Assembly (NCBI RefSeq): GCF_000221185.1
Contig: NC_015865.1
Span: 186,001-250,000 of the forward strand
Direction of reading: 5' to 3'
Length of the DNA stretch: 64,000 nucleotides
From: Thermococcus sp. 4557
GTDB taxonomy: Archaea; Methanobacteriota_B; Thermococci; Thermococcales; Thermococcaceae
Part shown: one piece after another, positions 1-64,000 of the stretch
How the letters are laid out: the number at the start of each line of letters is the position of its first letter
Position numbering within the stretch: position 1 is the stretch's first letter
Made by a program: the position numbers and the translations under genes
The notes under the pieces: model-generated
Seen by the model: the letters and a program-made list of their open reading frames with translations, nothing else
The model's database searches: none
What the model was told of the DNA's origin: nothing

Positions 1-921
1 CGTGTTGAGCAGGAACGTCTTGAAGGTTCCGTTCTCGATTATCGTTGTTTCCCTCGTGGGCACTCCCTCGTCGTCGAACTTCCTCGTTCCGTAGCCGTTG
101 GGCATGTTGCCGACGTCCTTTATCGTGACGATTTCATTAGCGACTTTCTGGCCGAGCTTGTTCACCAGGAAGCTGAAACCGGCCTCCGCCGCGTAGGCGG
201 ATGTCATAAAGCTCATGTAGCTCAGCAGGTTCGCAAACGCCAACGGGTCGAAGATTACGTCAAACTTCCCCTCCGGCCCCTGCTCCGGGTTCTGTGCCAT
301 CTTGGCTATCTCGCCGGCCTTTCTTCCGGCGCTCTCGGGGTCGAACTTCTTGAGAACGCGAACCGAGTTCGTTCCGTGGCCGCTCTCAAGGTCTCCGATG
401 AAGGCCCTAACGCTTATCTCTATCCCACTGCCCTCGTCGAAGGCCTCGACGCCGTTGCTCGTGGTCAGGTAAAGCCTATTGTGGTCGGTGTAGAGAACAC
501 CTGCTACCCTCTTAGCTCCCTCCTCAAGGGCGGCGTTGATGGCCCTTTCCACGTACTCGTTCGGCTCGTCGAGTTCGACTATGGCCTTGTCGAAGGTCTC
601 CGGGATGTCTTTATACTGGAACGGCCCCTCAGCGATGCCGTAGTAGTCCTCCTTCGGTGCCATGCCCTTCATGTTGCTCAGGAGGGTTTTCAGAGTCCTC
701 TCGATGTTCTCCTCGCTCAGCTCGGTGATGCTCGTTCCGGCAACGCGTTTCTCAAGCTCGACGAACAGCTCCACCTTCCTCTCGTGCCAGTTCTTGGCAA
801 CGGTTATCTCGTTGTTGGCGAAGCGAACCTGGCGCCTGTCCATCTCGTAGCCCAGAACGACGACATCGCCAAATCCAAGCTCCTTGGCCTTCTTCAGGAT
901 GAACTCATTAACGTCGAACAT
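1..921 (-). CDS. tldE: TldE/PmbA-family protease subunit (partial, runs off left edge)
   Basis: The minus strand reads from an ATG at 921 (MFDVNEFILKKAKELG...) for 307 residues and leaves the window before any stop, so the C-terminus is missing. The text matches the PmbA/TldE family, the non-catalytic partner of TldD in a cytosolic heterodimeric peptidase that degrades small unfolded peptides. No HExxxH zinc motif is visible in this part, as expected for TldE. It lies 10 nt downstream of tldD on the same strand, with a GAGGTGGTGG ribosome site before the ATG, so the two are surely one operon. The assignment rests on the tldD neighbour plus the visible N-terminal two-thirds. Confidence 0.85.
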   Translation of the reverse strand, partial: MFDVNEFILKKAKELGFGDVVVLGYEMDRRQVRFANNEITVAKNWHERKVELFVELEKRVAGTSITELSEENIERTLKTLLSNMKGMAPKEDYYGIAEGPFQYKDIPETFDKAIVELDEPNEYVERAINAALEEGAKRVAGVLYTDHNRLYLTTSNGVEAFDEGSGIEISVRAFIGDLESGHGTNSVRVLKKFDPESAGRKAGEIAKMAQNPEQGPEGKFDVIFDPLAFANLLSYMSFMTSAYAAEAGFSFLVNKLGQKVANEIVTIKDVGNMPNGYGTRKFDDEGVPTRETTIIENGTFKTFLLNT

Positions 922-931
922 CTCCACCACC

Positions 932-2353
932 TCACGGCCTCCTCAGCGGTATGTCCCTGAGCCTCGCGTGTGCTCCGCCCATCCAGACCGGGACACCCTG
1001 TCCGGGTTCACCTTTGCCGCAGGTTCCCGGGTAGTACTCGACCTCTTTGCCCACTGCATCGACGCTGCTCCACAAGGCCCTGGTGGTTATCTCGAGGATA
1101 GGCCTCCTGACCGGGTGCTTTATCTCACCGTTCTCGATGAGGTAGGCCTCCCTGCCGATGTACCTCTGCTGATAGCGCCTGTCGTCGATGTTCCACTCGT
1201 TGAACGAGACCATGTAAACACCGAGCTTGATGTCCTCAATCAGCTCCTCGAAGGAGTGGTCACCGGGTGCTAGGTAGGTGTTGGCCATCCTGACTATCGG
1301 CTCGCGGTTGTAGTTTATCGCCCTCGCGGCCGCGTTGGAGCGCTGGCCGAGCTTATAGGCATACTCCCTGTTGGTGAGGAACTCGGTGATTATTCCGTCC
1401 TTGATGAGGTAGCGCGGCCTCGCTTTGACGCCCTCGTCGTCGTAGAGGTAGAAGCCCCAGCTGTTCGGCAGGGTCGGGTCCTCTATGACGGTGACGGCTT
1501 CACTTCCGATTCTCTCGCCGAGCATGTCTGGCTTGACGAAGCTCTCTCCTGCCTGCGCCGCTTCCCTGCCGAAAATCCTGTCCGACTCGTAGGGATGCCC
1601 GACGCTCTCGTGGACGGCTATGCCTGCCACCTCAGGGCTTATGACCAGGTCAACCTTGCCTTCGGGCGGCTTCTTGCCCTCGTAGATGAGCTTCTTCAGA
1701 GCTTCAACATCCTTAACCGCCCAGCTCCACGGCTCGTCCTTCTCGATGAGCTCCAGTCCACCGGAGAACGCCCTCTGGACGAACGGCGCCTGCTCCATCT
1801 GGCCGTTCTCGAAGACAACGAGGTTATAAGTTACCGAAACGCGCGGGATTTTGCTCTTCACGTAGGCCCCCTCGCTGTTGACGAAGACCTTCTTCCAGAG
1901 CTGGTCGGAGTACATTAGATAGCGCATGGGAACGTTCACGCCGGCGGCTTTAACCTCCTCCTCGATTTTCCGGAGGATTTCTAACTTCTCTTCCGGGGAA
2001 ACGTCCCTGAAGTCCTTCTTCATCTTGACCTTGTAGGAAACGCGGTGGAAGTCCTCTTCTGAAAAGCGAATTGGCTCGTTTCTCACCTTGGAGGCCGCTC
2101 TGGCCAGCTTGACGGCCTTCTTGACGGCCTCGCTTACGCTCTCTTTCGTGAGGACGTTGGTGCTTGCGAAGCCCATGCCTCCCCCGACTAAAACCCTGAT
2201 GCCAATCCCCCTGTCGGCGAGTATCTCAAGGCCTTCGGGATTGCCGTTCTTCATGGCCAGAGAAGTGCCGTTCTTCTCCTCAAAGCGGGCCTCGGCATAG
2301 CTTGCCCCCAGTTCGAGGGCCTTCTCAACCGCGAACTCTACGAGTTCATGCAT
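932..2353 (-). CDS. tldD: TldD-family metalloprotease
   Basis: This is the catalytic subunit of the TldD/TldE peptidase. The zinc motif HExxxH is present as HESVGH (about residue 250), inside the family context GIAVHESVGHPYESDR. Length (473 residues) fits the family. I prefer the ATG at 2353 because GAGGTG (2365-2360) lies six bases ahead; a GTG at 2362 and an ATG at 2359 overlap that ribosome site. A TATA-like CTTTTATACTT on the minus strand near 2394-2404 would serve the tldD-tldE operon. The partner gene follows after 10 nt. Family assignment is firm; the physiological substrate in archaea is not shown by sequence. Confidence 0.93.
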   Translation of the reverse strand: MHELVEFAVEKALELGASYAEARFEEKNGTSLAMKNGNPEGLEILADRGIGIRVLVGGGMGFASTNVLTKESVSEAVKKAVKLARAASKVRNEPIRFSEEDFHRVSYKVKMKKDFRDVSPEEKLEILRKIEEEVKAAGVNVPMRYLMYSDQLWKKVFVNSEGAYVKSKIPRVSVTYNLVVFENGQMEQAPFVQRAFSGGLELIEKDEPWSWAVKDVEALKKLIYEGKKPPEGKVDLVISPEVAGIAVHESVGHPYESDRIFGREAAQAGESFVKPDMLGERIGSEAVTVIEDPTLPNSWGFYLYDDEGVKARPRYLIKDGIITEFLTNREYAYKLGQRSNAAARAINYNREPIVRMANTYLAPGDHSFEELIEDIKLGVYMVSFNEWNIDDRRYQQRYIGREAYLIENGEIKHPVRRPILEITTRALWSSVDAVGKEVEYYPGTCGKGEPGQGVPVWMGGAHARLRDIPLRRP

Positions 2354-2528
2354 GCACATCACCTCAGTTTACTGCATAGAATAGTGCGTCCGGAAGTATA
2401 AAAGTCTTTCCGTTAAGATGGCGGTCGAAAAGAGGGCACTGGACTTTTAGACAAGTTGAAATCAATGGACACGAGGCTCAAAATTAAACCCTATTGGAAG
2501 AAGGGGGGAACTGGAACCTCCAGAGGTC

Positions 2529-2822
2529 TTAAAACTTCTCCTCACATTCACACGGCTTCTTTCCGCAGTAGGGGCAGACGCCGGGATATTTCTTCTTCGC
2601 CGCTTCCTCAATATCGATATCGAGCAGGTTGGCCAAGCTGGCGAGCCACGCCAAAACGTCGGCGAACTCCTCCTCCATGGCCTCGCGGTCGTTCTTCCTT
2701 ATTGCCTCGCTCAGCTCGCCAACTTCCTCTACGAACCAGAGGAAGGTTCTCTCCACTCCCCTCTTCGAGTCCTTGTGGAAGTAGATCTCCCTGATCATCT
2801 CCTGAAACTCGCGTATCTCCAT
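2529..2822 (-). CDS. MazG-like nucleotide pyrophosphohydrolase with C-terminal zinc ribbon
   Basis: A 97-residue all-alpha MazG-type protein. The metal-binding acidic signature is visible as EEVGEL followed by EEEFADV about 15 residues later; this fold hydrolyses NTPs or dNTPs to the monophosphate and pyrophosphate (house-cleaning). The C-terminus adds a short knuckle, CPYCGKKPCEC, not needed for the MazG core and probably binding zinc. The gene stands alone between the tldDE operon and the ATPase operon and is divergent from the latter. Minus-strand GAGAACATG precedes the start. The nucleotide preference cannot be read from the sequence. Confidence 0.85.
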   Translation of the reverse strand: MEIREFQEMIREIYFHKDSKRGVERTFLWFVEEVGELSEAIRKNDREAMEEEFADVLAWLASLANLLDIDIEEAAKKKYPGVCPYCGKKPCECEEKF

Positions 2823-2876
2823 GTTCTCACCTGAGGAAATGGGAAGAAAAGGGCTTAAAAATCACTCGCTGATAAC

Positions 2877-2934
2877 AAACTATATAAGCATGATATACAA
2901 CATATTTGTCGTACGACAGTTGTGTTGTACGACA
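2877..2934 (+). promoter_or_regulatory. TATA box with two near-identical 12-bp palindromes (operator)
   Basis: TATATAA at 2881-2887 is a good archaeal TATA box. About 25 bp downstream, where transcription should start, lies the perfect palindrome TGTCGTACGACA (2907-2918), followed 16 bp later by TGTTGTACGACA (2923-2934), which differs by one base. Both lie ahead of the ATG at 2955. The position over the start site suggests repression of the ATPase operon. The regulator is unknown; no DNA-binding protein adjoins except the winged helix inside the second ATPase. Confidence 0.65.
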
Positions 2935-2954
2935 CCATAGTTGGGGATGATAGA

Positions 2955-4139
2955 ATGGTTCAGATCGGCGGGCCGGCACTGGGAGAAGACTTCCATGACA
3001 GAGAACGGGAACTCTTAGAGCTTAAAAGGAAGGTGTTAAAGAACAATATCCTTATCACAGCCCCCCGACGGTTTGGAAAAACCTCTCTGCTCAGAAAGTT
3101 CGAGGGTGATATGAAGAAGAATGGGTATACTGTAATTTATCTCGACGTTATGGATGTATCGTCCCCTGAGAGATTTATCCATGAGCTAACTTTGGCAGCT
3201 TTTGATGAGGCTGATCTTAGAGATGACTTTTTCGAGAAACTTAAAAAGATATTCAAAGGCTTAACTATAGATGCGAAAACACCCGTTGCCTCTTTAAAGC
3301 TTGAGCTAAGCAAAGTTGTTGAAGACAATGTCAATGAGAAAACCTGGCATGACACTGGAAGGGAAATAGTTAAGGCAATCGTCGGCTCTTCTGAAAAGAA
3401 ACCTGTCATTGTTATTCTCGATGAACTCCCGGAGGCAGTGTCCAATATGAAAAAGAAAGGTTCCGATGCCGTTGAGTTTCTCCAGTGGTTTAGGAAAGTG
3501 AGACAGAAAGTTCCAGAGATCAAATTCATCGTAGCGGGTTCCACGAGTTTTGAGAAAGTGGTAGAATCAATAAGTGGAAGAAATGCATACATAAATGACA
3601 TGTACACCATTTCACTGAGTGGATTTTCAAAGGAAGACGCTCTGAAGTTTCTGGAAACAGCGTTCGAGGAGGATGATCTCCCATTCACAGGAGGAATTGG
3701 GAATAAAATCCTCGAACTTGTGGGGGAACCGTACGTCCCTTATTTCCTTGCAGTTTTTGTGGACATCTTATATGAAGCGACGGAAGAAGGAACGAGTCCT
3801 GATGAAATCTTTAACCGGCTTGAAGAGGTGTACTGGTCAAAACTACTCGGAAGTGAAGGTACTAGGTACTTCCGCGATTATGGTGATAGACTCAAGATAT
3901 ACTACTCCGAGTATCTTGAGCCAGTAAAGGAAATACTAAAGGAGGCCGCTGGTAGTGAGGAGGGAATTAATGTAGACCTTGCTAAGGAGATATTCCTAGA
4001 GCGCACGGGATGCAGTGAGGATGAGTTCAACCTCCTCCTTAGAGATCTAGAGAATGACTTCTATATCTCTGTGAGGGGTGATCGTATAATCTTCCAGTCA
4101 AAACTAATGAAGGATTGGTGGGGGCTGAACTATGGATGA
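2955..4139 (+). CDS. Archaeal P-loop ATPase (AAA+/STAND-like), first gene of operon
   Basis: A 394-residue protein with a P-loop APRRFGKTSLL near residues 34-44, a Walker B VIVILDELPE near 155-165, a sensor-like VAGST, and a C-terminal region that looks like a winged helix. It belongs to the broad archaeal ATPase group related to PF01637. I chose ATG 2955, preceded by GGGGATGATAG; a GTG at 2922 lies inside the operator. Its last 8 bases overlap the next ATPase gene, so translation is probably coupled. The DNA is richer in A/T than the flanking core genes, suggesting acquisition. Biological role is unknown; a defence or stress role is only inference. Confidence 0.75.
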   Translation: MVQIGGPALGEDFHDRERELLELKRKVLKNNILITAPRRFGKTSLLRKFEGDMKKNGYTVIYLDVMDVSSPERFIHELTLAAFDEADLRDDFFEKLKKIFKGLTIDAKTPVASLKLELSKVVEDNVNEKTWHDTGREIVKAIVGSSEKKPVIVILDELPEAVSNMKKKGSDAVEFLQWFRKVRQKVPEIKFIVAGSTSFEKVVESISGRNAYINDMYTISLSGFSKEDALKFLETAFEEDDLPFTGGIGNKILELVGEPYVPYFLAVFVDILYEATEEGTSPDEIFNRLEEVYWSKLLGSEGTRYFRDYGDRLKIYYSEYLEPVKEILKEAAGSEEGINVDLAKEIFLERTGCSEDEFNLLLRDLENDFYISVRGDRIIFQSKLMKDWWGLNYG

Positions 4140-6612
4140 TGCCTTGTACCTTTTTAATCCCTCAGTCATGGAAAGAGAGATCCTTGAGAGGATATTTGTA
4201 GGGGAAGAACGGAGGAGACTCCTTGAAAGACTAAGGCGAGATATCCTTAAGGGGGCTAGAATAAACAGTCCTCGCTACTACTTGGTAATCGGACCAAGGG
4301 GTATAGGGAAGAGCCATTTTGTGACTCTCTTATACTATCGGCTCTTGGAGCATTCCGACGAGTTGCTCCCAGTAAAGCTCGCAGAGGAGGAGTACTCTAT
4401 CTTTACCTTGGCGGATTTTCTTGTTAGGGTTTTGGAGGCGATGGGGAAACGTGATGTGGTCAGCAAACTTGAAGACCACACTGAAGAGGAGATAATTGAA
4501 CTGGCCAAGGAATTCTTGAAGGAAAATAGAAAGATGATCGTGGTTATACTTGAGAATCTCAATCAAATACTTGAGGAACAAATGACGGAGGAAGAGGTCA
4601 AAAAATTCCGCTCCTTCCTTCAGGAGACAAACTTCATGAGCATTGTCTCGACGGCTCCCTCCATTTTCCCAGGGGTATCAAAGCACAGCGCTCCATTCTT
4701 CAACTTCTTCCGCATGATTCATCTTCACGAAATGAGCAGGGATGAAGTGTGGGAACTCCTCCGGAAACTCGCCGAGATAGAGGGAGACTCAGAACTGATT
4801 AGGAGAATAAATGAATCAAGAGGCCCAGTGAATGCCGTTATTAGAATTACCGGTGGCAACCCAAGGGCGGTTGTTTTACTCTACAACGTGCTGAAGAGCG
4901 GTGAGGTTGTAAGTGCTGAGAACCTTCTTTTCAAGATACTGGACGAGAGCACACCGTACTATCAGAGCATATACTCAATGCTCGATGGTAGGAAGAGAAA
5001 AGTTCTCGATACCTTAATCATGATTGGTCGGCCTGCAACGCCCAAAGAGATTGCACGAAAGGCAAGAATGGACGAAAGATCCGTTGCTACCTATCTCCGT
5101 AGGCTAGAAAGGGAGGGCTATATTCTCTCAAAGAGGGCAGGTAAAAACACATACTACTCAGTAAGGGACGTCCTCTTCAAGTTATGGCGGGAGCTGAGGA
5201 TCAATCCCAGCCAGAGGGGGATGGTATCTTTGTTCATCGAGTTTTTGCAGGTTTGGTACACTCCTGAGGAGATCATTGAGAGGCTATCTAACCTATTAGA
5301 AGAAAAAGAACTTGACAAAAAAAGGGCAAAGGAAATTGCATACCTATTTTTCAGCCTGCCTAAGGACTATAAAATGATGATTGTGGAACCAGTCACCAGA
5401 AAACTTCTAGAAGCAGGATTTGTAGAGCTAATAGAAGAGAACCTAAGTGACATGGAAGTTAAGGAACAGGCACTTTTTGTGGAATTCATCGAACTTATGA
5501 AAAATGGGGAGTATGAGAAAATCCTCAAAAAGGCCAGTCGGCACATAGAGAGGGGCGAAAAAAGCCCCATCCCGTGGATGTTTAAGGCAGCAGCCCTAGA
5601 CGAACTTGGGAGGGAGAAGGAGGCTGAGCAAGTTCTTAAAGATGCCATTAACATGTTCAGAGACAGCTGGCTTGTGCTGGCCACACTGGGCTTTTTCTAC
5701 CTAGCAAAAGAAAAGCTCTCTGAGGCAATAGGTCTCTTTGAAAGAGTCATTGGAATGGCGCCTGAGCTACATATAGGATGGGCCCTGAAAGGGGAGGCCC
5801 TCATGGCCATGGGGAGGTACTCTGAAGCATTGGAAGCACTGAACAGGGCAATTTCTTTGGCTGCAAATATAGAGAACGCAGAGTTGTACTTAGACCGCGC
5901 TAGGTGCTATCTTAACCTTGGTAAATTCGAAAAGGCTGCGGAAGACGCTCAACGTGCTCTTGACATGGAGCCAGATCATCCGAGCGCGATAAGGATACTA
6001 GCTCTTTCCCTTATAGAACTCGAACGCTACGAGGAAGCGATTCCTCTGCTTGACCAATACTTGCAAAAACATCCCGAAGACTGGAGTGCATGGAGAATCA
6101 AATTAGGTTCCCTGGGCTTGGTAGGAAAAGGTGAGGATGCTATAAACACTGCAAATGAGATTGTAAAGAGGTATCCTATGATTACAGATGCCTGGCTGGT
6201 TCGTCTGGATATCTATCTCGGAGCTACTCTGGAAGCCCTCATTGAGGGAAACTTTGGGAATGCAAGGAACTACCTCTCAACTACGGTTGAGACTATAAAC
6301 AGAGTTCTAACGCTTGATCCGACTAGAACAAAGGAAACAGTAAGTGCAATATCCGGTTTTCTGAGAAATGTTGTTGAATACTGTGATATGAATGCGCTCA
6401 AGCTCTCACTGGAATACCTTAGAGGCGTCAAGAACCTCAAAGAGATATTGGAACCTTTTGAGGTTGCAATTAATGTGCTGGAAACTGGAAATGAGAGAGC
6501 GTACCTAAAACTTAATCCCGAAAGTCGGAAAATTGCAGAGGAAATAGTTAAAAAAATGAAAGAGCAGAAGACTTTAGGGGAGACGGTAAGAAAACTGGGA
6601 ACACAGAAGTAG
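4132..6612 (+). CDS. P-loop ATPase with winged helix and TPR repeats
   Basis: An 826-residue multidomain protein. The order is: P-loop GPRGIGKSHFV near residue 53, Walker B MIVVILENLN near 130, a winged-helix segment around 285-350 (GRPATPKEIARKARMDERSV...), a helical linker, then tandem TPR-like helices from about 450 to 700 (for example SEALEALNRAISL, FEKAAEDAQRALDMEPDH). This is a STAND-like layout: nucleotide switch, DNA or protein contact module and a superhelical sensor. No N-terminal effector domain is evident. The start overlaps the upstream ATPase by 8 nt. The pair could sense a ligand through the TPRs and signal through the first protein; that is inference. Confidence 0.75.
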   Translation: MDDALYLFNPSVMEREILERIFVGEERRRLLERLRRDILKGARINSPRYYLVIGPRGIGKSHFVTLLYYRLLEHSDELLPVKLAEEEYSIFTLADFLVRVLEAMGKRDVVSKLEDHTEEEIIELAKEFLKENRKMIVVILENLNQILEEQMTEEEVKKFRSFLQETNFMSIVSTAPSIFPGVSKHSAPFFNFFRMIHLHEMSRDEVWELLRKLAEIEGDSELIRRINESRGPVNAVIRITGGNPRAVVLLYNVLKSGEVVSAENLLFKILDESTPYYQSIYSMLDGRKRKVLDTLIMIGRPATPKEIARKARMDERSVATYLRRLEREGYILSKRAGKNTYYSVRDVLFKLWRELRINPSQRGMVSLFIEFLQVWYTPEEIIERLSNLLEEKELDKKRAKEIAYLFFSLPKDYKMMIVEPVTRKLLEAGFVELIEENLSDMEVKEQALFVEFIELMKNGEYEKILKKASRHIERGEKSPIPWMFKAAALDELGREKEAEQVLKDAINMFRDSWLVLATLGFFYLAKEKLSEAIGLFERVIGMAPELHIGWALKGEALMAMGRYSEALEALNRAISLAANIENAELYLDRARCYLNLGKFEKAAEDAQRALDMEPDHPSAIRILALSLIELERYEEAIPLLDQYLQKHPEDWSAWRIKLGSLGLVGKGEDAINTANEIVKRYPMITDAWLVRLDIYLGATLEALIEGNFGNARNYLSTTVETINRVLTLDPTRTKETVSAISGFLRNVVEYCDMNALKLSLEYLRGVKNLKEILEPFEVAINVLETGNERAYLKLNPESRKIAEEIVKKMKEQKTLGETVRKLGTQK

Positions 6613-6622
6613 CCTCTATCCA

Positions 6623-7312
6623 TCATTCTTTATTCTCGCTCGCTACCTCGATGAGCTTCCTCATGTGGATCTCAACGGTATCAAAGACCTCGGCCTCAAC
6701 GTCCCCCTGCTTCACTATCAGCGGGAGCTCGGTGCAGCCGAGGATGACGCCTTCGATTCCTTCCTTATCTATGTAGCGGTTGATGAGGTTGAGCACCCAG
6801 TCCCTGCTGGCGAAGTTCTCGAACATAAGCTCCTCGGTGATGATTCTGTTCAGCTCGTCCATCTCCCCCTCGTTCGGCGTGATGACATCGAAACCGGCCT
6901 CGCGGAGGGCGTTCTTGTAGAAGTCGGCGGTCATGGTGGTCTTAGTGCCGAGGAGGAGAACCTTCCTAACGCCCCGCCTCTCCATCTCCTCGATGAGCGC
7001 ATCGATTATGCTCACCATCGGGACGCTTACGGCCTTCTGGATCTCCGGGAAGACGATGTGTGGTGTGTTAGCCGAGAGCGATATTATCTCCGCTCCAGCA
7101 TTCTCAAGGGCCTTGGCGGCCTTTATGAGTATCTCCTTCCTCCCCTCCCAGCCGTTCGGGTTGTGGATGAACTCCTTGAAGTTTATGGAGTAGATTATCA
7201 GCTCGGGGAAAACGTAGGGCTCGAACTTTTCGCGGCTTATCTCCAGGTATTTCTTGTAGTAATAACACGTCGCCTCGGGGCTTGTTCCGCCTATTATTCC
7301 TATCTTCCTCAT
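6623..7312 (-). CDS. Aspartate/glutamate racemase family protein
   Basis: A 229-residue protein with the racemase N-terminus MRKIGIIGGTSPEAT and the C-terminal catalytic motif GCTELPL. In the N-terminal half the usual catalytic Cys of CNTxH is replaced: the sequence reads SANTPH, so only one of the two proton-transferring cysteines is present. Members with one Cys (YgeA-like) still racemise some acidic amino acids, so activity is possible but substrate and stereochemistry are uncertain. ATG 7312 is chosen over 7336 because GGTGAT lies just ahead. It converges on the ATPase operon with 10 nt between stops. Confidence 0.8.
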   Translation of the reverse strand: MRKIGIIGGTSPEATCYYYKKYLEISREKFEPYVFPELIIYSINFKEFIHNPNGWEGRKEILIKAAKALENAGAEIISLSANTPHIVFPEIQKAVSVPMVSIIDALIEEMERRGVRKVLLLGTKTTMTADFYKNALREAGFDVITPNEGEMDELNRIITEELMFENFASRDWVLNLINRYIDKEGIEGVILGCTELPLIVKQGDVEAEVFDTVEIHMRKLIEVASENKE

Positions 7313-7363
7313 GAGAATCACCAAGAAACGGGACATCCCAGGGTTTATGAGCCTTTTGGAGTA

Positions 7364-8086
7364 TTAGATGAAAATTTCTTCGAATGTATAAGAAAGTTTG
7401 GCTATCACACCCAGCTCGTCACTCCACGCACAAAGCGGGGCGCCGTTGTGGGTTCCCTCCAGTATCATCGGGTCGTACGGTACCGTGCCGAGAAGAGGGA
7501 CCTCTAGTTCCTCGGAGACGAACTTTTCAAGGGCCTCCAGGTTCTTTTCTGGTATGAGCGGCTTGTTGAGAATCACCCAGAAGTCCTCGATTCCCAGGTG
7601 GAGGAATTTCCTGATCGCCGAGTCCACCCAGTCGTGAAGGTTCCTCAGGGGCACGGTGCTGGGATCTATGACGAGCACATGGTAATCGAGCTCCGGGATG
7701 AGCGGGTGGGCGTCTATCGGAAGGCCCGAGGGGAAATCTATGAGGACGGCGCCGTATGCAGGTTTAAAGTACTCGATGAGCGTCGTGAGGCTTTTGAAGG
7801 ATAGTTTGTGTCGTATTGGGGCGTTGGGGTCGCCCAGGAGGAGATGTAGGTTCTTTATCTCCATGTACGGATACGTTAGCCACTCCAGGTCCATCCTTGG
7901 GTTCTCCAGATAGGAGTGAATCGTGTATTTGGGGGTAACCCCAAACTGAAACGCTAGGTTGGGGAAGTACAGGTCGGCGTCGACGAGAAGGGTTCTGATG
8001 CCTCTCATGGCTAGGCAGGCCCCTATGTTCGCAGTTAGGGCGGTCTTACCGCTGCCTTCAAAACCGGTTATTCCTATGACCACCAT
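7364..8086 (-). CDS. ParA/MinD-type P-loop ATPase
   Basis: A 240-residue ATPase with the SIMIBI P-loop GFEGSGKTALT, switch I-like DADLYFPN and Walker B VLIDFPSG. The first Lys of the deviant ParA/MinD Walker A (KGGxGKT) is absent here; the position is Glu (FEGSGKT). Relatives place proteins or cargo in cells or load iron-sulphur clusters; no partner gene is adjacent, so the role stays open. ATG 8086 is preferred (AAAGTGAG ahead) over an upstream start at 8134 that would extend through the promoter. It is divergent from nothing and read in the same direction as the MscS gene upstream. Confidence 0.75.
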   Translation of the reverse strand: MVVIGITGFEGSGKTALTANIGACLAMRGIRTLLVDADLYFPNLAFQFGVTPKYTIHSYLENPRMDLEWLTYPYMEIKNLHLLLGDPNAPIRHKLSFKSLTTLIEYFKPAYGAVLIDFPSGLPIDAHPLIPELDYHVLVIDPSTVPLRNLHDWVDSAIRKFLHLGIEDFWVILNKPLIPEKNLEALEKFVSEELEVPLLGTVPYDPMILEGTHNGAPLCAWSDELGVIAKLSYTFEEIFI

Positions 8087-8178
8087 TCTGCTCACTTTGT
8101 AACGAGTTCTGATAATAATAAAACTGGGTGGCAAGGTTCAAAAATCTTTTCTTGAAAGTTAAAAAGAGGGAAAGGGCA

Positions 8179-8991
8179 TCACTCGGGCATCTCCCTGACG
8201 TGAACGTCGAGCTGCGGGAACGGGATCTCGATGCCCTCTTTCGTGTAGAGCTCGTATATGCCCTTCGTGAGGTCGCCCTTTACGTCCCAGTAGTCGTCCG
8301 TCTTGGCCCATGCCCTGAGCTGCAGATTGATAGAGGAATCCGCGAGGGCCGTTATCACGACGCTCGGCTCGGGGTCATCGAGCACCTTTGGATGGCTCTT
8401 CATCAGGTCCATGGCAAGCTTTATCGCCCTGTCGAGGTCCGTGCCGTAGGCGACGCCTATATCGACGCCAACCCTTCTCGTTGGCATGCGGGTGTAGTTC
8501 ACGATTATGCTTCCCCACACGAGCTTGTTGGGTATTGTTATTATCCTGTTGTCGGGGGTTTTGAGCTCGGTGCTCATAAGTCCGATGCCGCTGACGCTTC
8601 CGGTCTGACCCGACACCTCAACGACTTCCCCCAGGTCTATGGGCCTAAGGGCGGTTATCCAGACGCCCGCGGCGAGGTTGGTGAGCGTATCCTGCAGACC
8701 AAAGCCCAAGATCAAGCCTATGACCGCCGAGAGGCCGAGTATTAGCGGCGATACTGAGATGCCGACGGCACCGAGCGCCACTATGATGACTATGATGTAG
8801 AGCAGTATCGCCAGGAACCTCCCCAGAAACTCGATGACGAGCGGTGGGAGCTTCGTTTTCCGCATGCTCTTTTTGAAGAGCGAGACCAGAATCTTTGCCA
8901 CGATGTAGCCCACTATCAGGATTATCAGCGCCGATACCAGCTGGAACGGCGTAACCCCTATGTAGGGCAGGGGCTCATCCAGAGCCGCCAT
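8179..8991 (-). CDS. Small-conductance mechanosensitive channel, MscS family
   Basis: A 270-residue membrane protein. Three predicted helices occupy about residues 15-125: VSALIILIVGYIVAKILV, FLAILLYIIVIIVALGAVG and the pore-type helix SAVIGLILGFGLQDTLTNLAAG, rich in Gly and Ala as in MscS TM3. A beta domain follows (LGEVVEVSGQTGSVSGIGL), then the alpha-beta cage ending PFPQLDVHV. The size is that of minimal E. coli-type MscS. The channel releases solutes from the cytoplasm on hypo-osmotic shock. It stands alone, with GAGGTGATAGC before the ATG. Confidence 0.92.
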   Translation of the reverse strand: MAALDEPLPYIGVTPFQLVSALIILIVGYIVAKILVSLFKKSMRKTKLPPLVIEFLGRFLAILLYIIVIIVALGAVGISVSPLILGLSAVIGLILGFGLQDTLTNLAAGVWITALRPIDLGEVVEVSGQTGSVSGIGLMSTELKTPDNRIITIPNKLVWGSIIVNYTRMPTRRVGVDIGVAYGTDLDRAIKLAMDLMKSHPKVLDDPEPSVVITALADSSINLQLRAWAKTDDYWDVKGDLTKGIYELYTKEGIEIPFPQLDVHVREMPE

Positions 8992-9052
8992 GCTATCACC
9001 TCGAATAGTTTTAGAGAAAATTGGGTATCAAAGTAAAAAAGGTTTTCCTTTT

Positions 9053-10267
9053 TCACTCGAGAATCGAGGTTATTTCATCCCAGAGCTTCCCGGCCAGCTC
9101 GCGTTTGTCCATCCGCGGGAGCTTTTTGACGGAGTCCCTGCCCACGAGGATGACCTCGTTCTCCTCGCTTCCGAAGGCTTTGAGCGTGTTGGCCACAACG
9201 AGGTCGCTTCCCGCCCTCTCGATCTGTTTTCTGGCGGCGTTGATGAGCTCCTCCTCGCTGAGGCCGGTCTCCGCCTTGAAGCCGACGAGGAAAGCTCCCG
9301 GCTGAAGCTCCTTAATCCTGTCTATTATCTTCGGCGTCGGTTCGAGCTCGAGTGTTAGAGTTTTTCCGCTCTTTATTTTCACGCTGGCCCTTTCCTTGAC
9401 GCGGAAGTCGCTCACCGCGGCGGCGAGGATAACGATGTCGTATTTCTTGGCCTTCAGCTCACTCTCTATCGCCTGGAGCATCTCCTCAACGGTCTCGACC
9501 TCGATCTGGTTCTCTACGAAGCTGGGAACGCTCCCCTTCGTCCTGATGAGCGTGACCTCCGCCCCTCTGAATTCCGCCTCCTCGGCTATTGCGACGCCCA
9601 TCTTCCCGCTGCTCGCGTTGGTTATGTAACGAATCGGATCTAGGTACTCCCTCGTTGCGCCGGCTGTGACGAGAACGCGCTTTCCTTCGAGTGTCTTTGG
9701 ATGGAGCTTTTTGATGACGCGGTAGACTATCTCGTCCGTTGTGGCCACCTTCGCCTTGCCCTCCTCGAAGCGGGGCCCTATAAACTCGACGCCGAGCCTC
9801 TTGAGCTTCTCGATGTTCTCGACGACTATCGGGTGTTCGTACATGGTGGAGTGCATCGCGGGGGCAATCATTATCGGTGTGTGGGCGAAGGCAGTCGTCA
9901 CAACGGTTGTGACCGGTGTGTCATCGATTCCGCAGGCGATTTTTCCTATCGTGTTGGCAGTCGCGGGACAGACGAGGATCAGGTCGGCCTTGTTCTCGTG
10001 CTCCCCCGCGAGCTCAACGTGCTCGATGAAGCCGGTGATTTCAGTTACGACCGGGTTCCCTGTGGCGAACTCCATGGCGTAGGGGTGGATTATTTTGGTG
10101 GCGCTCTCGCTCATAACGGCGTGGACCTCGGCACCGTGCCGTATCAGCTCCCTGGCGAGCTTGACGCACTCGACGGCGGCTATACTCCCGGGAATCGCGA
10201 GAACGATTTTTTTGCCAACGAGCTTTCTGCTCTTCGTGGCATGGATCAGTTTGACGTGGTGAAGCAT
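9053..10267 (-). CDS. coaBC: Bifunctional phosphopantothenoylcysteine decarboxylase / phosphopantothenate-cysteine ligase
   Basis: 404 residues in two domains of coenzyme A synthesis. The N-terminal flavoprotein CoaC (about 1-190) has the catalytic His in the HVEL context, the PATANT form of the PASANT motif and APAMHSTMY. The C-terminal CoaB (from about 205) opens GKRVLVTAGATREYLDP and carries NASSGKMG, the nucleotide-binding region. CoaB joins 4'-phosphopantothenate to cysteine and CoaC decarboxylates the product. GGAGGTG stands 5 nt before ATG 10267, and a TATATA-like element lies at about 10297-10305 on the minus strand. A short N-terminal extension of about 15 residues precedes the CoaC core. 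Confidence 0.93.
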   Translation of the reverse strand: MLHHVKLIHATKSRKLVGKKIVLAIPGSIAAVECVKLARELIRHGAEVHAVMSESATKIIHPYAMEFATGNPVVTEITGFIEHVELAGEHENKADLILVCPATANTIGKIACGIDDTPVTTVVTTAFAHTPIMIAPAMHSTMYEHPIVVENIEKLKRLGVEFIGPRFEEGKAKVATTDEIVYRVIKKLHPKTLEGKRVLVTAGATREYLDPIRYITNASSGKMGVAIAEEAEFRGAEVTLIRTKGSVPSFVENQIEVETVEEMLQAIESELKAKKYDIVILAAAVSDFRVKERASVKIKSGKTLTLELEPTPKIIDRIKELQPGAFLVGFKAETGLSEEELINAARKQIERAGSDLVVANTLKAFGSEENEVILVGRDSVKKLPRMDKRELAGKLWDEITSILE

Positions 10268-10321
10268 GGAAACACCTCCAGAAGGGGATTCGTTTAACTC
10301 ATATATAATGTATTGGGAGAA

Positions 10322-11078
<757 letters not shown>

Positions 11079-11231
11079 TCTCCCACCCCTGTGGTTCTCG
11101 ATTTCTGTCCTTCCCAGCATGCCTCCAGCAAACCCTACTTAAGATTTTGGGAAGGCTTTTCTGCCGGAGTGGGCCGCGTTGGCGGCAATACCCTTAAATA
11201 ATTTCGCGCCGTCCTATGTGGTGTGACCGCC

Positions 11232-12512
11232 ATGTCGGGCGTCCCCAGCTTTGAGTTTGGAATAGAGACAATCGCCCTCGCCTCCCTCCTGGTTCTCCTC
11301 TCGGGAATACTGGCGATGCTCATCAGCAGGAAGACGAAGTTCCCATACACCCCGCTCCTTGTTCTCTTTGGTGTTCTCGTGGGGCCGGTTCTGAGTCTGA
11401 TTCTCCCCCAAACGGCCAGACTGCTGTTCTACTACGTCCGTGCCTTTGGACTCTTCCTGGTTCTCTTTGCGGCCGGGTTCAGCCTTAGACTCGCTGTTCT
11501 CAAGGAGCACAAGCTCGTCATAACCCTGCTCGATACTGTTGGCCTTCTGGGAACTGCCCTTCTCGCCGGCTGGTTTTTCTCGTGGGCCTTTGGCGTTCCA
11601 TTCCCCGTCGGCTTCCTCTTCGGAGCGGTGGTCTCGGGCACCGACCCCGCGACGCTGATACCGCTCTTCCAGGAGCATAAGGTCCCGGAGGATGTCGAGA
11701 CGATAATCATCACCGAGGCAATATTCAACGGCCCCCTCGCGATAATACTCACGATGGTGGCCCTGTTCCTCATAATCCCGGAGATTCCAGGCTACGCCCC
11801 CGTCGAGCCCGTCCTGGAGGGTGCCGGCCTCTACGTTGCGGCCATCGTCTACTTCCTCTACCAGATATTCGTCTCGGCCATTATCGGCGCGGTTATAGCG
11901 TACATATCATACCGGGCCATAGTGCGGCTCGGTCTCTACAAAAGCCCCTACACCCAGATACTCGGCCTGGCGATGGCCTTCGGCGGCTACGTTGTTGGAG
12001 AGTTCGTCGGTGCCTCGGGATTCCTCGTCGTCACCATCATAGGCCTCATCCTCGGGAACCACCACGATTTCTTCAAGAGGAAAAACAGTAAAGTGGACGA
12101 TGCCGTGAAGAGGAACATGGAGTTCAACGACGTCCTCTCGACCTTCTCGGTGATATTCATCTTCGTGCTCCTCGGCGCGAGCCTCGACCTCACGGGCCTG
12201 CAGTGGGGGACGATAGCCACCTCGCTCTTGGTGGCACTGTTCGTGATATTCGTCGCCAGGCCGCTGGCCTCCCTCGTTGTCCTGCCATTCACGGGCTTCA
12301 AGCGGTTCCTCTTCATCTCCCTGGAGGGGCCGAAGGGTGCCGTTGCCGCGAGCATGGCGATACTGCCGGTCGTCCTCGGTAGGGTCTACAACAGTCCCGA
12401 GATGATCGCGTGGGGAGAGCTGATACTGAGCGCTGGGCTTATGACGGTTCTGCTCTCGATGCTGCTGGAGTCGGCGTGGGTTTCGCTCCTTAGGGAGAGG
12501 CTCCTGGATTAG
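11232..12512 (+). CDS. Cation:proton antiporter, CPA1 (NhaP-like) family, with altered ND motif
   Basis: About 426 residues and 12 or so hydrophobic helices. CPA1 hallmarks are visible: SGTDPATLIPLFQEHKVPED (the TDP unwound helix region), then ITEAIFNGPLAI where the ion-binding helix should be, and LEGPKGAVAASMA matching the conserved GPRG segment near the end. In NhaP-type antiporters the ion-binding helix reads E-x-x-x-N-D; here it is E-A-I-F-N-G-P, so the transport Asp is replaced by Gly. Coupling or the ion carried may thus differ. Start: ATG 11232 after GGTGTGACCGCC, with TTAAATAA at 11193-11200 as TATA box; GTG 11223 is an alternative. Confidence 0.85.
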   Translation: MSGVPSFEFGIETIALASLLVLLSGILAMLISRKTKFPYTPLLVLFGVLVGPVLSLILPQTARLLFYYVRAFGLFLVLFAAGFSLRLAVLKEHKLVITLLDTVGLLGTALLAGWFFSWAFGVPFPVGFLFGAVVSGTDPATLIPLFQEHKVPEDVETIIITEAIFNGPLAIILTMVALFLIIPEIPGYAPVEPVLEGAGLYVAAIVYFLYQIFVSAIIGAVIAYISYRAIVRLGLYKSPYTQILGLAMAFGGYVVGEFVGASGFLVVTIIGLILGNHHDFFKRKNSKVDDAVKRNMEFNDVLSTFSVIFIFVLLGASLDLTGLQWGTIATSLLVALFVIFVARPLASLVVLPFTGFKRFLFISLEGPKGAVAASMAILPVVLGRVYNSPEMIAWGELILSAGLMTVLLSMLLESAWVSLLRERLLD

Positions 12513-12556
12513 CCTTTTAATCCTTGGATGTCTTGGAGTGGACTCATTCGCACCAC

Positions 12557-13423
12557 TCAGAGGAACCTCTCCATGAAATCCAGCACGGCCAGGGCCCTGT
12601 AGGTGTTCTGGAAGTTCGAGATGCCCAGCTCCAGAGAGCGCCTGAAGCCGCCGTTGGGATTCTGCAGCTGGCGTATGAACCAGACGTGCCTCCTCGGACA
12701 GCTGGGGCTCTCGCCCTGAAGTTCCAGCCCCCTGGTAGCGTAGAAGGTCGGCTCAAGGTACGGGGGAAGGCTGTACGGAACCTCGGTGAAGCCGCCCCAG
12801 TCCCCGCAGAGCTCGCAGTTCCGGAAGTGAGGACTCCTTGGCGGACGATAGCCGAGTTTGCGGAGGCTGAATATCGCCTGATACGTCATCGTCGTCGTGG
12901 GTTGTTTGACTCCGTAGCCGTTACCGTTGCGGAACTTCATGATGAACTCCCTTATGGCTTCCCTCTCGTCGGGGTTGAACTTGATGCCAATTGCATCAAA
13001 GGCCTTGACCACCCAGTAGGTTGCCTCCAGCGGCGTCGCCGTCCCGAACTCCTCGCTCCCGCCTAGGCCGACGGCGAATTTGCCCTCCAGCGGGTTGTAC
13101 TTGGTAAAAACGATGTCAAGGTGCTCCTTCGCAACGTCCTCTGCTCCCAGTATAGCCAGACCTTCAAGGACCATCGCTATCGCCACCACGGCCGTCTGGG
13201 GCTGAATTGCGTTGCTCAGAAACTCAATAGTTTTCTCCGGCTCGGGGAACTCGATGCCGAGGAGGTTGTAGATTTTAATCGCGTAGTACGTGTCGTTGAC
13301 GTTGGTGTCGTTGAGGACGCTGACGAAGCAGTAACCGCCGTCCTTGTGGCGTCTCTCCTCGATGTATCTGATGAGCGAATCAGCGTTAATGAATCGCCCA
13401 ATGTCATAAAGCTTCGAGCCCAT
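12557..13423 (-). CDS. Prenyltransferase/squalene-oxidase-repeat (alpha-toroid) protein of unknown function
   Basis: 288 residues made of repeats that resemble the alpha/alpha-toroid of terpene cyclases and protein prenyltransferase beta subunits: DGGYCFVSVLNDTNVNDTYYAIK, NGNGYGVKQPTTTMTYQAI and NPNGGFRRSLELGISNFQ each show the GG(F/Y)-x-n-NTY pattern. A pair of cysteines (CELCGDW) may bind metal. No DxDD cyclase motif is seen, so squalene-type cyclase activity is not supported. AAGGAGG precedes ATG 13423. A GC-rich hairpin lies in its probable leader. The gene converges on the antiporter. Confidence 0.65.
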   Translation of the reverse strand: MGSKLYDIGRFINADSLIRYIEERRHKDGGYCFVSVLNDTNVNDTYYAIKIYNLLGIEFPEPEKTIEFLSNAIQPQTAVVAIAMVLEGLAILGAEDVAKEHLDIVFTKYNPLEGKFAVGLGGSEEFGTATPLEATYWVVKAFDAIGIKFNPDEREAIREFIMKFRNGNGYGVKQPTTTMTYQAIFSLRKLGYRPPRSPHFRNCELCGDWGGFTEVPYSLPPYLEPTFYATRGLELQGESPSCPRRHVWFIRQLQNPNGGFRRSLELGISNFQNTYRALAVLDFMERFL

Positions 13424-13456
13424 TCTACCGCCTCCTTAAGGTTTTGACGGAGAACA

Positions 13457-13507
13457 GGCGTCATCAGCCCTCGGCGGGCGGTTCGGCTCGAAGCCCGGGC
13501 GGACGCC
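13457..13507. other. GC-rich inverted repeat in intergenic space (possible structured leader)
   Basis: GGCGTC (13457-13462) and GACGCC (13502-13507) are perfect inverted arms enclosing a very GC-rich 39-nt interior that can pair further (GCCC with GGGC). It lies 34 bp upstream of the toroid gene's start and downstream of a TTTTTAA element on the minus strand, so it would fall in that gene's 5' leader. It may equally be a separate small RNA. No box C/D pair with proper spacing was found here. Confidence 0.35.
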
Positions 13508-13616
13508 ATCGCCCACGTGACCCTTCAGGATAGCGGTTAAAAATCTTTGTGGTGCACCGGGCTAATCACCTAAAAGCTTAATAAGTCTGGTGAGAGCCTT
13601 TTTCTGTGATGAAATC

Positions 13617-14312
13617 ATGGAGTTCATAGCCTTCACATACGTCGGCAACTTCATAAGTGAGGAGTTGATAAAAGAAGTTGTCTTTGACGTATTCGACGGG
13701 GCTAACAGGTTCTTTGAAGAGAACGGTCTCCCACTGAGGTTTCTCTACGTTGGAAAGCTCAAGCTCGAGCCGGGTTATCTGATAGACATATACACCCCGG
13801 AAGGGAAGATCCGGGCCTATCCCCTTGAGGCCCTCGTCGATGTGCTCCATGCCAAGCTCATCCACGAGATTGAGGAGCGGCCGGATATCAAGATGGATAA
13901 GATGTTCGCCCTCACGACTTTTCCCCTGGTTTCCCGCAATCCGTACTTCGACTTCTACGAGAAGTTCCTCGGCATCCATGAAACGAGGCTCGGCCTCAGG
14001 ATAATGGTGCTTTCGATGAACCCCTTTGAGCCGCCCGAACTCTCTGGGCTGCTGAGAAAGGCGGGTGGAGAAGACGGCCCGGAGAAGGAGTCGCAGGGCC
14101 GTCTGAGGGCTTCGCTGGAGCTATTCAAGGCAAGGCTTCTTAAAGGGGTTCTCCACGAGGTGGGCCACGGTTTCGGGCTGGAGCACTGCACCAACCAGTG
14201 TGTCATGAACCCGCCCGCCAGTATGGAGGAATGGGATTCGAGGGTGCCCGGCTACTGCAGAACGTGCCTCATCAAGTTGAAGTCGAATCTTTCTTCGGAC
14301 CACCGGCGGTGA
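13617..14312 (+). CDS. amzA: Archaemetzincin (zinc metalloprotease)
   Basis: About 231 residues. The catalytic signature HEVGHGFGLEHC is the archaemetzincin form of HExxHxxGxxH, followed by the second zinc site: Cys after the third His, CVM, and CRTC near the C-terminus (about residues 184-222). Members are cytosolic metallopeptidases with few known substrates. TTAATAAG at 13578-13585 is the likely TATA box, giving a start of transcription only a few bases before the coding region. I chose ATG 13617 with GTGATG just ahead; an earlier in-frame GTG at 13590 lies in the promoter. Confidence 0.92.
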   Translation: MEFIAFTYVGNFISEELIKEVVFDVFDGANRFFEENGLPLRFLYVGKLKLEPGYLIDIYTPEGKIRAYPLEALVDVLHAKLIHEIEERPDIKMDKMFALTTFPLVSRNPYFDFYEKFLGIHETRLGLRIMVLSMNPFEPPELSGLLRKAGGEDGPEKESQGRLRASLELFKARLLKGVLHEVGHGFGLEHCTNQCVMNPPASMEEWDSRVPGYCRTCLIKLKSNLSSDHRR

Positions 14313-14341
14313 ATTCCAACCCTGAATGTCCGGCTTCTTCC

Positions 14342-14806
14342 TTACTGCCCTCCGCCCACCAGCTTCCTCGCCTCTTCCAGCACCTTCGCCGCATGGCCCT
14401 TCGCACGGACGTTGGTCTTCTGCCAGATGATTTCTCCGTGGGGGTTGAATATGAACGTGCTCCGTATAACGCCCTCGTACTCCCTTCCGTAGCTCTTCTT
14501 CCTTCCCCAGGCACCGAGGGCCCGTATCAGCTCCGCGTTGGGGTCGCTGAGAAGGGTCACCTTTAATCCGTGCTTTTCCTTGAAGCTCAGGTGTCTCTTG
14601 ACCGAGTCCTTTGACACGCCGACAACCTGGAAGCCAAGCCTCTCAAACTCCGGAAGGAGCTCGGTGAATTCATTTGCTTCCGTTGTACAGCCGGGCGTGT
14701 TGTCCTTTGGGTAGACATAGACGACGGTCCATTTTCCGCCGATTACATCCCGGAGGGTTACCTCCCTCCCGTTCTCATCGAAAACCCGAATATCGAGGGG
14801 GTTCAT
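14342..14806 (-). CDS. Peroxiredoxin, BCP/PrxQ family
   Basis: A 154-residue thioredoxin-fold peroxidase. The active site reads YPKDNTPGCTTEANEF, with peroxidatic Cys in TPGCT, and the C-terminal ST(F/I)IFNP-type strand follows. In E. coli BCP and most PrxQ proteins a resolving Cys sits five residues after the first; here that position is Asn, and no other Cys is present, so this is a one-Cys variant that must use an external thiol. ATG 14806 fits a TATA-like element near 14836-14843; an upstream in-frame ATG at 14818 is the alternative. Confidence 0.9.
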   Translation of the reverse strand: MNPLDIRVFDENGREVTLRDVIGGKWTVVYVYPKDNTPGCTTEANEFTELLPEFERLGFQVVGVSKDSVKRHLSFKEKHGLKVTLLSDPNAELIRALGAWGRKKSYGREYEGVIRSTFIFNPHGEIIWQKTNVRAKGHAAKVLEEARKLVGGGQ

Positions 14807-14899
14807 GCCACCACCCATGGAAGTATGGCATCCTAACTATTAATCCTTTTGGCAAAGGTTATTAGGAACCGCGCCGACTACCCGATTAGGTGAGAGAAC

Positions 14900-16336
14900 A
14901 TGAGGCTTCCCGCTCACAAGACGAAGATCGTGGCCACAATCGGGCCCGCGTCCCTCAAGAGCGAAACGATAGAGGCGATGATAAAGGCAGGAATGGGTGT
15001 GGCGCGTATAAACTTTGCCCACGGGGACCTGGAGCAGCACGCCCGCACCATTGAGCTGGTGAGGAAGGCGGCTCGGAGGCTGAACCGCCCCGTGGCGATC
15101 CTCGGTGATCTCCCTGGGGTAAAAATCCGCGTCGGCGAGATTGCTGGCGGTTCAGTGACCCTCAGAAGGTGGCAGACGGTAACGCTCACCACCAAGGATG
15201 TGGTCGGCAACGAAGGCCTTATTCCGGTCCAGTTCAAGGACTTTCCGAAGATGGTTTCCAGGGGAGACGTCATCTACCTGAGCGACGGTTTCATCGCCCT
15301 CCGCGTGGAGGAAGTCCGCGGCACCGACGTGGTCTGTAAGGTCCTGGTTGGGGGAACCCTCTTTTCCCACAAGGGCATAAACGTTCCGAAGGCAAGGATC
15401 GCAATAGACGCGGTGACCGAGAGTGACCTCAGGTTCATAGAGTTCGCCATTGAACACGGCGTCGATGCGATAGGCATAAGCTTCGTCGGCTCGGCGTATG
15501 ACGTCCTCAAGGTCAGGCGCTTTGTTGAGGAAAAGGGCGGCAGGATGTTTATCATTGCAAAGATAGAGCGGCCGGATGCCGTCAGGAACTTCGACGAGAT
15601 CCTCCGCGCCGCCGATGGTATAATGATAGCGCGCGGCGACCTCGGAGTGGAGATGCCCATAGAGAAGCTGCCCATCCTCCAGAAGAAGCTCATCCACAAA
15701 GCCAACGTCGCCGGCAAGCCAGCCATTACCGCGACGCAGATGCTCGAGAGCATGACCGAGGAGAAGCTCCCCACGAGGGCAGAAGTCACCGACGTCGCCA
15801 ACGCCATCCTTGACGGTACGGACGCGGTGATGCTCTCGGAGGAAACGGCGGTCGGCAGGTATCCCGTCGATGCCGTGAGGATGATGGCCAGGATAGCCAA
15901 GGCGATCGAGGCGTACAGGGATTCCCTCTGGTCCGCGCGCATAGTGGAGTGGAAGATGAGCGAGTGGAAGGGCCGGATGCCCAGGAAAGGCACAATAAAG
16001 GACACGATAGCAAGGAGCATCATCGAGGCCCTGAACTCGATGGACATCAAGCACATCCTCACCCCGACGAGGACGGGCGAGACCGCGAGGCTCATCTCGC
16101 GCTTCAAGCCGAAGCAGTGGGTTCTCGCCTTCGTGCGGGACGAATGGGTCGGCAACACGCTGATGTTCTCCTACGGCGTCTATCCATTCGTCGTGGAGGA
16201 GACCAGCGAGGACGAGATACTGCGCCTGATAAGCGGTCTCGGCCTCGTTAAGGAGAACGACACTATCCTGCTAACGAAGGGAACCCCGATAGGGAAGACC
16301 GTGGGAACGAACACGATAAGGATTTTCACCGTTTGA
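14900..16336 (+). CDS. pyk: Pyruvate kinase
   Basis: 478 residues with the complete pyruvate kinase layout: KIVATIGPAS at the N-terminus, MGVARINFAHGD, the catalytic MFIIAKIERPDAV (Lys of the active site) and MIARGDLGVEMP, then GTDAVMLSEETAVGRYP and a C-terminal allosteric-type domain. It transfers phosphate from phosphoenolpyruvate to ADP at the end of the modified Embden-Meyerhof pathway. GGTGAGAGAAC precedes the ATG. I saw no TATCAC-N5-GTGATA glycolytic regulator motif ahead of it. A T-run follows the stop. Confidence 0.96.
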   Translation: MRLPAHKTKIVATIGPASLKSETIEAMIKAGMGVARINFAHGDLEQHARTIELVRKAARRLNRPVAILGDLPGVKIRVGEIAGGSVTLRRWQTVTLTTKDVVGNEGLIPVQFKDFPKMVSRGDVIYLSDGFIALRVEEVRGTDVVCKVLVGGTLFSHKGINVPKARIAIDAVTESDLRFIEFAIEHGVDAIGISFVGSAYDVLKVRRFVEEKGGRMFIIAKIERPDAVRNFDEILRAADGIMIARGDLGVEMPIEKLPILQKKLIHKANVAGKPAITATQMLESMTEEKLPTRAEVTDVANAILDGTDAVMLSEETAVGRYPVDAVRMMARIAKAIEAYRDSLWSARIVEWKMSEWKGRMPRKGTIKDTIARSIIEALNSMDIKHILTPTRTGETARLISRFKPKQWVLAFVRDEWVGNTLMFSYGVYPFVVEETSEDEILRLISGLGLVKENDTILLTKGTPIGKTVGTNTIRIFTV

Positions 16337-16337
16337 C

Positions 16338-16344
16338 TTTTTTT
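16338..16344 (+). terminator. T-run terminator after pyk
   Basis: Seven consecutive T residues follow the pyk stop codon by one base. Oligo-T runs without a required hairpin are the usual intrinsic terminator in Thermococcales. Confidence 0.6.
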
Positions 16345-16361
16345 ATTCAAGCCGATTTTGG

Positions 16362-16440
16362 GCCGCCTCGCCGCACGGCGAACGCTTCAGGCCTTCACCC
16401 GCTGGGCGGGGCTTCTGGAAGTGCCGAGGGTCCGTGAGAC
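16362..16440. ncRNA. Candidate structured GC-rich RNA between pyk and adk
   Basis: Between the pyk T-run and adk lies about 80 bp of very GC-rich DNA with several nested inverted repeats: GCCG-CA-CGGC (16370-16379), CCCGC-TGG-GCGGG (16398-16410) and an outer pairing of GGCCTTC (16390-16396) with GAAGTGCC (16418-16425). No ORF is credible here. Isolated GC-rich stems between genes are how several hyperthermophile small RNAs were first found. Strand and function are not determinable; it could also be an adk leader. Confidence 0.4.
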
Positions 16441-16497
16441 TTTGTGTTCACCGCAATCCTTTTAGCCTCCCGCGAATAACTAACCCGGGTGAGAAAA

Positions 16498-17172
16498 ATG
16501 AACATTCTTATTTTTGGTCCGCCTGGAAGCGGAAAGTCCACCCATTCAAGGACGATAACCGAGCGCTATGGTCTGGTCTATGTCTCTTCTGGTGACATGA
16601 TACGGGCCGAGATAGAGAGGGGCAGCGAACTGGGGAGGGAGCTGGAGAGATACCTTGCAAGGGGTGAACTCATTCCGGACACCGTTGTCAACACCCTCGT
16701 AATCTCGCGGCTCAGGCGGAACCGGAAGAACTTCATCATCGATGGATACCCCAGAACGGCGGAACAGGTTCTGGCGCTCGAGGACTACCTCTATGATCAC
16801 GGCATGAAAATAGACGTGGCCCTGGAGATCTTCATTGAGAAGAAGGAAAGCATAGAGAGGATATCCGGCAGGAGGATATGCCCGAAGTGCGGTGCCGTTT
16901 ACCACGTTAAGTACCGGCCCCCGAAGGTTCCCGGAAAGTGCGACGTCTGCGGCGCTGAGCTGGTTCAGCGTGAGGACGACAGACCCGAGATCGCCGGCAG
17001 CCGCTATGACCTGTACATAAAGAACATGGGGCCGATAATCAAGTTTTATCGGAAGCAGGGGATATACGTCAGAGTGGATGGGCACGATGGGATACCTCAG
17101 GTCTGGGAACGCATAAGGCCCCTCCTCGACTACATCAGCTCTCGCGAGTCTCTTTCCCCAGGACGCTCATGA
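16498..17172 (+). CDS. adk: Adenylate kinase with zinc-type LID domain
   Basis: About 224 residues of bacterial-type adenylate kinase: P-loop FGPPGSGKSTHS, AMP-binding SSGDMIR and DGYPRT, and a LID with four cysteines, CPKCGAVYH and CDVCGAEL, that bind structural zinc. It equilibrates ATP, ADP and AMP. ATG 16498 follows GGGTGAGAAAA; the GTG at 16489 falls inside that ribosome site. The 3' end overlaps the convergent gene at 17135 by 38 bp, which is unusual and puts the last 12 residues on shared DNA. Confidence 0.95.
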   Translation: MNILIFGPPGSGKSTHSRTITERYGLVYVSSGDMIRAEIERGSELGRELERYLARGELIPDTVVNTLVISRLRRNRKNFIIDGYPRTAEQVLALEDYLYDHGMKIDVALEIFIEKKESIERISGRRICPKCGAVYHVKYRPPKVPGKCDVCGAELVQREDDRPEIAGSRYDLYIKNMGPIIKFYRKQGIYVRVDGHDGIPQVWERIRPLLDYISSRESLSPGRS

Positions 17173-17884
17173 GGTCCCGTATTTCATCCATCTCCGCCAA
17201 TTCCTCAGCTTCCTTCTCTATCTGATCCAGGCGTTTCATGATGATCCCGACAGTTTTGTCCCCAGGATCGAGTACCCTTGCCCTGACGGATATGTACTCC
17301 GCGTTGAGGGTTCTTAGGTAGGAGGATGCCTTGTGGGTGAGGTCTTTCGCGAGGTTTTCCTTTACGCTCGACGGCTTCTCATCTGGCAGCAGCAGGGTGA
17401 TGGTAAGCTGCGGCCTGCCGTCGGGGGGCATGTTGAGGACGATGGTTGAAAAGTCGATTCTCTTGTCCTTCAGGTATATCACAAGTCCCTTCCCCAGCCG
17501 CTCTATCGTTCTCTTGATATCATCAGGGCAGTTCACCACGAGGTTGATTTCTTCCTTCCGCGGCTTTCCGGCCGCCTCTATGGTTCTGAATCCCGCCACC
17601 TGAAACCTGGCGTCGTACAGCCTCCCAAACGTGCGGGTGGCGTCCTCGGCCAGCTTCTCAAGGAGGCCGGATATTATCGAGTCCAGCTCGCCGGGAAGAA
17701 ACGTCTCGGGCCTGCGGATTTCGAAGAGGAATGCCAGCTTTATGACCCTCCCAACCGGCTTCACGCCGACCTTCATGCCAACGAGCTCCACGCCTAGGGT
17801 TTCGAGGGCGTCCCGGATGTTTCCGGCGAAGAGCTTCTCGACCACGGGATAATACTCGGGGGGTTCAACGGTTAGTACTGTCAT
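17135..17884 (-). CDS. Conserved-looking hypothetical protein
   Basis: 249 residues with no motif I recognise. The composition is that of a soluble protein: mixed charged helices, a possible coiled segment near the C-terminus (RLDQIEKEAEELAEMDEI), and no membrane segment or Cys pair. ATG 17884 is the only good start. The C-terminal end overlaps adk on the opposite strand by 38 bp. Codon use matches the neighbours, so the frame looks genuinely coding. No function is offered. Confidence 0.7.
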   Translation of the reverse strand: MTVLTVEPPEYYPVVEKLFAGNIRDALETLGVELVGMKVGVKPVGRVIKLAFLFEIRRPETFLPGELDSIISGLLEKLAEDATRTFGRLYDARFQVAGFRTIEAAGKPRKEEINLVVNCPDDIKRTIERLGKGLVIYLKDKRIDFSTIVLNMPPDGRPQLTITLLLPDEKPSSVKENLAKDLTHKASSYLRTLNAEYISVRARVLDPGDKTVGIIMKRLDQIEKEAEELAEMDEIRDLMSVLGKETRES

Positions 17885-17941
17885 TTGATGGTTCTACGGC
17901 GAAATCACTTTAAGGGTTTTGTTCAACTACCTCAGGTGACC

Positions 17942-18226
17942 ATGATGAAGGTCATGTTCTACGCCACGTTCCGCGAGATAATTGGGAGGCGGGAGGTTGA
18001 GGTTCACGGGGTGAAGACCGTCCGCGAGCTCATAGATTACCTCGCCGAACATTATACCCCGGAGATAAAGAAGCAGCTCATTGAAACGCCCCGCGTCGGT
18101 CCGGATAAGCCCATAGACGGCATGGTCCTCGTCAACGGCCACAACGTCCTTCACCTCAAGGGCCTCGATACCGAGCTGAATGAGGAGGATGTGGTTCATA
18201 TATTCCCTCCAGCGGGGGGTGGTTGA
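17942..18226 (+). CDS. MoaD/ThiS-like ubiquitin-fold sulphur carrier
   Basis: 94 residues (or 93 from the second ATG) with beta-grasp pattern MMKVMFYATFREIIG, VRELIDYLAEHY, MVLVNGHNV, EEDVVHIFPPAGGG. The C-terminal GG is the site activated by an E1-like enzyme for sulphur transfer to molybdopterin/tungstopterin or tRNA, or for archaeal protein conjugation. CAGGTGACC precedes the ATG. Tungstopterin is needed by the aldehyde oxidoreductase farther along this window, a plausible but unproven link. It is followed immediately by the MTH1187-type gene. Confidence 0.88.
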   Translation: MMKVMFYATFREIIGRREVEVHGVKTVRELIDYLAEHYTPEIKKQLIETPRVGPDKPIDGMVLVNGHNVLHLKGLDTELNEEDVVHIFPPAGGG

Positions 18227-18508
18227 ATGGCGGTTGCTGAGCTCTGCCTCTTCCCGCTCGGCACGGAGAGTCCCAGCGTCGGGGAGTACCTGCGTCCGGT
18301 TATCGACGTTATAGCCTCCAGCGGGCTGAAGTACCGGGTCTGTCCGATGGGGACGGTGGTGGAGGGCCCGGTGGATGAGATCCTAGAACTGGTTAAGAGC
18401 TGCCACCGGGCGATTCTGGAAGCGGGGGCAAAGCGCGTCGTGATAAGCCTCAAAATCGACGACCGCGTTGATAAGCCGCTGACAATCGAGGGCAAGGTGG
18501 GCGTCTGA
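18227..18508 (+). CDS. MTH1187/YkoF-type thiamine-binding protein (DUF77)
   Basis: 93 residues beginning MAVAELCLFPLGT with the family core VGEYLRPVIDVIASSGLKY and MGTVVEGPVDEILELV. Members form ferredoxin-like tetramers and some bind thiamine or hydroxymethylpyrimidine. The ATG abuts the stop of the MoaD-like gene, GGGGGGTGGTTGA acting as ribosome site, and its own stop abuts the methyltransferase ATG, so three genes form one transcript. Confidence 0.88.
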   Translation: MAVAELCLFPLGTESPSVGEYLRPVIDVIASSGLKYRVCPMGTVVEGPVDEILELVKSCHRAILEAGAKRVVISLKIDDRVDKPLTIEGKVGV

Positions 18509-19180
18509 ATGGTCGAGTACTTTGACAGGATAGCCGAACGCTACGACGGGTGGTACCGGACGAAGACGGGCCGCTACGTGGACAGAACGGAGAAGTGGCT
18601 GATATTCTCCATGATGCGGACCAATCGGGGAAGGGCCCTCGACCTCGGCTGCGGGACGGGGAACTACACCCTGGAGCTCAAAAGGAGGGGCTTTGACGTC
18701 GTCGGCCTCGACGCCAGCGAGGGGATGCTGAGGGTAGCGCGCTCGAAGGGCCTGAACTGCGTCAGGGGAGACGCCTACAGCCTGCCGTTTCCGGATGAGA
18801 GTTTTGACCTCGTTCTGAGCGTCACGATGTTCGAGTTCATCCACGAGCCGGAAAAAGCCATCTCCGAAATCCACCGCGTCCTGAGGCCGGGGGGTGAGGC
18901 GGTCATCGGCACCATGAACGGACGCAGCGCGTGGTTCCTCTTCAAACGGCTTAAGAGCCTCTTCGTTGAAACCGCCTACCGCTACGCTCGCTTTTACACT
19001 CCCGGAGAGCTTGAAGAGCTCCTCCTGGGGGCGGGATTCGGGGAGGTTGAGAGTGCTGGGGTAATATTCTTCCCCTCGTTCTGGCCATTCACGGGGCTGG
19101 CCGAGGGAACGGACAGGAAGTGTCACAGGAAATGCAGGAACCTTGCGGCGTTCGTGGCGGTCAGGGGGAGGAAGGTTTGA
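18509..19180 (+). CDS. Class I SAM-dependent methyltransferase
   Basis: 223 residues of UbiE/COQ5-like methyltransferase: YFDRIAERYDGWY, motif I ALDLGCGTGNYTLEL (about 46-60), VVGLDASEGML, GDAYSLPFPDESFDLV and the post-core HRVLRPGGEAVIG. Substrate unknown; this family methylates quinones, small acids and arsenite among others. It begins directly at the stop of the thiamine-binding protein gene and its TGA overlaps the start of the ParB-like gene. Confidence 0.88.
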   Translation: MVEYFDRIAERYDGWYRTKTGRYVDRTEKWLIFSMMRTNRGRALDLGCGTGNYTLELKRRGFDVVGLDASEGMLRVARSKGLNCVRGDAYSLPFPDESFDLVLSVTMFEFIHEPEKAISEIHRVLRPGGEAVIGTMNGRSAWFLFKRLKSLFVETAYRYARFYTPGELEELLLGAGFGEVESAGVIFFPSFWPFTGLAEGTDRKCHRKCRNLAAFVAVRGRKV

Positions 19181-19581
19181 GGAGGATACGGCTCATAACC
19201 CGGGAGGAGGCGTTTAAACGCGCGGAGCACATAATGAACGAATACAGGGCGGCCTACGGTATCGATTTTGAGATAGAGCATTCCTTCCTGCCTGTGGAGC
19301 TTCTCGTCCCAACACAGGCGGAGCTCAGTGAGGTGAAGCTTCTCGTGGTGCTGGAAGAGATAAAACACGGGTACGATGCCCCGATAACGGTCATACCCTA
19401 CGGGGGGCGCTACTATATCCTCGACGGCCACCACAGGGCCTTTGCCCTCTGGAAGCTGGGCTTCAGGGAGGTGGAGGCGCTCGTGCTGCGGCCGAAGAGC
19501 CGGTTCCTGCCGGGGGTCGTGAGGACCGCGGAGAAGAGCGGGCTTAGGGGCCTTGGCGGAGTAAAAATAGTCAGGGATTAG
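19177..19581 (+). CDS. ParB/Srx-like N-terminal-domain protein
   Basis: 134 residues if begun at TTG 19177, which overlaps the methyltransferase stop (TTGA) and has GGGGGAGGAAGG ahead. An in-frame GTG at 19120 would add 19 residues lying within the methyltransferase. The core reads VELLVPTQAELSE... ITVIPYGGRYYILDGHHRAFALWKLG, the ParB-like GxHR box (DGHHR) found in CTP-binding ParB, Srx and related free-standing domains. No helix-turn-helix or partner ParA is adjacent. Function unknown; nucleotide binding is likely by family. Confidence 0.75.
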   Translation: MRRIRLITREEAFKRAEHIMNEYRAAYGIDFEIEHSFLPVELLVPTQAELSEVKLLVVLEEIKHGYDAPITVIPYGGRYYILDGHHRAFALWKLGFREVEALVLRPKSRFLPGVVRTAEKSGLRGLGGVKIVRD

Positions 19582-19587
19582 GAGGGC

Positions 19588-22461
19588 TCAGCCCTCCCAG
19601 ATTACGTACTCCTTCTTCGTTATGAACACCGGCTCCACGCGCTTCTTGACTATGACAACCTTGTCCTCTCCGTACTCCTGGTAGAGCTTCTCGATGTACG
19701 CACTGAAAACGTCGGACGGCATCGATGCCTGCGCCGTTATCACGTTGTCGCCGGCCTTGACGCTCAGCTCCTTGACCGGGACGTAGGTTACGATATCCTG
19801 GTGGGGCTCGAGGTAGAACTCGTCCTTTTCTATGTCCTTGCCGTTGGGGGCGACGTAGTAAACTATGCTCGCCCTGAGTGCAAGCTGCACATTGCTGTAG
19901 TCCTTTCTGAACGCGGCTTTGAGCTCGAGCTGGCCGCTCTGACCCTCATCCAGGAGGTAGCTTGGATTGGCGACCTCTCCGTTTACCTTCGGCTCGCCGT
20001 TGAGCACTCCAACCGGGCCGTCCTGAACGAGGACGAAGCGGTAGTCGGTGGCGTTCGGGACAAAGACGCTGACCTCCACGGGGGTCTCGTTGAGGTGGTT
20101 TATGCTGAGGCCCTCTGCGAGGGTCTCCCTCTTGATGAGCTCGGTTCCGTTGTAGGCCTCGAAGATCAGGGTCGCGTCCTTGACGTCCCTGCCGAAGGCA
20201 GAAATCCAGAGTCTGAGCTTCTGCTCTCCGAGCGGGAGTTTTCCTCCACCCGTGGCGCTGTAAAAGGCCTTCCAGGTGCCGTTCTCATACTTATCGATCC
20301 TGTACACTGCGAATGGCCTGAACTCGTAGGTTGAGACGCCTCCGTCGTTGTGGACCGGCTTGAAGTTGGCGAAGAGCTTCTGAGCGTCCCACGGCTCGAA
20401 GGAGTACGGGATGTGGAACGCGAGCCTGACGAAGTTGCTGAAGGCCACCTTCTTGTAAGCCAGAACGCCGTAGTTGCCGAACACGTAGAGGACGTAGGGT
20501 ATATCCCCGCCGCCATTTATGATCATCCCTTTCACGAGATCGACCGTCATAACTGGCTGATACGCTGCCTGGCCGGTGTTTATGTACACGACGGTCTTTC
20601 CGCTCTCATTGACATACTGGATGTACTGCATGGGCACGACCTGGAACATTGGGATGTGGCTGTATTCGTAGTAGTTTATCGCACCGCCGAGGTAGCTTAT
20701 GGCGTTGAACTTGTATATGTCCTGCTGCCAGACTATCATGTAGTTGAGCTCCCAGGCCTCGAAGTCCTGCTCGCTCTCGTTGCCGTAGTGTGAGAAGAAG
20801 TCCGCGACTATGTAGCGCCTGTCGTATGCGTGACCACCGTCCGTGGCGGAGCGTCTGTTACCGAGCAGACTCGACTCGATCCAGTAGCCGTAGTCCCACC
20901 AGCTCGTGGCGCTGTCGAGCTCGTTGGTGTTCTCTTTGAGCCAGTTGAGGGTGTTTATCCAGTCCGCGGGTACGGAACCCTGGGCCTTGGCGGTGTTCGT
21001 CGCGAGGGCCTTGCTGTACTGTGCACCGATTATGGGGAGCGGGAGGAACAGGATTATCAGAAGGATTGCGTAGAGGGCCTTGGTCGTGGTGCTCTCCTTC
21101 ATGTTCTCCACGAAGAGGAACGCCTCACCGATTGCAACGCCCGCCAGGAGGAGTATGGCTCCCGAAGCCTGGAACACGAAACGAACCGCTGTGAGGAGCA
21201 GGTACAGGGAGCCAATGTAGTAACTGACCAGGAATACCTCTTTGTAGCCCGTAAGGTCGTTCCTGACAAGCTTGATCACAAAGCGGGCCAGAACCATGAC
21301 AAAGCCCGCCAGCGAGAGGAGGAATATAAGGCCGTCCTTGGATTTGACGCTGTAGTAAGCGGCTATCGTCTTCCAGTCCGTCCTGGCGAGCTCGGCTACC
21401 GTCTGGTAGAGGGGGTTGGACTGGGAGGCGCTTCCGAGGAACTTGAGCAGGTCCGGTCCAAGGTAGAAGTAGGCCGCGACGAAGCCGAGAACTCCAACGA
21501 CCGCCACCACTCCAAAGCGGTGTTTCTTGTCCGAGTAGTTGAGTCTGAGCCGCTCGCCGTAGAGCATTATCGCCGCGAGGATTGAAAGCCCAACGAACGC
21601 CTCCAGAGAGAACATCAGGAAGCCCTTTATCTTTACGAAGCCGGTGGTGTTGAGGGCCAGTCCGAGCAGGAGTGAGAGTGCGTACATGGGGTAGAACTCC
21701 CTGACGAAGCGCTTGAGCTCGTCAATTTTGCCGAAGATGAAGAGCACTACCGTGTGGACCGCGGCGAAGAGCAGGAGTATTCCGACACCGAACTGGCTTC
21801 CCAGCCAGACTCCCATGTAGAGGACGCTCGTTATGAGGAAGAGGACCCCTCCCGCTACCTTCTTCCAGTTCCACTCCTTCTCATCGAGGTATATCAGGAG
21901 GAAAAGCACCGCGTAGAGGAAGAACATCATGAACGGGCCTTCACCACGGTTGTTTCCTGACATGGTCTTGGTGAAGTTGGCGTAGGAGAACATCATAAAG
22001 GCTGCTCCCCAGATGCCCGCCCAGTTGGAGTGGAGCTTCTTTCCGAGGAAATAGACCGCTATAATGGTCATTGCTCCAACGAACGGAGGCCAGAGCTTGA
22101 AAGCCCCAAGCACGTCGGTGCCTGAGATGGCGTGGACTATCTTGTAGAAAGCGGCCTGAACCGTGTAGAGGCCGAGCGATTCGCTTATCTTAAGGCCCGC
22201 GGGGGGATTGGCCAGCGGGAAGTACTTGGGCAGCCACTCCCTTATCGCAAGGCGGTAAATTTCGTAGTGGTAAAATGTGTCCGGGTCAAGGAAGGTCTTG
22301 TAGTTCGAGGTTATGTTCCTCAGTTTGAAGCCCAGATACGCGAGCAGGAGTGCTATCAGCGGAAGGCCGTAGCTCTTGAACATCAGGTAGTATTTTCCAA
22401 AGGAGGAGGTTTTTTCCTCCTTTTTCTTCTTTCGCTTTTCCTTAATCTCTGTTTTCACCAT
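19588..22461 (-). CDS. aglB: Dolichyl-phosphooligosaccharide-protein glycotransferase (STT3/AglB)
   Basis: 957 residues, with a lysine-rich cytosolic start, about 13 hydrophobic helices and a large extracellular C-terminal domain. Key motifs are the first-loop DPDTFYHY, the peptide-binding WWDYG (about residue 525, SATSWWDYGYW) and a DK-type motif DLVKGMI. AglB moves the lipid-linked glycan to Asn of N-x-S/T sequons at the cell surface. ATG 22461 follows GAGGTGATCCGA; an earlier ATG at 22479 would overlap glmS. It starts 10 nt after glmS ends, so sugar precursor and transferase are co-transcribed. Confidence 0.95.
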   Translation of the reverse strand: MVKTEIKEKRKKKKEEKTSSFGKYYLMFKSYGLPLIALLLAYLGFKLRNITSNYKTFLDPDTFYHYEIYRLAIREWLPKYFPLANPPAGLKISESLGLYTVQAAFYKIVHAISGTDVLGAFKLWPPFVGAMTIIAVYFLGKKLHSNWAGIWGAAFMMFSYANFTKTMSGNNRGEGPFMMFFLYAVLFLLIYLDEKEWNWKKVAGGVLFLITSVLYMGVWLGSQFGVGILLLFAAVHTVVLFIFGKIDELKRFVREFYPMYALSLLLGLALNTTGFVKIKGFLMFSLEAFVGLSILAAIMLYGERLRLNYSDKKHRFGVVAVVGVLGFVAAYFYLGPDLLKFLGSASQSNPLYQTVAELARTDWKTIAAYYSVKSKDGLIFLLSLAGFVMVLARFVIKLVRNDLTGYKEVFLVSYYIGSLYLLLTAVRFVFQASGAILLLAGVAIGEAFLFVENMKESTTTKALYAILLIILFLPLPIIGAQYSKALATNTAKAQGSVPADWINTLNWLKENTNELDSATSWWDYGYWIESSLLGNRRSATDGGHAYDRRYIVADFFSHYGNESEQDFEAWELNYMIVWQQDIYKFNAISYLGGAINYYEYSHIPMFQVVPMQYIQYVNESGKTVVYINTGQAAYQPVMTVDLVKGMIINGGGDIPYVLYVFGNYGVLAYKKVAFSNFVRLAFHIPYSFEPWDAQKLFANFKPVHNDGGVSTYEFRPFAVYRIDKYENGTWKAFYSATGGGKLPLGEQKLRLWISAFGRDVKDATLIFEAYNGTELIKRETLAEGLSINHLNETPVEVSVFVPNATDYRFVLVQDGPVGVLNGEPKVNGEVANPSYLLDEGQSGQLELKAAFRKDYSNVQLALRASIVYYVAPNGKDIEKDEFYLEPHQDIVTYVPVKELSVKAGDNVITAQASMPSDVFSAYIEKLYQEYGEDKVVIVKKRVEPVFITKKEYVIWEG

Positions 22462-22471
22462 TCGGATCACC

Positions 22472-24280
22472 TCATTCAACGGTAACGGACTTTGCCAGGT
22501 TCCTCGGCTTGTCGGGGTCGTTGCCCCTCAAAACCGCTAGGTGATACGCGATGAGCTGGAGCGGTATGATATATACGATGGGGGTCAGCAGTTCGTCGAT
22601 ACAGGGCATCTCGATAAAGGCGCTGGAGACGCGCCTCAGCTCCTCCCTGTCCCCCAGGCCGATTATGAAAGCTCCCCTCGCCCTCGACTCCTCCACGTTG
22701 CCCACCATCTTGTCGAAGGTCTTTCCGCTCGGGGCCACCGCGACGACCGGGACGCCCTCCTCGAGGAGGGCAAGCGGGCCGTGCTTCAGCTCGCCGGCAC
22801 TGAGACCCTCTGCGTGGATGTAGCTTATCTCCTTGAGCTTGAGGGCCCCCTCAAGGGCGGTTGGCACGTTTATGCCTCTTCCAATGTAGAAGAAGTCCCT
22901 CCTGTCCGCAAGATTCTCGGCGAGTTCCCTGAGGGCCGCGTCGTGCTTAAGGACGCTCTCCACGAGGTCGGGAACCCTCTTGAGGCCGTCCTCCAGGGAG
23001 GAGAGGTACGCCTCATCCGCCGTTCCGAGAACCCTCGCGAGTTCGATGGCGAGCATGGTCAGGACGGTGAGCTGGGTGGTGTAGGTCTTGGTCGCCGCCA
23101 CGCCGATCTCCGGTCCGGCGTGGGTGTAGAGGGTCATGTCCGCCACGCGGGTGGCCATGCTGCCGACGACGTTGACTATCGCGAGAACCTTAGCGCCCCT
23201 CTTCCTCGCCAGCTTCATCGCCGCGAGGGTGTCGGCGGTTTCCCCGCTCTGGGTTATCGCTATTACGAGGGTGTCCTCGTCTATCAGGTCCTCGAACTCG
23301 TAGCGGAACTCGCTTGCGTCTTCAACGATCGGAATCTTCTTTGCGAGCCTCTGGAAGAGATACCTGCCCACGAGACCGGCGTGGTAGGAGGTGCCCATTG
23401 CGATTATGAATATCTTCTCATAGCGGGCTATCTCCTCCGCCGCCCTCTTCACGGCGTCGATGTTACCGTGGATTGCGTCCTTTATCGCCCTCGGCTGTTC
23501 GTATATTTCCTTGAGCATGAAGTGTGGGTAGCCGGACTTCTCGGCCATTTCCAGCGTCCATTCAATCTCCTGGACCGGCTGTTCAACGACCTCGCCGGTT
23601 GCGAGCTTTTTAATAACGTAGAAGTCCTTTCCTATGACCGCGTACTCCCCGTCGTCGAGGAAGATAGCCCTGTTTGTGTACTCGAGGAAGGCCGGCACGT
23701 CGCTGGCCGCGAAATTCTCGCCGTCCCCTATTCCAAGGACGAGGGGACTTTCGTTCCTCACGAAATAGAGCCGGTCCGGTTCTTCGGCGTAGATTATGCC
23801 AAGCGCGAAGGAACCCCTAAGCTTCAGAAGGGCATTCCTCATGGCGTCTTCGAAGCTGGGGGCGCTCTTAAGCTCCTCCTCTATCAGGTGGGCTATAACC
23901 TCCGTGTCGGTATCGCTTTTGAAGGTGTGCCCCCGGGAGAGCAGGTACTCGCGAATCTCGGCGAAGTTCTCGATTATACCGTTGTGGACGAGTGCGATCT
24001 TCCCGGTGCAGTCGGTATGGGGGTGAGCGTTAATCTCGTTAGGAACGCCGTGGGTGGCCCAGCGGGTGTGGCCTATTCCCCTCTTCCCAGGCATCTCAAG
24101 GAGGCCGAGCTTTTCGGTGAGCTCGTCTATGGCGCCGGCCCCTTTCTTTATAAAGAGCTTTCCTCCGTCCTCCGTCACAACGCCGGCAGAATCGTATCCC
24201 CTGTATTCGAGCCTCTTGAGCCCCTTGACTATTACCTCGCACGCGGCCCTATCCCCGATGTAGCCTATTATTCCACACAC
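22472..24280 (-). CDS. glmS: Glutamine-fructose-6-phosphate aminotransferase (isomerizing)
   Basis: 602 residues: a class II glutaminase domain opening [12 protein letters not shown], then two SIS sugar-phosphate isomerase domains ([35 protein letters not shown]) and the C-terminal tail ending AKSVTVE. It makes glucosamine-6-phosphate, the entry to UDP-GlcNAc. The start must be GTG 24280, because the nucleophile Cys has to follow the initiator Met; GGGTGGTT lies just upstream. Starting at 24289 would bury the Cys behind four residues. aglB follows after 10 nt. Confidence 0.96.
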
Positions 24281-24440
24281 GGCAACCACCCGCTTTATTA
24301 CTCTCTTCCCTGATAAACCGTCGAGAGTTAAAAGCCTTTCTCAGGGGGGGCTGTTTTCAGGCATTAATATGCTCTTTGGTTCATCCACCGATTGGGAAAA
24401 GTCTTTATAGGTGCTTGGGTCATCTACTCAGGGTGGCCGG

Positions 24441-24644
24441 ATGAACAGGACGCTCGATGAGTTCCTTGAGGCGGCTCTCCCGAAGGCTCCGGGGAACGGG
24501 GATGGTGGGGAGCGGAGGAGAAAAAAGAAGCGGCTGAAATCAACCAGCCTGGAGTCTTTTCTTCCACAGGAATACGTGGACTACTTCAAGGGGCTCCGCA
24601 TAGGGTCGAAGAAAATAAGGAACGCCAGGGTGGAGGAGTTATAG
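24441..24644 (+). CDS. Small basic protein with PIP-like motifs; probable PCNA inhibitor (TIP-like)
   Basis: 67 residues. Two short motifs resemble archaeal PCNA-interacting peptides: TLDEFL (residues 4-9) and TSLESFL (35-41), separated by a Gly-rich linker and a basic run RRRKKKRLK (25-33). Size and layout suggest the Thermococcales inhibitor of PCNA, which binds the sliding clamp and blocks trimer use; this is recalled from the family, not confirmed. ATG 24441 follows GGGTGGCCGG, and CTTTATAGG at 24402-24410 is a TATA box. The stop overlaps the convergent methyltransferase by 6 bp. Confidence 0.6.
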
Positions 24645-25790
24645 CGCCTCGGCTACCACGGCCTTCCCGCCGACCCTGAAGACGAAGGCCCTTCTGTCCC
24701 CGCTCAGGTTGGCCTCTATCCTCTTCCTAACCCGCCAGTACTCCTCCTGGGGGATGCTGAGCTTGAGCGTGGCCCTTCCGAAGCCCTCCCTCCTGAGGAA
24801 GTCGTTTATCCTCACCGGGTGGAACGGGAGGACGCCGACCACGGCGTAGGTTCTCTTGAGGTACGGGCTTTTCAGGGGTGCGTCGCCCGTTGCAAGAACG
24901 CGTCTCTTTTCGCGGAGGAGCATTTTGGCCTCCCCGTTTAGAACGTGGAGCAGCTCGTTCAGCAGGTCGGCGTAGTCAACGGCCTGCGGGACCTCGTAGA
25001 GGTACTCGCCGGGCTCGTCCGTCCACTCGAGGATGTTCTCAAGGTCCGGATTGCTCTCCAGCCTTGCCCCCGCTGGAAGAACAACCGCGCTCCTCTCCGC
25101 ACTGGCGAGGGGTTCGGTGTAGAAGGTCAGCCTGTTGAGGGCCCCGAAGAGGTCTATGTACTCAAACTCCCCCTTCCAGGGTATCCTCTCGCGCCTTATC
25201 TGCGGCGGGAGGTCGAAGATGAACGCATCGGCCCGGGATTTGTACGCTTCGTAGATTCTCAGCGGGCTGGGCAGGAGGTCTTCCAGCCGCCTTTCGGGCA
25301 TTTCCGGGGGCCTGGCGGGGTCTGAGAAGACCACCTCGGCGTCGATCCTCCCGACCGTCTCGGGGGCGAGCGAGTCGGCGTTGATGAACTCGATGTTCGA
25401 GACTCCGTACTTTTCGGCGTTTCTCCTGGCGAACTCAACCTTTGCGGGGTCTATGTCGATCCCGTAGGCCCTCTCAACCTTCATGGCGTAGAATATGAGC
25501 TGGATTCCGATACCGCAGGAAACGTCCGCTATGCTCCTCACGCCGGCCTTCTCAAGGCGCTCCGAGCGGTACCTCGCGACCATCTCGTGGGTTGAGTAGC
25601 GCAGACCCTCGAGGTCCATCCAGAGGTCGTCGCGCGAGAACTTGTCCTTCGCCTTGATCCGCGCCCTGGCTAGCTCCGCGATGATTTCCCAGTCACTGCC
25701 GAGCCTTGCGCGGAGCTTCCTCTCGTCGTAGCCCTTTCTAATCAGCTCTACAGCTTCCCTGACCTTCTCCTCGCTTATCCCTTCGAGCAT
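24639..25790 (-). CDS. SAM-dependent methyltransferase with THUMP-like C-terminal region
   Basis: 383 residues. The central Rossmann fold has motif [25 protein letters not shown] and [15 protein letters not shown], where DPARPP stands where N6-adenine enzymes have (D/N)PP(Y/F). A helical N-terminal part (about 1-75) and a THUMP-related C-terminal part flank it. Related class I proteins act on RNA, but the target is not known. ATG 25790 is preferred; an in-frame extension to 25910 would run through the divergent promoter shared with the mannosyltransferase-like gene. Confidence 0.8.
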
Positions 25791-25851
25791 GTTTTCGCCT
25801 AAGGGGAGAGGCTTAAAAACGTTGCCCGCGATATTCCTGCCTGGTGGTATA

Positions 25852-27237
25852 ATGCAGTGGCGAAGGATAGCCTTCATTCTGATAGTTGCCGTCACTATCA
25901 TCGGCTCCATGTGGTACCTCTACGATTTTGCCTCTCAGCCCGTTTTTCGTGACTACGTGGGGGATGAGGTCTGGTACGTCCCCGCGGCCAGGAACATCCT
26001 CCACAGGCTCGGTGTTGACCTGACCTACGTGAACGAGACCACTGGCTCCCGGGGTGTAAACGTCATCTTCTCCAACCAGAGCATGCGGATAAAATACCAG
26101 TACAGAGTGGAGAAAATCGCCATGGGGCACGGGGCGACCTACGAGAGGGAATACCTCAAGTTCCCGGGCGTTTACTTTGAGCTTCCCCCCGACGAGTTCG
26201 GGCCCTTCCTTGAGGAAGTCAGGAGGGAAATACCCGAGGGGGCTTACTACACGGTTCCCGGCTACTGGTATCCCGACAAGGACAACATCCAGAACTACCT
26301 CAACACCGAGCATCCTTTCCTAGGGAAGGACCTCATAATGCTCGGCATGCTCTTGGAGGATAAGCCGATAAACTGGCGCGTCCCCGGCATCATAGCCTTC
26401 GCCCTCATCGAACTCCTCGTCGTCCTCGCGACTTACCGGGTGAGCGGGAGCTATCTGGCGGCCCTCATAGCCCTGGCCTTCACCGTGGCTGACCCCACCC
26501 TCCAGGCGATGTCTGTGGTGGCCATGCTTGACATCCACGTCGCCCTGTTCGTCGCCCTGTTCGTGTTTTTCCTTGCCTACGACAGAGACCGCCTCGCGGC
26601 CTTTGCCATCGGACTCGCCGGCTCCACCAAGCTCAGCGGCGCCTTCGGGTGGCCCGTCCTTCTTGGGAGGGCCCTCAAAAGGGGGAAGAACCTCATCGGC
26701 TTTCTCGTGACGATAGCGGTTCTTCCGGCGGTCGGATTTCTCCTGCCGAACGTTCCGGCGATGGTGGCGATCGGACCGAAGAAGTGGTTCGACGAATTCC
26801 TCGGAAGCTTCAGGTGGCATCTCTCCAACAAAGGCGGCCATCCCGCCGCCTCTCCCGTCTGGGAGTGGTTCATAAACAAGAAGGCCTTCGCCCTGCACTA
26901 CAACCCGGACATCTTCGCCCAGACCGATCCCTTCCTCCTCCTGGCGATGGTGCTCTTCATCCTTGCCCTCCCGTGGCTTTACAGGAAAAAATCTGGAATC
27001 CTGGCATCTTTTGGAGTGTTCTGGAGCACCGTGGCCGTATTCCTCCTCCAGTACGCGCTTGGGGGCACGACACAGTTCAGCTTCTACGCAACCGCCCTGG
27101 TTCCCCCCGCGGCGGTGGTCATGGGCGTGGCCCTCAACGAGCTCCTCCGCTGGGAGGCCTTCAGGGAGTCAATCTGGCTCTACCTGGAGTGGCTGCTGGA
27201 GGTAAAGGACAGGATAAGGCTGAGGCTGGGGAGGTGA
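25852..27237 (+). CDS. GT-C glycosyltransferase, PMT/GT39-like
   Basis: 461 residues, polytopic, about 10 membrane helices. The first extracellular loop holds DYVGDEVWYVPAARN, where the acidic pair matches the catalytic loop of protein O-mannosyltransferases, and NTEHPFLGKDL matches the conserved E-H-P-P-L-G-K loop. AGSTKLSGAFGWP is the conserved inner segment. It should take sugar from a dolichyl-phosphate donor at the outer face; acceptor (protein or lipid) unknown. ATG 25852 follows CTGGTGGTATA. Divergent from the THUMP-like methyltransferase. Confidence 0.8.
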   Translation: MQWRRIAFILIVAVTIIGSMWYLYDFASQPVFRDYVGDEVWYVPAARNILHRLGVDLTYVNETTGSRGVNVIFSNQSMRIKYQYRVEKIAMGHGATYEREYLKFPGVYFELPPDEFGPFLEEVRREIPEGAYYTVPGYWYPDKDNIQNYLNTEHPFLGKDLIMLGMLLEDKPINWRVPGIIAFALIELLVVLATYRVSGSYLAALIALAFTVADPTLQAMSVVAMLDIHVALFVALFVFFLAYDRDRLAAFAIGLAGSTKLSGAFGWPVLLGRALKRGKNLIGFLVTIAVLPAVGFLLPNVPAMVAIGPKKWFDEFLGSFRWHLSNKGGHPAASPVWEWFINKKAFALHYNPDIFAQTDPFLLLAMVLFILALPWLYRKKSGILASFGVFWSTVAVFLLQYALGGTTQFSFYATALVPPAAVVMGVALNELLRWEAFRESIWLYLEWLLEVKDRIRLRLGR

Positions 27238-27247
27238 GGACTCCCAA

Positions 27248-27270
27248 TACTAATCCAGAGTTAGTACTAA
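27248..27270 (+). promoter_or_regulatory. Triple TACTAA/TTAGTA half-site cluster ahead of a short ORF
   Basis: TACTAA (27248-27253), TTAGTA (27261-27266) and TACTAA (27265-27270) form an inverted repeat with a 7-bp spacer plus the perfect palindrome TTAGTACTAA (27261-27270), ending 2 bp before an ATG. It looks like an autoregulatory operator; whether a gene remains behind it is uncertain. Confidence 0.4.
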
Positions 27271-27272
27271 TC

Positions 27273-27383
27273 ATGTTTAGGAGAAACGGCATCGACATAG
27301 AGCCAGAACTCGAAGAGTCCCGGCAGTTCTTGGTAGAATTCCGCTACTGGGGAGAGAAATTTGGGGAACCAGGGAGTTCCTGA
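27273..27383 (+). CDS. Possible small ORF (36 residues) or gene remnant
   Basis: ATG 27273 opens a 36-codon frame (MFRRNGIDIEPELEESRQFL...) directly after the TACTAA operator-like cluster. The translation is charged and helix-prone, with no known motif. There is no good ribosome site, so it would be leaderless. The arrangement of half-sites right before the start resembles that before archaeal toxin-antitoxin or ATPase genes, so this may be the leading end of a lost gene. It sits between two convergent genes. Confidence 0.3.
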   Translation: MFRRNGIDIEPELEESRQFLVEFRYWGEKFGEPGSS

Positions 27384-27406
27384 AAGGGGTTGCTGATTGG
27401 GTTATC

Positions 27407-28102
27407 TCACTTCTTCAAAAACTCGTCCAGGCTGACCTGTCCTTTCTTCTTCGATTTTCTGGCCTCCATCTCTGCCCTCAGCTTCTCCTCGATCTTCTTC
27501 AGCGTCTTCCAGCTCCTCCTGACTATCGGCGGGAACTCGCCGTGCTCGCGGTAGTAGTTCTCCAAGAACGCCCTCGTCCTCGGGTCGCTGGGATAGCCGC
27601 TCCCGATCTCGCCGTACTTCTCCTTCAGCTTCTCTATCGCCCTGTCGCGGGTTACCTTCGCTATTATCGAGGCCGCTGAGACTGGCACGAACTTGTCGTC
27701 GGCCTTGTGCTCCGCTATTATCTCCGCCTTAAAATCCAGCCTCTTCCCGATGTCCTCGCCGAAGCGGGCCTCCTTCACGTCGGCGGCGTCAATGTATATT
27801 ACGTCGGGCTTCACCTTGAGCGAGTTGAGAGCCTTGACGAAGTTCTCCACTTCGAACTCGTTTAAAGTTCCCTCACGGGAGTCTATCTCCTCCGGCCAAA
27901 GCTCCAGAACCACGTAATCGTCCAGCAGAGATATTATCTCGTCGAACAGCCTCTCACGCCGCCTGGGGGTGAGCTTCTTAGAGTCCTTAACCCCAAGCTC
28001 CTCGAGCTTTGGAACGTTCCGTTCATCCACAACAACCGCCGCTATGGCCATGGGGCCGATTACGGGGCCCCTGCCGGCTTCGTCGATTCCAGCGAGCTTC
28101 AA
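27407..28102 (-). CDS. rnhB: Ribonuclease HII
   Basis: 231 residues with MKLAGIDEAGRGPVIGP at the start (first two catalytic acids), YIDAADV, then DDKFVPVSAASIIAKVTRDR (third acid) and the conserved GYPSDPRTRAFL. The basic C-terminal tail (KSKKKGQVSLDEFLKK) ends in SLDEFLKK, which resembles a PCNA-interacting peptide and is typical for archaeal RNase HII. It removes RNA from RNA-DNA hybrids and single ribonucleotides. It is 4 nt from the metal transporter permease gene on the same strand. Confidence 0.95.
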   Translation of the reverse strand: MKLAGIDEAGRGPVIGPMAIAAVVVDERNVPKLEELGVKDSKKLTPRRRERLFDEIISLLDDYVVLELWPEEIDSREGTLNEFEVENFVKALNSLKVKPDVIYIDAADVKEARFGEDIGKRLDFKAEIIAEHKADDKFVPVSAASIIAKVTRDRAIEKLKEKYGEIGSGYPSDPRTRAFLENYYREHGEFPPIVRRSWKTLKKIEEKLRAEMEARKSKKKGQVSLDEFLKK

Positions 28103-28106
28103 AGTC

Positions 28107-28928
28107 TCACCTCCTGAAGAGCAGAGCGCCGTAGATGACGCCTAGCATTATCGTCGCCAGGCCGCTGGGGGGTATGTCGGTAAAGTAGGCGAGGATCACG
28201 GAGGACACCTGGACGCCCAGGGTGAGGAACAGGCTGGCCCCGATGACCTTGCGCAGGTCGCTGCTGACCATCAGCGCTATCGCGCCCGGAAGAACGGCTA
28301 CCACCTGGAGGGTTATGAGGCCGACGGTCTGGACGATGAGGGCGCCGATGGCACCGACGAGGACGTAGAGGATCATGAGGTAGGCCCTCGCGTTGCCCCC
28401 GTAACTCTCCATGCCCTCCGGGTCGAAGCTGAGGTAGAGGAAATCGCGGTACAGGAAGAGGACGACGAAGAAAAGAAGGGCACCCCCGAGGACGAGGACG
28501 GTAAGGTCGTCGAGGGTTATCAGGAAGATGTCCCCAGTGAGGTAGGAGACTATGCTCTCGCCGAGCGGGAAGTATGGCCTGGTCGCCATCACCTTGTAGA
28601 GCACGCCAAAGCCGAGAACCGTGAGGCCGGCGACAAAGCTGGCCACTATTCCAACCGCGGAATCCGGGGAGAACCCGAGCTTCTCAAGCTCCGCTATCGT
28701 GAGCACGACAATGACTGTGACGACGAGTGCAACGAGCATGACCAGGGAGAGGTTCTCGAACAGCAGGCCGAGTATCATTCCGAGAACCGCACCGAAGAGC
28801 AGGGAGTGGAAGAGGGCGTGGGTTAGGAAGGCCAGTCCCTTCGTGTTGATGAGCGGGCTGAGCATGCCGAGCAGGACGCTTACCATGACGCTGGCAAGGA
28901 GGGCCCTGATCAGATACTCCGGAATCAC
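28107..28928 (-). CDS. Metal ABC transporter permease (ABC-3/ZnuB family)
   Basis: 273 residues with eight or so hydrophobic helices and the ABC-3 signature regions: PLINTKGLAFLTHALFHSLLFG, SYLTGDIFLIT, FDPEGMESYGG, and VVAVLPGAIALMVSSDLRKV. This family imports zinc, manganese or iron. Its ATG lies inside the 3' end of the ATPase gene (4-bp overlap, ATGA-type), so the pair is translated together. No solute-binding protein gene is adjacent; it must be elsewhere. Confidence 0.9.
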   Translation of the reverse strand: MIPEYLIRALLASVMVSVLLGMLSPLINTKGLAFLTHALFHSLLFGAVLGMILGLLFENLSLVMLVALVVTVIVVLTIAELEKLGFSPDSAVGIVASFVAGLTVLGFGVLYKVMATRPYFPLGESIVSYLTGDIFLITLDDLTVLVLGGALLFFVVLFLYRDFLYLSFDPEGMESYGGNARAYLMILYVLVGAIGALIVQTVGLITLQVVAVLPGAIALMVSSDLRKVIGASLFLTLGVQVSSVILAYFTDIPPSGLATIMLGVIYGALLFRR

Positions 28929-29719
28929 CGCCCGCCACCCCCGTGCCTGTGCAGGTGGACGTCGCCGGTTATGCAGAAGAGCTTGCCCTCAACGGGTATG
29001 ACCCTTGCCAGCGGGCCGTATACGGATTTGATTATCGGGTCCTGAAGGACGTTCTCCGGACTTCCGAAGGCTATCAGGCGTCTGTTGAGGAGCATGATTT
29101 TGTCCCCGACCTCGATTAGGGGGTTGATGTCGTGGGTTGTGATGACCATCGTCACCCGTCTCTCGCGCTTTATCTTGGCCAGAACGCTGGCGACCTCCGC
29201 CCTTGCGCTGGGGTCCAGGGCGGAGAGCGGCTCGTCGAGGAGGAGCAGTTTGGGGTCGCTCATCAGGGCCCTCGCGAGGAGGACGCGCTGCTTCTGACCG
29301 CCGCTCAGCTCGCTGAAAAGCCTGTCACCCACTTCCGCGAGCCCGACGAAGCCGAGGACTTCCCCCGCCTTCTCCATAGTCTCCGGCGGGAGCTTGAAGT
29401 GGACGAAGCCGCGGCGGTAGACGCCGCCCATCGCAACGACCTCCAGGGCGGTGAGAGGAACCCTCTCGTTGAGGCTGTGGCTCTGGGGGACGTAGCCTAT
29501 TAGCTCCTTCGCCTCGCAGGGCGGTTTCCCGAAGACCTCCAGCCGTCCGGTGTAGTCCCTGTGGAAGCAGGCGATTGCCTTGAGCAGGGTCGTCTTGCCG
29601 GCCCCGTTGGGGCCGAGCAGGAGGAGCGTCTCGCCATCCTCGAGAGTGAAGTCTACCCCCTCCACAGCGGGCTTTCCGTCGTAGAGTATCGTGAGGCTTT
29701 CGGCGGTTATTGCCTCCAT
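28925..29719 (-). CDS. Metal ABC transporter ATP-binding protein (ZnuC/MntB-like)
   Basis: 264 residues: Walker A LGPNGAGKTTLLKA, Q-loop YVPQSHSLNERVPLT, signature LSGGQKQRVLLARAL, Walker B LLLLDEPLSALDP and H-loop ITTHDINPL. The tail ends in a His-rich stretch (HLHRHGGGG), which may bind metal. ATG 29719 has CTGGAG six bases ahead; the ATG at 29725 touches that site. A TTTAAAA TATA box lies near 29750-29762 on the minus strand. Divergent from aIF1A, with a 12-bp inverted repeat in between. Confidence 0.92.
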   Translation of the reverse strand: MEAITAESLTILYDGKPAVEGVDFTLEDGETLLLLGPNGAGKTTLLKAIACFHRDYTGRLEVFGKPPCEAKELIGYVPQSHSLNERVPLTALEVVAMGGVYRRGFVHFKLPPETMEKAGEVLGFVGLAEVGDRLFSELSGGQKQRVLLARALMSDPKLLLLDEPLSALDPSARAEVASVLAKIKRERRVTMVITTHDINPLIEVGDKIMLLNRRLIAFGSPENVLQDPIIKSVYGPLARVIPVEGKLFCITGDVHLHRHGGGGR

Positions 29720-29829
29720 GGTCATCTCCAGACTCCAGTTTAAGCGGTGCGTTTTTAAACCTTAATGTGCCCTTACTGGACAGATATGGGCAATGGAAGG
29801 GCAGGGTTTTTTTCTCTGCCTTGGACTTG

Positions 29830-29880
29830 TGCAAAAATTTTAAAAGCACATGCCTGTACTCTCGTTAGAAAATTTTTGCA
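29830..29880. promoter_or_regulatory. 12-bp perfect inverted repeat in divergent promoter region
   Basis: TGCAAAAATTTT (29830-29841) and AAAATTTTTGCA (29869-29880) are exact inverted copies separated by 27 bp. They lie between the divergent promoters of the metal ABC transporter and aIF1A, whose own TATA (TTTATAA, 29890-29896) is 10 bp beyond the right arm. A 39-bp centre-to-centre distance would put both on nearly the same DNA face. A metal-responsive or general activator site is possible. Confidence 0.4.
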
Positions 29881-29928
29881 AGGCTCAGGTTTATAAGGGC
29901 TCGAGCCTATCCGCTGGAGGTGATGATC

Positions 29929-30303
29929 ATGGCGTACCACAGAGGAAGAGGCAGAAGAAGTGGGGGAAAGAAAAAGAACAGGCAGGTTCAGGGTGACGAG
30001 GTCATCCGCGTTCCCCTCCCGAAGGAAGGACAGCTGTTCGGTGTAATCGAGCAGGCCCTGGGGTCCGGATGGATGGACGTGAGGTGCTCCGACGGGAAGA
30101 TCAGAAGGTGCAGGATACCGGGCAAGCTCAAGAGGCGCATGTGGATGCGCGTGGGCGACGTCGTCATAGTCCAGCCCTGGGACGTGCAGACCGAGGAGCG
30201 CGGAGACATAGTCTACCGCTACACCAGGACTCAGGTGGACTGGCTCCTGAGGAGGGGCAAGATAAGCCAGGAATTCCTCAGCGGCGGCGAGCTCCTGTTC
30301 TGA
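29929..30303 (+). CDS. eif1A: Translation initiation factor aIF1A
   Basis: 124 residues: basic Gly-rich N-terminal tail ([15 protein letters not shown]), then an OB-fold S1-like core with [37 protein letters not shown] and [13 protein letters not shown]. It binds the A site of the small ribosomal subunit during initiation. ATG 29929 follows GGAGGTGATGATC. It heads a run of information-processing genes (rio1, KH protein, topoisomerase VI). Confidence 0.96.
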
Positions 30304-30346
30304 GCCCGCTTCTTCTAAAATTCCGGCTGTCAGCGAGTGATGGGGA

Positions 30347-31123
30347 ATGCGCGAGGATGTAATAGAGCGCGAAATCGAGGGAATGCTAGGCCTCCGGGAG
30401 AGGCGCGAGAAGGACAGCGACCTCTATAAGATAGCCAATGAGGTATTCGACAGAACGACGAAGGAGACCCTCGCCTACCTCCACAGGAGGGGAAAGATCG
30501 AAACCCTCTACGGCGTCATCAGCACGGGCAAGGAGGCCAACGTCTTCGCCGGCGTGGACGCCGAGGGGAACAGGATAGCCGTTAAGATATACCGCACGTA
30601 CACGACCGAGTTCCGGCGCATCTGGGAGTACCTCGCGGCAGACCCCCGCGTCGGCTACCTGCCCAAGGATATGCGCAAGCTGGTCTTTGTTTGGACAAGG
30701 AGGGAGTTTAAGAACCTCCAGCGGGCGATAAAATATGCGGTTCGCGTTCCCGAGCCGGTTATCTTCCGCAACAACATCCTTGTGATGGAGTTCATTGGGG
30801 ACGAGCTCCCCGCACCCCGCATCAAAGACGTTGAGCGTTCGCTCGAGCCTTCGGACTTTGAGGAGCTTTACGACTTCACGATGGGCGTCATCGAGAGGCT
30901 CTGGAAGCGCGGGGACATGGTGCACGGCGACCTGAGCGAGTACAACATACTGCTCCACGACAGGCCCGTCGTGATAGACTGGTCGCAGGCAACGGTGAAG
31001 AGGAACAGGATGAGCGTGGAGCTGCTCAGAAGGGACCTTAGGAACGTCATAAACTACTTTGGGCGGAAAGGCGTTGATGTTGATGATTTCGACGATAAGT
31101 TCCGTGAGCTGGTTGGGGTTTAG
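30347..31123 (+). CDS. rio1: RIO1 serine protein kinase
   Basis: 258 residues with the RIO kinase pattern: a flexible-loop P-loop analogue STGKEANVFAG, catalytic Lys in IAVKIYRT, hinge MEFIGDELPAP, catalytic HGDLSEYNIL and metal-binding VIDWSQA. The start YKIANEVFDRTTKETLAYLHRRGKIE is the RIO1 N-terminal helix. It helps mature the small ribosomal subunit, releasing late factors. The KH-domain gene follows after 11 nt and its product is the archaeal relative of the Pno1/Dim2 partner. Confidence 0.96.
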   Translation: MREDVIEREIEGMLGLRERREKDSDLYKIANEVFDRTTKETLAYLHRRGKIETLYGVISTGKEANVFAGVDAEGNRIAVKIYRTYTTEFRRIWEYLAADPRVGYLPKDMRKLVFVWTRREFKNLQRAIKYAVRVPEPVIFRNNILVMEFIGDELPAPRIKDVERSLEPSDFEELYDFTMGVIERLWKRGDMVHGDLSEYNILLHDRPVVIDWSQATVKRNRMSVELLRRDLRNVINYFGRKGVDVDDFDDKFRELVGV

Positions 31124-31134
31124 AGGGTGAGAGC

Positions 31135-31881
31135 ATGGACGAGTTTGAGAGACTGCTGAAGAAGTATGAGCGGATAGACAAGGACGGCCGGCCCGCCAGG
31201 GGCGGTCGCGATGAGGAGATCACCTACGCCGCGGAGGGCGAGCAGGAGGAGTTCATAAGAATCCCCCGCGACAGGGTTGCGGTCGTCATAGGCAGAAAGG
31301 GACAGACCAAGAGGGAGATAGAGGAGAGGACCAAGACCAGGATAGAGGTGGACAGCGAGACCGGCGAGGTCTTCATAACCTCCACGGAGGAGACCAGCGA
31401 CCCCCTGGCCGTCTGGAAGGCGCGTGACGTGGTAATGGCCATAGGCAGGGGCTTTTCTCCCGAGAGGGCCTTCAGGCTCTTCAACGAGGGGGAGGTTCTT
31501 GAGGTCGTCAACCTGACGGATGTAATAGTAGGCAACGATAAGAACGCCCTTCCCCGCGTCAGGGGGAGGATAATCGGAAGGAAGGGAAGGACGCGCGAGA
31601 TAATCGAGGAGATGAGCGGTGCGGATGTGAGCGTTTACGGAAAAACCGTCGCGATAATCGGCAACCCGATCCAGGTCGAGGTTGCCAAGACCGCCATAGA
31701 GAAGCTCGCCAGGGGCTCCCCGCACGGCGTCGTTTACAAGTACCTTGAGCGCAGAAAGAAGGACCTCGAACTCGAGAGCACGACCTACTACGAGGCCCTT
31801 GAAGGGGAGCCGGGCGATTTCGGGGAGAACTACGAGGGCCCCGATGAGGACTACGATGACGAAGACTTTTGGGAGGACTGA
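31135..31881 (+). CDS. Two-KH-domain RNA-binding protein (Pno1/Dim2-like)
   Basis: 248 residues with two KH modules, each with a GxxG loop: VAVVIGRKGQTKREIEE (near 46) and GRIIGRKGRTREIIEEM (near 145). The tail is strongly acidic (EDYDDEDFWED). The archaeal protein is linked with Rio1 and aIF2alpha and binds the 3' end of 16S rRNA during 30S maturation. It lies between rio1 and top6B and its end runs 2 bp before the top6B ATG. Confidence 0.92.
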   Translation: MDEFERLLKKYERIDKDGRPARGGRDEEITYAAEGEQEEFIRIPRDRVAVVIGRKGQTKREIEERTKTRIEVDSETGEVFITSTEETSDPLAVWKARDVVMAIGRGFSPERAFRLFNEGEVLEVVNLTDVIVGNDKNALPRVRGRIIGRKGRTREIIEEMSGADVSVYGKTVAIIGNPIQVEVAKTAIEKLARGSPHGVVYKYLERRKKDLELESTTYYEALEGEPGDFGENYEGPDEDYDDEDFWED

Positions 31882-31883
31882 AT

Positions 31884-33581
31884 ATGGCCGAGGCGAATCA
31901 GCTGTTTAAGGAGTTCAAAATCCAGAGCGTCAGTGAGTTCTTCAGACGGAACGCGGCAATGCTCGGCTACACGGGCAAGATACGCTCCCTCACCACGGTG
32001 ATCCATGAGGCCGTGACCAACTCACTCGACGCCTGTGAAGAGGCGGGCATACTTCCCTACGTCCGTGTTGAGATAGAGGAGCTTGGAAGGGAGCACTACA
32101 AGGTCATAATCGAGGACAACGGACCGGGAATTCCCGAGAAGTACATAACCCACGTCTTCGGTAAGATGCTGGCCGGAACCAAGGCCCACAGGAACATACA
32201 GAGCCGCGGCCAGCAGGGTATCGGTATAAGCGGCGCCGTTATGTTCGCCCAGATAACGAGCGGAAAGGCAACGCGCGTCATCACATCCACGGGCGACGAC
32301 AAGATCATCGAGGCATGGGTTAAGATAGACGTTGACAGGAACGAGGGCAAGATTGTGAAGAAGGAGAAGCACCCCAACCCGAAGGGCTGGCGCGGCACCA
32401 GGATAGAGCTGGAGGTGAAGAACGTCCGCTACGTGCGCTCAAAGCAGGGCGTTTACTGGTACCTCAAGCTCACCGCGATAGCCAACCCGCACGCCCACAT
32501 AGAGCTCATTGAACCCGACGGGAGGCTCATAGTATTCCCGCGCTCCAGCGAGGACGTTCCCGAGCCCCCGGTGGAGATGAAGCCCCATCCGCGCGGCGTC
32601 CTCACCGACGATGTTTACAGGATGGCCAAGAAGACGAGGAGGAGTTCCGTCAAGCGCTTCCTCGTTGGGGAGTTCTCGAGGATAAGCGACAAGAAAATCG
32701 ACGAGCTCGTTGAGTACATCGCGGCGCTGAGGCTCATAAAGACGGAGGACGACAAGAATGTCCAGGAACAGCTCTACGAGAGGCTCATGAAGGGCGAGGT
32801 AAAGGCCGTCCTGCGCTCGTTCAGGGGCTACACGAAGGTCGTCAAGCAGGTTGCGAAGCTCATGGAGAAGCCGCCCGAGAAGCTGAGCTGGCACGAGGCT
32901 GAGGAGATAGTCGAGGCCTTCAAATACATGAAGTTCCTGGCCCCGCCGACCCACGGCCTCAGGCCCATCGGCGAGGAGAACATAGAGAAGGGCCTCACCA
33001 ACATCCTCAAGCCGGAGTTCGTCACCGCGGTCACCAGGTCGCCGAAGGTCTACTCCGGAGGTATACCGTTCCAGGTCGAGGTCGGTCTCGCTTACGGCGG
33101 CGAGATTCCCGGAGGTTTCGAGCTCCTCCGCTACGCCAACCGCGTGCCGCTGCTCTTCGATGCCGGCTCCTGTGTAACGACGCTGGCGGCGCGCTCCGTT
33201 GATTGGAGGCGCTACAAGGTTGATGACCTCGACCGCGCACCTCTCGTGCTCATGATAAACGTCATCAGCGTTCATGTGCCGTATACCGGCACAGGAAAGC
33301 AGAGCATCGCCAACGTGGAGGAGATACAGAACGAGATAAGGCTTGCAATAATGGACGCTGCAAGGAGACTTCAGACGTACCTCAGCGGAAAGCACCGCAG
33401 ACTCCACCAGGCCAAGAGGAGGAGGACCTTCGAGAAATACGTGCCCGAGATAGCGAGGGCCCTGAGCGTACTCACCGGGGAGCCCGAGGAGGAGGTTAAG
33501 AACTACTTCCTGTCCTACATAGAGGGCCACTTCGCGGCCAAGGAGGCAGGTGGCGCGGAGGAGGTGAGCGAGAATGCCTAA
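31884..33581 (+). CDS. top6B: DNA topoisomerase VI subunit B
   Basis: 566 residues of GHKL-type ATPase: [15 protein letters not shown] (N box), [14 protein letters not shown] (G1) and [17 protein letters not shown] (G2 lid), then the H2TH insert and the transducer domain. With subunit A it passes one duplex through another in an ATP-dependent way and relaxes both supercoil signs. ATG 31884 follows GGGAGGACTGAAT. It overlaps top6A by 8 bp. Confidence 0.97.
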
Positions 33582-34734
33582 ATCCAAAGCAGTCAGGCGC
33601 GAGAAGCCGAGGGAGCGCTTTTCCTATGACCCGACCAAAGTGCTCACCAGGCTCGAGGAGTACGGAAAGAAAATCCTTGAGGACATAAAGGCCGGAAAGA
33701 ACCCCTACTTCGACATCCCCATGCGCGGCATCGGCAACGTTTACTTCGACGAGAAGAGGCGCGTCATCAGGATGGGCGACAAGCTCTCAAGGCGCTACTT
33801 CCTCAACGTTGCCCACGCTAGGAAGTTCATGCAGACGCTCCTCATAATGGCCTACGTCAAGCGCCTCGTGAGCGAGAACAAGCACGCGAGCCTTCGTGAA
33901 GCCTACTACGCCAACAAGCACACTATCCCGGGAACGAAGGAGAACACCTTCGAGGACCAGCGCGAGAGCGACCCCATCATAGAGGACCTCGAGAGGATGA
34001 TGGGCGTCCTTCGTGAGGAGATGCACCTCACGGCTGACAGGCGCGGCTACATCTACGGCGACATAGTCATTCGCGACGGCGAGGATGAGTTCAACACCAG
34101 CAAGCTCGGTATGGGCGGCTGGGCCGTCCCGGGAACCGTCGAGCACCTTCAGTTCGTTGAGGTCAACGTCGACTACGCCCTCGTTGTCGAGACAGCCGCT
34201 ATGGCCGACCGTCTCATCGAGGAAAAGTTCCCGAAGAAGGAGAACGCCCTCATCATAGCGACCCAGGGGCAGGCCTCGCGTGGCGTCAGGAGGCTCATTC
34301 ACAGGCTCCACTACGAGGAGGGTCTTCCGATAATAGTCTTCACCGATGGCGACCCCTACGGTTGGTACATCTACTCCACCATAAAGCAGGGCTCCATCAA
34401 CCTCGCCTACCTCAGCGACAAGCTGGCGACGCCGGAGGCGAAGTTCGTTGGAATGACCATGGACGATATAGAGCGCTACGGCCTCAAGAACGTCACCGAA
34501 AAGCTCAAGGGAATCCCGCCGAACAAGAAGGGCGGCCCGACGGCGGATTACAAGAGAATCCTGGAGGAGATGGAGTACCCGTGGTTCCAGAACAAGGAGT
34601 GGCAGAGGCAGCTCAAGATGGCGATCAAGATGGGGGTCAGGATAGAGCAGCAGGCCCTCGCCAACAAGAGCCTCGAGTTCGTCGCGAAGAAGTACCTCCC
34701 CGAAAAGATAAACAACGGTGAGCTCCTGCCATGA
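33574..34734 (+). CDS. top6A: DNA topoisomerase VI subunit A (Spo11-like)
   Basis: 386 residues: the 5Y-CAP domain with the catalytic Tyr in KEVT-type context (here [13 protein letters not shown] region near residue 107-116) and the Toprim fold with [13 protein letters not shown] and [14 protein letters not shown], whose Asp pair binds Mg. GGAGGTGAGCGAGAATG overlaps the end of top6B. The DUF530 gene begins in the last 4 bases (ATGA). Confidence 0.97.
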
Positions 34735-35978
34735 CGACGACTGAAGAGCTCGTCGCACAGGTTAACAAGATACTGGACGATATCGGGATAGACATGGACG
34801 GGTTATTCGAGACCTTCGACATCCCGTCCATCTCCTTCCGTTTAAAGGAGAACCTCTCGCTCCTTCGGGAGCTTGAGGACGACCTCTCAAGGCGCGTGGG
34901 TGAGACCACACCCTCGGCTGGATTCTCGGACAAAAAGAACAAGGACCCCCACATCCAGTGGATATACAAGAAGAAGCGCAACCGCGTCCTTGCCCTTGAG
35001 AGGCTCCGCTCGGCCATAACGGCTCACAAGATGGCCCTCGCACTCATCTCCGCCAACTACACCTTCTTCATGGGGAAGAAACTCGTGAGCCTCAGGGAGC
35101 TCACGAGGGAGAACGTCGAGCGGATCAAGGCCGTTCCCAACCCCGTTCAACTCGGGCGCGTTGAGGTTCTTCCCCACTTCGCCTACTCCGGCGACGTCCT
35201 CCGTCTGCTCGCCAGGGAGAGCGTGGACGTCAGGGAGTCGTTCAAGTTCATAAAGGGCAAGCTCCGCGAGAAGGGAACCGTCAGGAACCGCGGGATCAGG
35301 ATAGAGGTTGAGTACTGGGAGAACAACCGCCTGAAGAAGGCCCGCCTCGACCTGCCCACGGATGCGGACATAGAGGCTGAACTCCGCCAGAGGTACGGGA
35401 GGCGCTTCCGCTGGCGCGTTCTGAGCTTCGTCAAGACGCGTGGGGTGCTCATAAACAACCACTACACGGTGGACAACCTGGCCCTGGCATACTCCATCCT
35501 TGATCCTGAAAACGGCGCCAGGAAGCTCGGCCTCGACCTCTTCCGCTACTACTTCCTGACCTCCGAGAACGAGAGGGAGAGCCTGGGCCTCTATCCGGAC
35601 ATAAGGCTCTGCATCGACTGCCACTATTCGATATTTGACCTTCCCTTCGCCGACGAGAAGGGATTCAGAACGGGCCACGGCAGCATGTTCCTCATCAGGA
35701 AGTGTGAGATGGAAAAGGCCCTCGTGGGGAGGAGGAAGGACATATCCAACGTTCCCAACCACCTCCTTGGCGGAGTGCTCCTCTACGGAATGAGCGAGTA
35801 CAGCGAAGACAAAGTCGCGGAGCTTCTCGGAATTCCTGCCGACGAGCTGGTTGAGGCCGTGAAGAAGTTCGTCATCTCCGGCCTGCACAAGAGGCTCTTC
35901 GCCGACACGAAGAAGTTCGAGAAGTTCATGCCCAAGAGCGACAAGGCCAAACAGTTCCTGGCCCTCCTCCAGGGGTGA
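34731..35978 (+). CDS. DUF530 family protein, linked to topoisomerase VI
   Basis: 415 residues matching, as I recall, the archaeal DUF530 family. Visible features: charged helical N-terminus, a conserved-looking [19 protein letters not shown] with a Cys pair, and a C-terminal segment [20 protein letters not shown] that reads like a helix-turn-helix. It begins in the ATGA overlap with top6A and is followed 4 nt later by the DUF1699 gene, so all four proteins share a transcript. Function unknown; the coupling suggests a DNA-related role. Confidence 0.75.
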
Positions 35979-35982
35979 GGGT

Positions 35983-36399
35983 ATGAGGGTGGAGATAAAA
36001 GCGCGCAACAACGCGGAGCTGATAGCAAAGCTCAGGGAGTCCCTGAATGAGGAGGTTACAGAGGTCTACATCAACCTCCGCCCGACGAAGGAGATACTCG
36101 TCAGGATACTCGAGCGGGCCCCCAACGTGCGCAAAATCTCCTGCCCGCCCAGCCTCTACCCCAAGGTCTCCAAGAGGGTCATCGCCGCGCTCGCCCAGAT
36201 GGGCATAGAACTCGTCCCCGAGGGCTACCCCCGCGGAAGGCCGCGGAAATACAACGAACGCACCATCCGGGAGGTTCAGAACCTCCTGATGAAGGGGGTG
36301 CCGGCAAAGGAGATAAGCACCCGCATGGGCATCCCCCTGAGGACGGTCTATTACCTCCTGGAGCAGACCGGGATGAAACCCGACCGCAGGGGCACCTGA
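35983..36399 (+). CDS. DUF1699 family protein with C-terminal helix-turn-helix
   Basis: 138 residues. The N-terminal 85 look like the DUF1699 fold (YINLRPTKEILVRILERAPNVRKISCPPSLYP), and the end is a resolvase-like helix-turn-helix: GRPRKYNERTIREVQNLLMKGVPAKEISTRMGI. It probably binds DNA. It closes the topoisomerase VI transcript and precedes the mcrBC promoter on the same strand. Confidence 0.78.
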   Translation: MRVEIKARNNAELIAKLRESLNEEVTEVYINLRPTKEILVRILERAPNVRKISCPPSLYPKVSKRVIAALAQMGIELVPEGYPRGRPRKYNERTIREVQNLLMKGVPAKEISTRMGIPLRTVYYLLEQTGMKPDRRGT

Positions 36400-36429
36400 A
36401 TTCCCTCTCTCCGTCAGTTTTTTACCAAA

Positions 36430-36470
36430 GATTTTTATACTCTGGCATATAATTCCGTTGGGTGGTCGTA
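36430..36470 (+). promoter_or_regulatory. mcrBC promoter and ribosome site
   Basis: ATTTTTATAC (36431-36440) is a TATA box 31 bp ahead of GGGTGGTCGTA and the mcrB ATG at 36471, giving a very short leader. The system therefore has its own promoter rather than reading through from DUF1699. Confidence 0.55.
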
Positions 36471-38585
36471 ATGGCGAGTATAGAACCTTTGAGAAATTCT
36501 ATTTACTCCATCAACACATTTCTGAAGGGGGAGTACGAGGAATTTGGCTTCGTCATCGAAGAGGCTATCCTCTTCCCGTCAGGGGAGCATATGGCGGTCA
36601 TGGTAAGGCTTGAAGACGATTCCCGGTTTCTCCATGTTTTCAACACTGAGGGCACCATCATGCCCGGCTGGGAAAAGGGAATCTCTATTCCCTGCGCCGA
36701 CGAAGCCATACTTTTCCCGGGAAGGAATGGACTGGCGGTTTTCACGAAATGTGCCCCTGGTAAGGTGACCATCTACCCCGTGGTTGCCAAGGATCCGGAG
36801 GGGGAGTCGATCACCGTGACCTTCTCAAAGCTTCCCCTCTACGTGAACTTCACTCCAGAGGGGAGGCTGCTTTTCTTCGGCGACCATCACCTCGAGTACT
36901 TCGCTCCCGAGGGCCTTGGGGTTGTCAAGATACCCACTCCTCCTAATGGTTACGCCTACATTCACACCGTTGTGGACAGTAAAGAGGCACTTTACATGCT
37001 TTACACTTGGAGAAACGAGGGGAAACAAAGGCTAATGGTGGGAAGAATAAAGATTCCGGTTTTCCCCTACTACTCCCCCCGGGAGTTCTGGAACGGTATT
37101 GAAACAGTGTCCGCTGCATCGATGGTTTTGGGGAGCGGTAAGCCCGTGGGCGATCTGTACCTGCAAGAGGACGGTTCCTTCGTGGCTGTTCTCGGAACTA
37201 AGGGGGGTAGGGAAATCTACCTTCTAACACCCAGCCGGACAGGAGTCGTACTTATTCCCGGCGAGCTTATATACCTCCGCTTCACCTCGCGGGGGCTGTT
37301 CTTGATAACCGGGGTATACGGGGGCAGTATAAGTGCGGGCATCGTGCCACTGGAGCGCCTTCTCGAGTCCAGGGAAATCGGACGGGACGACCTTGAGGGC
37401 GTGTTCTCCCTCGGACGGTACGTGCCGAGCGTGGTGGATCCCAAGTATGCCGGCGTTTCAGACGACTGCGAAATCCTCTACCTGGGGAGAACGGCCTACC
37501 GCGCGGCAGGCCAGAAGCATTACTACTACCTCCGCAGGGACGTGGACTACCTCTACAGAATACGCTGGGAAACAGGAAGTGAGGAGCGCGAGGAGGCAGA
37601 GGCCCGGGAGGAAGAGGAGAATGCTGAGGAGGTGGGGTCTATAAGAACCCTCCTCCGGAGGTTCAGGCAGGTCATACTCTATGGCCCTCCCGGTACCGGG
37701 AAGACTTACCTCGCCCGGAAGGTTGCGATTAAGCCGGAGTTCGTATCCTTCCACCAGTCCTTCAGTTACGAGGACTTCGTTGAGGGCTTCCGGCCGGCGA
37801 AAGGCAGGGACGGCGTCGTTTACGACGTGGTGGACGGGGTTTTCAAGAGAACAGCCGTGGAGGCCATCTACGACTCCCTCCCCGAGAAGTTCAGGAGGAG
37901 GAACGCCACCTACGCGGAGAAGAAGAGAGCGGTTTTAGATTTCCTCGAAAGGAGGAAGGCGGGGGAGAAGGTGAAGCTGACCCCGCGGAGGGAGTTCTAC
38001 CTCGTCATAGACGAGATAAACCGCGGCAACATAAGCAGGATTTTCGGAGAGCTTATAACTCTCCTTGACCCCGACAAGAGGCTGGACGGACCCAACGAGA
38101 CCATCATGAGACTCCCATACTCTGGGGAACTGTTCGCGGTTCCACCAAATCTCTACATAATCGGCACAATGAACTCCGCCGACAGGAGTATAGCGTTGCT
38201 TGACATCGCCCTGAGGAGAAGGTTCGCGTTCTACGAGGTCCTACCAAGGCCTGAACTGCTGTCCGGAATGGGAGTCGGCGGAGTGAACTTGGAGCATCTC
38301 CTCTCGAGGCTCAACGCCATCATAGAGAGGGAGAAAGGCAAGGATTACACCATAGGGCACGGCTACTTCATGGACATCGCATCGTCCGAGAACCCGGAGG
38401 AGGATCTCTACCTGGTGTTCTACCACAAGATACTGCCCCTCTTCCAGGAGTACTTCTACGGCAACTGGGAGCAATTGGGGTCATTCTATCCTGGCTTCGA
38501 GTTCATAGACGACAGGGGCAGGATAGTGAAGATGGACCAGAAGTCTTTCATGGAGGCCCTTCGCCGGCTGGTGAGGGTGGAATGA
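36471..38585 (+). CDS. mcrB: McrB-type AAA+ restriction motor with beta-propeller-like N-terminus
   Basis: 704 residues. The C-terminal half is McrB-family AAA+: P-loop YGPPGTGKTYL (about 403-413), FHQSFSYEDFVEGFRP, Walker B YLVIDEINRGN (about 510) and the McrB signature GTMNSADRSIALLD (about 564), then the arginine-rich LRRRFAFYEV. In place of a known methyl-DNA reader, the first 370 residues show repeated short strands of the type AILFPSGEHMAVMV, AILFPGRNGLAVF, YVNFTPEGRLLFF, DLYLQEDGSFVAVLG, as in a beta-propeller. An acidic linker (EEREEAEAREEEENAEE) joins the halves. It overlaps mcrC by 4 bp. The ligand read by the N-terminus is unknown. Confidence 0.9.
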   Translation: MASIEPLRNSIYSINTFLKGEYEEFGFVIEEAILFPSGEHMAVMVRLEDDSRFLHVFNTEGTIMPGWEKGISIPCADEAILFPGRNGLAVFTKCAPGKVTIYPVVAKDPEGESITVTFSKLPLYVNFTPEGRLLFFGDHHLEYFAPEGLGVVKIPTPPNGYAYIHTVVDSKEALYMLYTWRNEGKQRLMVGRIKIPVFPYYSPREFWNGIETVSAASMVLGSGKPVGDLYLQEDGSFVAVLGTKGGREIYLLTPSRTGVVLIPGELIYLRFTSRGLFLITGVYGGSISAGIVPLERLLESREIGRDDLEGVFSLGRYVPSVVDPKYAGVSDDCEILYLGRTAYRAAGQKHYYYLRRDVDYLYRIRWETGSEEREEAEAREEEENAEEVGSIRTLLRRFRQVILYGPPGTGKTYLARKVAIKPEFVSFHQSFSYEDFVEGFRPAKGRDGVVYDVVDGVFKRTAVEAIYDSLPEKFRRRNATYAEKKRAVLDFLERRKAGEKVKLTPRREFYLVIDEINRGNISRIFGELITLLDPDKRLDGPNETIMRLPYSGELFAVPPNLYIIGTMNSADRSIALLDIALRRRFAFYEVLPRPELLSGMGVGGVNLEHLLSRLNAIIEREKGKDYTIGHGYFMDIASSENPEEDLYLVFYHKILPLFQEYFYGNWEQLGSFYPGFEFIDDRGRIVKMDQKSFMEALRRLVRVE

Positions 38586-39985
38586 AAAGGATTACCCTCT
38601 ACGAGTTCCAGAGGAAGTACCTGAGCACTATCCGTATGGAGGGCATGGACGTTACTCCCGAGAGCCTCCAGAGGTTCTTCGAGGTCATAAACAGCCTCTA
38701 CGGTAGAGAACATGAGGTCCTGAGCCTCAAGTACGACACGAGGCGGGGCGAGTACTACATCAAGGCCCACGGGAGTGTCGGCTTCGCCTACCATCTGAGC
38801 GAGCCTGGCTTTATGGTACAGGTGCTTCCCAGGCCTTACAGGCACGACCCTGATGAGTCCCGCTCCCTGCGCTTTTTCCTTAGCCTGATGAACCTCAGCG
38901 GGGGTTTGGGGCTTGGACGGAAAGAGATAGACGATGCCGTCGCCATCTACGCGCGGGGCGAGGGAGGGGTTCACGAGCTGTTCATGTACCTCTACGTTTA
39001 CCTGCTGGGCAGGGAACTCTTTCACGGCCTTTACAGGGGGTACTCGGAGGTTGAGGAGGAACTTCAGACGATACGGGGAAGGGTCCTTCTCTCCCGCCTG
39101 GCCAGGAGGCCCCCACTGGGTCGGGACGTTCCCGTGAGGCACGCGGTCCTCGACGTGGACACGCCCCTGAACAGGGTCCTGAGGGCGGCCCTGGAGGTGG
39201 TCGTGGAGGTTTCGGCGTGGGAGGGTGTGGCGAGGTCGGCCGAGGCTCTGGTGAGGTACTTTGCCGACGTCGGTCCTCTCCGGCAGGACGACATTAAGCG
39301 TGTCTCGTTCAACCCCCTGAACGAGAGGTTCAGGCCGATATTTCACCTGGCCACGATGATACTGATGGGCTTTGGAAAGCTCCCCGGGAAAGGCCTGATG
39401 GTGCCGGGAATATTCATAGAGATGGACCGCCTGTTCGAGGACCTTGTTTATCACACCGTCCTTACCGCCATCTCCGGAAGGGGAAGGGTTCACAGGCAAC
39501 ACCCCCTGCCGCCCATCGTCAGGGACGCGGAGGAGATAGGGGCCCGGACCGGTGCCGTCTTCACCTTCGGCCCGCCAAGACCTGACATCTTCGTCCAGAT
39601 GCCCGAGGGCCGGTGCATTCTGGAGGTGAAGTACCGGAACCTGAGTGTAAAGATGGGCGACACCTGGTGGCGCAAGCTCGTCAGAAGTAGTAGCGAACTC
39701 TACCAGGTTTACTCCTACTCCCGCATCTCCGGGGGAGGGGCGCTCCTAGTGTACCCTCGTCTTATGGGCCAGTACAACGGGTGGCTTCCGGACATGTTTG
39801 ATGAGAGCATCGAGACCTTCAGCTTCTTTGACGGCACTCCCTTGGGGATAGTGGGCTACGAGCTGTCGCGCATTGGCAGGGAGGTGCTCATAGCGCGCAG
39901 GGGAGTAGTCATCGACGGAAAAATCGCGGGGAACGTTAGGAGCCTCCTAGAGTCGGTATGCGCGTTGAAGGGGGAAAGGGTTTAA
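38582..39985 (+). CDS. mcrC: McrC-type nuclease subunit
   Basis: 467 residues. The N-terminal part is a McrC-like small beta domain with YHLSEPGFMVQVLPRPYR; the C-terminal part is a PD-(D/E)xK nuclease, GPPRPDIFVQMPEG then ILEVKYR (about 332-355), matching the D and E-x-K catalytic residues. With McrB it forms a translocating complex that cuts DNA after stalling. ATGA overlap with mcrB couples translation. The system is a modification-dependent (type IV) restriction system by family; the modification recognised is not predictable. Confidence 0.9.
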   Translation: MKRITLYEFQRKYLSTIRMEGMDVTPESLQRFFEVINSLYGREHEVLSLKYDTRRGEYYIKAHGSVGFAYHLSEPGFMVQVLPRPYRHDPDESRSLRFFLSLMNLSGGLGLGRKEIDDAVAIYARGEGGVHELFMYLYVYLLGRELFHGLYRGYSEVEEELQTIRGRVLLSRLARRPPLGRDVPVRHAVLDVDTPLNRVLRAALEVVVEVSAWEGVARSAEALVRYFADVGPLRQDDIKRVSFNPLNERFRPIFHLATMILMGFGKLPGKGLMVPGIFIEMDRLFEDLVYHTVLTAISGRGRVHRQHPLPPIVRDAEEIGARTGAVFTFGPPRPDIFVQMPEGRCILEVKYRNLSVKMGDTWWRKLVRSSSELYQVYSYSRISGGGALLVYPRLMGQYNGWLPDMFDESIETFSFFDGTPLGIVGYELSRIGREVLIARRGVVIDGKIAGNVRSLLESVCALKGERV

Positions 39986-40009
39986 AGTTTGGCACGTTAG
40001 TTTCCTCTG

Positions 40010-40786
40010 ATGGACATGGACCAGCGGAAAACCTCCGCGCTCATCATGCTCACCCTCATGGTTACCTTCGCCCTCATCCAGTCCTCAACCGTCCACGGCG
40101 GCACGACGGCCCTTAACTTCGAGTGGTACTTCTTCCTCTCCGCACTCTTCCTCTTCGGTGCCGCAGGTTACATCGTCAAGCTGGCCATCGAGGGCCGTCT
40201 CAACACCCGCAGCGCGAGGAAGGGGAAGAGAAACATCTTCGCAGACATGATAACGTTCCTGGCGCTGATGGTCGCGGTTTATCTGCTCTTCTTCAACAGG
40301 AGGCCTGAGAAGCTGGTGGAGGGCAAAGAAGTGGGTAGGACCCTCGAGGGGGTCTGGTACAACGTCACATCGGGCGATTTCGTGGTGGTGTGGAGGCAGT
40401 TCCCGGGCTGGGCCTACCTGATTCCAGTCCTTCTCTTCGTGGCCATAGTCCTCACGGCCAGACATGTCAAGAAAAAGCGGCCCGTTCCGGAGGTCAAGTT
40501 CGAGCCTGAGCTTACCTACGACGCCATCGAGGGAACGCCCGCTGAGAAGGTTATTCGAATGTACAAGAACGTTGTCGAGGGCCTCGTGGAAAAGGGATAT
40601 CCCTACCGGAAGAGCTGGACCCACTGGGAGCACGAGGAGAAGCTGAGGGAGATATTCCCCGACCTCAAGGACCTGGACGTTCTTACCCGGCTCTTCGAGA
40701 AAGCCAGATACGCCGAAAGATTGAGTGATGGGGACGTCGCTGTCGCCCGCGAGAGCTACGACAGACTCATGGAGTTCCTCAGGTAG
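40010..40786 (+). CDS. Membrane protein with DUF4129 domain
   Basis: 258 residues. Four hydrophobic helices are visible (ALIMLTLMVTFALIQSS, WYFFLSALFLFGAAGYIV, MITFLALMVAVYLLFF and WAYLIPVLLFVAIVLTA), followed by a cytosolic DUF4129 domain from about residue 170 (PAEKVIRMYKNVVEGLVEKG, ILTRLFEKARY-type end). Such proteins often accompany MoxR ATPase, DUF58 and transglutaminase genes; none adjoin here. Role unknown. Confidence 0.78.
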   Translation: MDMDQRKTSALIMLTLMVTFALIQSSTVHGGTTALNFEWYFFLSALFLFGAAGYIVKLAIEGRLNTRSARKGKRNIFADMITFLALMVAVYLLFFNRRPEKLVEGKEVGRTLEGVWYNVTSGDFVVVWRQFPGWAYLIPVLLFVAIVLTARHVKKKRPVPEVKFEPELTYDAIEGTPAEKVIRMYKNVVEGLVEKGYPYRKSWTHWEHEEKLREIFPDLKDLDVLTRLFEKARYAERLSDGDVAVARESYDRLMEFLR

Positions 40787-40847
40787 CGGGTAGCTTTAAA
40801 AGGGGCCGCGGTTAGAACCACCTAACTGAAAAGTGAGGGTGATGCTG

Positions 40848-41654
40848 ATGCCGATATTTGAGACCCAGGAGGAGACCCCGAAAATAAAGGAGCGCCTTCA
40901 CCGCGTCGGGATTACCAACCTGCGGAGCGTTGCGAAGATAAACTGGAAGGGAAAGGTTTACACGTTCCTCCCGCTCTTCGAGATAACCATCGACGTCCCG
41001 GAGGAGAAGAAGGGAATCCACATGAGCCGGCTGGTCGAGAGCATAACCGAGGCCATGAGCGAGGCCGTTGAGGAGGAGGTCATGGAGGCCCATCCCTCGC
41101 TCGAGGAGCTCGGGAAGGCGATAATCGGCCGCCTGGAGGGCAAGCACCCGCACAAGCGCGCCGAGGTCTGGATAAGAACCCACCTCATCATCCCGCGGGA
41201 AACCCCTGCGAGCGGAAGGACCACCTACGAGCCCTACGACGTCGAAGTCGGCGTCATAAAGCACTACGACGGCTCCTTCGAGAAGGTCCTCCGCGTCAAG
41301 GTCATCGGAAACACCGCCTGCCCCCACGCGATGGCCAACAACAACGGGAAGACCCACATACAGAGGGCCGTAGGCGAGCTTGAGGTCAGGACTGCTTTTG
41401 ATGAGGAGATAGCGCTGGAGGACATGATTGACGTTGTCGAGAGTTCGTTCAGCCATCCGACCTACACCCTGCTGAAGACGATAGACGAGAATGCAGTGGT
41501 CCAGGGAATGCACGCCAACCCGAAGTTCGTCGAGGACGTCGCGCGCGAGATATTCGCCAAGGCCAAGGAGCGCTTCAACGGGAGGATACACGTGAGGGTC
41601 ATCAGCAACGAGAGCATCCACAAGCACGATGTGATAGCGGAGACGTGGAGCTAG
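40848..41654 (+). CDS. mptA: GTP cyclohydrolase MptA/FolE2
   Basis: 268 residues of GTP cyclohydrolase IB type: [11 protein letters not shown], the metal-site segment [23 protein letters not shown] with its Cys and His ligands, and [16 protein letters not shown]. It opens GTP to start tetrahydropterin or archaeosine precursor synthesis. ATG 40848 follows GAGGGTGATGCTG; a start at 40833 would overlap the ribosome site. TTTAAAA near 40795 is a TATA box. The end of the gene (ETWS plus stop) recurs 500 bp downstream beyond relBE. Confidence 0.93.
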
Positions 41655-41674
41655 GTCCGAAATTTATTTATCGT
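41636..41674 (+). repeat. mptA 3'-end repeat, left copy
   Basis: AGACGTGGAGCT (41641-41652) followed by AGGTCCGAAATTTAT spans the last codons and stop of mptA. An imperfect copy stands at 42154-42192, so the relBE cassette is bracketed by direct repeats of a coding-gene end. The TATA of relB (TTTATTTAT) lies in the downstream part of this copy. Confidence 0.7.
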
Positions 41675-41703
41675 CCATCCCCCTAAATTTTGATGGTGAG
41701 AGA

Positions 41704-41889
41704 ATGGGTGTGACGCTCATAGATTTGCTCCATCGCATCGACGAAATAGAAAAGTTTCTGAAAGATCTCGTGGAGGTCAACCTCCAGCTTATTGAAGAGA
41801 CCGAGCCGGAGGAGTGGGAAAAAGAGGCCATCAAAGAACGTAGAACTGACGAGTTCCTTGAGTGGGACGTGGTAAAGGATGGGCTTTGA
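41704..41889 (+). CDS. relB: RelB-like antitoxin
   Basis: 61 residues: an N-terminal helical part (MGVTLIDLLHRIDEIEKFL) and an acidic C-terminal tail (EETEPEEWEKEAIKERRTDEFLEWD), like archaeal RelB antitoxins that wrap round RelE. GGTGAGAGA precedes the ATG. The end, GATGGGCTTTGA, overlaps what appears to be the original toxin ATG at 41879. The toxin reading frame behind it is broken. Confidence 0.75.
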   Translation: MGVTLIDLLHRIDEIEKFLKDLVEVNLQLIEETEPEEWEKEAIKERRTDEFLEWDVVKDGL

Positions 41890-42153
41890 GAACAGGTTCT
41901 GATAAGCAAGAAAGCCCTGAAAGAACTCCAGGGTATCCCACAACACGGGAAGGAGTTGATAAAGGACAGGATATCCAAGCTGTCTTTCTTCCCTCTGGCC
42001 CGACTGGATGTTCAAAAGCTCAAGGGATATGGGAACGTTTACCGCCTGCGCGTTGGACAGTATCGAGTAATCTTCGAGTACCTGAAAGAAGATAGAGTTG
42101 TCAAAATCCTAAAAGTAGGCAAGAGGGAGAACGTTTACGGGGATGACCTATAG
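41879..42153 (+). pseudogene. relE: RelE-like toxin with a one-base frameshift
   Basis: The frame ending at 42153 encodes a RelE core: KALKEL, then LDVQKLKGYGNVYRLRVG, QYRVIFEY and VVKILKVGKRENVY. Going upstream in that frame there is no ATG or GTG before a TGA at 41887, only TTG 41956 in mid-domain. ATG 41879, inside the antitoxin end, reads MGFENRF and then stops at 41900. Adding one base near 41897 would join both into MGFENRxLISKKALKEL..., a normal RelE of about 91 residues. So the toxin is frameshifted, or the sequence has an error here. Confidence 0.65.
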
Positions 42154-42192
42154 AAGAAGACGTGGAGCTGAAGGTTCGAAATTCAATATCGG
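42154..42192 (+). repeat. mptA 3'-end repeat, right copy
   Basis: AGACGTGGAGCT (42158-42169) is identical to the end of mptA and is followed by GAAGGTTCGAAATTCAATATCG, similar to the left copy with a 2-bp gap. It even keeps the ACG TGG AGC stop reading (TWS then TGA), directly behind the relE stop. Confidence 0.7.
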
Positions 42193-42404
42193 TTTCCCAT
42201 TTTTCGGGAGCCGAACTTCTTCCGAAATGATAAAACATTTTGTTAAACAATTTCGCCAATCATGGTATAACTCGGTTATTAACTTGAAGTAATTCGCTCC
42301 CTTATTTGCACTATGTCTCTTCTATGTTCATCATGGTCGATTTTTTGAAATCTGCACCTTAACTTCGAAGTAAAAGTTAAATATTAGTTGGAGGTATTAT
42401 CGAT
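42193..42404. other. AT-rich gene-free stretch
   Basis: About 210 bp without a credible frame on either strand. It is AT-rich and holds a perfect palindrome ACTTCGAAGT (42362-42371) and, just after it, TTAAATATT (42378-42386), a TATA box for the structured segment that follows. It may be left from whatever brought in relBE. Confidence 0.5.
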
Positions 42405-42470
42405 CGCCCGGTTGGGTGTATTGACTGCCCCTCGGGCAGGAGGGTCGGCAAACCCCTGCCACAGGGTAAT
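42405..42470 (+). ncRNA. Candidate structured RNA 1 upstream of the HD gene
   Basis: Some 25 bp after TTAAATATT begins a sharply GC-rich segment with no ORF. CTGCCC-CTC-GGGCAG (42425-42439) is a perfect hairpin and CCCTG-CCA-CAGGG (42454-42466) a second, followed by TAATTTT as possible terminator. Alternatively GGCAG (42435-42439) pairs with CTGCC (42456-42460), so two folds compete. Promoter, sharp GC rise and end hairpin support an independent small RNA on the plus strand; its class is not recognised. Confidence 0.5.
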
Positions 42471-42510
42471 TTTGATAACCACCCCTTAAAATTTTTGCGC
42501 TTCTTCTTGG

Positions 42511-42628
42511 AGTACAGCGGCCCATAACGGGACAGAACAGGTTTTAGTGGGGGGTAACCCCTGAGGGCTACCCCCCGGCCCGGGATAGAGGCCGGCCCGT
42601 ATCGGCCGGCAGGGTGCGTATCGCCGCC
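42511..42628 (+). ncRNA. Candidate structured RNA 2 upstream of the HD gene
   Basis: TTAAAATTTTT (42486-42496) could be a promoter element for a second GC-rich, ORF-free segment. GGGGGGTA (42549-42556) pairs with TACCCCCC (42569-42576), enclosing CCC-CTGA-GGG; then GCCGGCC (42591-42597) pairs with GGCCGGC (42604-42610) round a 6-nt loop. GGCC (42577-42580) and GGCC (42589-42592) add a small stem. These are among the strongest hairpins in the window. It ends before TTTATTAA (42632-42639), the TATA box of the HD gene. Confidence 0.55.
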
Positions 42629-42669
42629 ACGTTTATTAATCTTTCGATTCTATAGCCTCCGTGGTCAAA

Positions 42670-43746
42670 ATGAAAGTAATACGGGACACGATTCACGGAG
42701 ACATATCACTGGATGGTTTCACACTGAGGCTCGTCGATACCCCCGAGTTCCAGAGACTCCGGAGAATAACCCAGCTCGGCTTAGCTTTCCTCGCATACCC
42801 CTCGGCCAGGCACACGCGCTTCGAGCACTCGCTGGGAACTTTCTATCTTGCGAAAAGGATAGCCGAGCACAACCCCGAAATCGAGGAAGGCGCCGTTTAC
42901 GCGGCCCTGCTCCACGACCTCGGCCACTATCCCTTCAGCCACACGCTCGAGGCCCTCTACCCGCGGCACGAGGAGAATACGAAGTGGTTCATAAGGCATG
43001 GTGAAATCGGGGACGTGATCGGGGAGCACTATTCCGTGGGGGAGTTCTTCAAGCTCCTCAAGCACCCCCTCGTGAGCGGAGACATAGACGCCGACAGGAT
43101 GGATTACCTGGTGCGGGACGCATACTACACCGGCGTGGCCTACGGGTTGGTTGACCTCGACAGGCTCGTGAGGAATCTGCTGTGGAGGGACGGCATGCTC
43201 GTCGTTGGGGAGAAGGGTGTAATGGCCGCCCAGAGCCTTCTCCTGGCGAGGAGCATGATGTATCCCACCGTTTACCAGCACCACGTCTCGAAGATAGCGA
43301 GTGCCATGCTCGTAACGGCCGTTGAGCTCGAGGGGATTCCCTTCGAGGAAATACGCACCATGGACGAGGTTGATCTGATGGCAAGGCTCAGGGCGAGTGA
43401 GAGGGCGGAGGTTCGGGAGCTCGTTCGGGCGGTGGACGACAGGAGGCTCTACAAGCGCGTTCTCTACAGCGCCAGCGACCCCGGGGTGGACTCTGTCGCC
43501 GAACTCCGGAGGGAGCTTGGGGCCGAGTTTGGACACCTCGCCATCGTTGACTATCCCCCCAAACCCAAGTTCGAGGAGAAGAACGCCTTCGTGGAGACCG
43601 AAACCGGACTGAAGCGCCTCAGTGAGGTCTCGCCTCTCGTCCGTTCCCTCGTTGAACTGAAGGACACCCACTGGCGCTGGGGAGTCTACGCGAGGACGGA
43701 CGTGAGGGAGGAGGTTGAAAGGTTTCTGGGGGCTTTCTTTGATTGA
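42670..43746 (+). CDS. HD-domain phosphohydrolase
   Basis: 358 residues of the dGTPase-like HD superfamily: IHGDISLDGFTLRLVDTPEFQRLRRITQLG, ARHTRFEHSLGTFYLA (first His), ALLHDLGHYPFSH (HD pair) and DADRMDYLVRDAYYTG (last Asp). Relatives hydrolyse dNTPs or nucleotide messengers; the substrate is not evident. ATG 42670 lies 9 bp after a GTG at 42661; CCGTGGTC precedes it. TTTATTAA at 42632 is the TATA box. Confidence 0.9.
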   Translation: MKVIRDTIHGDISLDGFTLRLVDTPEFQRLRRITQLGLAFLAYPSARHTRFEHSLGTFYLAKRIAEHNPEIEEGAVYAALLHDLGHYPFSHTLEALYPRHEENTKWFIRHGEIGDVIGEHYSVGEFFKLLKHPLVSGDIDADRMDYLVRDAYYTGVAYGLVDLDRLVRNLLWRDGMLVVGEKGVMAAQSLLLARSMMYPTVYQHHVSKIASAMLVTAVELEGIPFEEIRTMDEVDLMARLRASERAEVRELVRAVDDRRLYKRVLYSASDPGVDSVAELRRELGAEFGHLAIVDYPPKPKFEEKNAFVETETGLKRLSEVSPLVRSLVELKDTHWRWGVYARTDVREEVERFLGAFFD

Positions 43747-43818
43747 GAGTGATTTTTTCATCCAAAACCCTTAAGTAGTTTGAACGTATCCTCGAGCCGC
43801 CGCTTCTCAACCGGGAAA

Positions 43819-43882
43819 AGCTTTATAACCGCACCTTTTAAGTGAGAGGTGAACAAGCTCATCAGGTTAGAAGGTGGTGTAA
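43819..43882 (+). promoter_or_regulatory. fusA promoter and leader
   Basis: AGCTTTATAACC (43819-43830) is a strong BRE/TATA, followed by a roughly 30-nt leader with GAAGGTGGTG ahead of the ATG. A second TATA-like TTAAGTAG near 43769 may add to it. Confidence 0.6.
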
Positions 43883-46081
43883 ATGGGAAGAAGGGAAGAG
43901 ATGGTTGCGAAGATTAAAGAGCTCATGACCCAGCCCGAGAGGATCAGGAACATGGGTATTGCCGCTCACATTGACCACGGTAAGACGACGCTGAGCGACA
44001 ACCTGCTCGCCGGCGCTGGAATGATTAGCGAGGAGCTCGCCGGAAAGCAGCTCGTCCTCGATTTCGACGAGCAGGAGCAGGCGAGAGGTATCACCATCAA
44101 CGCGGCCAACGTTTCGATGGTTCACAACTACGAGGGCCAGGACTACCTCATCAACCTCATCGACACCCCGGGTCACGTTGACTTCGGTGGTGACGTTACC
44201 AGGGCCATGCGTGCCATCGACGGTGCCATCATCGTCGTTGACGCCGTTGAGGGTGTCATGCCCCAGACCGAGACCGTTCTCAGGCAGGCCCTGAGGGAGT
44301 ATGTCAAGCCGGTTCTCTTCATCAACAAGGTTGACCGTCTCATCAAGGAGCTCAAGCTCGGTCCGAACGACATCCTCCAGAGGTTCGCCAAGATCATCAC
44401 CGACGTCAACAGGCTCATCAAGAAGTACGCCCCGGACGAGTTCAAGAACCAGTGGTTCGTCAAGGTCGAGGACGGTAGCGTTGCCTTCGGTAGCGCTTAC
44501 TACAACTGGGCCCTCAGCGTCCCCTACATGAAGAAGACCGGCGTTTCCTTCAAGGACATCGTCGAGCTCACCAACAGCGGCGACCTCAAGACCCTCAGGC
44601 AGAAGGCCCCGCTCCACGTCGTCGTCCTCGATATGGTCGTCAAGCACCTGCCGAACCCGCTCGAAGCCCAGAAGTACAGGATCCCGCACCTCTGGAGGGG
44701 CGACGTCGAGAGCGAGGTCGGCCAGGCCATGATGAAGTGCGACCCGAAGGGCAAGATGGTCATGGTCGTCACCAAGATCATCCTCGACAAGCACGCCGGT
44801 GAGGTTTCAACCGGCCGTGTCTGGAGCGGTACGGTTAAGACCGGCCAGGAGGTCTACCTCATCAACGCCAAGAGGAAGGCCAGGATCCAGCAGGTCGGTA
44901 TCTACATGGGTCCCGAGAGGGTCAACATGGAGGCCGTTCCGGCCGGTAACATCGTCGCCGTCACCGGACTGCGCGACGCCATGGCCGGTGAGACCGTCTC
45001 CCAGGAGCAGATCGAGCCGTTTGAGGCCCTCCACTACGCCAGCGAGCCGGTCGTTACCGTCGCCATCGAGGCCAAGAACGTCAAGGACCTTCCGAAGCTC
45101 ATCGAGGCGCTCAGGCAGCTCGCCAAGGAGGACCCGACCCTCCACGTCAAGATCGACGAGGAGACCGGCCAGCACCTCCTCAGCGGTATGGGTGAGCTCC
45201 ACCTCGAGGTCAAGCTCGTCAAGCTCAAGGAGGACTGGAAGCTCGACGTCGATGTCAGCCCGCCGATCGTCGTCTACCGCGAGAGCGTCAGCAAGATCAG
45301 CCCGATAGTCGAAGGAAAGAGCCCGAACAAGCACAACAGGTTCTACATCACCGTGGAGCCGCTTCCGGACCAGATATACGAGGCCATCCACGAGGGACTT
45401 ATCCCCGAGGGCAGGCCGAAGGACCCGAAGGCCGTCGCCAAGAAGCTCGCCGAGCTCGGCATGGACTACGAGGTCGCCAAGGGTATAGTTGACATATACC
45501 ACGGCAACATATTCCTCGACAACACCAAGGGTATCCAGTACCTCAACGAGGTCATGGACCTCCTCGTCGACGGATTCCACCAGGCCATGGACGAGGGTCC
45601 GCTCGCCAAGGAGCCGGTCATGAAGGTTATGGTCAGGCTCCACGACGCCAAGATCCACGAGGACAACGTCCACCGCGGTCCGGCCCAGATATACCCGGCC
45701 ATCAGGAGTGCCATCCAGTGCGCCATGATGAAGGCCCAGCCGATCCTCTACGAGCCCTACCAGAAGGTCATCATCAACGTGCCCTACGAGTACATGGGCG
45801 CCGTCAGCAGGGAGATCAACCAGAGGCGCGGCCAGCTCATCGACATGAGGCAGGAGGGCGAGGTCATGATCATCATCTCGGAGGCCCCGGTCGCCGAGAT
45901 GTTCGGATTCGCCGGAGCCATCCGTGGCGCCACCAGCGGAAGGGCCCTCTGGAGCACCGAGCACGCCGGCTTCAAGAGGGTTCCGGGAGAGCTGGCCACC
46001 AACATCATCAGGCAGATCAGGCAGAGGAAGGGTCTCGACCCGAACCCGCCGAGGGAGCAGGACGTCTGCCCGCAGCAGTGA
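43883..46081 (+). CDS. fusA: Translation elongation factor EF-2
   Basis: 732 residues: G1 [15 protein letters not shown]2 [10 protein letters not shown]3 [13 protein letters not shown]4 NKVDR, then domains II-V including the tip [20 protein letters not shown]. The diphthamide region reads ...[19 protein letters not shown], with the modified His in HRGPAQ. It drives ribosomal translocation. Codon use is strikingly biased to GGT, GTC, ATC, CTC and AAG, as in highly expressed genes. No intein interrupts it. A hairpin spans the stop. Confidence 0.98.
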
Positions 46082-46096
46082 GGGCTTTCCGCCCTC
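46080..46096 (+). terminator. Hairpin across the fusA stop codon
   Basis: GAGGGC (46080-46085) and GCCCTC (46091-46096) are exact inverted arms round TTTCC; the stop TGA lies at its left edge. A T-rich run (CTTTTCTC) follows. It may act as terminator or protect the 3' end of the mRNA. Confidence 0.5.
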
Positions 46097-46204
46097 TGAA
46101 CTTTTCTCTTGTCTTGCATTGGACTTTTGGAAGGCTGATTGGTCTTTTCCAAGATGCACATCACTTTCGGCGTTTTTCGCGAAACTCTTAAATAGTTGAA
46201 GCAC

Positions 46205-46224
46205 GAGTATTATACTCATGAGTA
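46205..46224 (+). promoter_or_regulatory. Overlapping palindromes at the start codon of the DUF234 ATPase
   Basis: GAGTA (46205-46209), TACTC (46213-46217) and the perfect palindrome TACTCATGAGTA (46213-46224) overlap the ATG at 46218. TTAAATA at 46189-46195 is the TATA box, so the palindromes lie on the start of a nearly leaderless transcript. It suggests autoregulation. Confidence 0.4.
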
Positions 46225-47648
46225 GACAAACTTTCGTGGACCGGAAGCGGGAGCTCGAGTTTCTGGAGAAGAGATACCGCAGTGACAAAGCCGAACTGCT
46301 CATTATATACGGCCGCAGGAGAATTGGAAAGACCGAGCTGCTCCTCCAGTTCGCCCGGGACAAACCCCATGTTTATTTCCTCGCAACAGAAAAGCCGTAC
46401 CATGAGAATCTCCGAGAGCTTCAAAAGCTCCTCGCGGAATTCCTCGGCGATGAATTATTCAGCAGAATCTCTTTCCACGATATTGACGAGCTTCTGATGG
46501 CCTTCGCCGAGAGGGTACGTGATGAACGCGTTGTCCTGGTGATTGACGAGTTTCCCCTGCTTATAGAACGCTACCGGCCGGTTCTCTCGCTCCTTCAGAG
46601 GACATGGGACTTGAAGCTCTCGAAGGGCAGAATAATGCTGATTCTCTGCGGTTCGAGTGTTTCGGCAATGGAAACGGAGGTTTTGGGTTACAAAAGCCCA
46701 CTCTACGGAAGACGGACCGGGCAGTGGCGCTTAACGGAGATTCCCTTCTTCCACATCGGTGAGTTTCTTCCTGGCTATTCGATCGAAGACCTCGTGAAGG
46801 TCTGGGGTGTGGTGGGAGGGATTCCGGCTTACCTCCTGAAGTTTGAGCCTGAAAAGGGCTTTAACGAAAACGTCGTTGACAACGTCCTCTCAAAGGGTGC
46901 CTTTCTCTACGAAGAGGCCGAGATACTCCTGAGGGAAGAGCTCAGGGAGCCGGCCAACTACTTCGCGATACTCGAGGCGATAGCGGGTGGGAGGAACAGA
47001 TTTGGGGAGATTGTGAACGCAACTGGGCTCGATAAAAGCCTCGTCTCCAAGTACCTGAGCGTCCTTCAGAGGCTTGGAATAGTCCGGAGGGAAGTTTCCG
47101 TCACCTCAACTGCCAAAGAAGCAAGCAAAAGAGGACTCTATTCCATAGACGACAACTACTTCTCCTTCTGGTTCAGGTATGTCCTCCCGAACAGGAGCTA
47201 CCTTGAGGCCGGACTGGCGGAGGACGTCTGGGAGCGTTCGCTGAAGGATTTCAACGCCTATATGGGTTCGGCCTTCGAACGACTTATTGGAAGTCCGGAG
47301 GTTTTCATCGAGCTCACTGGCTTCCACTTCACGAAACTCGGTCGCTGGTGGCACAGGGGAGAGGAGATTGACCTCCTCGCGTTGAACGAGCGTGAGAAAA
47401 AGGCTTTGTTCGTTGAGGTGAAGTGGAAAAACCTTAGCGAGAGGGAAGCGCGGGGGATTTTGAAGGACCTGGAGAGGAAGGGTGAGTTGGTTGGCCTCGA
47501 AGACTGGAAAAAGCACTGGGGGCTGGTTGCCAGGAAAGTTGACGGAAAGGAAAGGTTAAACGCCGAAGGCTGGCGGGTTTGGGATTTGGGTGATTTTGAA
47601 GTGCATTCCCGAAAATTAACAAATTCCCGTCCAAAACCCATTAGTTAA
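46218..47648 (+). CDS. Archaeal ATPase (PF01637-type) with DUF234 C-terminal nuclease-like domain
   Basis: 476 residues. The ATPase half opens FVDRKRELEFLEKRY and has P-loop IYGRRRIGKTELL, Walker B VLVIDEFPLLIE, sensor CGSSVSAME and the LSGF-like FHIGEFLPGYS. A winged helix (RFGEIVNATGLDKSLVSKYLSVLQRLGIV) links to a DUF234 domain with a PD-(D/E)xK-like site: GRWWHRGEEIDLLAL and ALFVEVKWK. These are typical mobile archaeal ATPases of unknown purpose, sometimes within toxin or defence loci. It separates fusA from tuf. Confidence 0.88.
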   Translation: MSRQTFVDRKRELEFLEKRYRSDKAELLIIYGRRRIGKTELLLQFARDKPHVYFLATEKPYHENLRELQKLLAEFLGDELFSRISFHDIDELLMAFAERVRDERVVLVIDEFPLLIERYRPVLSLLQRTWDLKLSKGRIMLILCGSSVSAMETEVLGYKSPLYGRRTGQWRLTEIPFFHIGEFLPGYSIEDLVKVWGVVGGIPAYLLKFEPEKGFNENVVDNVLSKGAFLYEEAEILLREELREPANYFAILEAIAGGRNRFGEIVNATGLDKSLVSKYLSVLQRLGIVRREVSVTSTAKEASKRGLYSIDDNYFSFWFRYVLPNRSYLEAGLAEDVWERSLKDFNAYMGSAFERLIGSPEVFIELTGFHFTKLGRWWHRGEEIDLLALNEREKKALFVEVKWKNLSEREARGILKDLERKGELVGLEDWKKHWGLVARKVDGKERLNAEGWRVWDLGDFEVHSRKLTNSRPKPIS

Positions 47649-47679
47649 GTTTTTAAACCCGCTTCGTAAGTTAAGCACG

Positions 47680-47745
47680 GAACTCGTGAGGCCTCCCCGA
47701 TAAACGGCGGGTTTCCCGCCCGAGGGGGCCGAGGTTCGAAAGATT
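47680..47745 (+). ncRNA. Candidate structured RNA upstream of tuf
   Basis: TTTTTAAA (47651-47658) is a TATA box whose start of transcription would fall near 47682, yet tuf has a separate TATA (ATTTAAAAA, 47743-47751). Between them lies a GC-rich fold: GGCGGG-TTT-CCCGCC is a perfect inner hairpin, nested within an outer pairing of GGCCTCCCC with GGGGGCC. The outer and inner stems are joined by an asymmetric loop (GATAAAC opposite CGA). Own promoter and nested stem point to a small RNA; class unknown. Confidence 0.45.
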
Positions 47746-47798
47746 TAAAAAGCCATCCTAGTCAATCGGACTAGACCAAAGTTTGGAGGTGTATGGAA
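47741..47798 (+). promoter_or_regulatory. tuf promoter and ribosome site
   Basis: GATTTAAAAAGCC is a TATA box about 45 bp ahead of the ATG; GGAGGTG (47785-47791) is the ribosome site and makes ATG 47799 the better start over ATG 47793. Confidence 0.6.
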
Positions 47799-49085
47799 AT
47801 GGCTAAGGAGAAGCCGCACATTAACATTGTCTTTATCGGACACGTCGACCACGGAAAGAGCACCACCGTTGGAAGGCTCCTGTTCGACAGCCAGAACATC
47901 CCGGAGAACATCATCCAGAAGTTCGAGCAGATGGGTGAGAAGGGTAAGTCCTTCAAGTTCGCTTGGGTCATGGACAGGCTCAAGGAGGAGCGCGAGAGGG
48001 GTATCACCATCGACGTCGCCCACACCAAGTTCGAGACCCCGCACAGGTACATCACCATCATCGACGCTCCGGGTCACAGGGACTTCGTTAAGAACATGAT
48101 CACCGGTGCCAGCCAGGCTGACGCCGCCGTTCTCGTCGTCGCCGTCACCGACGGTGTCATGCCGCAGACCAAGGAGCACGCCTTCCTCGCCAAGACCCTC
48201 GGTATCAACCACGTCATCGTCTCCATCAACAAGATGGACATGGTCAACTACGACGAGAAGAAGTTCAAGCAGGTCGCCGAGCAGGTTAAGAAGCTCCTCA
48301 TGATGCTCGGCTACAAGAACGTCCAGGTCATCCCGACCAGCGCTTGGGAGGGCGACAACATCGTCAAGAAGAGCGACAAGATGCCCTGGTACAACGGCCC
48401 GACCCTCTTCGAGGCCCTCGACCAGATACCGGAGCCGCCGAAGCCGACCGACAAGCCGCTCCGCATCCCGATCCAGGACGTCTACTCCATTAAGGGTGTC
48501 GGTACCGTCCCGGTCGGCCGTGTCGAGACCGGTGTCCTCAAGGTCGGTGACGTCGTCATCTTCGAGCCGGCCAGCACCATCTTCCACAAGGCCATCCAGG
48601 GTGAGGTCAAGAGCATCGAGATGCACCACGAGTCCATGCAGGAGGCCCTTCCGGGTGACAACATCGGTTTCAACGTCCGTGGCGTTGGTAAGAACGACAT
48701 AAAGCGCGGTGACGTTGCCGGACACACCAACAACCCGCCGACCGTCGTCAGGCCGAAGGACACCTTCAAGGCCCAGATCATCGTCCTCAACCACCCGACC
48801 GCCATCACCGTCGGCTACACCCCGGTCCTCCACGCTCACACCCTCCAGGTCGCCGTCAGGTTCGAGCAGCTCCTCGCCAAGCTCGACCCGAGGACCGGTA
48901 ACATCGTCGAGGAGAACCCGCAGTTCATCAAGACCGGTGACTCCGCCATCGTCATCCTCAGGCCGACCAAGCCGATGGTCATCGAGCCGGTCAAGGAGAT
49001 CCCGCAGATGGGCAGGTTCGCCATCCGTGACATGGGCCAGACCGTCGCTGCCGGTATGGTCATCTCCGTTCAGAAGGCCGAGTGA
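47799..49085 (+). CDS. tuf: Translation elongation factor EF-1 alpha
   Basis: 428 residues: G1 [30 protein letters not shown]3 [13 protein letters not shown]4 INKMDM, and SAWEGDNI; domains II and III complete. It brings aminoacyl-tRNA to the ribosome. Codon bias is as extreme as in fusA. It is followed after about 50 nt by rps10, the classic archaeal tuf-rps10 pair. A hairpin spans the stop codon. Confidence 0.98.
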
Positions 49086-49093
49086 AGGCCTTC
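49073..49093 (+). terminator. Hairpin across the tuf stop codon
   Basis: GAAGGCC (49073-49079) pairs exactly with GGCCTTC (49087-49093) with the TGA in the loop, followed by a T/C-rich run. As a partial terminator it could set the ratio of tuf to rps10 mRNA, or it may be an mRNA 3'-end structure. Confidence 0.4.
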
Positions 49094-49136
49094 CCTGACC
49101 TTTCCTTTACTTCCTTAAGCCTTAGGAGGGACGGAA

Positions 49137-49445
49137 ATGCAGAAGGCAAGGATTAAGCTCGCGAGCACGGACATTAAGGCCCTCAACGAGGTCACCGACC
49201 AGATCAAGCAGATCGCCGAGAGGACCGGCGTCAGGATGAGCGGACCTATCCCGCTCCCGACCAAGAGGATAAGGATCACCACCAGGAAGAGCCCGGACGG
49301 AGAGGGCACCGCCACCTTTGACAGGTTCGAGCTCCGCGTTCACAAGAGGCTCGTTGACATTGAGGCCGACGAAAGGGCCATGCGCCAGATCATGCGCATC
49401 CGCGTCCCTGAGGACGTCACCATCGAGATCGAGCTCATCTCCTGA
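49137..49445 (+). CDS. rps10: 30S ribosomal protein S10
   Basis: 102 residues: [19 protein letters not shown], then [23 protein letters not shown] and [13 protein letters not shown]10 sits in the head of the small subunit. TAGGAGGGACGGAA precedes the ATG. Cotranscribed with tuf. Confidence 0.98.
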
Positions 49446-49461
49446 TTCCTCTCCTTTATGC

Positions 49462-49547
49462 GCCGGGGTAGCCTAGCCTGGGAAGGCGCTGGCCTGGAGA
49501 GCCAGTGGGCTCTGCCCACCAGGGTTCAAATCCCTGCCCCGGCGCCA
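49462..49547 (+). tRNA. tRNA-Ser(GGA), class II, CCA encoded
   Basis: Acceptor GCCGGGG pairs with CCCCGGC (49537-49543), discriminator G at 49544, then CCA in the DNA. D stem GCC/GGC, anticodon stem CTGGC/GCCAG round CTGGAGA, giving anticodon GGA. The long variable arm (GGGC-TCT-GCCC) and G73 are typical of serine tRNA. T arm CAGGG-TTCAAAT-CCCTG. Downstream DNA changes at once to the AT-richer restriction island, so the gene may be its border. Confidence 0.95.
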
Positions 49548-49548
49548 C

Positions 49549-49572
49549 CAAACTTTGCCTGCGCAAAGTTTG
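49549..49572. repeat. 10-bp inverted repeat just after tRNA-Ser
   Basis: CAAACTTTGC (49549-49558) and GCAAAGTTTG (49563-49572) are exact arms round CTGC, followed by another AAAGTTTG at 49576-49583. It can serve as tRNA terminator or mark the island border. Confidence 0.5.
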
Positions 49573-49818
49573 ATCAAAGTTTGTATGTCCCTTTTGAACC
49601 CGTAATTCTTCAAGTGTTTTCAATTCAAATTGCCGTTTCCCATGTTTCACTGCCCTCGCGCTCTTCGAGCGCCTAAAATTGAGAAACCCGCTAAAAATGC
49701 AAAATTCTCCACTGAAAACCTACATTAGTGAGCCAATTTAAAGGACATACTAACTCATCCATACTCGTTTTCTAAAAGTTGTTCCCCGACAAATTTTGCT
49801 CTCTTAAAACTGGTTCGT
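49573..49818. other. AT-rich gene-free stretch between tRNA-Ser and the RM island
   Basis: No frame looks coding. It contains one GC hairpin, GCGCTC-TTC-GAGCGC (49658-49672), in AT-rich surroundings, and no copy of the tRNA 3' end. Confidence 0.5.
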
Positions 49819-50481
49819 CTAAACCTCTCTAAGCTTTTTCCACACCTCGTTGTACTGGAGTGCTAGCCAGTACTCTCTCAGTTTTCTCTGAGCACGTATG
49901 TAATCTGGATAATAGTCCCTCACAAGCGCCCAAAATGCTCGGGAGTGCTTTTGGAACCTGAGGTGGGCCACCTCGTGGATTATGATGTAGTCCCTGAGCT
50001 CCTCCGGCAACGCCATAAGCATAAGGTTAAAGCTTAGATTTCCCTTCTCGGAGCAGCTCGCCCACTTCGTCTTCTGGAAGCGGATGTAGATTTTCCGGTA
50101 CTTTACCCCAAAGACTGATGAGAAGAGTCTCACCTTGAATTCCAGCTCTTCTTTCAGCTGACTTTTCAGCCATCTTTTTAGGGTTCCCAAATCGTTGTTT
50201 GGCAAGAGAACCACGTGAAACTTTGGATTAACCCAGAACTCCTTCGACTCGATGAGTTCGTAGAACTCACCGTCGAGTAGGAGCTTATTGGAAAGCGGAA
50301 GGAACTTTATCTTGGCTTCTTCGATTTCCCTTAGCTTCTTCTCTATCCACTCTCTCTTTCTCTTCATCAGATCCTCGACATCTGCGTTTGGTGGGATTAC
50401 TACCTTAACCTCCCCAAGGGGGCTTATCTCGATGCGGGGATACTTAACATCCCTCAGAATCACGCGATACTCTATCCCCAC
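49819..50481 (-). CDS. YgjP-like metallopeptidase (DUF45/M48-related)
   Basis: 220 residues. The zinc motif is HEVAHLRFQKHSRAFW (HExxH plus third His), preceded by the family motif KTKWASCSEKGNLSFN. Members of this family are often last in type I restriction operons; they may process or turn over restriction subunits, but this is inference. It overlaps the end of hsdR by 10 bp on the same strand, so it is translated from the same message. Confidence 0.85.
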   Translation of the reverse strand: MGIEYRVILRDVKYPRIEISPLGEVKVVIPPNADVEDLMKRKREWIEKKLREIEEAKIKFLPLSNKLLLDGEFYELIESKEFWVNPKFHVVLLPNNDLGTLKRWLKSQLKEELEFKVRLFSSVFGVKYRKIYIRFQKTKWASCSEKGNLSFNLMLMALPEELRDYIIIHEVAHLRFQKHSRAFWALVRDYYPDYIRAQRKLREYWLALQYNEVWKKLREV

Positions 50482-53420
50482 CTTTTGAGCACCTCTAGGA
50501 GCTCGTTGCGCGTCTTGATGATATCGTCACATTTTCCCTTATATTCCCCTACGATAAATAGCATAATTCTCCGCGAGATTTCGCTGACGATCTCAGTTTT
50601 CTCCGTCCAACGGGTGAACCTAAGCGCCTCCGTCTCCTTGAGCAACTTTCTGACCCCTTCGATAAGCTCTCGGGTGTTGCCCTTTACGTGCCTCTTGAGC
50701 ACCATCAGGAGGGCGTATTCGAGCTCGTTCAAACCGAGCTCTCTCTGCTCCTGTGAGCGCTTTTCTATTTCCTCGGCTATTCCAAGGAGCTCATCATAGA
50801 GCTTCTCGATTTCTTCCTTCTTGTGCCTCCAGGCTTCGATTATCCTTTCAACTTGTTCAATCAGATCCTCGCTTAAAGGCCCCTTGTGGGTGTTTACGTA
50901 GTGTCTGACTGAGAACAGGAGGTTAGTAAACGCCTTCCGCTTATCCCTCTCCCTCATTACTTTCCTGAGGAACTCCTCGTCAATTTCGATTACTGGGAAG
51001 TCGGCCTTTATCTCCTCTATGTCAACGGTCTCCTGTATGAATCTGAGCGCCTCCTCGAAGAATTCGTCGGCTTTGAGTTCAACTTCCGGCGGGATACCGT
51101 CAACCTTCGATCTGTATGCATAGTAGACCTCCGTGAGCCATTTGAAGGCCTCCCTGAACTCATCTCTGTCCTCCCTGAGGAGCTTGTAGTGGTGCCTTAT
51201 CTCCCTGTACAGCCTCTGGAACTCCTCGCCCTTGTTGTTTCTGAACAGCGTCTCGACTGCGTTCATTATGGTCCCCCTATCCCGCCTCGGCTCAAGATCA
51301 TCAAAGTACCCCATGGCCTTGGCGATCTTTTTCCCGAGCTCTTTCTTTATCTTCTCGACGCTGTAGGCGGCCCCTTCGATATCAACCTCGTCGTAGATTT
51401 CCAGCGCTCTCTTCAACTCCTTGAATATGCCCACGTAATCTATAACGAGGCCGAAGGGCTTGATGTTCTCACCGTTCTTGATGAAGGGCCTGTTGGTCCT
51501 CGCTATCGCCTGAAGGAGTCTGTGCTCCTTGAGGGGCTTGTCTAGATACATGGTTTGAAGAATCGGGGCGTCAAAGCCCGTGAGGAGCATATCGGTAACT
51601 ATCAGAATCTTTGGGATTTCCTTGTTCCTGAAATCCTCACGAATCCTCTCGCGGATTTCGGCCATATCTTTTCCGGGAAAGCGCTCTTCAAGCTCTTTTT
51701 GATATTCCTTGATAACCTTGTCATCGTCCCGATTGAAAGTCATCACGACCTCGGTGTATTCCCTTGGCAAATACTTGTCGAGAGCACGCTTGTATAAGAC
51801 GCAGGACTCCCTATCAACCGCTACCACCATTGCCTTAAACGGCTCCACGCTCTCCTTGTAGTGCCTTGCTATGTCCTCGGCTATCATTTCGATCCTCTTC
51901 GGGTTTTTCAGGAACACCTTTATCGCGTTGAGCCTCTTCTTGAGCTTCTCCTCAACCCTCCCGCGGTACTCCTCCGGGATTTCCTCCAGCTTCGATGAGA
52001 GAAACGCCTCAAGGAGCTCCCTCTTTAGGTGAACGTCCTCCTCAAGCCTCGCCTGATAGGCTATCTTCACGGTAAATCCGTCCTCTATGGACTGCGTTAT
52101 GAAGTACCTGTCGAGGTAGGGCCTGTCCTTATGGCCGAAGGTGGCATAGGTGTCGCGCCCTTTCTTCGCTATTGGCGTTCCTGTAAAGGCGAAGAAGGAC
52201 GCGCTTTTGAGTATCGAGCGCATGGTTGAAGCGAGCTCGCCGTACTGGGTTCTGTGGCCTTCATCTATCAGAACCACGACGTCCCTGCGGTTCATTATCG
52301 TCTTTCTTCTCCGGCTTTCCCTCTTGAGTCCCTCCAGCACGTCGTTGAGGTCCTCAGCGCGGAACTTGTGGATGAGCGTGATGAATATTCCCCTCTTCCC
52401 ATCGGCGTGGGTTAGGACTTCCTTGAGCTTCTCGATTGAACCTACCACTTCAAAGCTCAGGCCCACGGCCTTAAGCTCGCCGCTCAGCTGTCTCTCAAGT
52501 TCCCTCCTGTCAACGACGAAGAAAATCGTGGGATTGCCGAGCAGGCGCTTGATTTTATATGCGGAGAATATCATGGTCAGCGTCTTCCCGCTTCCCTGCC
52601 AGTGCCAGATTAAACCCCTGTTCCTCTCGGTTTCCCCCTTAGCGTAGCCGACGGCGATGTTTACTATCTCCCTGACTGCTCTGTACTGCATGTACCTCGG
52701 CAGAACCTTCGTGAAGGCTCCGCCGCTCTCACGGTAGAAGGTGAAGTATCGGAGGACGTCAAGGAGAGTCCCAGGTTTTAAAAGCTCAACCAGGTTATCC
52801 AATTCGTCAAAGCTCTCTCCCTTCCATTCGTATACCGGGACGCTCCCGAGCCACGGTACTATGGGGAAATAGACGGGTTTATCTCCAACCGCGATGCCGA
52901 TCTGCACGTACTTGAAGAGCTCGGGCATTTCCCTCTCGTAGTTCTTAATCTGCTCGTAGGCCTTTTTCCAGCTCACGTCCAGCCTTTTGCACTCGATTAT
53001 AACCAGCGGGATGCCGTTGACGTAGAGGATTAGGTCGGGTATCTTGGTCTTAAACGGATAGCCGACCTGGTTGGCGACGAGGAACTCGTTGTTTCCGAGA
53101 TTTTCGTAGTCTATGAGCATCAACCTTTTAGGCTCGCCCGTTTCTTCATCCTTCACGGGGACGCCGTTTTTGAGATAGTCGAGAACCCTGCGGGAACCTT
53201 CAACGCCAAAGTGAGCAGTCTTAAGGAGGTTTATTGCCTCCTCCGCTTCCCTTTCGCTAACTCCGTTTATCCTCACTATCGCATTCTTTGCCCTTGAGAT
53301 TAAGAGGGGCTCGTTTTCGTCTTCGAGGACCTCGATGCCCCTCTTATACTTCCAGCCCTTCGATTCCAGCCGCTTGATGATGGGCTTTTCGCACTGAAGA
53401 TATTCGGGGGTTTCATTCAA
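50472..53420 (-). CDS. hsdR: Type I restriction enzyme, R subunit
   Basis: About 982 residues: N-terminal nuclease domain with PDLILYVNGIPLVIIECK (PD...E-x-K), superfamily 2 motor with HWQGSGKTLTM (motif I), VLIDEGHRTQ (DEGH-type box), FFAFTGTPI (motif III) and ATDMLLTGFDAP-like motif (TDMLLTGFDAP), and a helical C-terminus. It translocates and cuts unmodified DNA in complex with HsdM and HsdS. I chose TTG 53420 (GGGAGGTG ahead) rather than TTG 53450; the start overlaps the MNT gene end. Confidence 0.93.
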   Translation of the reverse strand: MNETPEYLQCEKPIIKRLESKGWKYKRGIEVLEDENEPLLISRAKNAIVRINGVSEREAEEAINLLKTAHFGVEGSRRVLDYLKNGVPVKDEETGEPKRLMLIDYENLGNNEFLVANQVGYPFKTKIPDLILYVNGIPLVIIECKRLDVSWKKAYEQIKNYEREMPELFKYVQIGIAVGDKPVYFPIVPWLGSVPVYEWKGESFDELDNLVELLKPGTLLDVLRYFTFYRESGGAFTKVLPRYMQYRAVREIVNIAVGYAKGETERNRGLIWHWQGSGKTLTMIFSAYKIKRLLGNPTIFFVVDRRELERQLSGELKAVGLSFEVVGSIEKLKEVLTHADGKRGIFITLIHKFRAEDLNDVLEGLKRESRRRKTIMNRRDVVVLIDEGHRTQYGELASTMRSILKSASFFAFTGTPIAKKGRDTYATFGHKDRPYLDRYFITQSIEDGFTVKIAYQARLEEDVHLKRELLEAFLSSKLEEIPEEYRGRVEEKLKKRLNAIKVFLKNPKRIEMIAEDIARHYKESVEPFKAMVVAVDRESCVLYKRALDKYLPREYTEVVMTFNRDDDKVIKEYQKELEERFPGKDMAEIRERIREDFRNKEIPKILIVTDMLLTGFDAPILQTMYLDKPLKEHRLLQAIARTNRPFIKNGENIKPFGLVIDYVGIFKELKRALEIYDEVDIEGAAYSVEKIKKELGKKIAKAMGYFDDLEPRRDRGTIMNAVETLFRNNKGEEFQRLYREIRHHYKLLREDRDEFREAFKWLTEVYYAYRSKVDGIPPEVELKADEFFEEALRFIQETVDIEEIKADFPVIEIDEEFLRKVMRERDKRKAFTNLLFSVRHYVNTHKGPLSEDLIEQVERIIEAWRHKKEEIEKLYDELLGIAEEIEKRSQEQRELGLNELEYALLMVLKRHVKGNTRELIEGVRKLLKETEALRFTRWTEKTEIVSEISRRIMLFIVGEYKGKCDDIIKTRNELLEVLKRWG

Positions 53421-54018
53421 TGAAAGGCACCTCCCGGGCGAACTCTCCAATCAGCACGGGGGCAAGTTCATAGCTTAGCCCCCACAGTGAGAGGAACTCC
53501 TTGAACTTATAGACCGAGCCAATGGGCACGAGGACAACTCCTGGAGCGAGCTCCATTGAGTTCGTCTGCTTTAGCAACCCCAGGTTTCCATTTCTGCCCC
53601 GATACGCGTAGAGGAAACGCATCTTTTCGCTCTGGGGAAGGGACGAGTAGGAGAATCTGAAAAGAAAGTAGCCATTGGCGTTGAGACGTTCATGAAGAAA
53701 CTTGCCGTTGAGTAGAGAGTACCCCTCGACCAGGAGGGCAAAGCCAACGAGGTTGTTCTCGTCAAAAAGCTCCTCAAGAAGAAAGCCCTTTACATCCACC
53801 TCTTCAGGCGAAAAACCGTTCTCCTCCAGAAGGCGCTTAAACTCGAAGGAAATCTCAAAGGGATTGCCCTTTTTTACGATTACAGCAATATCCACATCGT
53901 TTGGTTTTTCTTTTCCTTTAACCGAAGAGCCGTAAAGAAGGATATCCCAGACGTCTGGATTTTCGGAAGCAAACTCCTTCGCTATCTCACTCAACCTTTT
54001 CCTTAAGTCTGATAACAT
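53413..54018 (-). CDS. MNT nucleotidyltransferase with C-terminal extension
   Basis: 201 residues. The minimal nucleotidyltransferase signature GSSVKGKEKPNDVDIAVI (G-S...D-x-D) is at about 30-47. The C-terminal hundred residues are an extra domain without recognised motif. In HEPN-MNT modules the MNT protein is the antitoxin and can AMPylate the HEPN toxin. It overlaps the HEPN gene by 32 bp upstream and hsdR by 8 bp downstream, so toxin control and restriction share one transcript. Confidence 0.85.
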   Translation of the reverse strand: MLSDLRKRLSEIAKEFASENPDVWDILLYGSSVKGKEKPNDVDIAVIVKKGNPFEISFEFKRLLEENGFSPEEVDVKGFLLEELFDENNLVGFALLVEGYSLLNGKFLHERLNANGYFLFRFSYSSLPQSEKMRFLYAYRGRNGNLGLLKQTNSMELAPGVVLVPIGSVYKFKEFLSLWGLSYELAPVLIGEFAREVPFIE

Positions 54019-54319
54019 CGCTCTTCACCGCTATCAGAAGCCTGTCATCGACCCGCCTCGTGTATGTGTCCCTGTAATATGGGAAGTAATGACTCAGAAC
54101 GCTGTACAGGTCGGGATAGCGCAGTTTTAGCAGTCTAAACCTCTCCCTGTGGTTGTCCGGCAGAACCCTGAGGTCACGCCAGAGGATGTAATCGCATATT
54201 GCCACGAGGGATTTAAAGTACATCATGAACGCGGCGTTGGTGAGGCCTTCCTTAAACAGCAACTCGGCGCTCTGAAAATACTCATCGATGTTATCTTTTA
54301 GATCTTCAAGTCTTCCCAT
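53987..54319 (-). CDS. HEPN-domain protein, partner of MNT
   Basis: 110 residues, all helical: MGRLEDLKDNIDEYFQSAELLFKEG, a central LVAICDYILWRDLRVLPDNHRERFRLL and a YTRRVDDRLL end, the pattern of HEPN toxins and substrate-binding partners of MNT. A classical R-x4-6-H RNase motif is not clear, so it may be inactive or use another site. ATG 54319 follows CGTGATA and a TATA (CTTTTATAG) at 54349-54357. A longer in-frame reading to 54430 would translate the operator repeats and is not favoured. Confidence 0.75.
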   Translation of the reverse strand: MGRLEDLKDNIDEYFQSAELLFKEGLTNAAFMMYFKSLVAICDYILWRDLRVLPDNHRERFRLLKLRYPDLYSVLSHYFPYYRDTYTRRVDDRLLIAVKSDVIRLKEKVE

Positions 54320-54327
54320 ACTATCAC

Positions 54328-54419
54328 GTTTATGGATAAACGCGGAAGGGCTATAAAAGGCTTTTTGTTTATCGATAAACAGAAAAGCCGAGAAAAAGCT
54401 GATTTGTTTATCGATAAAC
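54328..54419. promoter_or_regulatory. Three palindromes at exact 39-bp spacing round the HEPN-MNT promoter
   Basis: GTTTATGGATAAAC (54328-54341), GTTTATCGATAAAC (54367-54380) and GTTTATCGATAAAC (54406-54419) start exactly 39 bp apart. The last two are perfect 14-bp palindromes, the first differs at one central base. The minus-strand TATA box (54349-54357) lies between copies 1 and 2, so copy 1 covers the start of transcription. The intervening DNA also shows weak similarity between units, so this is a degenerate 39-bp tandem repeat as well as an operator array. It also lies ahead of the divergent membrane-protein gene. Confidence 0.75.
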
Positions 54420-54491
54420 AAAACCGGCATGAAAGCCTTGATTTTGAAACAGTGTCTATATAAACATGAGGAGCATCAGCATCGGATGGTG

Positions 54492-54716
54492 ATGCCTGTG
54501 ATAAGCATGGGGACGAACCTCTTGGGGTTGGGGATACTGGTAGCCGTGGGCATAATATTCCTGAGTAGGATTCTCGATTTGTTGAAGGATTATGCTGGAG
54601 TTATCGTGGCGCTGGTTGGTTTGGCCATGATATTCGCTCCTGAGTTTCTGATGTCGCAGAGTTTGATTGTGGGTGTGTTTTTGGTAATTGCCGGGATTGC
54701 GTTGGCTACTAGTTAG
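54492..54716 (+). CDS. Small membrane protein, divergent from HEPN-MNT
   Basis: About 74 residues, with two to three hydrophobic segments: NLLGLGILVAVGIIFLSRIL, YAGVIVALVGLAMIFA and SLIVGVFLVIAGIALA. CTATATAAAC (54455-54464) is a TATA box, giving a start of transcription near 54488; ATG 54486, 54492 and 54507 are possible starts. Its stop overlaps the end of hsdS by 4 bp. It is the only plus-strand gene in the island and faces the palindrome array. Role unknown; a membrane-acting toxin or membrane-stress factor is conceivable. Confidence 0.6.
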   Translation: MPVISMGTNLLGLGILVAVGIIFLSRILDLLKDYAGVIVALVGLAMIFAPEFLMSQSLIVGVFLVIAGIALATS

Positions 54717-56005
54717 TACTTTACTCTCCTCCTTCCTGTCAGCAAATCCCTCATCAGCCCGCGCTTAACGCGCTCAAGCTTCTCCCTTCTCCGCCTGAGG
54801 AGTTCGAGCTTTCTGTCAACTGTGGAGAGGATTTCGGCGATTTGTTTTTGTTCGGAGAGAGGTGGGAGGGGGAGTTTAAGTCTCTTTATGGTTCCTGCAT
54901 AGAGTGCGGGTAATGTGGTGCTAGAACGTGCTGCGTTTATCTGCCATGGGATAATCTTAGAATCGTTGATAATACGTTCAAGGTACTCAGGCCAGAGTAT
55001 CTCTGGGTTAACTCTTATTATTGCAAGATTTGTGTGAATAATGCCTTTTTCTACCCCCTCAGGAACTACTATTGCCTTCCCAACGGTTCCACGTATTGTT
55101 AATAGAATATCACCTGGCTTAACTTCCATACTCTTTAGCTGTTTGAATTTTTCTGGGGAGATGTAAATGTTGCCGAGCGAAAAGTCTCTCCTTAGAACAT
55201 TATCTTGGGTGTATACTTTGATCCCTCTATCTGTCAACTCACTTTTTCTAAGTTGGCTTCCAAAGGGCCCAGTTTTTATCTTCTGGGCAATCTCCCCCAA
55301 CCTAACAACCTGCCACTCTTCCGGAATCTCGCCCAGCTCGGTCTTCTTGAACCGCTCGTGCTTGATGCCCTTCGTTAAAAGCCTCTGCATGAGGCCATTC
55401 TTTAGGCGCTCCGTCCGCTCGATGGCTTCGTCGGTTTTCTCGATGGCATTGTCAACGGTGCGCAAAATCTCGGCGATTTTCTTCTGCTCGGGGAGGGGTG
55501 GGAGAAACAATAGTAATCGTTTCAGTTCGCTGTTTTTTATTCCCCCAATCATGCCATGGAATGCTTGTTGAATCTGTACTTGAGCAAATGGGGAGTACAT
55601 AAAATAAAATAAGAACAAGTTATGAAGTGTATTGAAGTCTTTTGGCCTCAGAAGATAGACATGTTCATTTATGGCAACCTCTGAGTAACCTTTTATGTCC
55701 TCAACGAACGCGACTTTACCTGTTGTTGCTCCATCCTTAACAAGTAAGATATCCCCAACTTTGACCTTTCCTTTTCTAAGCTGAGCAAAGAACTCCTTGG
55801 GAATGAATTTCATATTTTCCCATTTAATTCTGCCATCAGAACCAATGTGTTCTCCACCAATGCTTGGAACTTCTCCCGCTTCTTGGCCTCCGCCTTTTGG
55901 TCGTTTTCCGCTTTCAAAGTGGACTACTTCTCCAAGCCCCACAACCACCCAATCCTCAGGAATCTCGCCGATTGGAGTTTTCTTGAACTTGATTTCAGCA
56001 TTCAT
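54713..56005 (-). CDS. hsdS: Type I restriction enzyme, S (specificity) subunit
   Basis: 430 residues with the typical two-fold layout: target recognition domain 1 (TPIGEIPEDWVVVGLGEVV...), first conserved helix PPLPEQKKIAEILRTVDNAI, then domain 2 (TELGEIPEEWQVVRLGEIA...) and the second helix PPLSEQKQIAEILSTVDRKL. The two domains set a bipartite DNA target. ATG 56005 follows TGGTGACTAAA, overlapping the end of the HEPN gene. Target sequence cannot be predicted by eye. Confidence 0.94.
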   Translation of the reverse strand: MNAEIKFKKTPIGEIPEDWVVVGLGEVVHFESGKRPKGGGQEAGEVPSIGGEHIGSDGRIKWENMKFIPKEFFAQLRKGKVKVGDILLVKDGATTGKVAFVEDIKGYSEVAINEHVYLLRPKDFNTLHNLFLFYFMYSPFAQVQIQQAFHGMIGGIKNSELKRLLLFLPPLPEQKKIAEILRTVDNAIEKTDEAIERTERLKNGLMQRLLTKGIKHERFKKTELGEIPEEWQVVRLGEIAQKIKTGPFGSQLRKSELTDRGIKVYTQDNVLRRDFSLGNIYISPEKFKQLKSMEVKPGDILLTIRGTVGKAIVVPEGVEKGIIHTNLAIIRVNPEILWPEYLERIINDSKIIPWQINAARSSTTLPALYAGTIKRLKLPLPPLSEQKQIAEILSTVDRKLELLRRRREKLERVKRGLMRDLLTGRRRVKY

Positions 56006-56006
56006 T

Positions 56007-57620
56007 TTAGTCACCATATATGTTTTCAATTTCTGACTTTAGGAGGTTTTTCAACGTGTCCAACAACATACGGGCGTCGCCTTTGTTAATAGGTCTTGCA
56101 TGATGGATAAGGTCATTTCGTTTGCCATTTAGGTTTTTAATAGTGTTATATATATTCCCCTCAATAATGCCATGGAGTTCAAGTACCTCTAGTTTTTTAT
56201 GTAGTTCCCACTGATCTAACTTCTCTTTACGATTCTTTGAGAGTTTTTTGTCTACCCATAACCTTCTCCAAAATCTAGAAATAAGTCGTTCTAGTCCTAC
56301 CCATCCCATAATAAAAGACTGATTAAACTCTGATTCGAGATAGTGGGAATATGCTTCAAGAAAGAGGATAAGGATTGTAGTCAAATCTTCATCCGTATAA
56401 ACTGTTTCTGCATAACCAACTGCCTTTTTAATTGCATCAACCCCAAGGATAGGTCGCGTGTGTGGAGCTGAAATAATTGATCGGTGAATATACTTATAAA
56501 TTGGCTGTGATTCATCAGATGGAATATATGACCTGAAAATGTAAAACCTTGGGGGCTTTCTGGGATAGTACACCTCTTTTAGGTCGGAATATCGTGTTGC
56601 AAAAAAATTTGCATTTCCTACAAAGATGGTTAATAAACTGGTAATCAGATTTATTACCTTCCTCGCTTCCTCTCGTGATCGTGTTAGGACTAAAATCATT
56701 CCATTGTTTTTAATTTCAATCTCTATCTCTCCAATTTTGAATTTCTCGCTAGGGCTTGGAGAGATTATTGGTTTCAATAGCACGTGTTCGTGAAAGTTTC
56801 TCATTGGCTTCTCAAACACCCAGACTGGTGGATATAAGTATGCTGCATATCCAACAATTTCAATGCTGTCAGAAAAAGATCTGGACTCTTTGTTGTTCTC
56901 CTTTGGAGCTGTTTTAGCCAGTGACATGGCACTATCAAGGAGTTCTCTAAGTTCTTCAAGAAGCTTTTTTTGATCCAATTCTGCAATATTGCCAAAGAAG
57001 ACATCAATTTGGCCATCAGGGGGCAAGAATACTGTACGTTTTGTGAAGTACATCCCAACAGTGAAAGGTTCCACCATAACGGTTCCAAAAAGAGGCGAAT
57101 AACGGTAGCTATATAAAAATAGGCTAAGAAACTTAGCAAATACATCAGCATATGTTAAATTTTCACCATCTGAAAAACCTATGTTGGTCCCAGCGGGTAG
57201 TTCTTCAACTGTGAAAATGTCAAATTTTTTGAGATAATCCTTGAAGTCACTTGGAAATTCTTTTTTCCACCATCCCTCACTATTTAGTACTTCGTTTATT
57301 CTATATAAGAACTCATGACCTAAGTAGGGGCCATGAACTATTACCTCCTTGTCATCTCTCTCTGGATCATGGGTAGTTACTATTATTTGCCACTCACAGG
57401 GTTTGCTCATCCAGAACACCTCTATTTGGCAGGGATACCTGAATGGTTCAAGATATACTAGCTTCATTAGATTAAGTGGATCTTCTAAATCCTCTTTCTT
57501 GATGTCGTCTAAGTTCTTAATGCTGTTTAACATGGGATATTCTTCTCTTACAGAATCAATGAGGGAGATGAACCATTCTTTTACTTGGTTTAGTTCTTTT
57601 TCATAGGATGATTTTTCCAT
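56007..57620 (-). CDS. 537-residue protein with C-terminal HEPN (Apea-like) domain, inside the RM operon
   Basis: The C-terminal 130 residues read ESEFNQSFIMGWVGLERLI... and LNGKRNDLIHHARPINK, the two helices of Apea-like HEPN domains; RNDLIH (about 500-506) is an R-x4-H ribonuclease motif. The first 380 residues have no recognised domain. The DNA is markedly AT-richer than hsdM or hsdR. It lies 10 nt behind hsdM and abuts hsdS, so it is made with the methylase and specificity subunits. By analogy with anticodon nucleases guarded by type I RM enzymes it may be an RNase released when restriction fails; this is inference. Confidence 0.7.
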   Translation of the reverse strand: MEKSSYEKELNQVKEWFISLIDSVREEYPMLNSIKNLDDIKKEDLEDPLNLMKLVYLEPFRYPCQIEVFWMSKPCEWQIIVTTHDPERDDKEVIVHGPYLGHEFLYRINEVLNSEGWWKKEFPSDFKDYLKKFDIFTVEELPAGTNIGFSDGENLTYADVFAKFLSLFLYSYRYSPLFGTVMVEPFTVGMYFTKRTVFLPPDGQIDVFFGNIAELDQKKLLEELRELLDSAMSLAKTAPKENNKESRSFSDSIEIVGYAAYLYPPVWVFEKPMRNFHEHVLLKPIISPSPSEKFKIGEIEIEIKNNGMILVLTRSREEARKVINLITSLLTIFVGNANFFATRYSDLKEVYYPRKPPRFYIFRSYIPSDESQPIYKYIHRSIISAPHTRPILGVDAIKKAVGYAETVYTDEDLTTILILFLEAYSHYLESEFNQSFIMGWVGLERLISRFWRRLWVDKKLSKNRKEKLDQWELHKKLEVLELHGIIEGNIYNTIKNLNGKRNDLIHHARPINKGDARMLLDTLKNLLKSEIENIYGD

Positions 57621-57629
57621 CGTACCACC

Positions 57630-59183
57630 TCAATACCCCAGCTCCCTCAAATACCCCTCAATCTTCTCATCCACCTTGGCCAGCTCCTCGTTAATCCCCT
57701 TCAGCTCTTCCCACTCGGCCTTAACGTCAATCTCCTCCTCCTCTTCCATCGGGAAGACGTAGAGGGTGACGTTGAGGTTGTAGTCGTTCTCCTTTATCTC
57801 GTCCAGCTCAACGACGCGGGCAAAGCCGTCAGCGTCCTCGAACTTCTCAAAAGCTTTGACGATTTTCCTGATGTGCTCCTCGCCGAGGCGGTTGAGCTTC
57901 CTAACCTCCGGGTGCTTTTCGTATTCCTGGGATGCGTTGATGAAGAGGACTTTATTCTTTCTGTTCTCTGGCTTGTTCCTGTTGAATACCATTATCGCAC
58001 CCGGCGCGCCGGTGTTGTAGAACAGCTTTTCGGGGAGGAGAATAACGGCCTCAAGCAGGTCGTCCTTGAGTATCTTCGCCCTTATCTTCTTCTCGGCCCC
58101 GCCCCTGAAGAGCGCGCCGTTGTCTATGACGATGCCGACCCTTCCATCATCTTTGGCGCTCGCGAGCATATGCTGGATCCACGCCCAGTCCGCGGAGTTG
58201 TTGGGCGGATAGCCGTACTTGAAGCGCTCCTCCTTAAACTCGGCCTTCTTGAGGGTCGCCTCGCCGTAGCCGTCCTGATTCCAGGGCGGGTTGGCTATAA
58301 CCACATCGAAGCGTTTGAGCCTTTCGCCCTCCTTAAACTGTGGTCTCAGAAGTGTATCACCAACGGCAAGCTTCGGCGACTTAATGCCGTGGAGTATCAT
58401 GTTCATCTCGGCTAAAGCGTAGGTGGTCGGGTTTACCTCCTGGCCGTAGAGGAAGAGCTTTTTGGCCTCATCCGCTCCTCGATGCTCCTTGACGTAGAGA
58501 TAAGCCCCGATGAGCATGCCTCCGGAGCCCATCGCGGGGTCGTAAACCTCCTCGCCTGGTTCGGGCTTAAGGATCTCAACGAGGAGCCTGATGACTTCTC
58601 TTGGAGTGTAAACCTCGCCCTCCTTGGCCTTCTGCGGGGCAAAGTAGCGGAGAATCCACTCGTAGGCGTCACCAAGAACATCGGGGGAGGCGTTCTTTAA
58701 GTCAAGCCCGCTGAAGAGCTCGAAGAGCTGCCTGAGTATCTCGGCATTGTCCCTGTGGAGCATGAACTCCATGAAGTCGAACCTGTCAACGACTCCCCTG
58801 AGGTTGGGGTTCAGCTCGGCGAGCTTCTTGAGGGCCTGCGAGAGGTTCTGGGGAAGGCTCTCGATGTCCTTCTCGCGGAGCTTCCTCCAGAGGTATTCGG
58901 GTGGATAGTTGATGGTGTACGCTTCCCTGTCCTTGAGGGCAAGCTCTTCGGCGGTCTTCCTGTCCAAGCCTTCGTTCATGAGCTTCTGGGTATATTCCTC
59001 AAACTCCTTCTCCCACTCGTCGCTTAGTCTCTTCAAGAACAGCAGGAGGAGGATGTACTTGTAATCCACGCGTGTTCTGATTAAATCCGCGGCCTTCTTA
59101 AGAACCCTCTCAAGCTCCTCGCGGGTCAGACCTTTGTTTTCTTGAGCTGGTGAGTTGATAAAATCCGTGAGCTTCCTCTCCAT
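57630..59183 (-). CDS. hsdM: Type I restriction enzyme, M (methyltransferase) subunit
   Basis: 517 residues: N-terminal helical HsdM domain, SAM motif VYDPAMGSGGMLIGAYLY (about 212-228), catalytic VVIANPPWNQDGYG (NPPW, about 299) for N6-adenine methylation, and DNGALFRGGAEKKIR. It methylates the site named by HsdS and so protects host DNA. ATG 59183 follows GGTGTGAATC. First gene of the island transcript. Confidence 0.95.
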   Translation of the reverse strand: MERKLTDFINSPAQENKGLTREELERVLKKAADLIRTRVDYKYILLLLFLKRLSDEWEKEFEEYTQKLMNEGLDRKTAEELALKDREAYTINYPPEYLWRKLREKDIESLPQNLSQALKKLAELNPNLRGVVDRFDFMEFMLHRDNAEILRQLFELFSGLDLKNASPDVLGDAYEWILRYFAPQKAKEGEVYTPREVIRLLVEILKPEPGEEVYDPAMGSGGMLIGAYLYVKEHRGADEAKKLFLYGQEVNPTTYALAEMNMILHGIKSPKLAVGDTLLRPQFKEGERLKRFDVVIANPPWNQDGYGEATLKKAEFKEERFKYGYPPNNSADWAWIQHMLASAKDDGRVGIVIDNGALFRGGAEKKIRAKILKDDLLEAVILLPEKLFYNTGAPGAIMVFNRNKPENRKNKVLFINASQEYEKHPEVRKLNRLGEEHIRKIVKAFEKFEDADGFARVVELDEIKENDYNLNVTLYVFPMEEEEEIDVKAEWEELKGINEELAKVDEKIEGYLRELGY

Positions 59184-59258
59184 GATTCACACCAACGGGA
59201 GGATACTCTCCCAGGTTCTTATATTTAACTCCTGGAAGAAGCAAAGAAAAGAGGGGCC

Positions 59259-61160
59259 TCAAACCCCAGCCCCGATGTCCTCCGCGATGTCCGGGAGGTC
59301 GAGGGCCATGAGCTTGGCCTTGGTCGGGATTCCGTCCCTGCTCCAGCCGCGGGCCTGATAGTACTCGTCGAGCATCCTGTCGAGCTCCCAGGGCGGGACG
59401 TGGAGGCCCTTGCTGACGCCCTCCGGAATCGGCTCCCACATGATTCTGTACGGCAGGGTGTCGTCCTTCCTGCTGAAGCCCTCGCGGACGTTGAAGGCCC
59501 TGGCGATGTTCATTATCCTCTCGCCGATGACCATCAGCTCGGCCTCGCCGATGTTCATGCCGGTGATGGCCTCGACGAGCGGCGGGAAGCCTTCGAGGAA
59601 GTACATGTGCCTTGAGAACTTGCACGTTCCGGTGGCGTCGTAGACCGCCATGAGGTTCTCGTGGAAGGCAATCTCGAATCCCTTGTTCTCGCCCTTGGTT
59701 CTGTCAACGCCGTCGAACTTCCACCACTTGCCGACCAGCTCGGTTCCGTAGGCGCCGCTGGTGAGGTGGTCGGCACCGCGGACGTTCACGGCGAAGGCGA
59801 GGGCCATTCCCTTTATACCGCGGACGTCGTAGGCGGGCGGCTCCATGCCCTTGACGTGCATGGCGAACTTCTCGCTGCCCTTGCCGAGCCTCTCGCTGGC
59901 CCTCTTGACACCGTCGGCGAGGAGCTTTCCGAGGTTGCCCTCGCGGTAGGCCATCTTCCTGAGGGCCTCGACGGCGGCCTCGCCGTTGCCGAAGGTGAGC
60001 TCGATGCCGTCGGTATCCTCCTTGGTGAGCAATCCGCGCTCGTAGGCCTCCATGGCCCAGGCGATGGTGACACCGGCTGAGATGGTGTCGAGGCCGAGCT
60101 GGTCGGCGAGGTAGTTGAGGTAGGCAACGGTCTCGAAGTCGTCGAGCTCAAGGACGCCGCCGAAGGAGTAGAGGGTCTCGTACTCGGGACCGTCCACCAT
60201 GAAGGTGCCCCACTTCTCGCTCTCCACCCTGACGTACTGGCTGCACGGCTTGTTGCACATCGGGCACGGCTTCCTTCCCGCGCGGTACTTCGGCGCCCAG
60301 AAGTACGGGTCGATTCCGATGTGCTCCCTGCCCTCCTCCTTGGCCTTCTCGTAGGCCTTCTTGAAGAAGCCCATCTGCCAGTTCCTGGTCGGGAAGGTAC
60401 CGCGCTCGCGGTTCATCCAGTCGAGGAACTCACCGCTTCCGTAGTCCATGTCCGCCTTGGTGGCCGGGTGGTCCTTGAAGACGAGGGCCCACTCCTTCAG
60501 GAGCTCGCGGAACTTCTCGGGGCTGGCTATCGGAGCCTTCTTGCTGCCCTTCACAAGGATACCCTTGAGCTTCTTGCTTCCGAGGACGGCACCGGGTCCT
60601 CCACGGGCAGCCTGCCTGTCATCGGTCTCGATCGTCGAGATGAGGCTGAGTCTCTCGCCCGCGGGGCCGATGAACGCGGTCGCATAGCCGGGGTACTCCT
60701 CCTTGGCCTTGGACCTTGCCTCGCCGGTGGTGAGGCCCCAGTAGCCGTCGGCGGGAACGATCTTGACTTCATCGTCGTTGATGATGAGCATGACGGGTTC
60801 GTCGCTCTTGCCCTCGATGATGAGCATGTCGTAGCCTGCCCTCTTGAGCTGGACGCCCATCTCGGCACCGGCCATGGCCCTTCCGTAGCCGCCGGTGAGC
60901 GGGCTCTTGAAGTTGAATGCGGTCTTGGAGCCGGTTCCAATGCCGGTATCAACGAACAGACCGGGCGTGATTATCATCTTGTTCTCGGGCCCGAGGGGGT
61001 CCGCGCCCGCAGGGACCTCGTCGTAGAGAACCCTGGTTCCAAAGCCAACGCCGCCGAGGTACTTCCTCGGGAACTCCTCGGGGAGGGGCTCAACCTTGAC
61101 CTCCTTTGTGGTCAGGTTGACCCTCAGAATCCTGCCCCAGTAGCCACCTTTTGCCTCCAT
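59259..61160 (-). CDS. Tungsten-dependent aldehyde:ferredoxin oxidoreductase family enzyme
   Basis: 633 residues: GGYWGRILRVNLTTKEVKVEPL at the start, PLTGGYGRAMAG, the [4Fe-4S] motif CPMCNKPC with the fourth Cys in GTCKF (about 500), and tungstopterin loops GPAGERLSLIS and GADHLTSGA. Enzymes of this family oxidise aldehydes with ferredoxin as acceptor. Which paralogue it is (AOR, FOR, GAPOR or WOR) I cannot settle; WGRILRVNLTT fits AOR/FOR/WOR better than GAPOR. GAGGTGATTCTGAG precedes the ATG, TTATAT near 61196 on the minus strand is the TATA. Confidence 0.92.
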   Translation of the reverse strand: MEAKGGYWGRILRVNLTTKEVKVEPLPEEFPRKYLGGVGFGTRVLYDEVPAGADPLGPENKMIITPGLFVDTGIGTGSKTAFNFKSPLTGGYGRAMAGAEMGVQLKRAGYDMLIIEGKSDEPVMLIINDDEVKIVPADGYWGLTTGEARSKAKEEYPGYATAFIGPAGERLSLISTIETDDRQAARGGPGAVLGSKKLKGILVKGSKKAPIASPEKFRELLKEWALVFKDHPATKADMDYGSGEFLDWMNRERGTFPTRNWQMGFFKKAYEKAKEEGREHIGIDPYFWAPKYRAGRKPCPMCNKPCSQYVRVESEKWGTFMVDGPEYETLYSFGGVLELDDFETVAYLNYLADQLGLDTISAGVTIAWAMEAYERGLLTKEDTDGIELTFGNGEAAVEALRKMAYREGNLGKLLADGVKRASERLGKGSEKFAMHVKGMEPPAYDVRGIKGMALAFAVNVRGADHLTSGAYGTELVGKWWKFDGVDRTKGENKGFEIAFHENLMAVYDATGTCKFSRHMYFLEGFPPLVEAITGMNIGEAELMVIGERIMNIARAFNVREGFSRKDDTLPYRIMWEPIPEGVSKGLHVPPWELDRMLDEYYQARGWSRDGIPTKAKLMALDLPDIAEDIGAGV

Positions 61161-61413
61161 CTCAGAATCACCTCGAAAGATTTTCGGGTTGGAGGATATA
61201 AGGTCTTCGCAAAAGGAAGCGTTTCACAGTATATGTTAAGTTAAGTTCAATTGTTAACCACCGGCGAACCGCCTCCGACACAACGGACCAAAAGTTTGTC
61301 CGATGGAACAGGAAGTTCCATGAATGGACTTAAATGGGCGGGGTTTAAACGGTCGATGGAACGCCACCGTTCGGTTGGGCAGGACATTTCAACGGGAACG
61401 CAGAAGAGGGGGT
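61161..61413. other. Gene-free stretch holding the oxidoreductase promoter and two small inverted repeats
   Basis: Minus-strand CCTTATATCC (61193-61202) is the oxidoreductase TATA. Farther on, ATGGAAC (61303-61309) and GTTCCAT (61315-61321) form a perfect inverted repeat with a 5-bp spacer, next to CGGAC...GTCCG (about 61284-61302). An AT-rich part (61230-61260) has several TTAAC/GTTAA half-sites. No credible frame exists. Confidence 0.45.
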
Positions 61414-62253
61414 TCACTTCTTGAAGACCCTCACGTCAACGACGACGTGCCAGACCCCGGGGGCGTAGCGCTTGATGACCAGCTCGTTGAGCTTCTCGGC
61501 CTCGTAGCCGTGCTCTCTCGCGATTTCCCTGAACGTCCTGAATGGCTCCTCCGGCATCAGCCTCTCGGGCACCGTGTTGTGGTAGTGGATCACCGCCTCG
61601 TCTTTGGCTATGCTCAAGGCCTTGGGGATGAACTCGTGGGTCGTGACGACGTAGCCCATCAGAATCCTGTCCGCTATGTTCTCCCCCGGAAAGTCGCGGT
61701 TGTCGATGTTGTATGCCGTCATCCTGTCCTGGACTCTGTTCAGCTCGATGTTCTCTACGAGGAACTGGAACGTGTACGGGCTCTTCTCTATTGCGATGAC
61801 CCTGGCTTTCCCGTGGACTGCCATCGGGAGGCTGAGGTGTCCGATCCCGGCGAACATGTCCACCACGAGCTCGCCGGGCCTCGCGACCTTCGCCATTCTA
61901 ACGCGCTCCTTGACGTTGGCCGGGGAGAACATGACCTTGGCAACGTCGAGCTTGTATCTGATTCCGTTCTCAACGTGCACCGTCACCGTATCGCTCCCGT
62001 AGAGAACCTCGTAGTTCGTCTCGCGGAACTCGCCGCCGATCCTGCCCTTCCTCAGGACGGTTTTGACCCCGATTACCTGGGCATAGACCTCGGCGATGCG
62101 GTGCTTGTACGGCTCAAGCTCCTGCCTGAGCGGCAGAATGAGCACATCGCCTATCTGGACCCAGTGCTTGGGGAGCATCTCAACTAACTCCTCGGGGAGT
62201 TCGCGGGACAGAATCTCCCTGATGCGGGGTTTTATGAGTCTGGTGCTTCTCAT
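61414..62253 (-). CDS. taw2: tRNA 4-demethylwyosine aminocarboxypropyltransferase (TYW2/Taw2)
   Basis: 279 residues. The Rossmann core has motif I LVVDMFAGIGHLSLPMA and IAIEKSPYTFQFLVEN; the family-specific motif is HYHNTVPE (about 228-235) with DRILMGYVV ahead, where Trm5 would have NPP-like NLP. It transfers the 3-amino-3-carboxypropyl group of S-adenosylmethionine to the wyosine base at position 37 of tRNA-Phe. N-terminal D2-like domain present. The ATG at 62253 follows AAGGGCG. Confidence 0.92.
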   Translation of the reverse strand: MRSTRLIKPRIREILSRELPEELVEMLPKHWVQIGDVLILPLRQELEPYKHRIAEVYAQVIGVKTVLRKGRIGGEFRETNYEVLYGSDTVTVHVENGIRYKLDVAKVMFSPANVKERVRMAKVARPGELVVDMFAGIGHLSLPMAVHGKARVIAIEKSPYTFQFLVENIELNRVQDRMTAYNIDNRDFPGENIADRILMGYVVTTHEFIPKALSIAKDEAVIHYHNTVPERLMPEEPFRTFREIAREHGYEAEKLNELVIKRYAPGVWHVVVDVRVFKK

Positions 62254-62371
62254 CGCCCTTACTCAGCAGGGAAACCTTAAAAAGCCTTCTCCCGTCATTT
62301 CGGCAAAAAGCGAGGAGAAAGCCTTAAAAAGCGGAACGACGAATTTAACACGAGAAATCCTCCGGAGGTAG

Positions 62372-62716
62372 ATGAGGAGTATGGATGAAGAACCTTCAAG
62401 TAGTTGGTTCTCCCGCCTGTTTAAGTCACGTGAGAAACCCGTATTTCTTGAGCAGAAGCTCAGCAGGGAGGCATACGAGAACTACAGGGAGCTTTTGATG
62501 AAGGCCAGGCCCGAAGTGAACGGCTCGAAGCTCACCCTGAGGCTGTCCAACGGAACGGTTGAGCTCGAGGACGGCGTTCTGAGGGTGAAGGCCAGGAACA
62601 AAAAGACCGCAGAGAAGATACTGAGGAACCTCCACCACTACGAGCAGCCGCCAAGCATCTGGCCGGCGTACGGGCTGAGCTACTCGCTCAAGAGGAAGAG
62701 GGGCACCGTACTCTGA
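62372..62716 (+). CDS. Hypothetical protein (114 residues)
   Basis: No family recognised. The sequence is basic and probably alpha/beta: SREAYENYRELLMKARPEV, SKLTLRLSNGTVELEDG and a C-terminal KARNKKTAEKILRNLHHYE. No Cys, no membrane segment. CCGGAGGTAG precedes ATG 62372; an in-frame ATG at 62381 has AGGAGT ahead and is equally possible. It precedes the C/D sRNA. Confidence 0.65.
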   Translation: MRSMDEEPSSSWFSRLFKSREKPVFLEQKLSREAYENYRELLMKARPEVNGSKLTLRLSNGTVELEDGVLRVKARNKKTAEKILRNLHHYEQPPSIWPAYGLSYSLKRKRGTVL

Positions 62717-62784
62717 TTTCCTTCTCCCCTTGTTCGACCTTCTTTCCCCAAAGATTTAAATGTCTGGTTAGCCTTAACCCTCCA

Positions 62785-62842
62785 AGCGGATGACGACCCT
62801 TGCCCAGTCTGATGGGTGATGACGTCGGTATTAGCTGACGCA
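62785..62842 (+). ncRNA. Box C/D guide sRNA
   Basis: The boxes are in canonical order and spacing: C ATGACGA (62790-62796), 12-nt guide, D' CTGA (62809-62812), 3-nt spacer, C' GTGATGA (62816-62822), 12-nt guide, D CTGA (62835-62838). Both guide lengths of 12 are the archaeal optimum. C has one deviation from RUGAUGA (C for U at position 5). GATTTAAATG (62753-62762) is a TATA box whose start site would be about 62785. By the D+5 rule the predicted targets are G in ACUGGGCAAGGG (guide CCCUUGCCCAGU) and the second U in CUAAUACCGACG (guide CGUCGGUAUUAG). Confidence 0.85.
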
Positions 62843-62879
62843 GGGGCGGAGAGGTTCGCGGGCCGATGACCCGCCCCCC
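62843..62879 (+). other. GC-rich hairpin between the C/D sRNA and the Cas4-like gene
   Basis: GGGGCGG (62843-62849) pairs with CCGCCCC (62871-62877); an alternative GCGGG (62858-62862) with CCCGC (62870-62874) competes. It may end the sRNA or fold in the leader of the nuclease mRNA. Confidence 0.45.
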
Positions 62880-62896
62880 TTCCTGGAGGGAACGGA

Positions 62897-63538
62897 ATGG
62901 CCGGAAATGATGGAAGCAACGGGAACGATGGTCTCATCGAGTTCTACGCCAGCGAGGCCTTAACCTGCCCGAGGAGGATATACTTCAGGCTCAAGGGCTA
63001 CCCCGAGAGGTGGCCGGAGTTCGTAAAGGTGAGGCTGAACCAGGGTATAAACACCCACAACGTCCTCGGTGAGATTCTGCAGAAACGCTTCGGCTTCGAG
63101 CTTGAGAAGCACCTCGTTCTCAGGTCCAGGAGGCTCGGTTTCGAGATACACGGCAGGATAGACGCCATAGGGGATTTCCCGATAGAGATAAAGGGCAAGA
63201 CCAGCCTCCCCAGCAAACCCTACGACTATCACATGGCCCAGCTCAACATCTACATGCGCTGGGCCGAGGCGGAGTATGGCTACCTCTACTACATAAAGCT
63301 CCACGAGGAGCCGATGAAGGTCATAAGCAAGATCGACTTCTCGCGGTTCCCCATAGTAAAGGGGCCGAACTTCAGGGCCTTCGAAGTTCCCTACGACGGC
63401 AAGCTCTTCCGCGAGACCCTCAGGCACTTCTACTCCGTCAAGAAGGCCTACGAAAGGGGAAAGCCCCCCAGGGGGGAGTACTCCTACCTGTGCAGGTTCT
63501 GTCCCTACCGCTACCTGTGCTATCCCGACGAGGAGTGA
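62897..63538 (+). CDS. Cas4-like PD-(D/E)xK exonuclease, not near CRISPR
   Basis: 213 residues: ALTCPRRIYF (first Cys), LRSRRLGFEIHGRIDAIGDFPIEIKGKT with catalytic D and E-x-K, QLNIYMRWAE (QhxxY motif) and the C-terminal CRFCPYRYLC, which gives the four cysteines of the Cas4/AddB-type iron-sulphur site. No CRISPR array or cas gene is in the window, so this is a solo Cas4/DUF83 protein, perhaps in DNA repair. GGAGGGAACGGA precedes the ATG. Confidence 0.88.
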   Translation: MAGNDGSNGNDGLIEFYASEALTCPRRIYFRLKGYPERWPEFVKVRLNQGINTHNVLGEILQKRFGFELEKHLVLRSRRLGFEIHGRIDAIGDFPIEIKGKTSLPSKPYDYHMAQLNIYMRWAEAEYGYLYYIKLHEEPMKVISKIDFSRFPIVKGPNFRAFEVPYDGKLFRETLRHFYSVKKAYERGKPPRGEYSYLCRFCPYRYLCYPDEE

Positions 63539-63574
63539 GCCCTTTGTGATTGGGAACCGCAAAGGTTGTGGAAA

Positions 63575-63597
63575 TTTTGTGGTTACTAACCACAAAA
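63575..63597. terminator. 11-bp inverted repeat between convergent genes
   Basis: TTTTGTGGTTA (63575-63585) and TAACCACAAAA (63587-63597) are exact arms round a single C, flanked by A and T runs. Further half-copies CTTTGTG (63542-63548) and ACCACAAAG (63634-63642 region upstream) lie nearby. Between two convergent genes a two-way terminator is the simplest reading; a protein-binding site is the alternative. Confidence 0.4.
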
Positions 63598-63631
63598 ATT
63601 TGGGGGATATTTGGGGTTGAAGACCACAAAG

Positions 63632-64000
63632 CTATCCCCTTTTCACCGCCCACTTGAGCCCCCCATCCACGGCGGCCTCTATCTCTCCCCTGTTGTATAG
63701 CTCCGCTATGAAGGCCCTGACCGGGACGAGGTTGAGGGCGAGCTTCTGGGGCGTTATTTCGACGCCGTAGTGCCTCATTATCCTGAAGGCCAGCTCGTCC
63801 ATTGAGGCCGGTTTTTTCAGGAGCTCTAAAATGAGGGACTCGGTTTCCTCCACCCGCCCGAGGTTAAACTCAAGCAGTTCCTCCGCTTCTTCCCCTTCAA
63901 CCGGCCTGCCGTGCGATGGGATCAGCAGGTAGCCTTTTTCTACGTAATTCTGTAGTTCTTTAATTGAAGCTTTGAATAGGTCCGGGTCGACCAGGTAGGG
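63632..64000 (-). CDS. Metallo-beta-lactamase-fold hydrolase (C-terminal part, cut by right edge)
   Basis: The minus-strand frame is open to the window edge, so the gene extends beyond 64000; 122 residues are visible. LLIPSHGRPV is the last metal-binding His motif of the MBL fold, followed by a winged-helix-like tail (PASMDELAFRIMRHYGVEITP) as in the LACTB2/GloB-related group. The N-terminal HxHxDH motif would be outside the window. Substrate unknown. Confidence 0.75.
   Translation of the reverse strand, partial: PYLVDPDLFKASIKELQNYVEKGYLLIPSHGRPVEGEEAEELLEFNLGRVEETESLILELLKKPASMDELAFRIMRHYGVEITPQKLALNLVPVRAFIAELYNRGEIEAAVDGGLKWAVKRG

Follow-up and report, generated by a model that had tools for sequence, protein, structure and literature searches.

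The mcrBC operon described here belongs by its machinery to the McrBC systems, as judged from sequence, while the N-terminal domain of its McrB falls outside the reader families tested and can be predicted with good confidence to be a WD40-like β-propeller; this variant is apparently undescribed. The operon lies in a window of 64,000 nucleotides from Thermococcus sp. 4557 (contig NC_015865.1, positions 186,001 to 250,000). Coordinates without a genome or locus name are those of the window, and the papers cited were available to us in excerpts, to which all statements about them refer. The operon comprises the following features:

36434 to 36439, plus strand: TATA-like box TTTATA between the HTH and mcrB genes, possibly an own promoter
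36471 to 38585, plus strand: mcrB, 704 amino acids, predicted N-terminal β-propeller fused to a McrB-type AAA+ GTPase
36471 to 37568, plus strand: WD40-like β-propeller, residues 1-366, predicted with AlphaFold2 and VIA-align, probably seven blades
37569 to 37652, plus strand: acidic linker, residues 367-394, predicted to be mainly helical with low confidence
37653 to 38582, plus strand: McrB GTPase motor, residues 395-704 (Pfam AAA_5, E 4.1e-16)
38582 to 39985, plus strand: mcrC, 467 amino acids, its first 4 nt shared with mcrB (PF10117, E 3e-47)

The mcrBC machinery and the predicted propeller

The mcrB open reading frame begins with ATG at 36471 and ends with the stop codon at 38585, and an alternative GTG is located 9 nt 5' of the ATG. 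The G-rich sequence GGTGGTC directly 5' of the ATG, as a putative ribosome site, and TTTATA, which we take to be a possible archaeal promoter of mcrB, would both fit a start at this ATG.

Against the PDB, the motor matched McrB of T. gammatolerans (6ut3, E 4.2e-74; 6ut5, E 2e-73). It contains the Walker A motif GPPGTGKT (residues 405-412), the Walker B region DEINRG (514-519), NSAD (568-571), an instance of the NxxD pattern defined as the McrB GTPase signature (PMC11090510), and RRRF (582-585). These motifs are unchanged in 21 of 21 homologues, except that the third letter of NSAD is A or T. The nuclease motif PD-x(n)-EVK of McrC is intact in the window protein, and PD...ExK was present in 19 of the 20 McrC proteins examined, the remaining one being a contig-end fragment. 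With a McrB-type GTPase and an adjoining McrC carrying PD-(D/E)xK, the pair can be assigned to McrBC. It does not fall into the CoCoNuT branch, as its motif NSAD reads NxxD and not NxD and a propeller takes the place of the coiled coil.

An earlier note on this DNA had proposed a propeller-like N-terminal region, to be examined by structure prediction and a count of the blades. AlphaFold2, given 5 of the 21 homologous sequences as input for residues 1-372, returned a mostly beta model with an N-terminal helix (mean pLDDT 86.3, pTM 0.86). The top rows of a Foldseek search of the PDB were proteins that bear propellers, among them LRP6, IFT-A, prolyl oligopeptidases and WD40 proteins (best E 4.4e-08), at modest TM-scores (maximum 0.52 by query length among the best 50 rows). 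When 968 chains taken from the Foldseek list were aligned with VIA-align, 929 reached a Z of at least 8, the best being 8cuk_A, the WD40 domain of Vps11, with a Z of 17.1 (289 residues aligned within model residues 1-367 at an rmsd of 4.2). The model thus agrees with the proposed propeller.

Seven is the most likely number of blades, as inferred from the strand order of the model, which yields seven A-B-C-D sets. Seven A-B turns were counted (FPSGE, GRN, TPEGR, SKE, QEDGS, SR and SDDCE), and FPSGEH, FTPEGR and QEDGSF, the turns named in the earlier note, are those of blades 1, 3 and 5. The helix (residues 8-25) comes after the first strand (2-6), which in the model probably closes blade 7 as its outer strand. 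Blade 7 is the least certain, with pLDDT below 50 at residues 342-351 and the strand at 322-329 missing in the model of the full-length protein, and blade 3 has a strand C of just two residues. Comparison of the blades with one another by hhalign (21 pairs) revealed weak self-similarity with a best probability of 49%; faint profile similarity, in register, was seen for the pairs 1-2, 3-6, 3-7 and 1-5 and none for most others. The full-length model (pLDDT 77, pTM 0.52) retains most of the propeller and does not fix the placement of the two halves. The acidic linker that had been noted between them is present at about residues 367-394, where the model shows mainly a helix (374-398) and is of low confidence for residues 368-379. 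The region had also been described as three times longer than the canonical reader; the E. coli McrB reader has about 160 residues, and the region is about twice as long.

In the window protein, residues 1-368 had no match in Pfam, and the 21 homologues had only scattered ones (E > 0.03). No WD40 model of Pfam reached E ≤ 1 in any of the 21 members, and the best propeller model was Aladin, with E 0.36 in 2 members. Residues 1-368 likewise gave no PHROGs match, and in searches of the whole protein with NCBIfam (best 25 of 31 matches) and PADLOC the best stretches all started at residue 369 or later. The N-terminal profile matched just 9 antibody chains among the PDB sequences, at E of at least 0.24, which were taken as chance. 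A known McrB reader (DUF3578/ADAM, EVE/YTH, DCD or B3) was considered and rejected, since none had a Pfam match at E ≤ 1 in the 21 members and a propeller fold is predicted. Judged by family search and predicted fold, the region therefore does not match a known McrB reader domain.

Distribution, chromosomal site and allele exchange

The propeller domain was found in 21 of the 94 family genomes, all of them from the genus Thermococcus, which is represented by 61 genomes. It had been suggested to look for homologues with other fusion partners; in 21 of 21 homologues the propeller is fused to McrB, and neither a propeller alone nor one with another partner was found in 115 genomes. A profile search of these 115 genomes of the class returned only the 21 loci and one additional match (E 0.0024) inside a 312-aa open reading frame, which looks unrelated and was discarded as chance. 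Scanning of the genome contig collection identified four Thermococcus MAG contigs, all belonging to the 21 loci, and no further propeller relatives were found by a scan of viral contigs and by tblastn in phages and plasmids. When the full McrB was compared with plasmids, 296 records matched, none of them covering 80% of the query, and the best 15 of the 296 aligned only from residue 388 onward. The restriction of the propeller McrB to Thermococcus is valid for the collections searched, namely the family and class genomes and the contig, phage and plasmid sets.

The propeller mcrBC operons share a single place in the chromosome, next to the topoisomerase VI genes, where the window contains these further features:

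35983 to 36399, plus strand: HTH protein (HTH_7, E 1e-05), last gene of the topoisomerase VI row (31869-36399)
36355 to 40015: mcrBC-carrying segment without counterpart in the close relative G044, which has 115 bp instead (blastn, both flanks)
40010 to 40786, plus strand: DUF4129 membrane-type protein (PF13559, E 9.9e-08)

A 415-aa protein (p415; 34731-35978), which was matched in 60 of the 61 Thermococcus genomes, is encoded between the genes for subunit A of topoisomerase VI and the HTH protein. In 19 of 20 related loci mcrB is preceded by the HTH gene, and the same downstream gene, presumably encoding a GTP cyclohydrolase-like protein, is also present in 19 of the 20, the missing case (G065) being a contig end. 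The upstream exception is G061, in which an IS605-type transposase gene (PF01385, E 2e-29; L055:10167-11384) occupies the place of the HTH gene. This transposase is an OrfB_IS605 protein with a Cas12f1-like TNB domain, and the G021 record ends with a piece related to it, located after the HTH gene. A short stretch adjoining mcrB in G061 corresponds to the terminal part of the DUF4129 region in G051 and G037, and the G061 operon apparently occupies the same site, interrupted.

The DUF4129 gene is located 3' of mcrC in five genomes, including that of the window, and 5' of mcrB in four; in the other twelve it was not seen as a gene, with G061 keeping a remnant and G065 having one side visible. 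The window gene and the loci L053, L054, L058 and L059 illustrate the two positions, so mcrBC has arrived or shifted on either side of DUF4129, and at an empty site in G026 (C1:707419-708109; L152) the gene is broken by stop codons. Since it occurs at empty sites and on either side of mcrBC, the DUF4129 gene is part of the locus and not of the McrBC system. Loci were examined in 20 of the 40 Thermococcus genomes without the domain, and in 19 of them the HTH gene is followed directly by the DUF4129 gene or the downstream gene, the record of the twentieth stopping at that point. The flanks of the segment at 36355-40015 are 96% and 94% identical to those of G044 (blastn), and in G029 mcrBC is found on the opposite side of DUF4129. 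The operon has thus entered, left or moved at this one site more than once.

Vertical inheritance, which was first considered for this constant locus, was rejected because the trees of the flanks and of mcrBC conflict. The flank data reject G000+G017 (AU p 9e-29) and the propeller data reject G000+G016+G023 (p 4e-7), where the p values are descriptive as the groups were picked after the identities were known; G041 and G072 shift position between the trees, and for the propeller tree the program warned that long branches meet. Of six groups tested with the motor data, the tree already contained one as a clade, another was rejected (p 0.003), and the remaining four were left undecided (p 0.10-0.33). 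In the comparison of G000 with G016, dS is 0.10-0.15 for the topoisomerase and p415 genes, and the values are 1.86 for the propeller, 1.09 for the motor and 0.86 for McrC; they are also raised downstream, with 0.32 for DUF4129 and 0.66 for the gene after it (40833). The mcrBC operon has been replaced between these two genomes, and alleles of the operon are exchanged between species at one site.

The propeller and motor trees show no strong conflict in shape and differ mainly in branch length, so that the case for a separate history of the propeller is drawn from synonymous divergence and not from tree shape. For G014 and G016, pS is 0.21 in p415, 0.24 in the motor, about 0.2 in McrC and 0.69 in the propeller, with the drop near the domain border; values are also raised in the last part of the HTH gene (0.44) and in the gene at 40833 (dS 0.78). 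Eleven pairs have a motor pS below 0.45, six of which have a propeller pS of 0.56-0.73 (Fisher p < 1e-22), five of these being pairs among G014, G016, G017 and G023 and the sixth G028-G069; the other five are without propeller excess (p 3e-4 to 0.7). Among all 190 pairs, nine reached p < 1e-6, and the propeller was the more diverged part in each. These values indicate that in one four-genome group and one further pair the propeller has its own history apart from the motor, either because the propeller was exchanged or because motor and nuclease were homogenised around a propeller that was left behind. Either cause would give an N-terminal part with a history of its own, as expected of a specificity (targeting) module.

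T. kodakarensis orthologues and candidate ligands of the propeller

In genome G024, taken to be that of T. kodakarensis, the gene order is TopoVI B, TopoVI A, p415, HTH, McrB and McrC. TopoVI B and TopoVI A of this organism are TK0799 and TK0798 (PMC6401487), and the shared gene order TK0799-TK0794 therefore identifies McrB as TK0795 and McrC as TK0794; the G024 McrB has a mass of 79.7 kDa, the value also listed for TK0795 (PMC7325993). Located at the same locus, this McrB, that of McrBC1, is 49% identical to the window McrB over the full length.

Deletions of McrBC1 (TK0794-TK0795) and of McrBC2 (TK1009-TK1010) have been made, and both systems limit plasmid transformation (PMC13385129). The deletion of TK0794-TK0795 increased transformation by autonomous plasmids and only marginally that by integrative ones, relatively similar trends were described for dam+/dcm+ and dam-/dcm- plasmid, unmodified DNA was better in every strain, and the deletion strains grew more poorly. 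According to the legend of Figure 5 of the same study, dam+/dcm+ plasmid was still degraded by lysate without both McrBCs, indicating that a methylation-dependent activity exists besides the two. Unmethylated plasmid was uncut by any lysate, including that of the strain with both McrBCs. The authors ascribed the effect to methylated cytosine and assumed recognition of 5mC/5hmC.

A second McrB family, present in 2 of the 115 genomes, consists of an 828-aa protein in G024 (L144:1252-3735) and an 817-aa protein in G014 (L135:1019-3469), which are 28% identical and whose N-termini of about 400 residues look propeller-like in sequence. By hhalign, the N-termini of the second and first families aligned over 30 columns only, with a probability of 3; a profile search of the PDB gave a single match for the second family (E 0.32), and searches of the viral and plasmid collections gave no relatives. 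The second McrB of G024 and its McrC lie at 881.7-885.6 kb and span 3.9 kb, and the deletion of TK1009-TK1010 is reported as a change from 5.6 to 1.7 kb (PMC13385129). Judged by position and size, this pair matches McrBC2, and if so, both named T. kodakarensis McrBs would bear propeller-like N-termini. McrBs with long N-termini of about 475-625 residues before the motor were also seen at L140:1016-4375 (G027), L137 (G005) and L142 (G093), and those of L140 and L137 had no convincing Pfam domain.

The explanation that we favour, with confidence that is evenly balanced, is that of a McrBC whose WD40-like propeller replaces the modified-base reader and directs the enzyme to a feature of invading replicons that consists of protein, or of protein and DNA, and not to a methylated base. 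The N-terminal domains of T. gammatolerans McrB are located at the outer edge of the hexamer (PMC7680126). Propellers on the McrB hexamer would use their conserved loop face to bind a partner typical of autonomous replicons that enter the cell, either a protein or an assembly of protein and DNA; a replication (initiator) or packaging protein of a plasmid or virus would be a candidate. Ligand binding would bring the motor to the DNA, and GTP-driven translocation and then the McrC cut would follow as in other McrBC enzymes, so that a protein feature, in place of DNA methylation, would direct the system. In its strict form, which we regard as tentative and somewhat doubtful, both T. kodakarensis McrBCs and their relatives would be protein-triggered and modification-independent, with the propeller recognising a protein of autonomous replicons and loading the motor.

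With the loop faces assigned by the strand order of the predicted model, conservation is higher in the loops BC and DA, which form one face (mean entropy 1.06), than in AB and CD (1.41; p 0.002), and the BC and DA face is the one most likely to bind ligands. An arms-race signature was absent, the dN/dS of the propeller being 0.036-0.176 in 13 of 14 pairs and undefined in the fourteenth, and the conserved face is a better fit to a conserved partner than to a fast arms race. The role in sensing proposed earlier finds indirect support in the divergence of the propeller on its own in several close pairs and in the restriction of plasmids by the orthologous operon (PMC13385129). Against the favoured explanation stand the conserved loop face and the low dN/dS, the view of the authors of that study, the better transformation by unmodified DNA in all their strains and the unmethylated plasmid left uncut by lysate containing both McrBCs; homogenisation of motor and McrC may account for the separate histories, the plasmid bias may also arise simply because autonomous plasmids are exposed longer than integrating DNA, and the growth cost of the deletions hints at a role besides defence.

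The propeller could instead be a new reader of modified or structured DNA in an ordinary modification-dependent type IV enzyme, which we consider unlikely. Its pI is acidic (5.0-6.5) in 20 of 20 genomes tested, whereas the N-termini of 16 other McrBs from the family are mixed, 8 having a pI of at least 8.6, 6 of at most 6.5 and 2 a value in between. As a clue to the ligand this difference is suggestive only, and with six of the 16 also acidic, an acidic pI is compatible with DNA binding. WD40 propellers bind protein more commonly than DNA, another point against a DNA reader. A reader of DNA would be in keeping with the DUF3578, YTH and B3 N-terminal domains of McrB, all of which bind DNA (PMC7680126), with the presence of TK0795 among the 26 proteins that Table 3 of PMC7325993 gives for isolated chromosomes of T. 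kodakarensis and with the 5mC/5hmC recognition assumed in PMC13385129, but not readily with the similar effect of the deletion on dam-/dcm- plasmid reported there. Of the two ligand types considered in the earlier note, a protein is therefore favoured and an unusual DNA modification disfavoured, on the basis of the acidic charge and the dam-/dcm- trend.

Docking of McrBC by the propeller on a host protein (chromatin, topoisomerase VI or the replisome) would give McrBC a constitutive, genome-associated role, of which plasmid restriction would be a by-product. This would explain the constant place beside the topoisomerase VI genes, the listing of TopoVI-B together with TK0795 from isolated chromosomes (PMC7325993), the poorer growth of the deletion strains (PMC13385129) and the conserved loop face. 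It is improbable, however, as the propeller McrB was not found in 40 of the 61 Thermococcus genomes, some of them incomplete, the HTH gene runs directly into DUF4129 or the next gene in 19 of the 20 domain-free loci, and the exchange between species resembles that of a defence gene. That the propeller is an assembly or regulatory scaffold of the McrBC complex without a part in target choice is very improbable, for although a large domain stands where the reader would be and eukaryotic WD40 propellers have been described as scaffolds (PMC10907252), the propeller diverges while the motor stays close, which fits a specificity module and is unexpected of a scaffold fitted to its complex.

Relation to known systems and significance

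The McrBC of T. gammatolerans (6ut3-6ut8) shares the homologous GTPase motor and the McrC partner, but its reader is a YTH-fold 6mA reader (PMC7680126), to which the propeller has no sequence relation. The E. coli K-12 McrBC has the same two-gene arrangement of GTPase motor and PD-(D/E)xK nuclease and the NxxD motif, whereas its reader is the methylcytosine reader DUF3578. McrBC1 and McrBC2 of T. kodakarensis have been published as ordinary 5mC/5hmC enzymes, the propeller being unmentioned in the excerpts of that paper (PMC13385129). STAND/NLR-type defence ATPases also place a repeat sensor (WD40 or TPR) beside an NTPase (PMC10907252), which is a functional parallel only, since here the propeller is N-terminal and is joined to a McrB translocase that works with McrC and has no STAND switch. 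No description of a propeller-bearing McrB was found in the open-access literature searched: in the excerpts available, the McrBC census PMC11090510 contains neither 'propeller' nor 'WD40', PMC7641849 does not contain 'propeller', and PMC12707154 uses the word once, of another system.

Few type IV restriction machines are as common as McrBC, whose reader folds, as far as the literature cited describes them (DUF3578, YTH/EVE and B3), all bind DNA. A propeller with its own history, acting as a reader, would widen the possible targets of McrB motors. If this explanation is true, the assumption that McrBC1 and McrBC2 of T. kodakarensis are 5mC enzymes would be called into question, and as this organism is tractable and the deletion strains exist, the ligand of the propeller is directly testable.

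Follow-up and report, generated by a model that had tools for sequence, protein, structure and literature searches.

A HEPN-family gene occupies an exchangeable slot between hsdM and hsdS in a type I restriction-modification operon of Thermococcus

The type I restriction-modification (R-M) operon of Thermococcus sp. 4557 carries, between hsdM and hsdS, a gene encoding a 537-residue protein with a predicted HEPN helical bundle and an R-x4-H motif in its C-terminal ~140 residues. Comparison with related operons revealed that the hsdM–hsdS interval is a replaceable slot with exchangeable cargo. Given that this slot accepts unrelated effectors and that the effector family also occurs on other carriers without R-M genes, we favor, with slightly more confidence than doubt, the interpretation that the protein is a self-contained abortive-infection-type HEPN ribonuclease, exchangeable cargo of the interval that is translated with the operon.

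The gene and its operon

In this report, the window denotes the whole 64,000-nucleotide stretch of DNA that was analyzed, and coordinates refer to it unless a locus is named. The HEPN-family gene (56007–57620, minus strand, ATG start, 537 aa) is flanked on the same strand by hsdM (57630–59183; Pfam N6_Mtase and HsdM_N), which encodes the methyltransferase subunit, and by hsdS (54713–56005; Pfam Methylase_S), which encodes the specificity subunit. The restriction subunit gene hsdR (50472–53450, minus strand; Pfam HSDR_N and SWI2_SNF2) lies further downstream. All three hsd genes are complete by domain content and enclose a co-directional foreign gene, which therefore classes as embedded. As the preliminary description had stated, the open reading frame abuts hsdS: its TAA stop codon (56009–56007) lies one nucleotide from the in-frame hsdS ATG at 56005, and alternative hsdS starts at 56017 or 56029, if used, would overlap the HEPN gene. 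The spacing to hsdM is likewise close, but amounts to 9 nt between the end of the hsdM frame (57630) and the ATG (57620), instead of the 10 nt given earlier. A Shine-Dalgarno-like GAGGTG run lies on the hsdM stop codon, before the HEPN gene (TATTGAGGTGGTACGATG). The DNA of the gene is indeed AT-richer than that of its neighbors, with a GC content of 37.4% (hsdM, 54.8%; hsdR, 51.6%) and a GC3 of 35.1% (hsdM, 76.3%). The gene is present in a single copy in the 2.0-Mb single-contig genome.

A second toxin-type pair, probably of the HEPN-MNT kind, is located between hsdS and hsdR (53413–54430, minus strand). It consists of an MntA-like nucleotidyltransferase (53413–54018), recognized by Pfam and, with a score under the cut-off, by NCBIfam NF047752, and a small partner gene (53987–54430), for which a 110-aa form is likely by homology with locus L049; the partner showed no family match and no R-N-x3-4-H motif. 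The MNT gene adjoins this small gene and not the 537-aa HEPN gene; the latter lacks the adjacent MNT gene of a type VII (HEPN-MNT) toxin-antitoxin. On the opposite (plus) strand, a small membrane-protein frame (54429–54716) lies between hsdS and the pair. The operon ends with a YgjP-like metallopeptidase gene (49819–50481, minus strand; Pfam) after hsdR, which is retained in nearly all related loci, several of which then carry an EVE-domain gene.

The C-terminal HEPN domain and the N-terminal half

The HEPN bundle spans approximately residues 394–537 (56007–56441, minus strand), as delineated by an AlphaFold2 model, a fold search and an alignment. In the model, computed from a three-row alignment, the C-terminal helices (residues 394–535) are confident, with pLDDT values mostly of 82–94. 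The leading PDB fold matches of this bundle are HEPN structures, namely HepT, Csm6 and 2q00, with AF0298 also among the leading matches and 2hsb ranking lower; match probabilities are ~0.8–0.99 and TM scores by target reach 0.71, with no E-value below 0.1. The RNDLIH sequence at residues 501–506 corresponds to the HEPN R-x4-H motif, with R501 encoded at ~56118–56120 and H506 at ~56103–56105 (minus strand). In a ten-row alignment, whose homologs are 15–31% identical to the window protein, six columns are invariant (M1, N324, W440, E444, R501 and H506), and N502 is nearly so. Conservation of R501 and H506 in ten such divergent homologs indicates that the motif is not a chance occurrence. The C-terminal HEPN domain with its RNase-type motif, proposed from the sequence beforehand, thus holds up, and the helical bundle is present in the predicted fold.

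The label "Apea-like" given to it earlier does not. Sub-threshold Pfam matches over residues ~420–528 are chiefly to DUF4145 (E 9e-4) and to Swt1-like HEPN (E 5e-3), and no ApeA family appears among the matches up to E 1. Against DUF4145 (PF13643), the window protein scores 19.7 bits with a gathering cut-off of 23.1, and its homolog L063 scores 26.0 bits, above the cut-off. Judged by sequence, the protein therefore appears nearer to DUF4145/Swt1-type HEPN than to ApeA. A profile of the ten members matched AbiV chains in the PDB (9bj5–9bj7) over its C-terminal part, with E-values of 4e-4 to 1e-3; searching the PDB with the sequence of the window protein alone gave no match. Neither NCBIfam, PHROGs nor the PDC models matched the protein, and PADLOC yielded weak matches to HEPN-containing models only. 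A Walker A motif is absent from all ten members, and Pfam revealed no ATPase family in the window protein.

The N-terminal region (residues 1–393; 56442–57620, minus strand) belongs to no known family. In agreement with the preliminary description, which had found nothing familiar in the first 380 residues, the first ~380–393 residues have no credible match in Pfam, NCBIfam, PADLOC or PHROGs. A PCQIEVFW...THD...GP block is conserved in the three closest members (the window protein, L004 and L002), and four of the ten aligned members lack the N-terminal half or have a short one. The structural check suggested earlier for residues 1–380 was informative for the C-terminal bundle and not for this part: confidence was low in two AlphaFold2 runs, over most of the first ~290 residues in the window protein and ~200 in the L004 homolog, and the second fold search returned Csm6 matches, the remainder being noise. 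Profile comparison found no N-terminal domain common to the window protein and the other cargo of the hsdM–hsdS interval.

Homologs on other carriers and the exchangeable slots

Profile searches of archaeal genomes yielded a family of ten clear members (the window protein, L004, L002, L061, L080, L062, L063, L081, L082 and L083), weaker partial matches elsewhere being left out. The closest relatives, L004 and L002, share 32% identity with the window protein, and both are encoded between hsdM and hsdS. As L004 comes from Thermococcaceae and L002 from an archaeal metagenome-assembled genome outside the phylum of the window, the R-M members are spread over two phyla. Members are rare among Thermococcaceae, being carried by 2 of 94 genomes. 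Three of the ten reside in R-M operons and six do not, while L080, on a 3.4-kb contig, could not be placed. It had been asked beforehand whether homologs always lie between hsdM and hsdS; they do not, and their occurrence mostly outside R-M loci is the pattern named there as contrary to a guard function. Phylogenetic analysis groups the three R-M members with moderate support (88/91, not starred) on long branches, which leaves room for a possible R-M-specific subclade. The hsdM–hsdS interval of L002 also encodes a second, unrelated 368-aa protein (7661–8767, plus strand) with an RNNYLH motif and no Pfam family.

The surroundings of the other members are diverse. L061 adjoins a Schlafen-type AlbA_2 protein, and L062 belongs to an island that also contains a Ymh HEPN protein and, next to tRNA-His, an integrase. 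Mrr and an OLD-type ATPase are encoded near L063, which itself is located downstream of EF-2, and L083 has an integrase a few kb away; around L082, no R-M gene was recognized within 16 kb. L081 (6344–8255, minus strand), a short member, is directly between EF-2 and a casposase-type Cas1 gene with a viral-type PolB gene nearby, so that this HEPN gene is probably carried by a casposon. This arrangement fits the known integration of casposons at thaumarchaeal EF-2, and a HEPN nuclease has been reported in a casposon (PMC6563490). No homolog was found in plasmids, phages or viral contigs, and no partner gene is conserved alongside the ten members.

To the window, L002 and L004 we added 18 further hsdM loci of Thermococcaceae, and refer to the hsdM–hsdS interval as slot A and to the hsdS–hsdR interval as slot B. 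Slot-A cargo was counted from 70 aa upward; frames were called mechanically, which makes the starts of genes and the calls of very small ones uncertain. Among the 18 loci that have both hsdM and hsdS, slot A holds cargo in 16 and none in L041 and L055. In a first group of loci, whose hsdM is 82–95% identical to that of the window, the slot contains a PIN_2 protein (L038, L045 and L050), a smaller PIN protein (L039, L040 and L044), a 346–351-aa protein with likely membrane segments (L043, L046 and L047), proteins of 558–619 aa (L004, L049 and L038) or a 595-aa protein (L052). In a distant group (47–63%), it contains Kiwa KwaA with a KwaB-like protein (L053 and L054), and in L051 a Fic protein follows hsdM on a contig broken off ahead of hsdS. 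Slot B is occupied by HEPN-MNT pairs (window and L049), VapBC-type pairs (L047 and L050), GmrSD (L053 and L054) and other genes. In most orthologous loci, DNA homology to the window breaks off around the stop codon of hsdM (57623–57637) and begins again within the first hsdS codons. Moreover, in 24 of the 25 slot-A cases, the cargo has a higher AT content than the hsdM of its own locus.

Two of these cargo types merit separate mention. L053 and L054 combine Kiwa in slot A (2516–4254 and 2957–4719, respectively; KwaA by PADLOC, KwaB-like by Pfam) with the type IV enzyme GmrSD in slot B of the same type I operons (5425–7305 and 6004–7869, respectively). The 346–351-aa protein of slot A (L043, 12654–13709; L046, 2294–3334; L047, 12176–13231) has no Pfam family and is a candidate uncharacterized defense gene.

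Proposed role and comparison with known systems

Under the favored interpretation as self-contained cargo, the C-terminal HEPN domains would dimerize and cut cellular or viral RNA, and the N-terminal region would hold the enzyme off and might sense infection, the latter being a guess given that this region is unmodeled. The R-M subunits would not be needed to control the protein. Its location would instead confer co-expression and co-transfer with the R-M system, adding a second line of defense. A precedent is provided by tgvAB, which is embedded in the type I R-M operon of V. cholerae VPI-2 and protects by itself (PMC11411939).

The strongest competitor, although we judge it unlikely, is a PrrC-like guard, in which HsdM/HsdS would bind the protein and hold it inactive until the HEPN RNase is freed, either by an anti-restriction protein or because the R-M complex is lost. 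PrrC possesses an N-terminal ABC-type ATPase, is silenced by the R-M enzyme, and, once activated by an anti-restriction factor, cuts the tRNA anticodon. The guard proposed in the preliminary description retains the co-directional placement within a complete hsdM-S-R operon and the three close members, from two phyla and grouped in the tree, that all sit in slot A, together with the precedent of PrrC (PMC3710099); a dedicated guard, however, is at odds with the missing ATPase domain, with the location of most homologs outside R-M and with the unrelated cargo of the same slot. As slot A is filled by unrelated genes, its occupancy does not imply specific contact with the R-M enzyme, and direct gating of the PrrC kind, although it may yet apply to the subclade in R-M operons, is not indicated. 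A two-slot effector platform is a somewhat fainter prospect: hsdM, hsdR and YgjP would frame exchangeable effectors, and the R-M complex would gate whichever occupies a slot. If so, toxins as different as HEPN, PIN, Fic, Kiwa, HEPN-MNT, VapBC and GmrSD would be placed under one common sensor.

An addiction toxin that stabilizes the operon and is countered by a further protein of the operon acting as antitoxin seems improbable; HEPN-MNT and VapBC-type pairs do occur in the slots, yet no conserved partner gene accompanies the ten members. We give equally little credence to direct cleavage of invader RNA by a HEPN nuclease instead of host killing, a mode listed for HEPN proteins as direct attack on viral RNA (PMC3710099), as Pfam identified no recognition domain. 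A non-catalytic RNA-binding or regulatory protein is very improbable, for although certain HEPN families are no longer active (PMC3710099), the R and H are invariant across ten divergent members.

These loci offer natural swap pairs for the question, raised by PrrC, of whether R-M systems control embedded toxins or merely carry them, and the genetic tractability of Thermococcus permits a direct test of control versus carriage. They show the cargo embedded in one orthologous R-M operon being exchanged, with breaks at gene edges, among members of an archaeal family, and they present a HEPN family of archaea whose N-terminal half is conserved and uncharacterized and whose members are found on carriers of at least three kinds, i.e., an R-M operon, a casposon neighborhood and an integrase island. 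That defense genes, HEPN included, are embedded in R-M operons is already published. In the open-licence full-text literature, we found no description of this archaeal family and its N-terminal half, nor of the turnover in the two slots of the Thermococcaceae-type operon.

At least 16 HEPN clades, including DUF4145-like ones, have been linked to R-M operons, with RNase release proposed when R-M is neutralized (Anantharaman et al. 2013, PMC3710099). The window protein resembles the DUF4145-like proteins in its C-terminal HEPN domain with R-x4-6-H and its R-M neighborhood, and L063 even passes the DUF4145 cut-off; the window protein itself falls below it and adds the ~390-residue N-terminal region of no known family. 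AbiV is similar to the C-terminal part of the family profile, but its chains comprise 184–207 aa and lack a long N-terminal region. TgvAB, a GmrSD-like pair, is likewise an independent defense system between hsd genes, and GmrSD recurs in slot B of L053 and L054; TgvAB, however, is a DNA-targeting type IV restriction system and not HEPN (PMC11411939). RloF and genes embedded in other defense clusters are also cited there, and archaeal defense candidates found by embedding are discussed elsewhere (PMC12988326). Those PDC candidates ("guilt-by-embedding"; PMC12988326, PMC11411939) are similarly defense genes inside other defense operons, whereas none of the PDC models recognizes the window protein. 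With RloC it shares a HEPN RNase domain, in its own case predicted, and membership was rejected for want of the Rad50-like ABC ATPase (no Pfam match, no Walker A). PrrC membership was rejected on the same grounds, with no ATPase family match and no Walker A in the ten members, in line with the earlier view that PrrC and RloC have a different architecture; the window protein lacks their P-loop ATPase. Like PrrC of EcoprrI, the window protein is an RNase-type HEPN protein encoded within a type I hsd operon; unlike PrrC, it has no ABC-ATPase domain, its homologs occur without R-M, and its slot also takes unrelated genes.

Follow-up and report, generated by a model that had tools for sequence, protein, structure and literature searches.

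Do restriction-modification (RM) enzymes control the effectors embedded in their operons, or do they merely carry them? The anticodon nuclease PrrC, with EcoprrI, is embedded in a type Ic RM locus. A similar arrangement, a predicted HEPN RNase gene within a type I hsd operon, is found in the window, a stretch of 64,000 nucleotides from the 2.0 Mb, single-contig genome of Thermococcus sp. 4557. Here the HEPN gene appears to be an exchangeable component within a modular antivirus locus.

Position and neighbours of the HEPN gene

On the minus strand the genes are ordered hsdM, the HEPN gene (product P0001), hsdS, a probable HEPN/MNT pair, hsdR and a gene for a YgjP-like metallopeptidase (Table 1). 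In the ORF list of the window the HEPN gene is an intact ORF of 537 codons. The preliminary description had placed it, without naming a strand, between hsdM and hsdS, abutting hsdS, 10 nt behind hsdM and in DNA richer in AT than hsdM and hsdR. All of this was confirmed except the exact distance, the gap to hsdM being 9 nt. A single base lies between the TAA of the HEPN gene and the ATG of hsdS, and GC content is 37% in the HEPN gene and the hsdM-hsdS gap versus 55% in hsdM and 52% in hsdR. The HEPN gene and its hsd neighbours are probably made from one mRNA, and from the SD-like signals at both junctions translation of the HEPN gene looks coupled to that of its neighbours.

Upstream of the HEPN/MNT pair and hsdR lie three 14-bp palindromes GTTTATSSATAAAC at 39 bp spacing (54328-54341, 54367-54380 and 54406-54419), two of which are separated by a TATA-like CTTTTATA. 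Within the window's own genome this tandem array occurs only at this site, and copies of the palindrome were found near the hsdR start in L003, L069, L073 and L074. The array is a probable operator.

Table 1 Features of the operon in the window and content of the hsdM-hsdS gap (slot 1) across related loci
Feature	Position or locus	Strand	Basis
hsdM	57630..59183	-	profile searches
SD-like GAGGTG for HEPN gene, overlaps hsdM stop	57626..57631	-	
HEPN gene, 537 aa (P0001)	56007..57620	-	ORF and 10-homologue alignment
N-terminal region, residues 1-249, without known family; missing in four short homologues	56874..57620	-	alignment, model, profile search
Middle alpha/beta module, residues 253-353, weakly TBP-like	56562..56864	-	VIA-align Z 5.8
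HEPN domain (predicted), residues 406-537	56010..56405	-	AlphaFold2 model, VIA-align, AbiV profile match
E444, conserved acidic residue, HEPN helix 2	56289..56291	-	invariant 10/10
RNDLIH, R501-x4-H506 active-site motif	56103..56120	-	R and H invariant 10/10
SD-like GGTGA for hsdS, within final HEPN codons	56011..56015	-	
hsdS, ATG at 56005	54713..56005	-	profile searches and junction reading
Second slot (hsdS-hsdR): small helical, probably HEPN-type protein and MNT nucleotidyltransferase	53413..54321	-	profile searches; pair also in L079, L098
hsdR	50472..53450	-	profile searches
Slot 1: HEPN gene	window, L003		
Slot 1: PIN_2-type proteins	L068, L075, L080		
Slot 1: PIN proteins	L069, L070, L074, L080		
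Slot 1: 558-619 aa family (558-aa family)	L003, L068, L079		
Slot 1: 346-351 aa proteins, membrane-bound in appearance	L073, L076, L077		
Slot 1: 117-aa proteins	L069, L070, L078, L080		
Slot 1: single unknowns	L072, L081		
Slot 1 without any ORF of 75 aa or more	L071		

The HEPN domain and the region before it

Ten homologues (15-31% identity), gathered by protein and profile searches, were aligned. Only M1, N324, W440, E444, R501 and H506 are invariant, and N502 is shared by nine of the ten, while the remaining one has D. Hallmarks of HEPN domains are an R-x4-6-H motif closing helix 3, a polar residue after the R and, in many families, an acidic residue in helix 2 (PMC3710099). P0001 shows all of these, with R-x4-H, N502, E444 and a helical fold in the model. 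This AlphaFold2 model was built from 10 sequences, a first one from only 3 having been too poor beyond the HEPN domain. Residues 390-537 are predicted to be helical with confidence (block pLDDT about 79-96), E444 lying within helix 432-457 and the R501/H506 motif at helix 488-507. Foldseek with this model gave no match at E below 0.001. VIA-align of the Foldseek candidates gave a Z of 13.0 to the HEPN protein AF_0298 (2hsb), about 12 to MntA/HepT and 11.7 to the HEPN of Csm6; helical bundles may score Z 13 through common arrangement alone, and the likeness was read as real because HEPN proteins make up almost all of the best-scoring rows and the motif agrees.

In single-sequence searches P0001 matched Pfam DUF4145 below threshold (E 9e-4, residues 463-523, 19.7 bits versus a cut-off of 23.1), as well as HEPN_Swt1, also below threshold. 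Among the 10 homologues DUF4145 was matched by six (best E 1e-5), HEPN_Swt1 by four and HEPN_RiboL-PSP by three. A profile of the 10 homologues, searched against solved structures, matched the HEPN region of AbiV (E 4e-4). AbiV differs in its length of about 200 aa and in the typical absence of the R-x4-H histidine (PMC3710099). By alignment and model, the last ~130 residues of P0001 are a predicted HEPN domain with the complete conserved active-site set. The HEPN helices with RNDLIH at the C-terminus had thus been read correctly in the preliminary description, and the predicted structure contains the helical bundle. The label 'Apea-like' was rejected, as HEPN_Apea and ApeA_NTD1 gave no Pfam match for P0001 at E up to 1 and were absent from the families matched (E up to 0.05) by the 10 homologues. 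Two further early remarks, that the first 380 residues match nothing and that the architecture is unlike that of PrrC and RloC, proved sound. Residues 1-390 gave no usable sequence match in Pfam, NCBIfam, PADLOC, PHROG or PDB, and P0001 has another N-terminal part, with no ATPase profile match where PrrC and RloC have an N-terminal ABC ATPase.

The PDB sequence search was run with P0001 alone and with a 3-sequence profile, both yielding nothing, and a search of a viral structure library with the model gave nothing convincing. The N-terminal region was modelled, with low confidence, as mixed alpha/beta; in ApeA the N-terminal about 300 aa are mostly beta strands. The middle module bears a weak resemblance to TBP (1ais; 77 residues, rmsd 3.7). 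A TBP-like module followed by a C-terminal HEPN domain with R-x4-H is also the layout of RnlA and LsoA (RNase LS). This is a weak fold resemblance only (VIA-align Z 8.5 to LsoA 5hy3 and 5.3 to RnlA 6y2p), and hhalign gave no sign of a sequence relation to RnlA. An hhalign comparison of the N-terminal and middle parts, for an internal repeat, was negative too. Since both parts were modelled with low confidence, self-regulation by residues 1-390 is a guess; the N-terminal part is a candidate sensor.

A swap slot between hsdM and hsdS

The hsdM of the window was searched in the 94 genomes of its order (one family) and 20 loci were taken. In 16 of these, including the window, hsdM is 82-95% identical and is followed by hsdR and YgjP where the contig is long enough. 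In all 15 sister loci the DNA resemblance to the window breaks off no more than 7 nt from the hsdM stop codon; most show it once more over parts of hsdS, and those that include hsdR also near the start of that gene. The slot in between holds many unrelated families, all slot-1 ORFs are co-directional with the operon, and slot GC is below that of hsdM in every locus. Content also varies in the gap between hsdS and hsdR, a second slot, which holds HEPN/MNT, a 395-411 aa family, PIN or GmrSD. The swaps would be accounted for by recombination within conserved flanking DNA. Between the window and L003, hsdM is 84% and hsdR 71% identical while the HEPN proteins share 32%, which indicates either a much higher rate of evolution in the HEPN gene or its separate acquisition. 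No hsdM-hsdS slot is seen in three other relatives of hsdM (L083-L085), so that only some RM types have it. A KwaB-like protein (L086:3170-4330, L087:3577-4734) fills the hsdM-hsdS slot of a related RM type (hsdM about 48%), with GmrSD in its second slot.

One archaeal RM operon type keeps its slot and swaps the content among species of one order, providing a matched natural set of operons for the question posed above. Type I loci with inserted ORFs, and RM operons that include HEPN genes, are arrangements already known. RM-linked HEPN genes, mostly bacterial, were catalogued in 2013, with ApeA, DUF4145, AbiJ, Ymh and others among the families (PMC3710099). P0001 shares with these an R-x4-H HEPN domain in an RM neighbourhood and a family-specific N-terminal part, but it is archaeal, lies between hsdM and hsdS, matches DUF4145 below the cut-off and has no match to HEPN_Apea/ApeA_NTD1. 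The rlo genes of Campylobacter jejuni (restriction-linked ORFs) are insertions within type I RM loci (PMC2610378). These are likewise foreign ORFs, some of them RNases, inside the hsd loci of various strains; however, organisms and proteins are different, and in the archaeal operons the slot border stays at the hsdM stop codon from one genus to another. The open-access literature yielded no paper on how the slots of archaeal RM operons of this kind vary. Within that literature this HEPN family and its distinctive N-terminal part, the archaeal spread of the family and the sharply bounded swap slot are new, as far as shown.

Homologues and the role of the HEPN gene

The HEPN homologues of L003 (other genus, same family) and L005 (an archaeal MAG; best segment 28% identical) likewise lie in the hsdM-hsdS gap, which they share with additional genes. 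Together with the window all three RM-embedded members occupy this junction, and in the tree they form one side of a branch (90/95), with long end branches. L005 also encodes a second R-x4-H protein (RNNYLH, 368 aa, 8661-9767) between hsdM and the HEPN homologue, which has no Pfam HEPN match.

Seven of the 10 homologues, archaeal and more distant, have no hsd gene within the available DNA around each, although the one in L033 lies on a 3.4-kb contig that tests little of its neighbourhood. The L014 homologue adjoins a Schlafen/AlbA protein near a contig end. In L015 an integrase-like ORF, a Ymh-type HEPN and a nucleotidyltransferase are nearby; in L016 the homologue lies behind an EF-2 gene, with an Mrr endonuclease and an OLD-like ATPase in its vicinity. 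Integrase-type genes occur in the regions of L035 (weak) and L036. In L034 (8344-10255) a short homologue is found directly beside a Cas1-like casposase; PolB lies at 2550-4331 and EF-2 is adjacent. EF-2 is the usual casposon target in Thaumarchaeota (PMC6563490). By its gene neighbourhood the L034 homologue is putative casposon cargo. The homologues of L016, L034, L035 and L036 lack the N-terminal 240 residues. No P0001 homologue was found in viral contigs, plasmids and phage records. A match in G283 (L013/L017) was judged false, falling on a permease-type gene, and weak HEPN-only matches in G568, G711, G772 and G813 were left out of the count.

The HEPN family spreads among archaea, once beside a casposase. 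Its seven distant homologues without hsd genes, often near integrases, a casposase or other defence genes, show that the family is not tied to restriction, and the HEPN protein can presumably work alone. Judged from sequence, the RM association is a property of one group and not of the whole family. The preliminary description had named homologues mostly outside RM loci as a finding that would speak against its reading; in the available DNA this is so for the family as a whole, but not for the closest group, which keeps the position between hsdM and hsdS. Such homologues, together with the different N-terminal part, set P0001 apart from PrrC/EcoprrI.

The HEPN gene probably encodes an abortive or dormancy endoribonuclease that is exchangeable cargo of a fixed hsdM-hsdS slot in an archaeal type I RM operon. 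This reading draws on the predicted fold, on the conservation of E444, R501, H506 and mostly N502, on tight co-directional packing and on a slot that changes while the hsd genes stay alike. A HEPN dimer would cut host and/or viral RNA, and residues 1-390 would restrain the HEPN part and sense infection. RNA cleavage would arrest growth, a second line of defence after restriction. The RM operon would give the HEPN gene mobility, co-expression and a first defence line that the HEPN protein backs up. The grouping and exact shared junction of the three RM-embedded homologues hint that the tie to RM may be closer than that of mere cargo.

Such a tie could be that of PrrC: by analogy, the HEPN RNase would be held inactive by HsdM and HsdS (and possibly HsdR), be freed when a virus inhibits restriction, cut RNA and stop growth. 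This was proposed for RM-linked HEPNs in the 2013 survey (PMC3710099) and suggested for the present gene in the preliminary description, and it agrees with the placement of the closest group and the apparent translational coupling. However, with seven of 10 homologues without hsd genes and unrelated genes in the same slot of sister operons, no common RM-sensing part is visible; furthermore, a PIN_2 slot gene and an MNT/HEPN pair, though different cargo, persist in G046 without hsd genes. The guard reading is weakened by this, and control of this kind, though the leading alternative, is considered rather unlikely. The patchy spread, low GC and slot turnover, the homologues in a casposon and near integrases, and the toxin-antitoxin-like PIN and MNT/HEPN genes would suit a slot that gathers addiction modules and other genes, kept by co-expression with RM and with no role in host defence. 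Yet no recognisable antitoxin adjoins the HEPN gene, the catalytic residues are invariant despite very low identity and the neighbours are mostly defence-type genes, which makes a selfish passenger very unlikely. In some HEPN families the motif has been lost and only RNA binding is left (PMC3710099), but P0001 retains the R-x4-H motif, its polar N and the acidic residue in helix 2, which makes a non-catalytic RNA-binding or structural subunit of the RM complex highly improbable.

Returning to the exchangeable RNase cargo, the dependence of slot genes on RM can be followed in other slot families. The hsdM-hsdS junction might be a general effector socket, in which HEPN, PIN, KwaB-like and 558-aa family proteins are interchangeable PrrC-like guards under the methylase/specificity complex of one RM chassis; we regard this as unlikely. 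The evidence on dependence is mixed. The 558-aa family occupies slot 1 of four type I loci, one of them a divergent operon (G034), and lies directly behind Eco57I-type methylases in G030, G050 and G063, which suggests that this family partners with methylases; some slot genes may do so. Its further copies are at L100:7839-9644, L101:7399-9219, L102:877-2691 and L103:6405-8180, those of L100-L102 being the ones behind Eco57I-type methylases. The PIN_2 slot gene and HEPN/MNT pair of G046 (L098, contig C176, 6385-9098) lie side by side where hsdM, hsdS and hsdR are absent. This cargo is therefore tolerated without RM, and the arrangement is possibly a relic of the operon.
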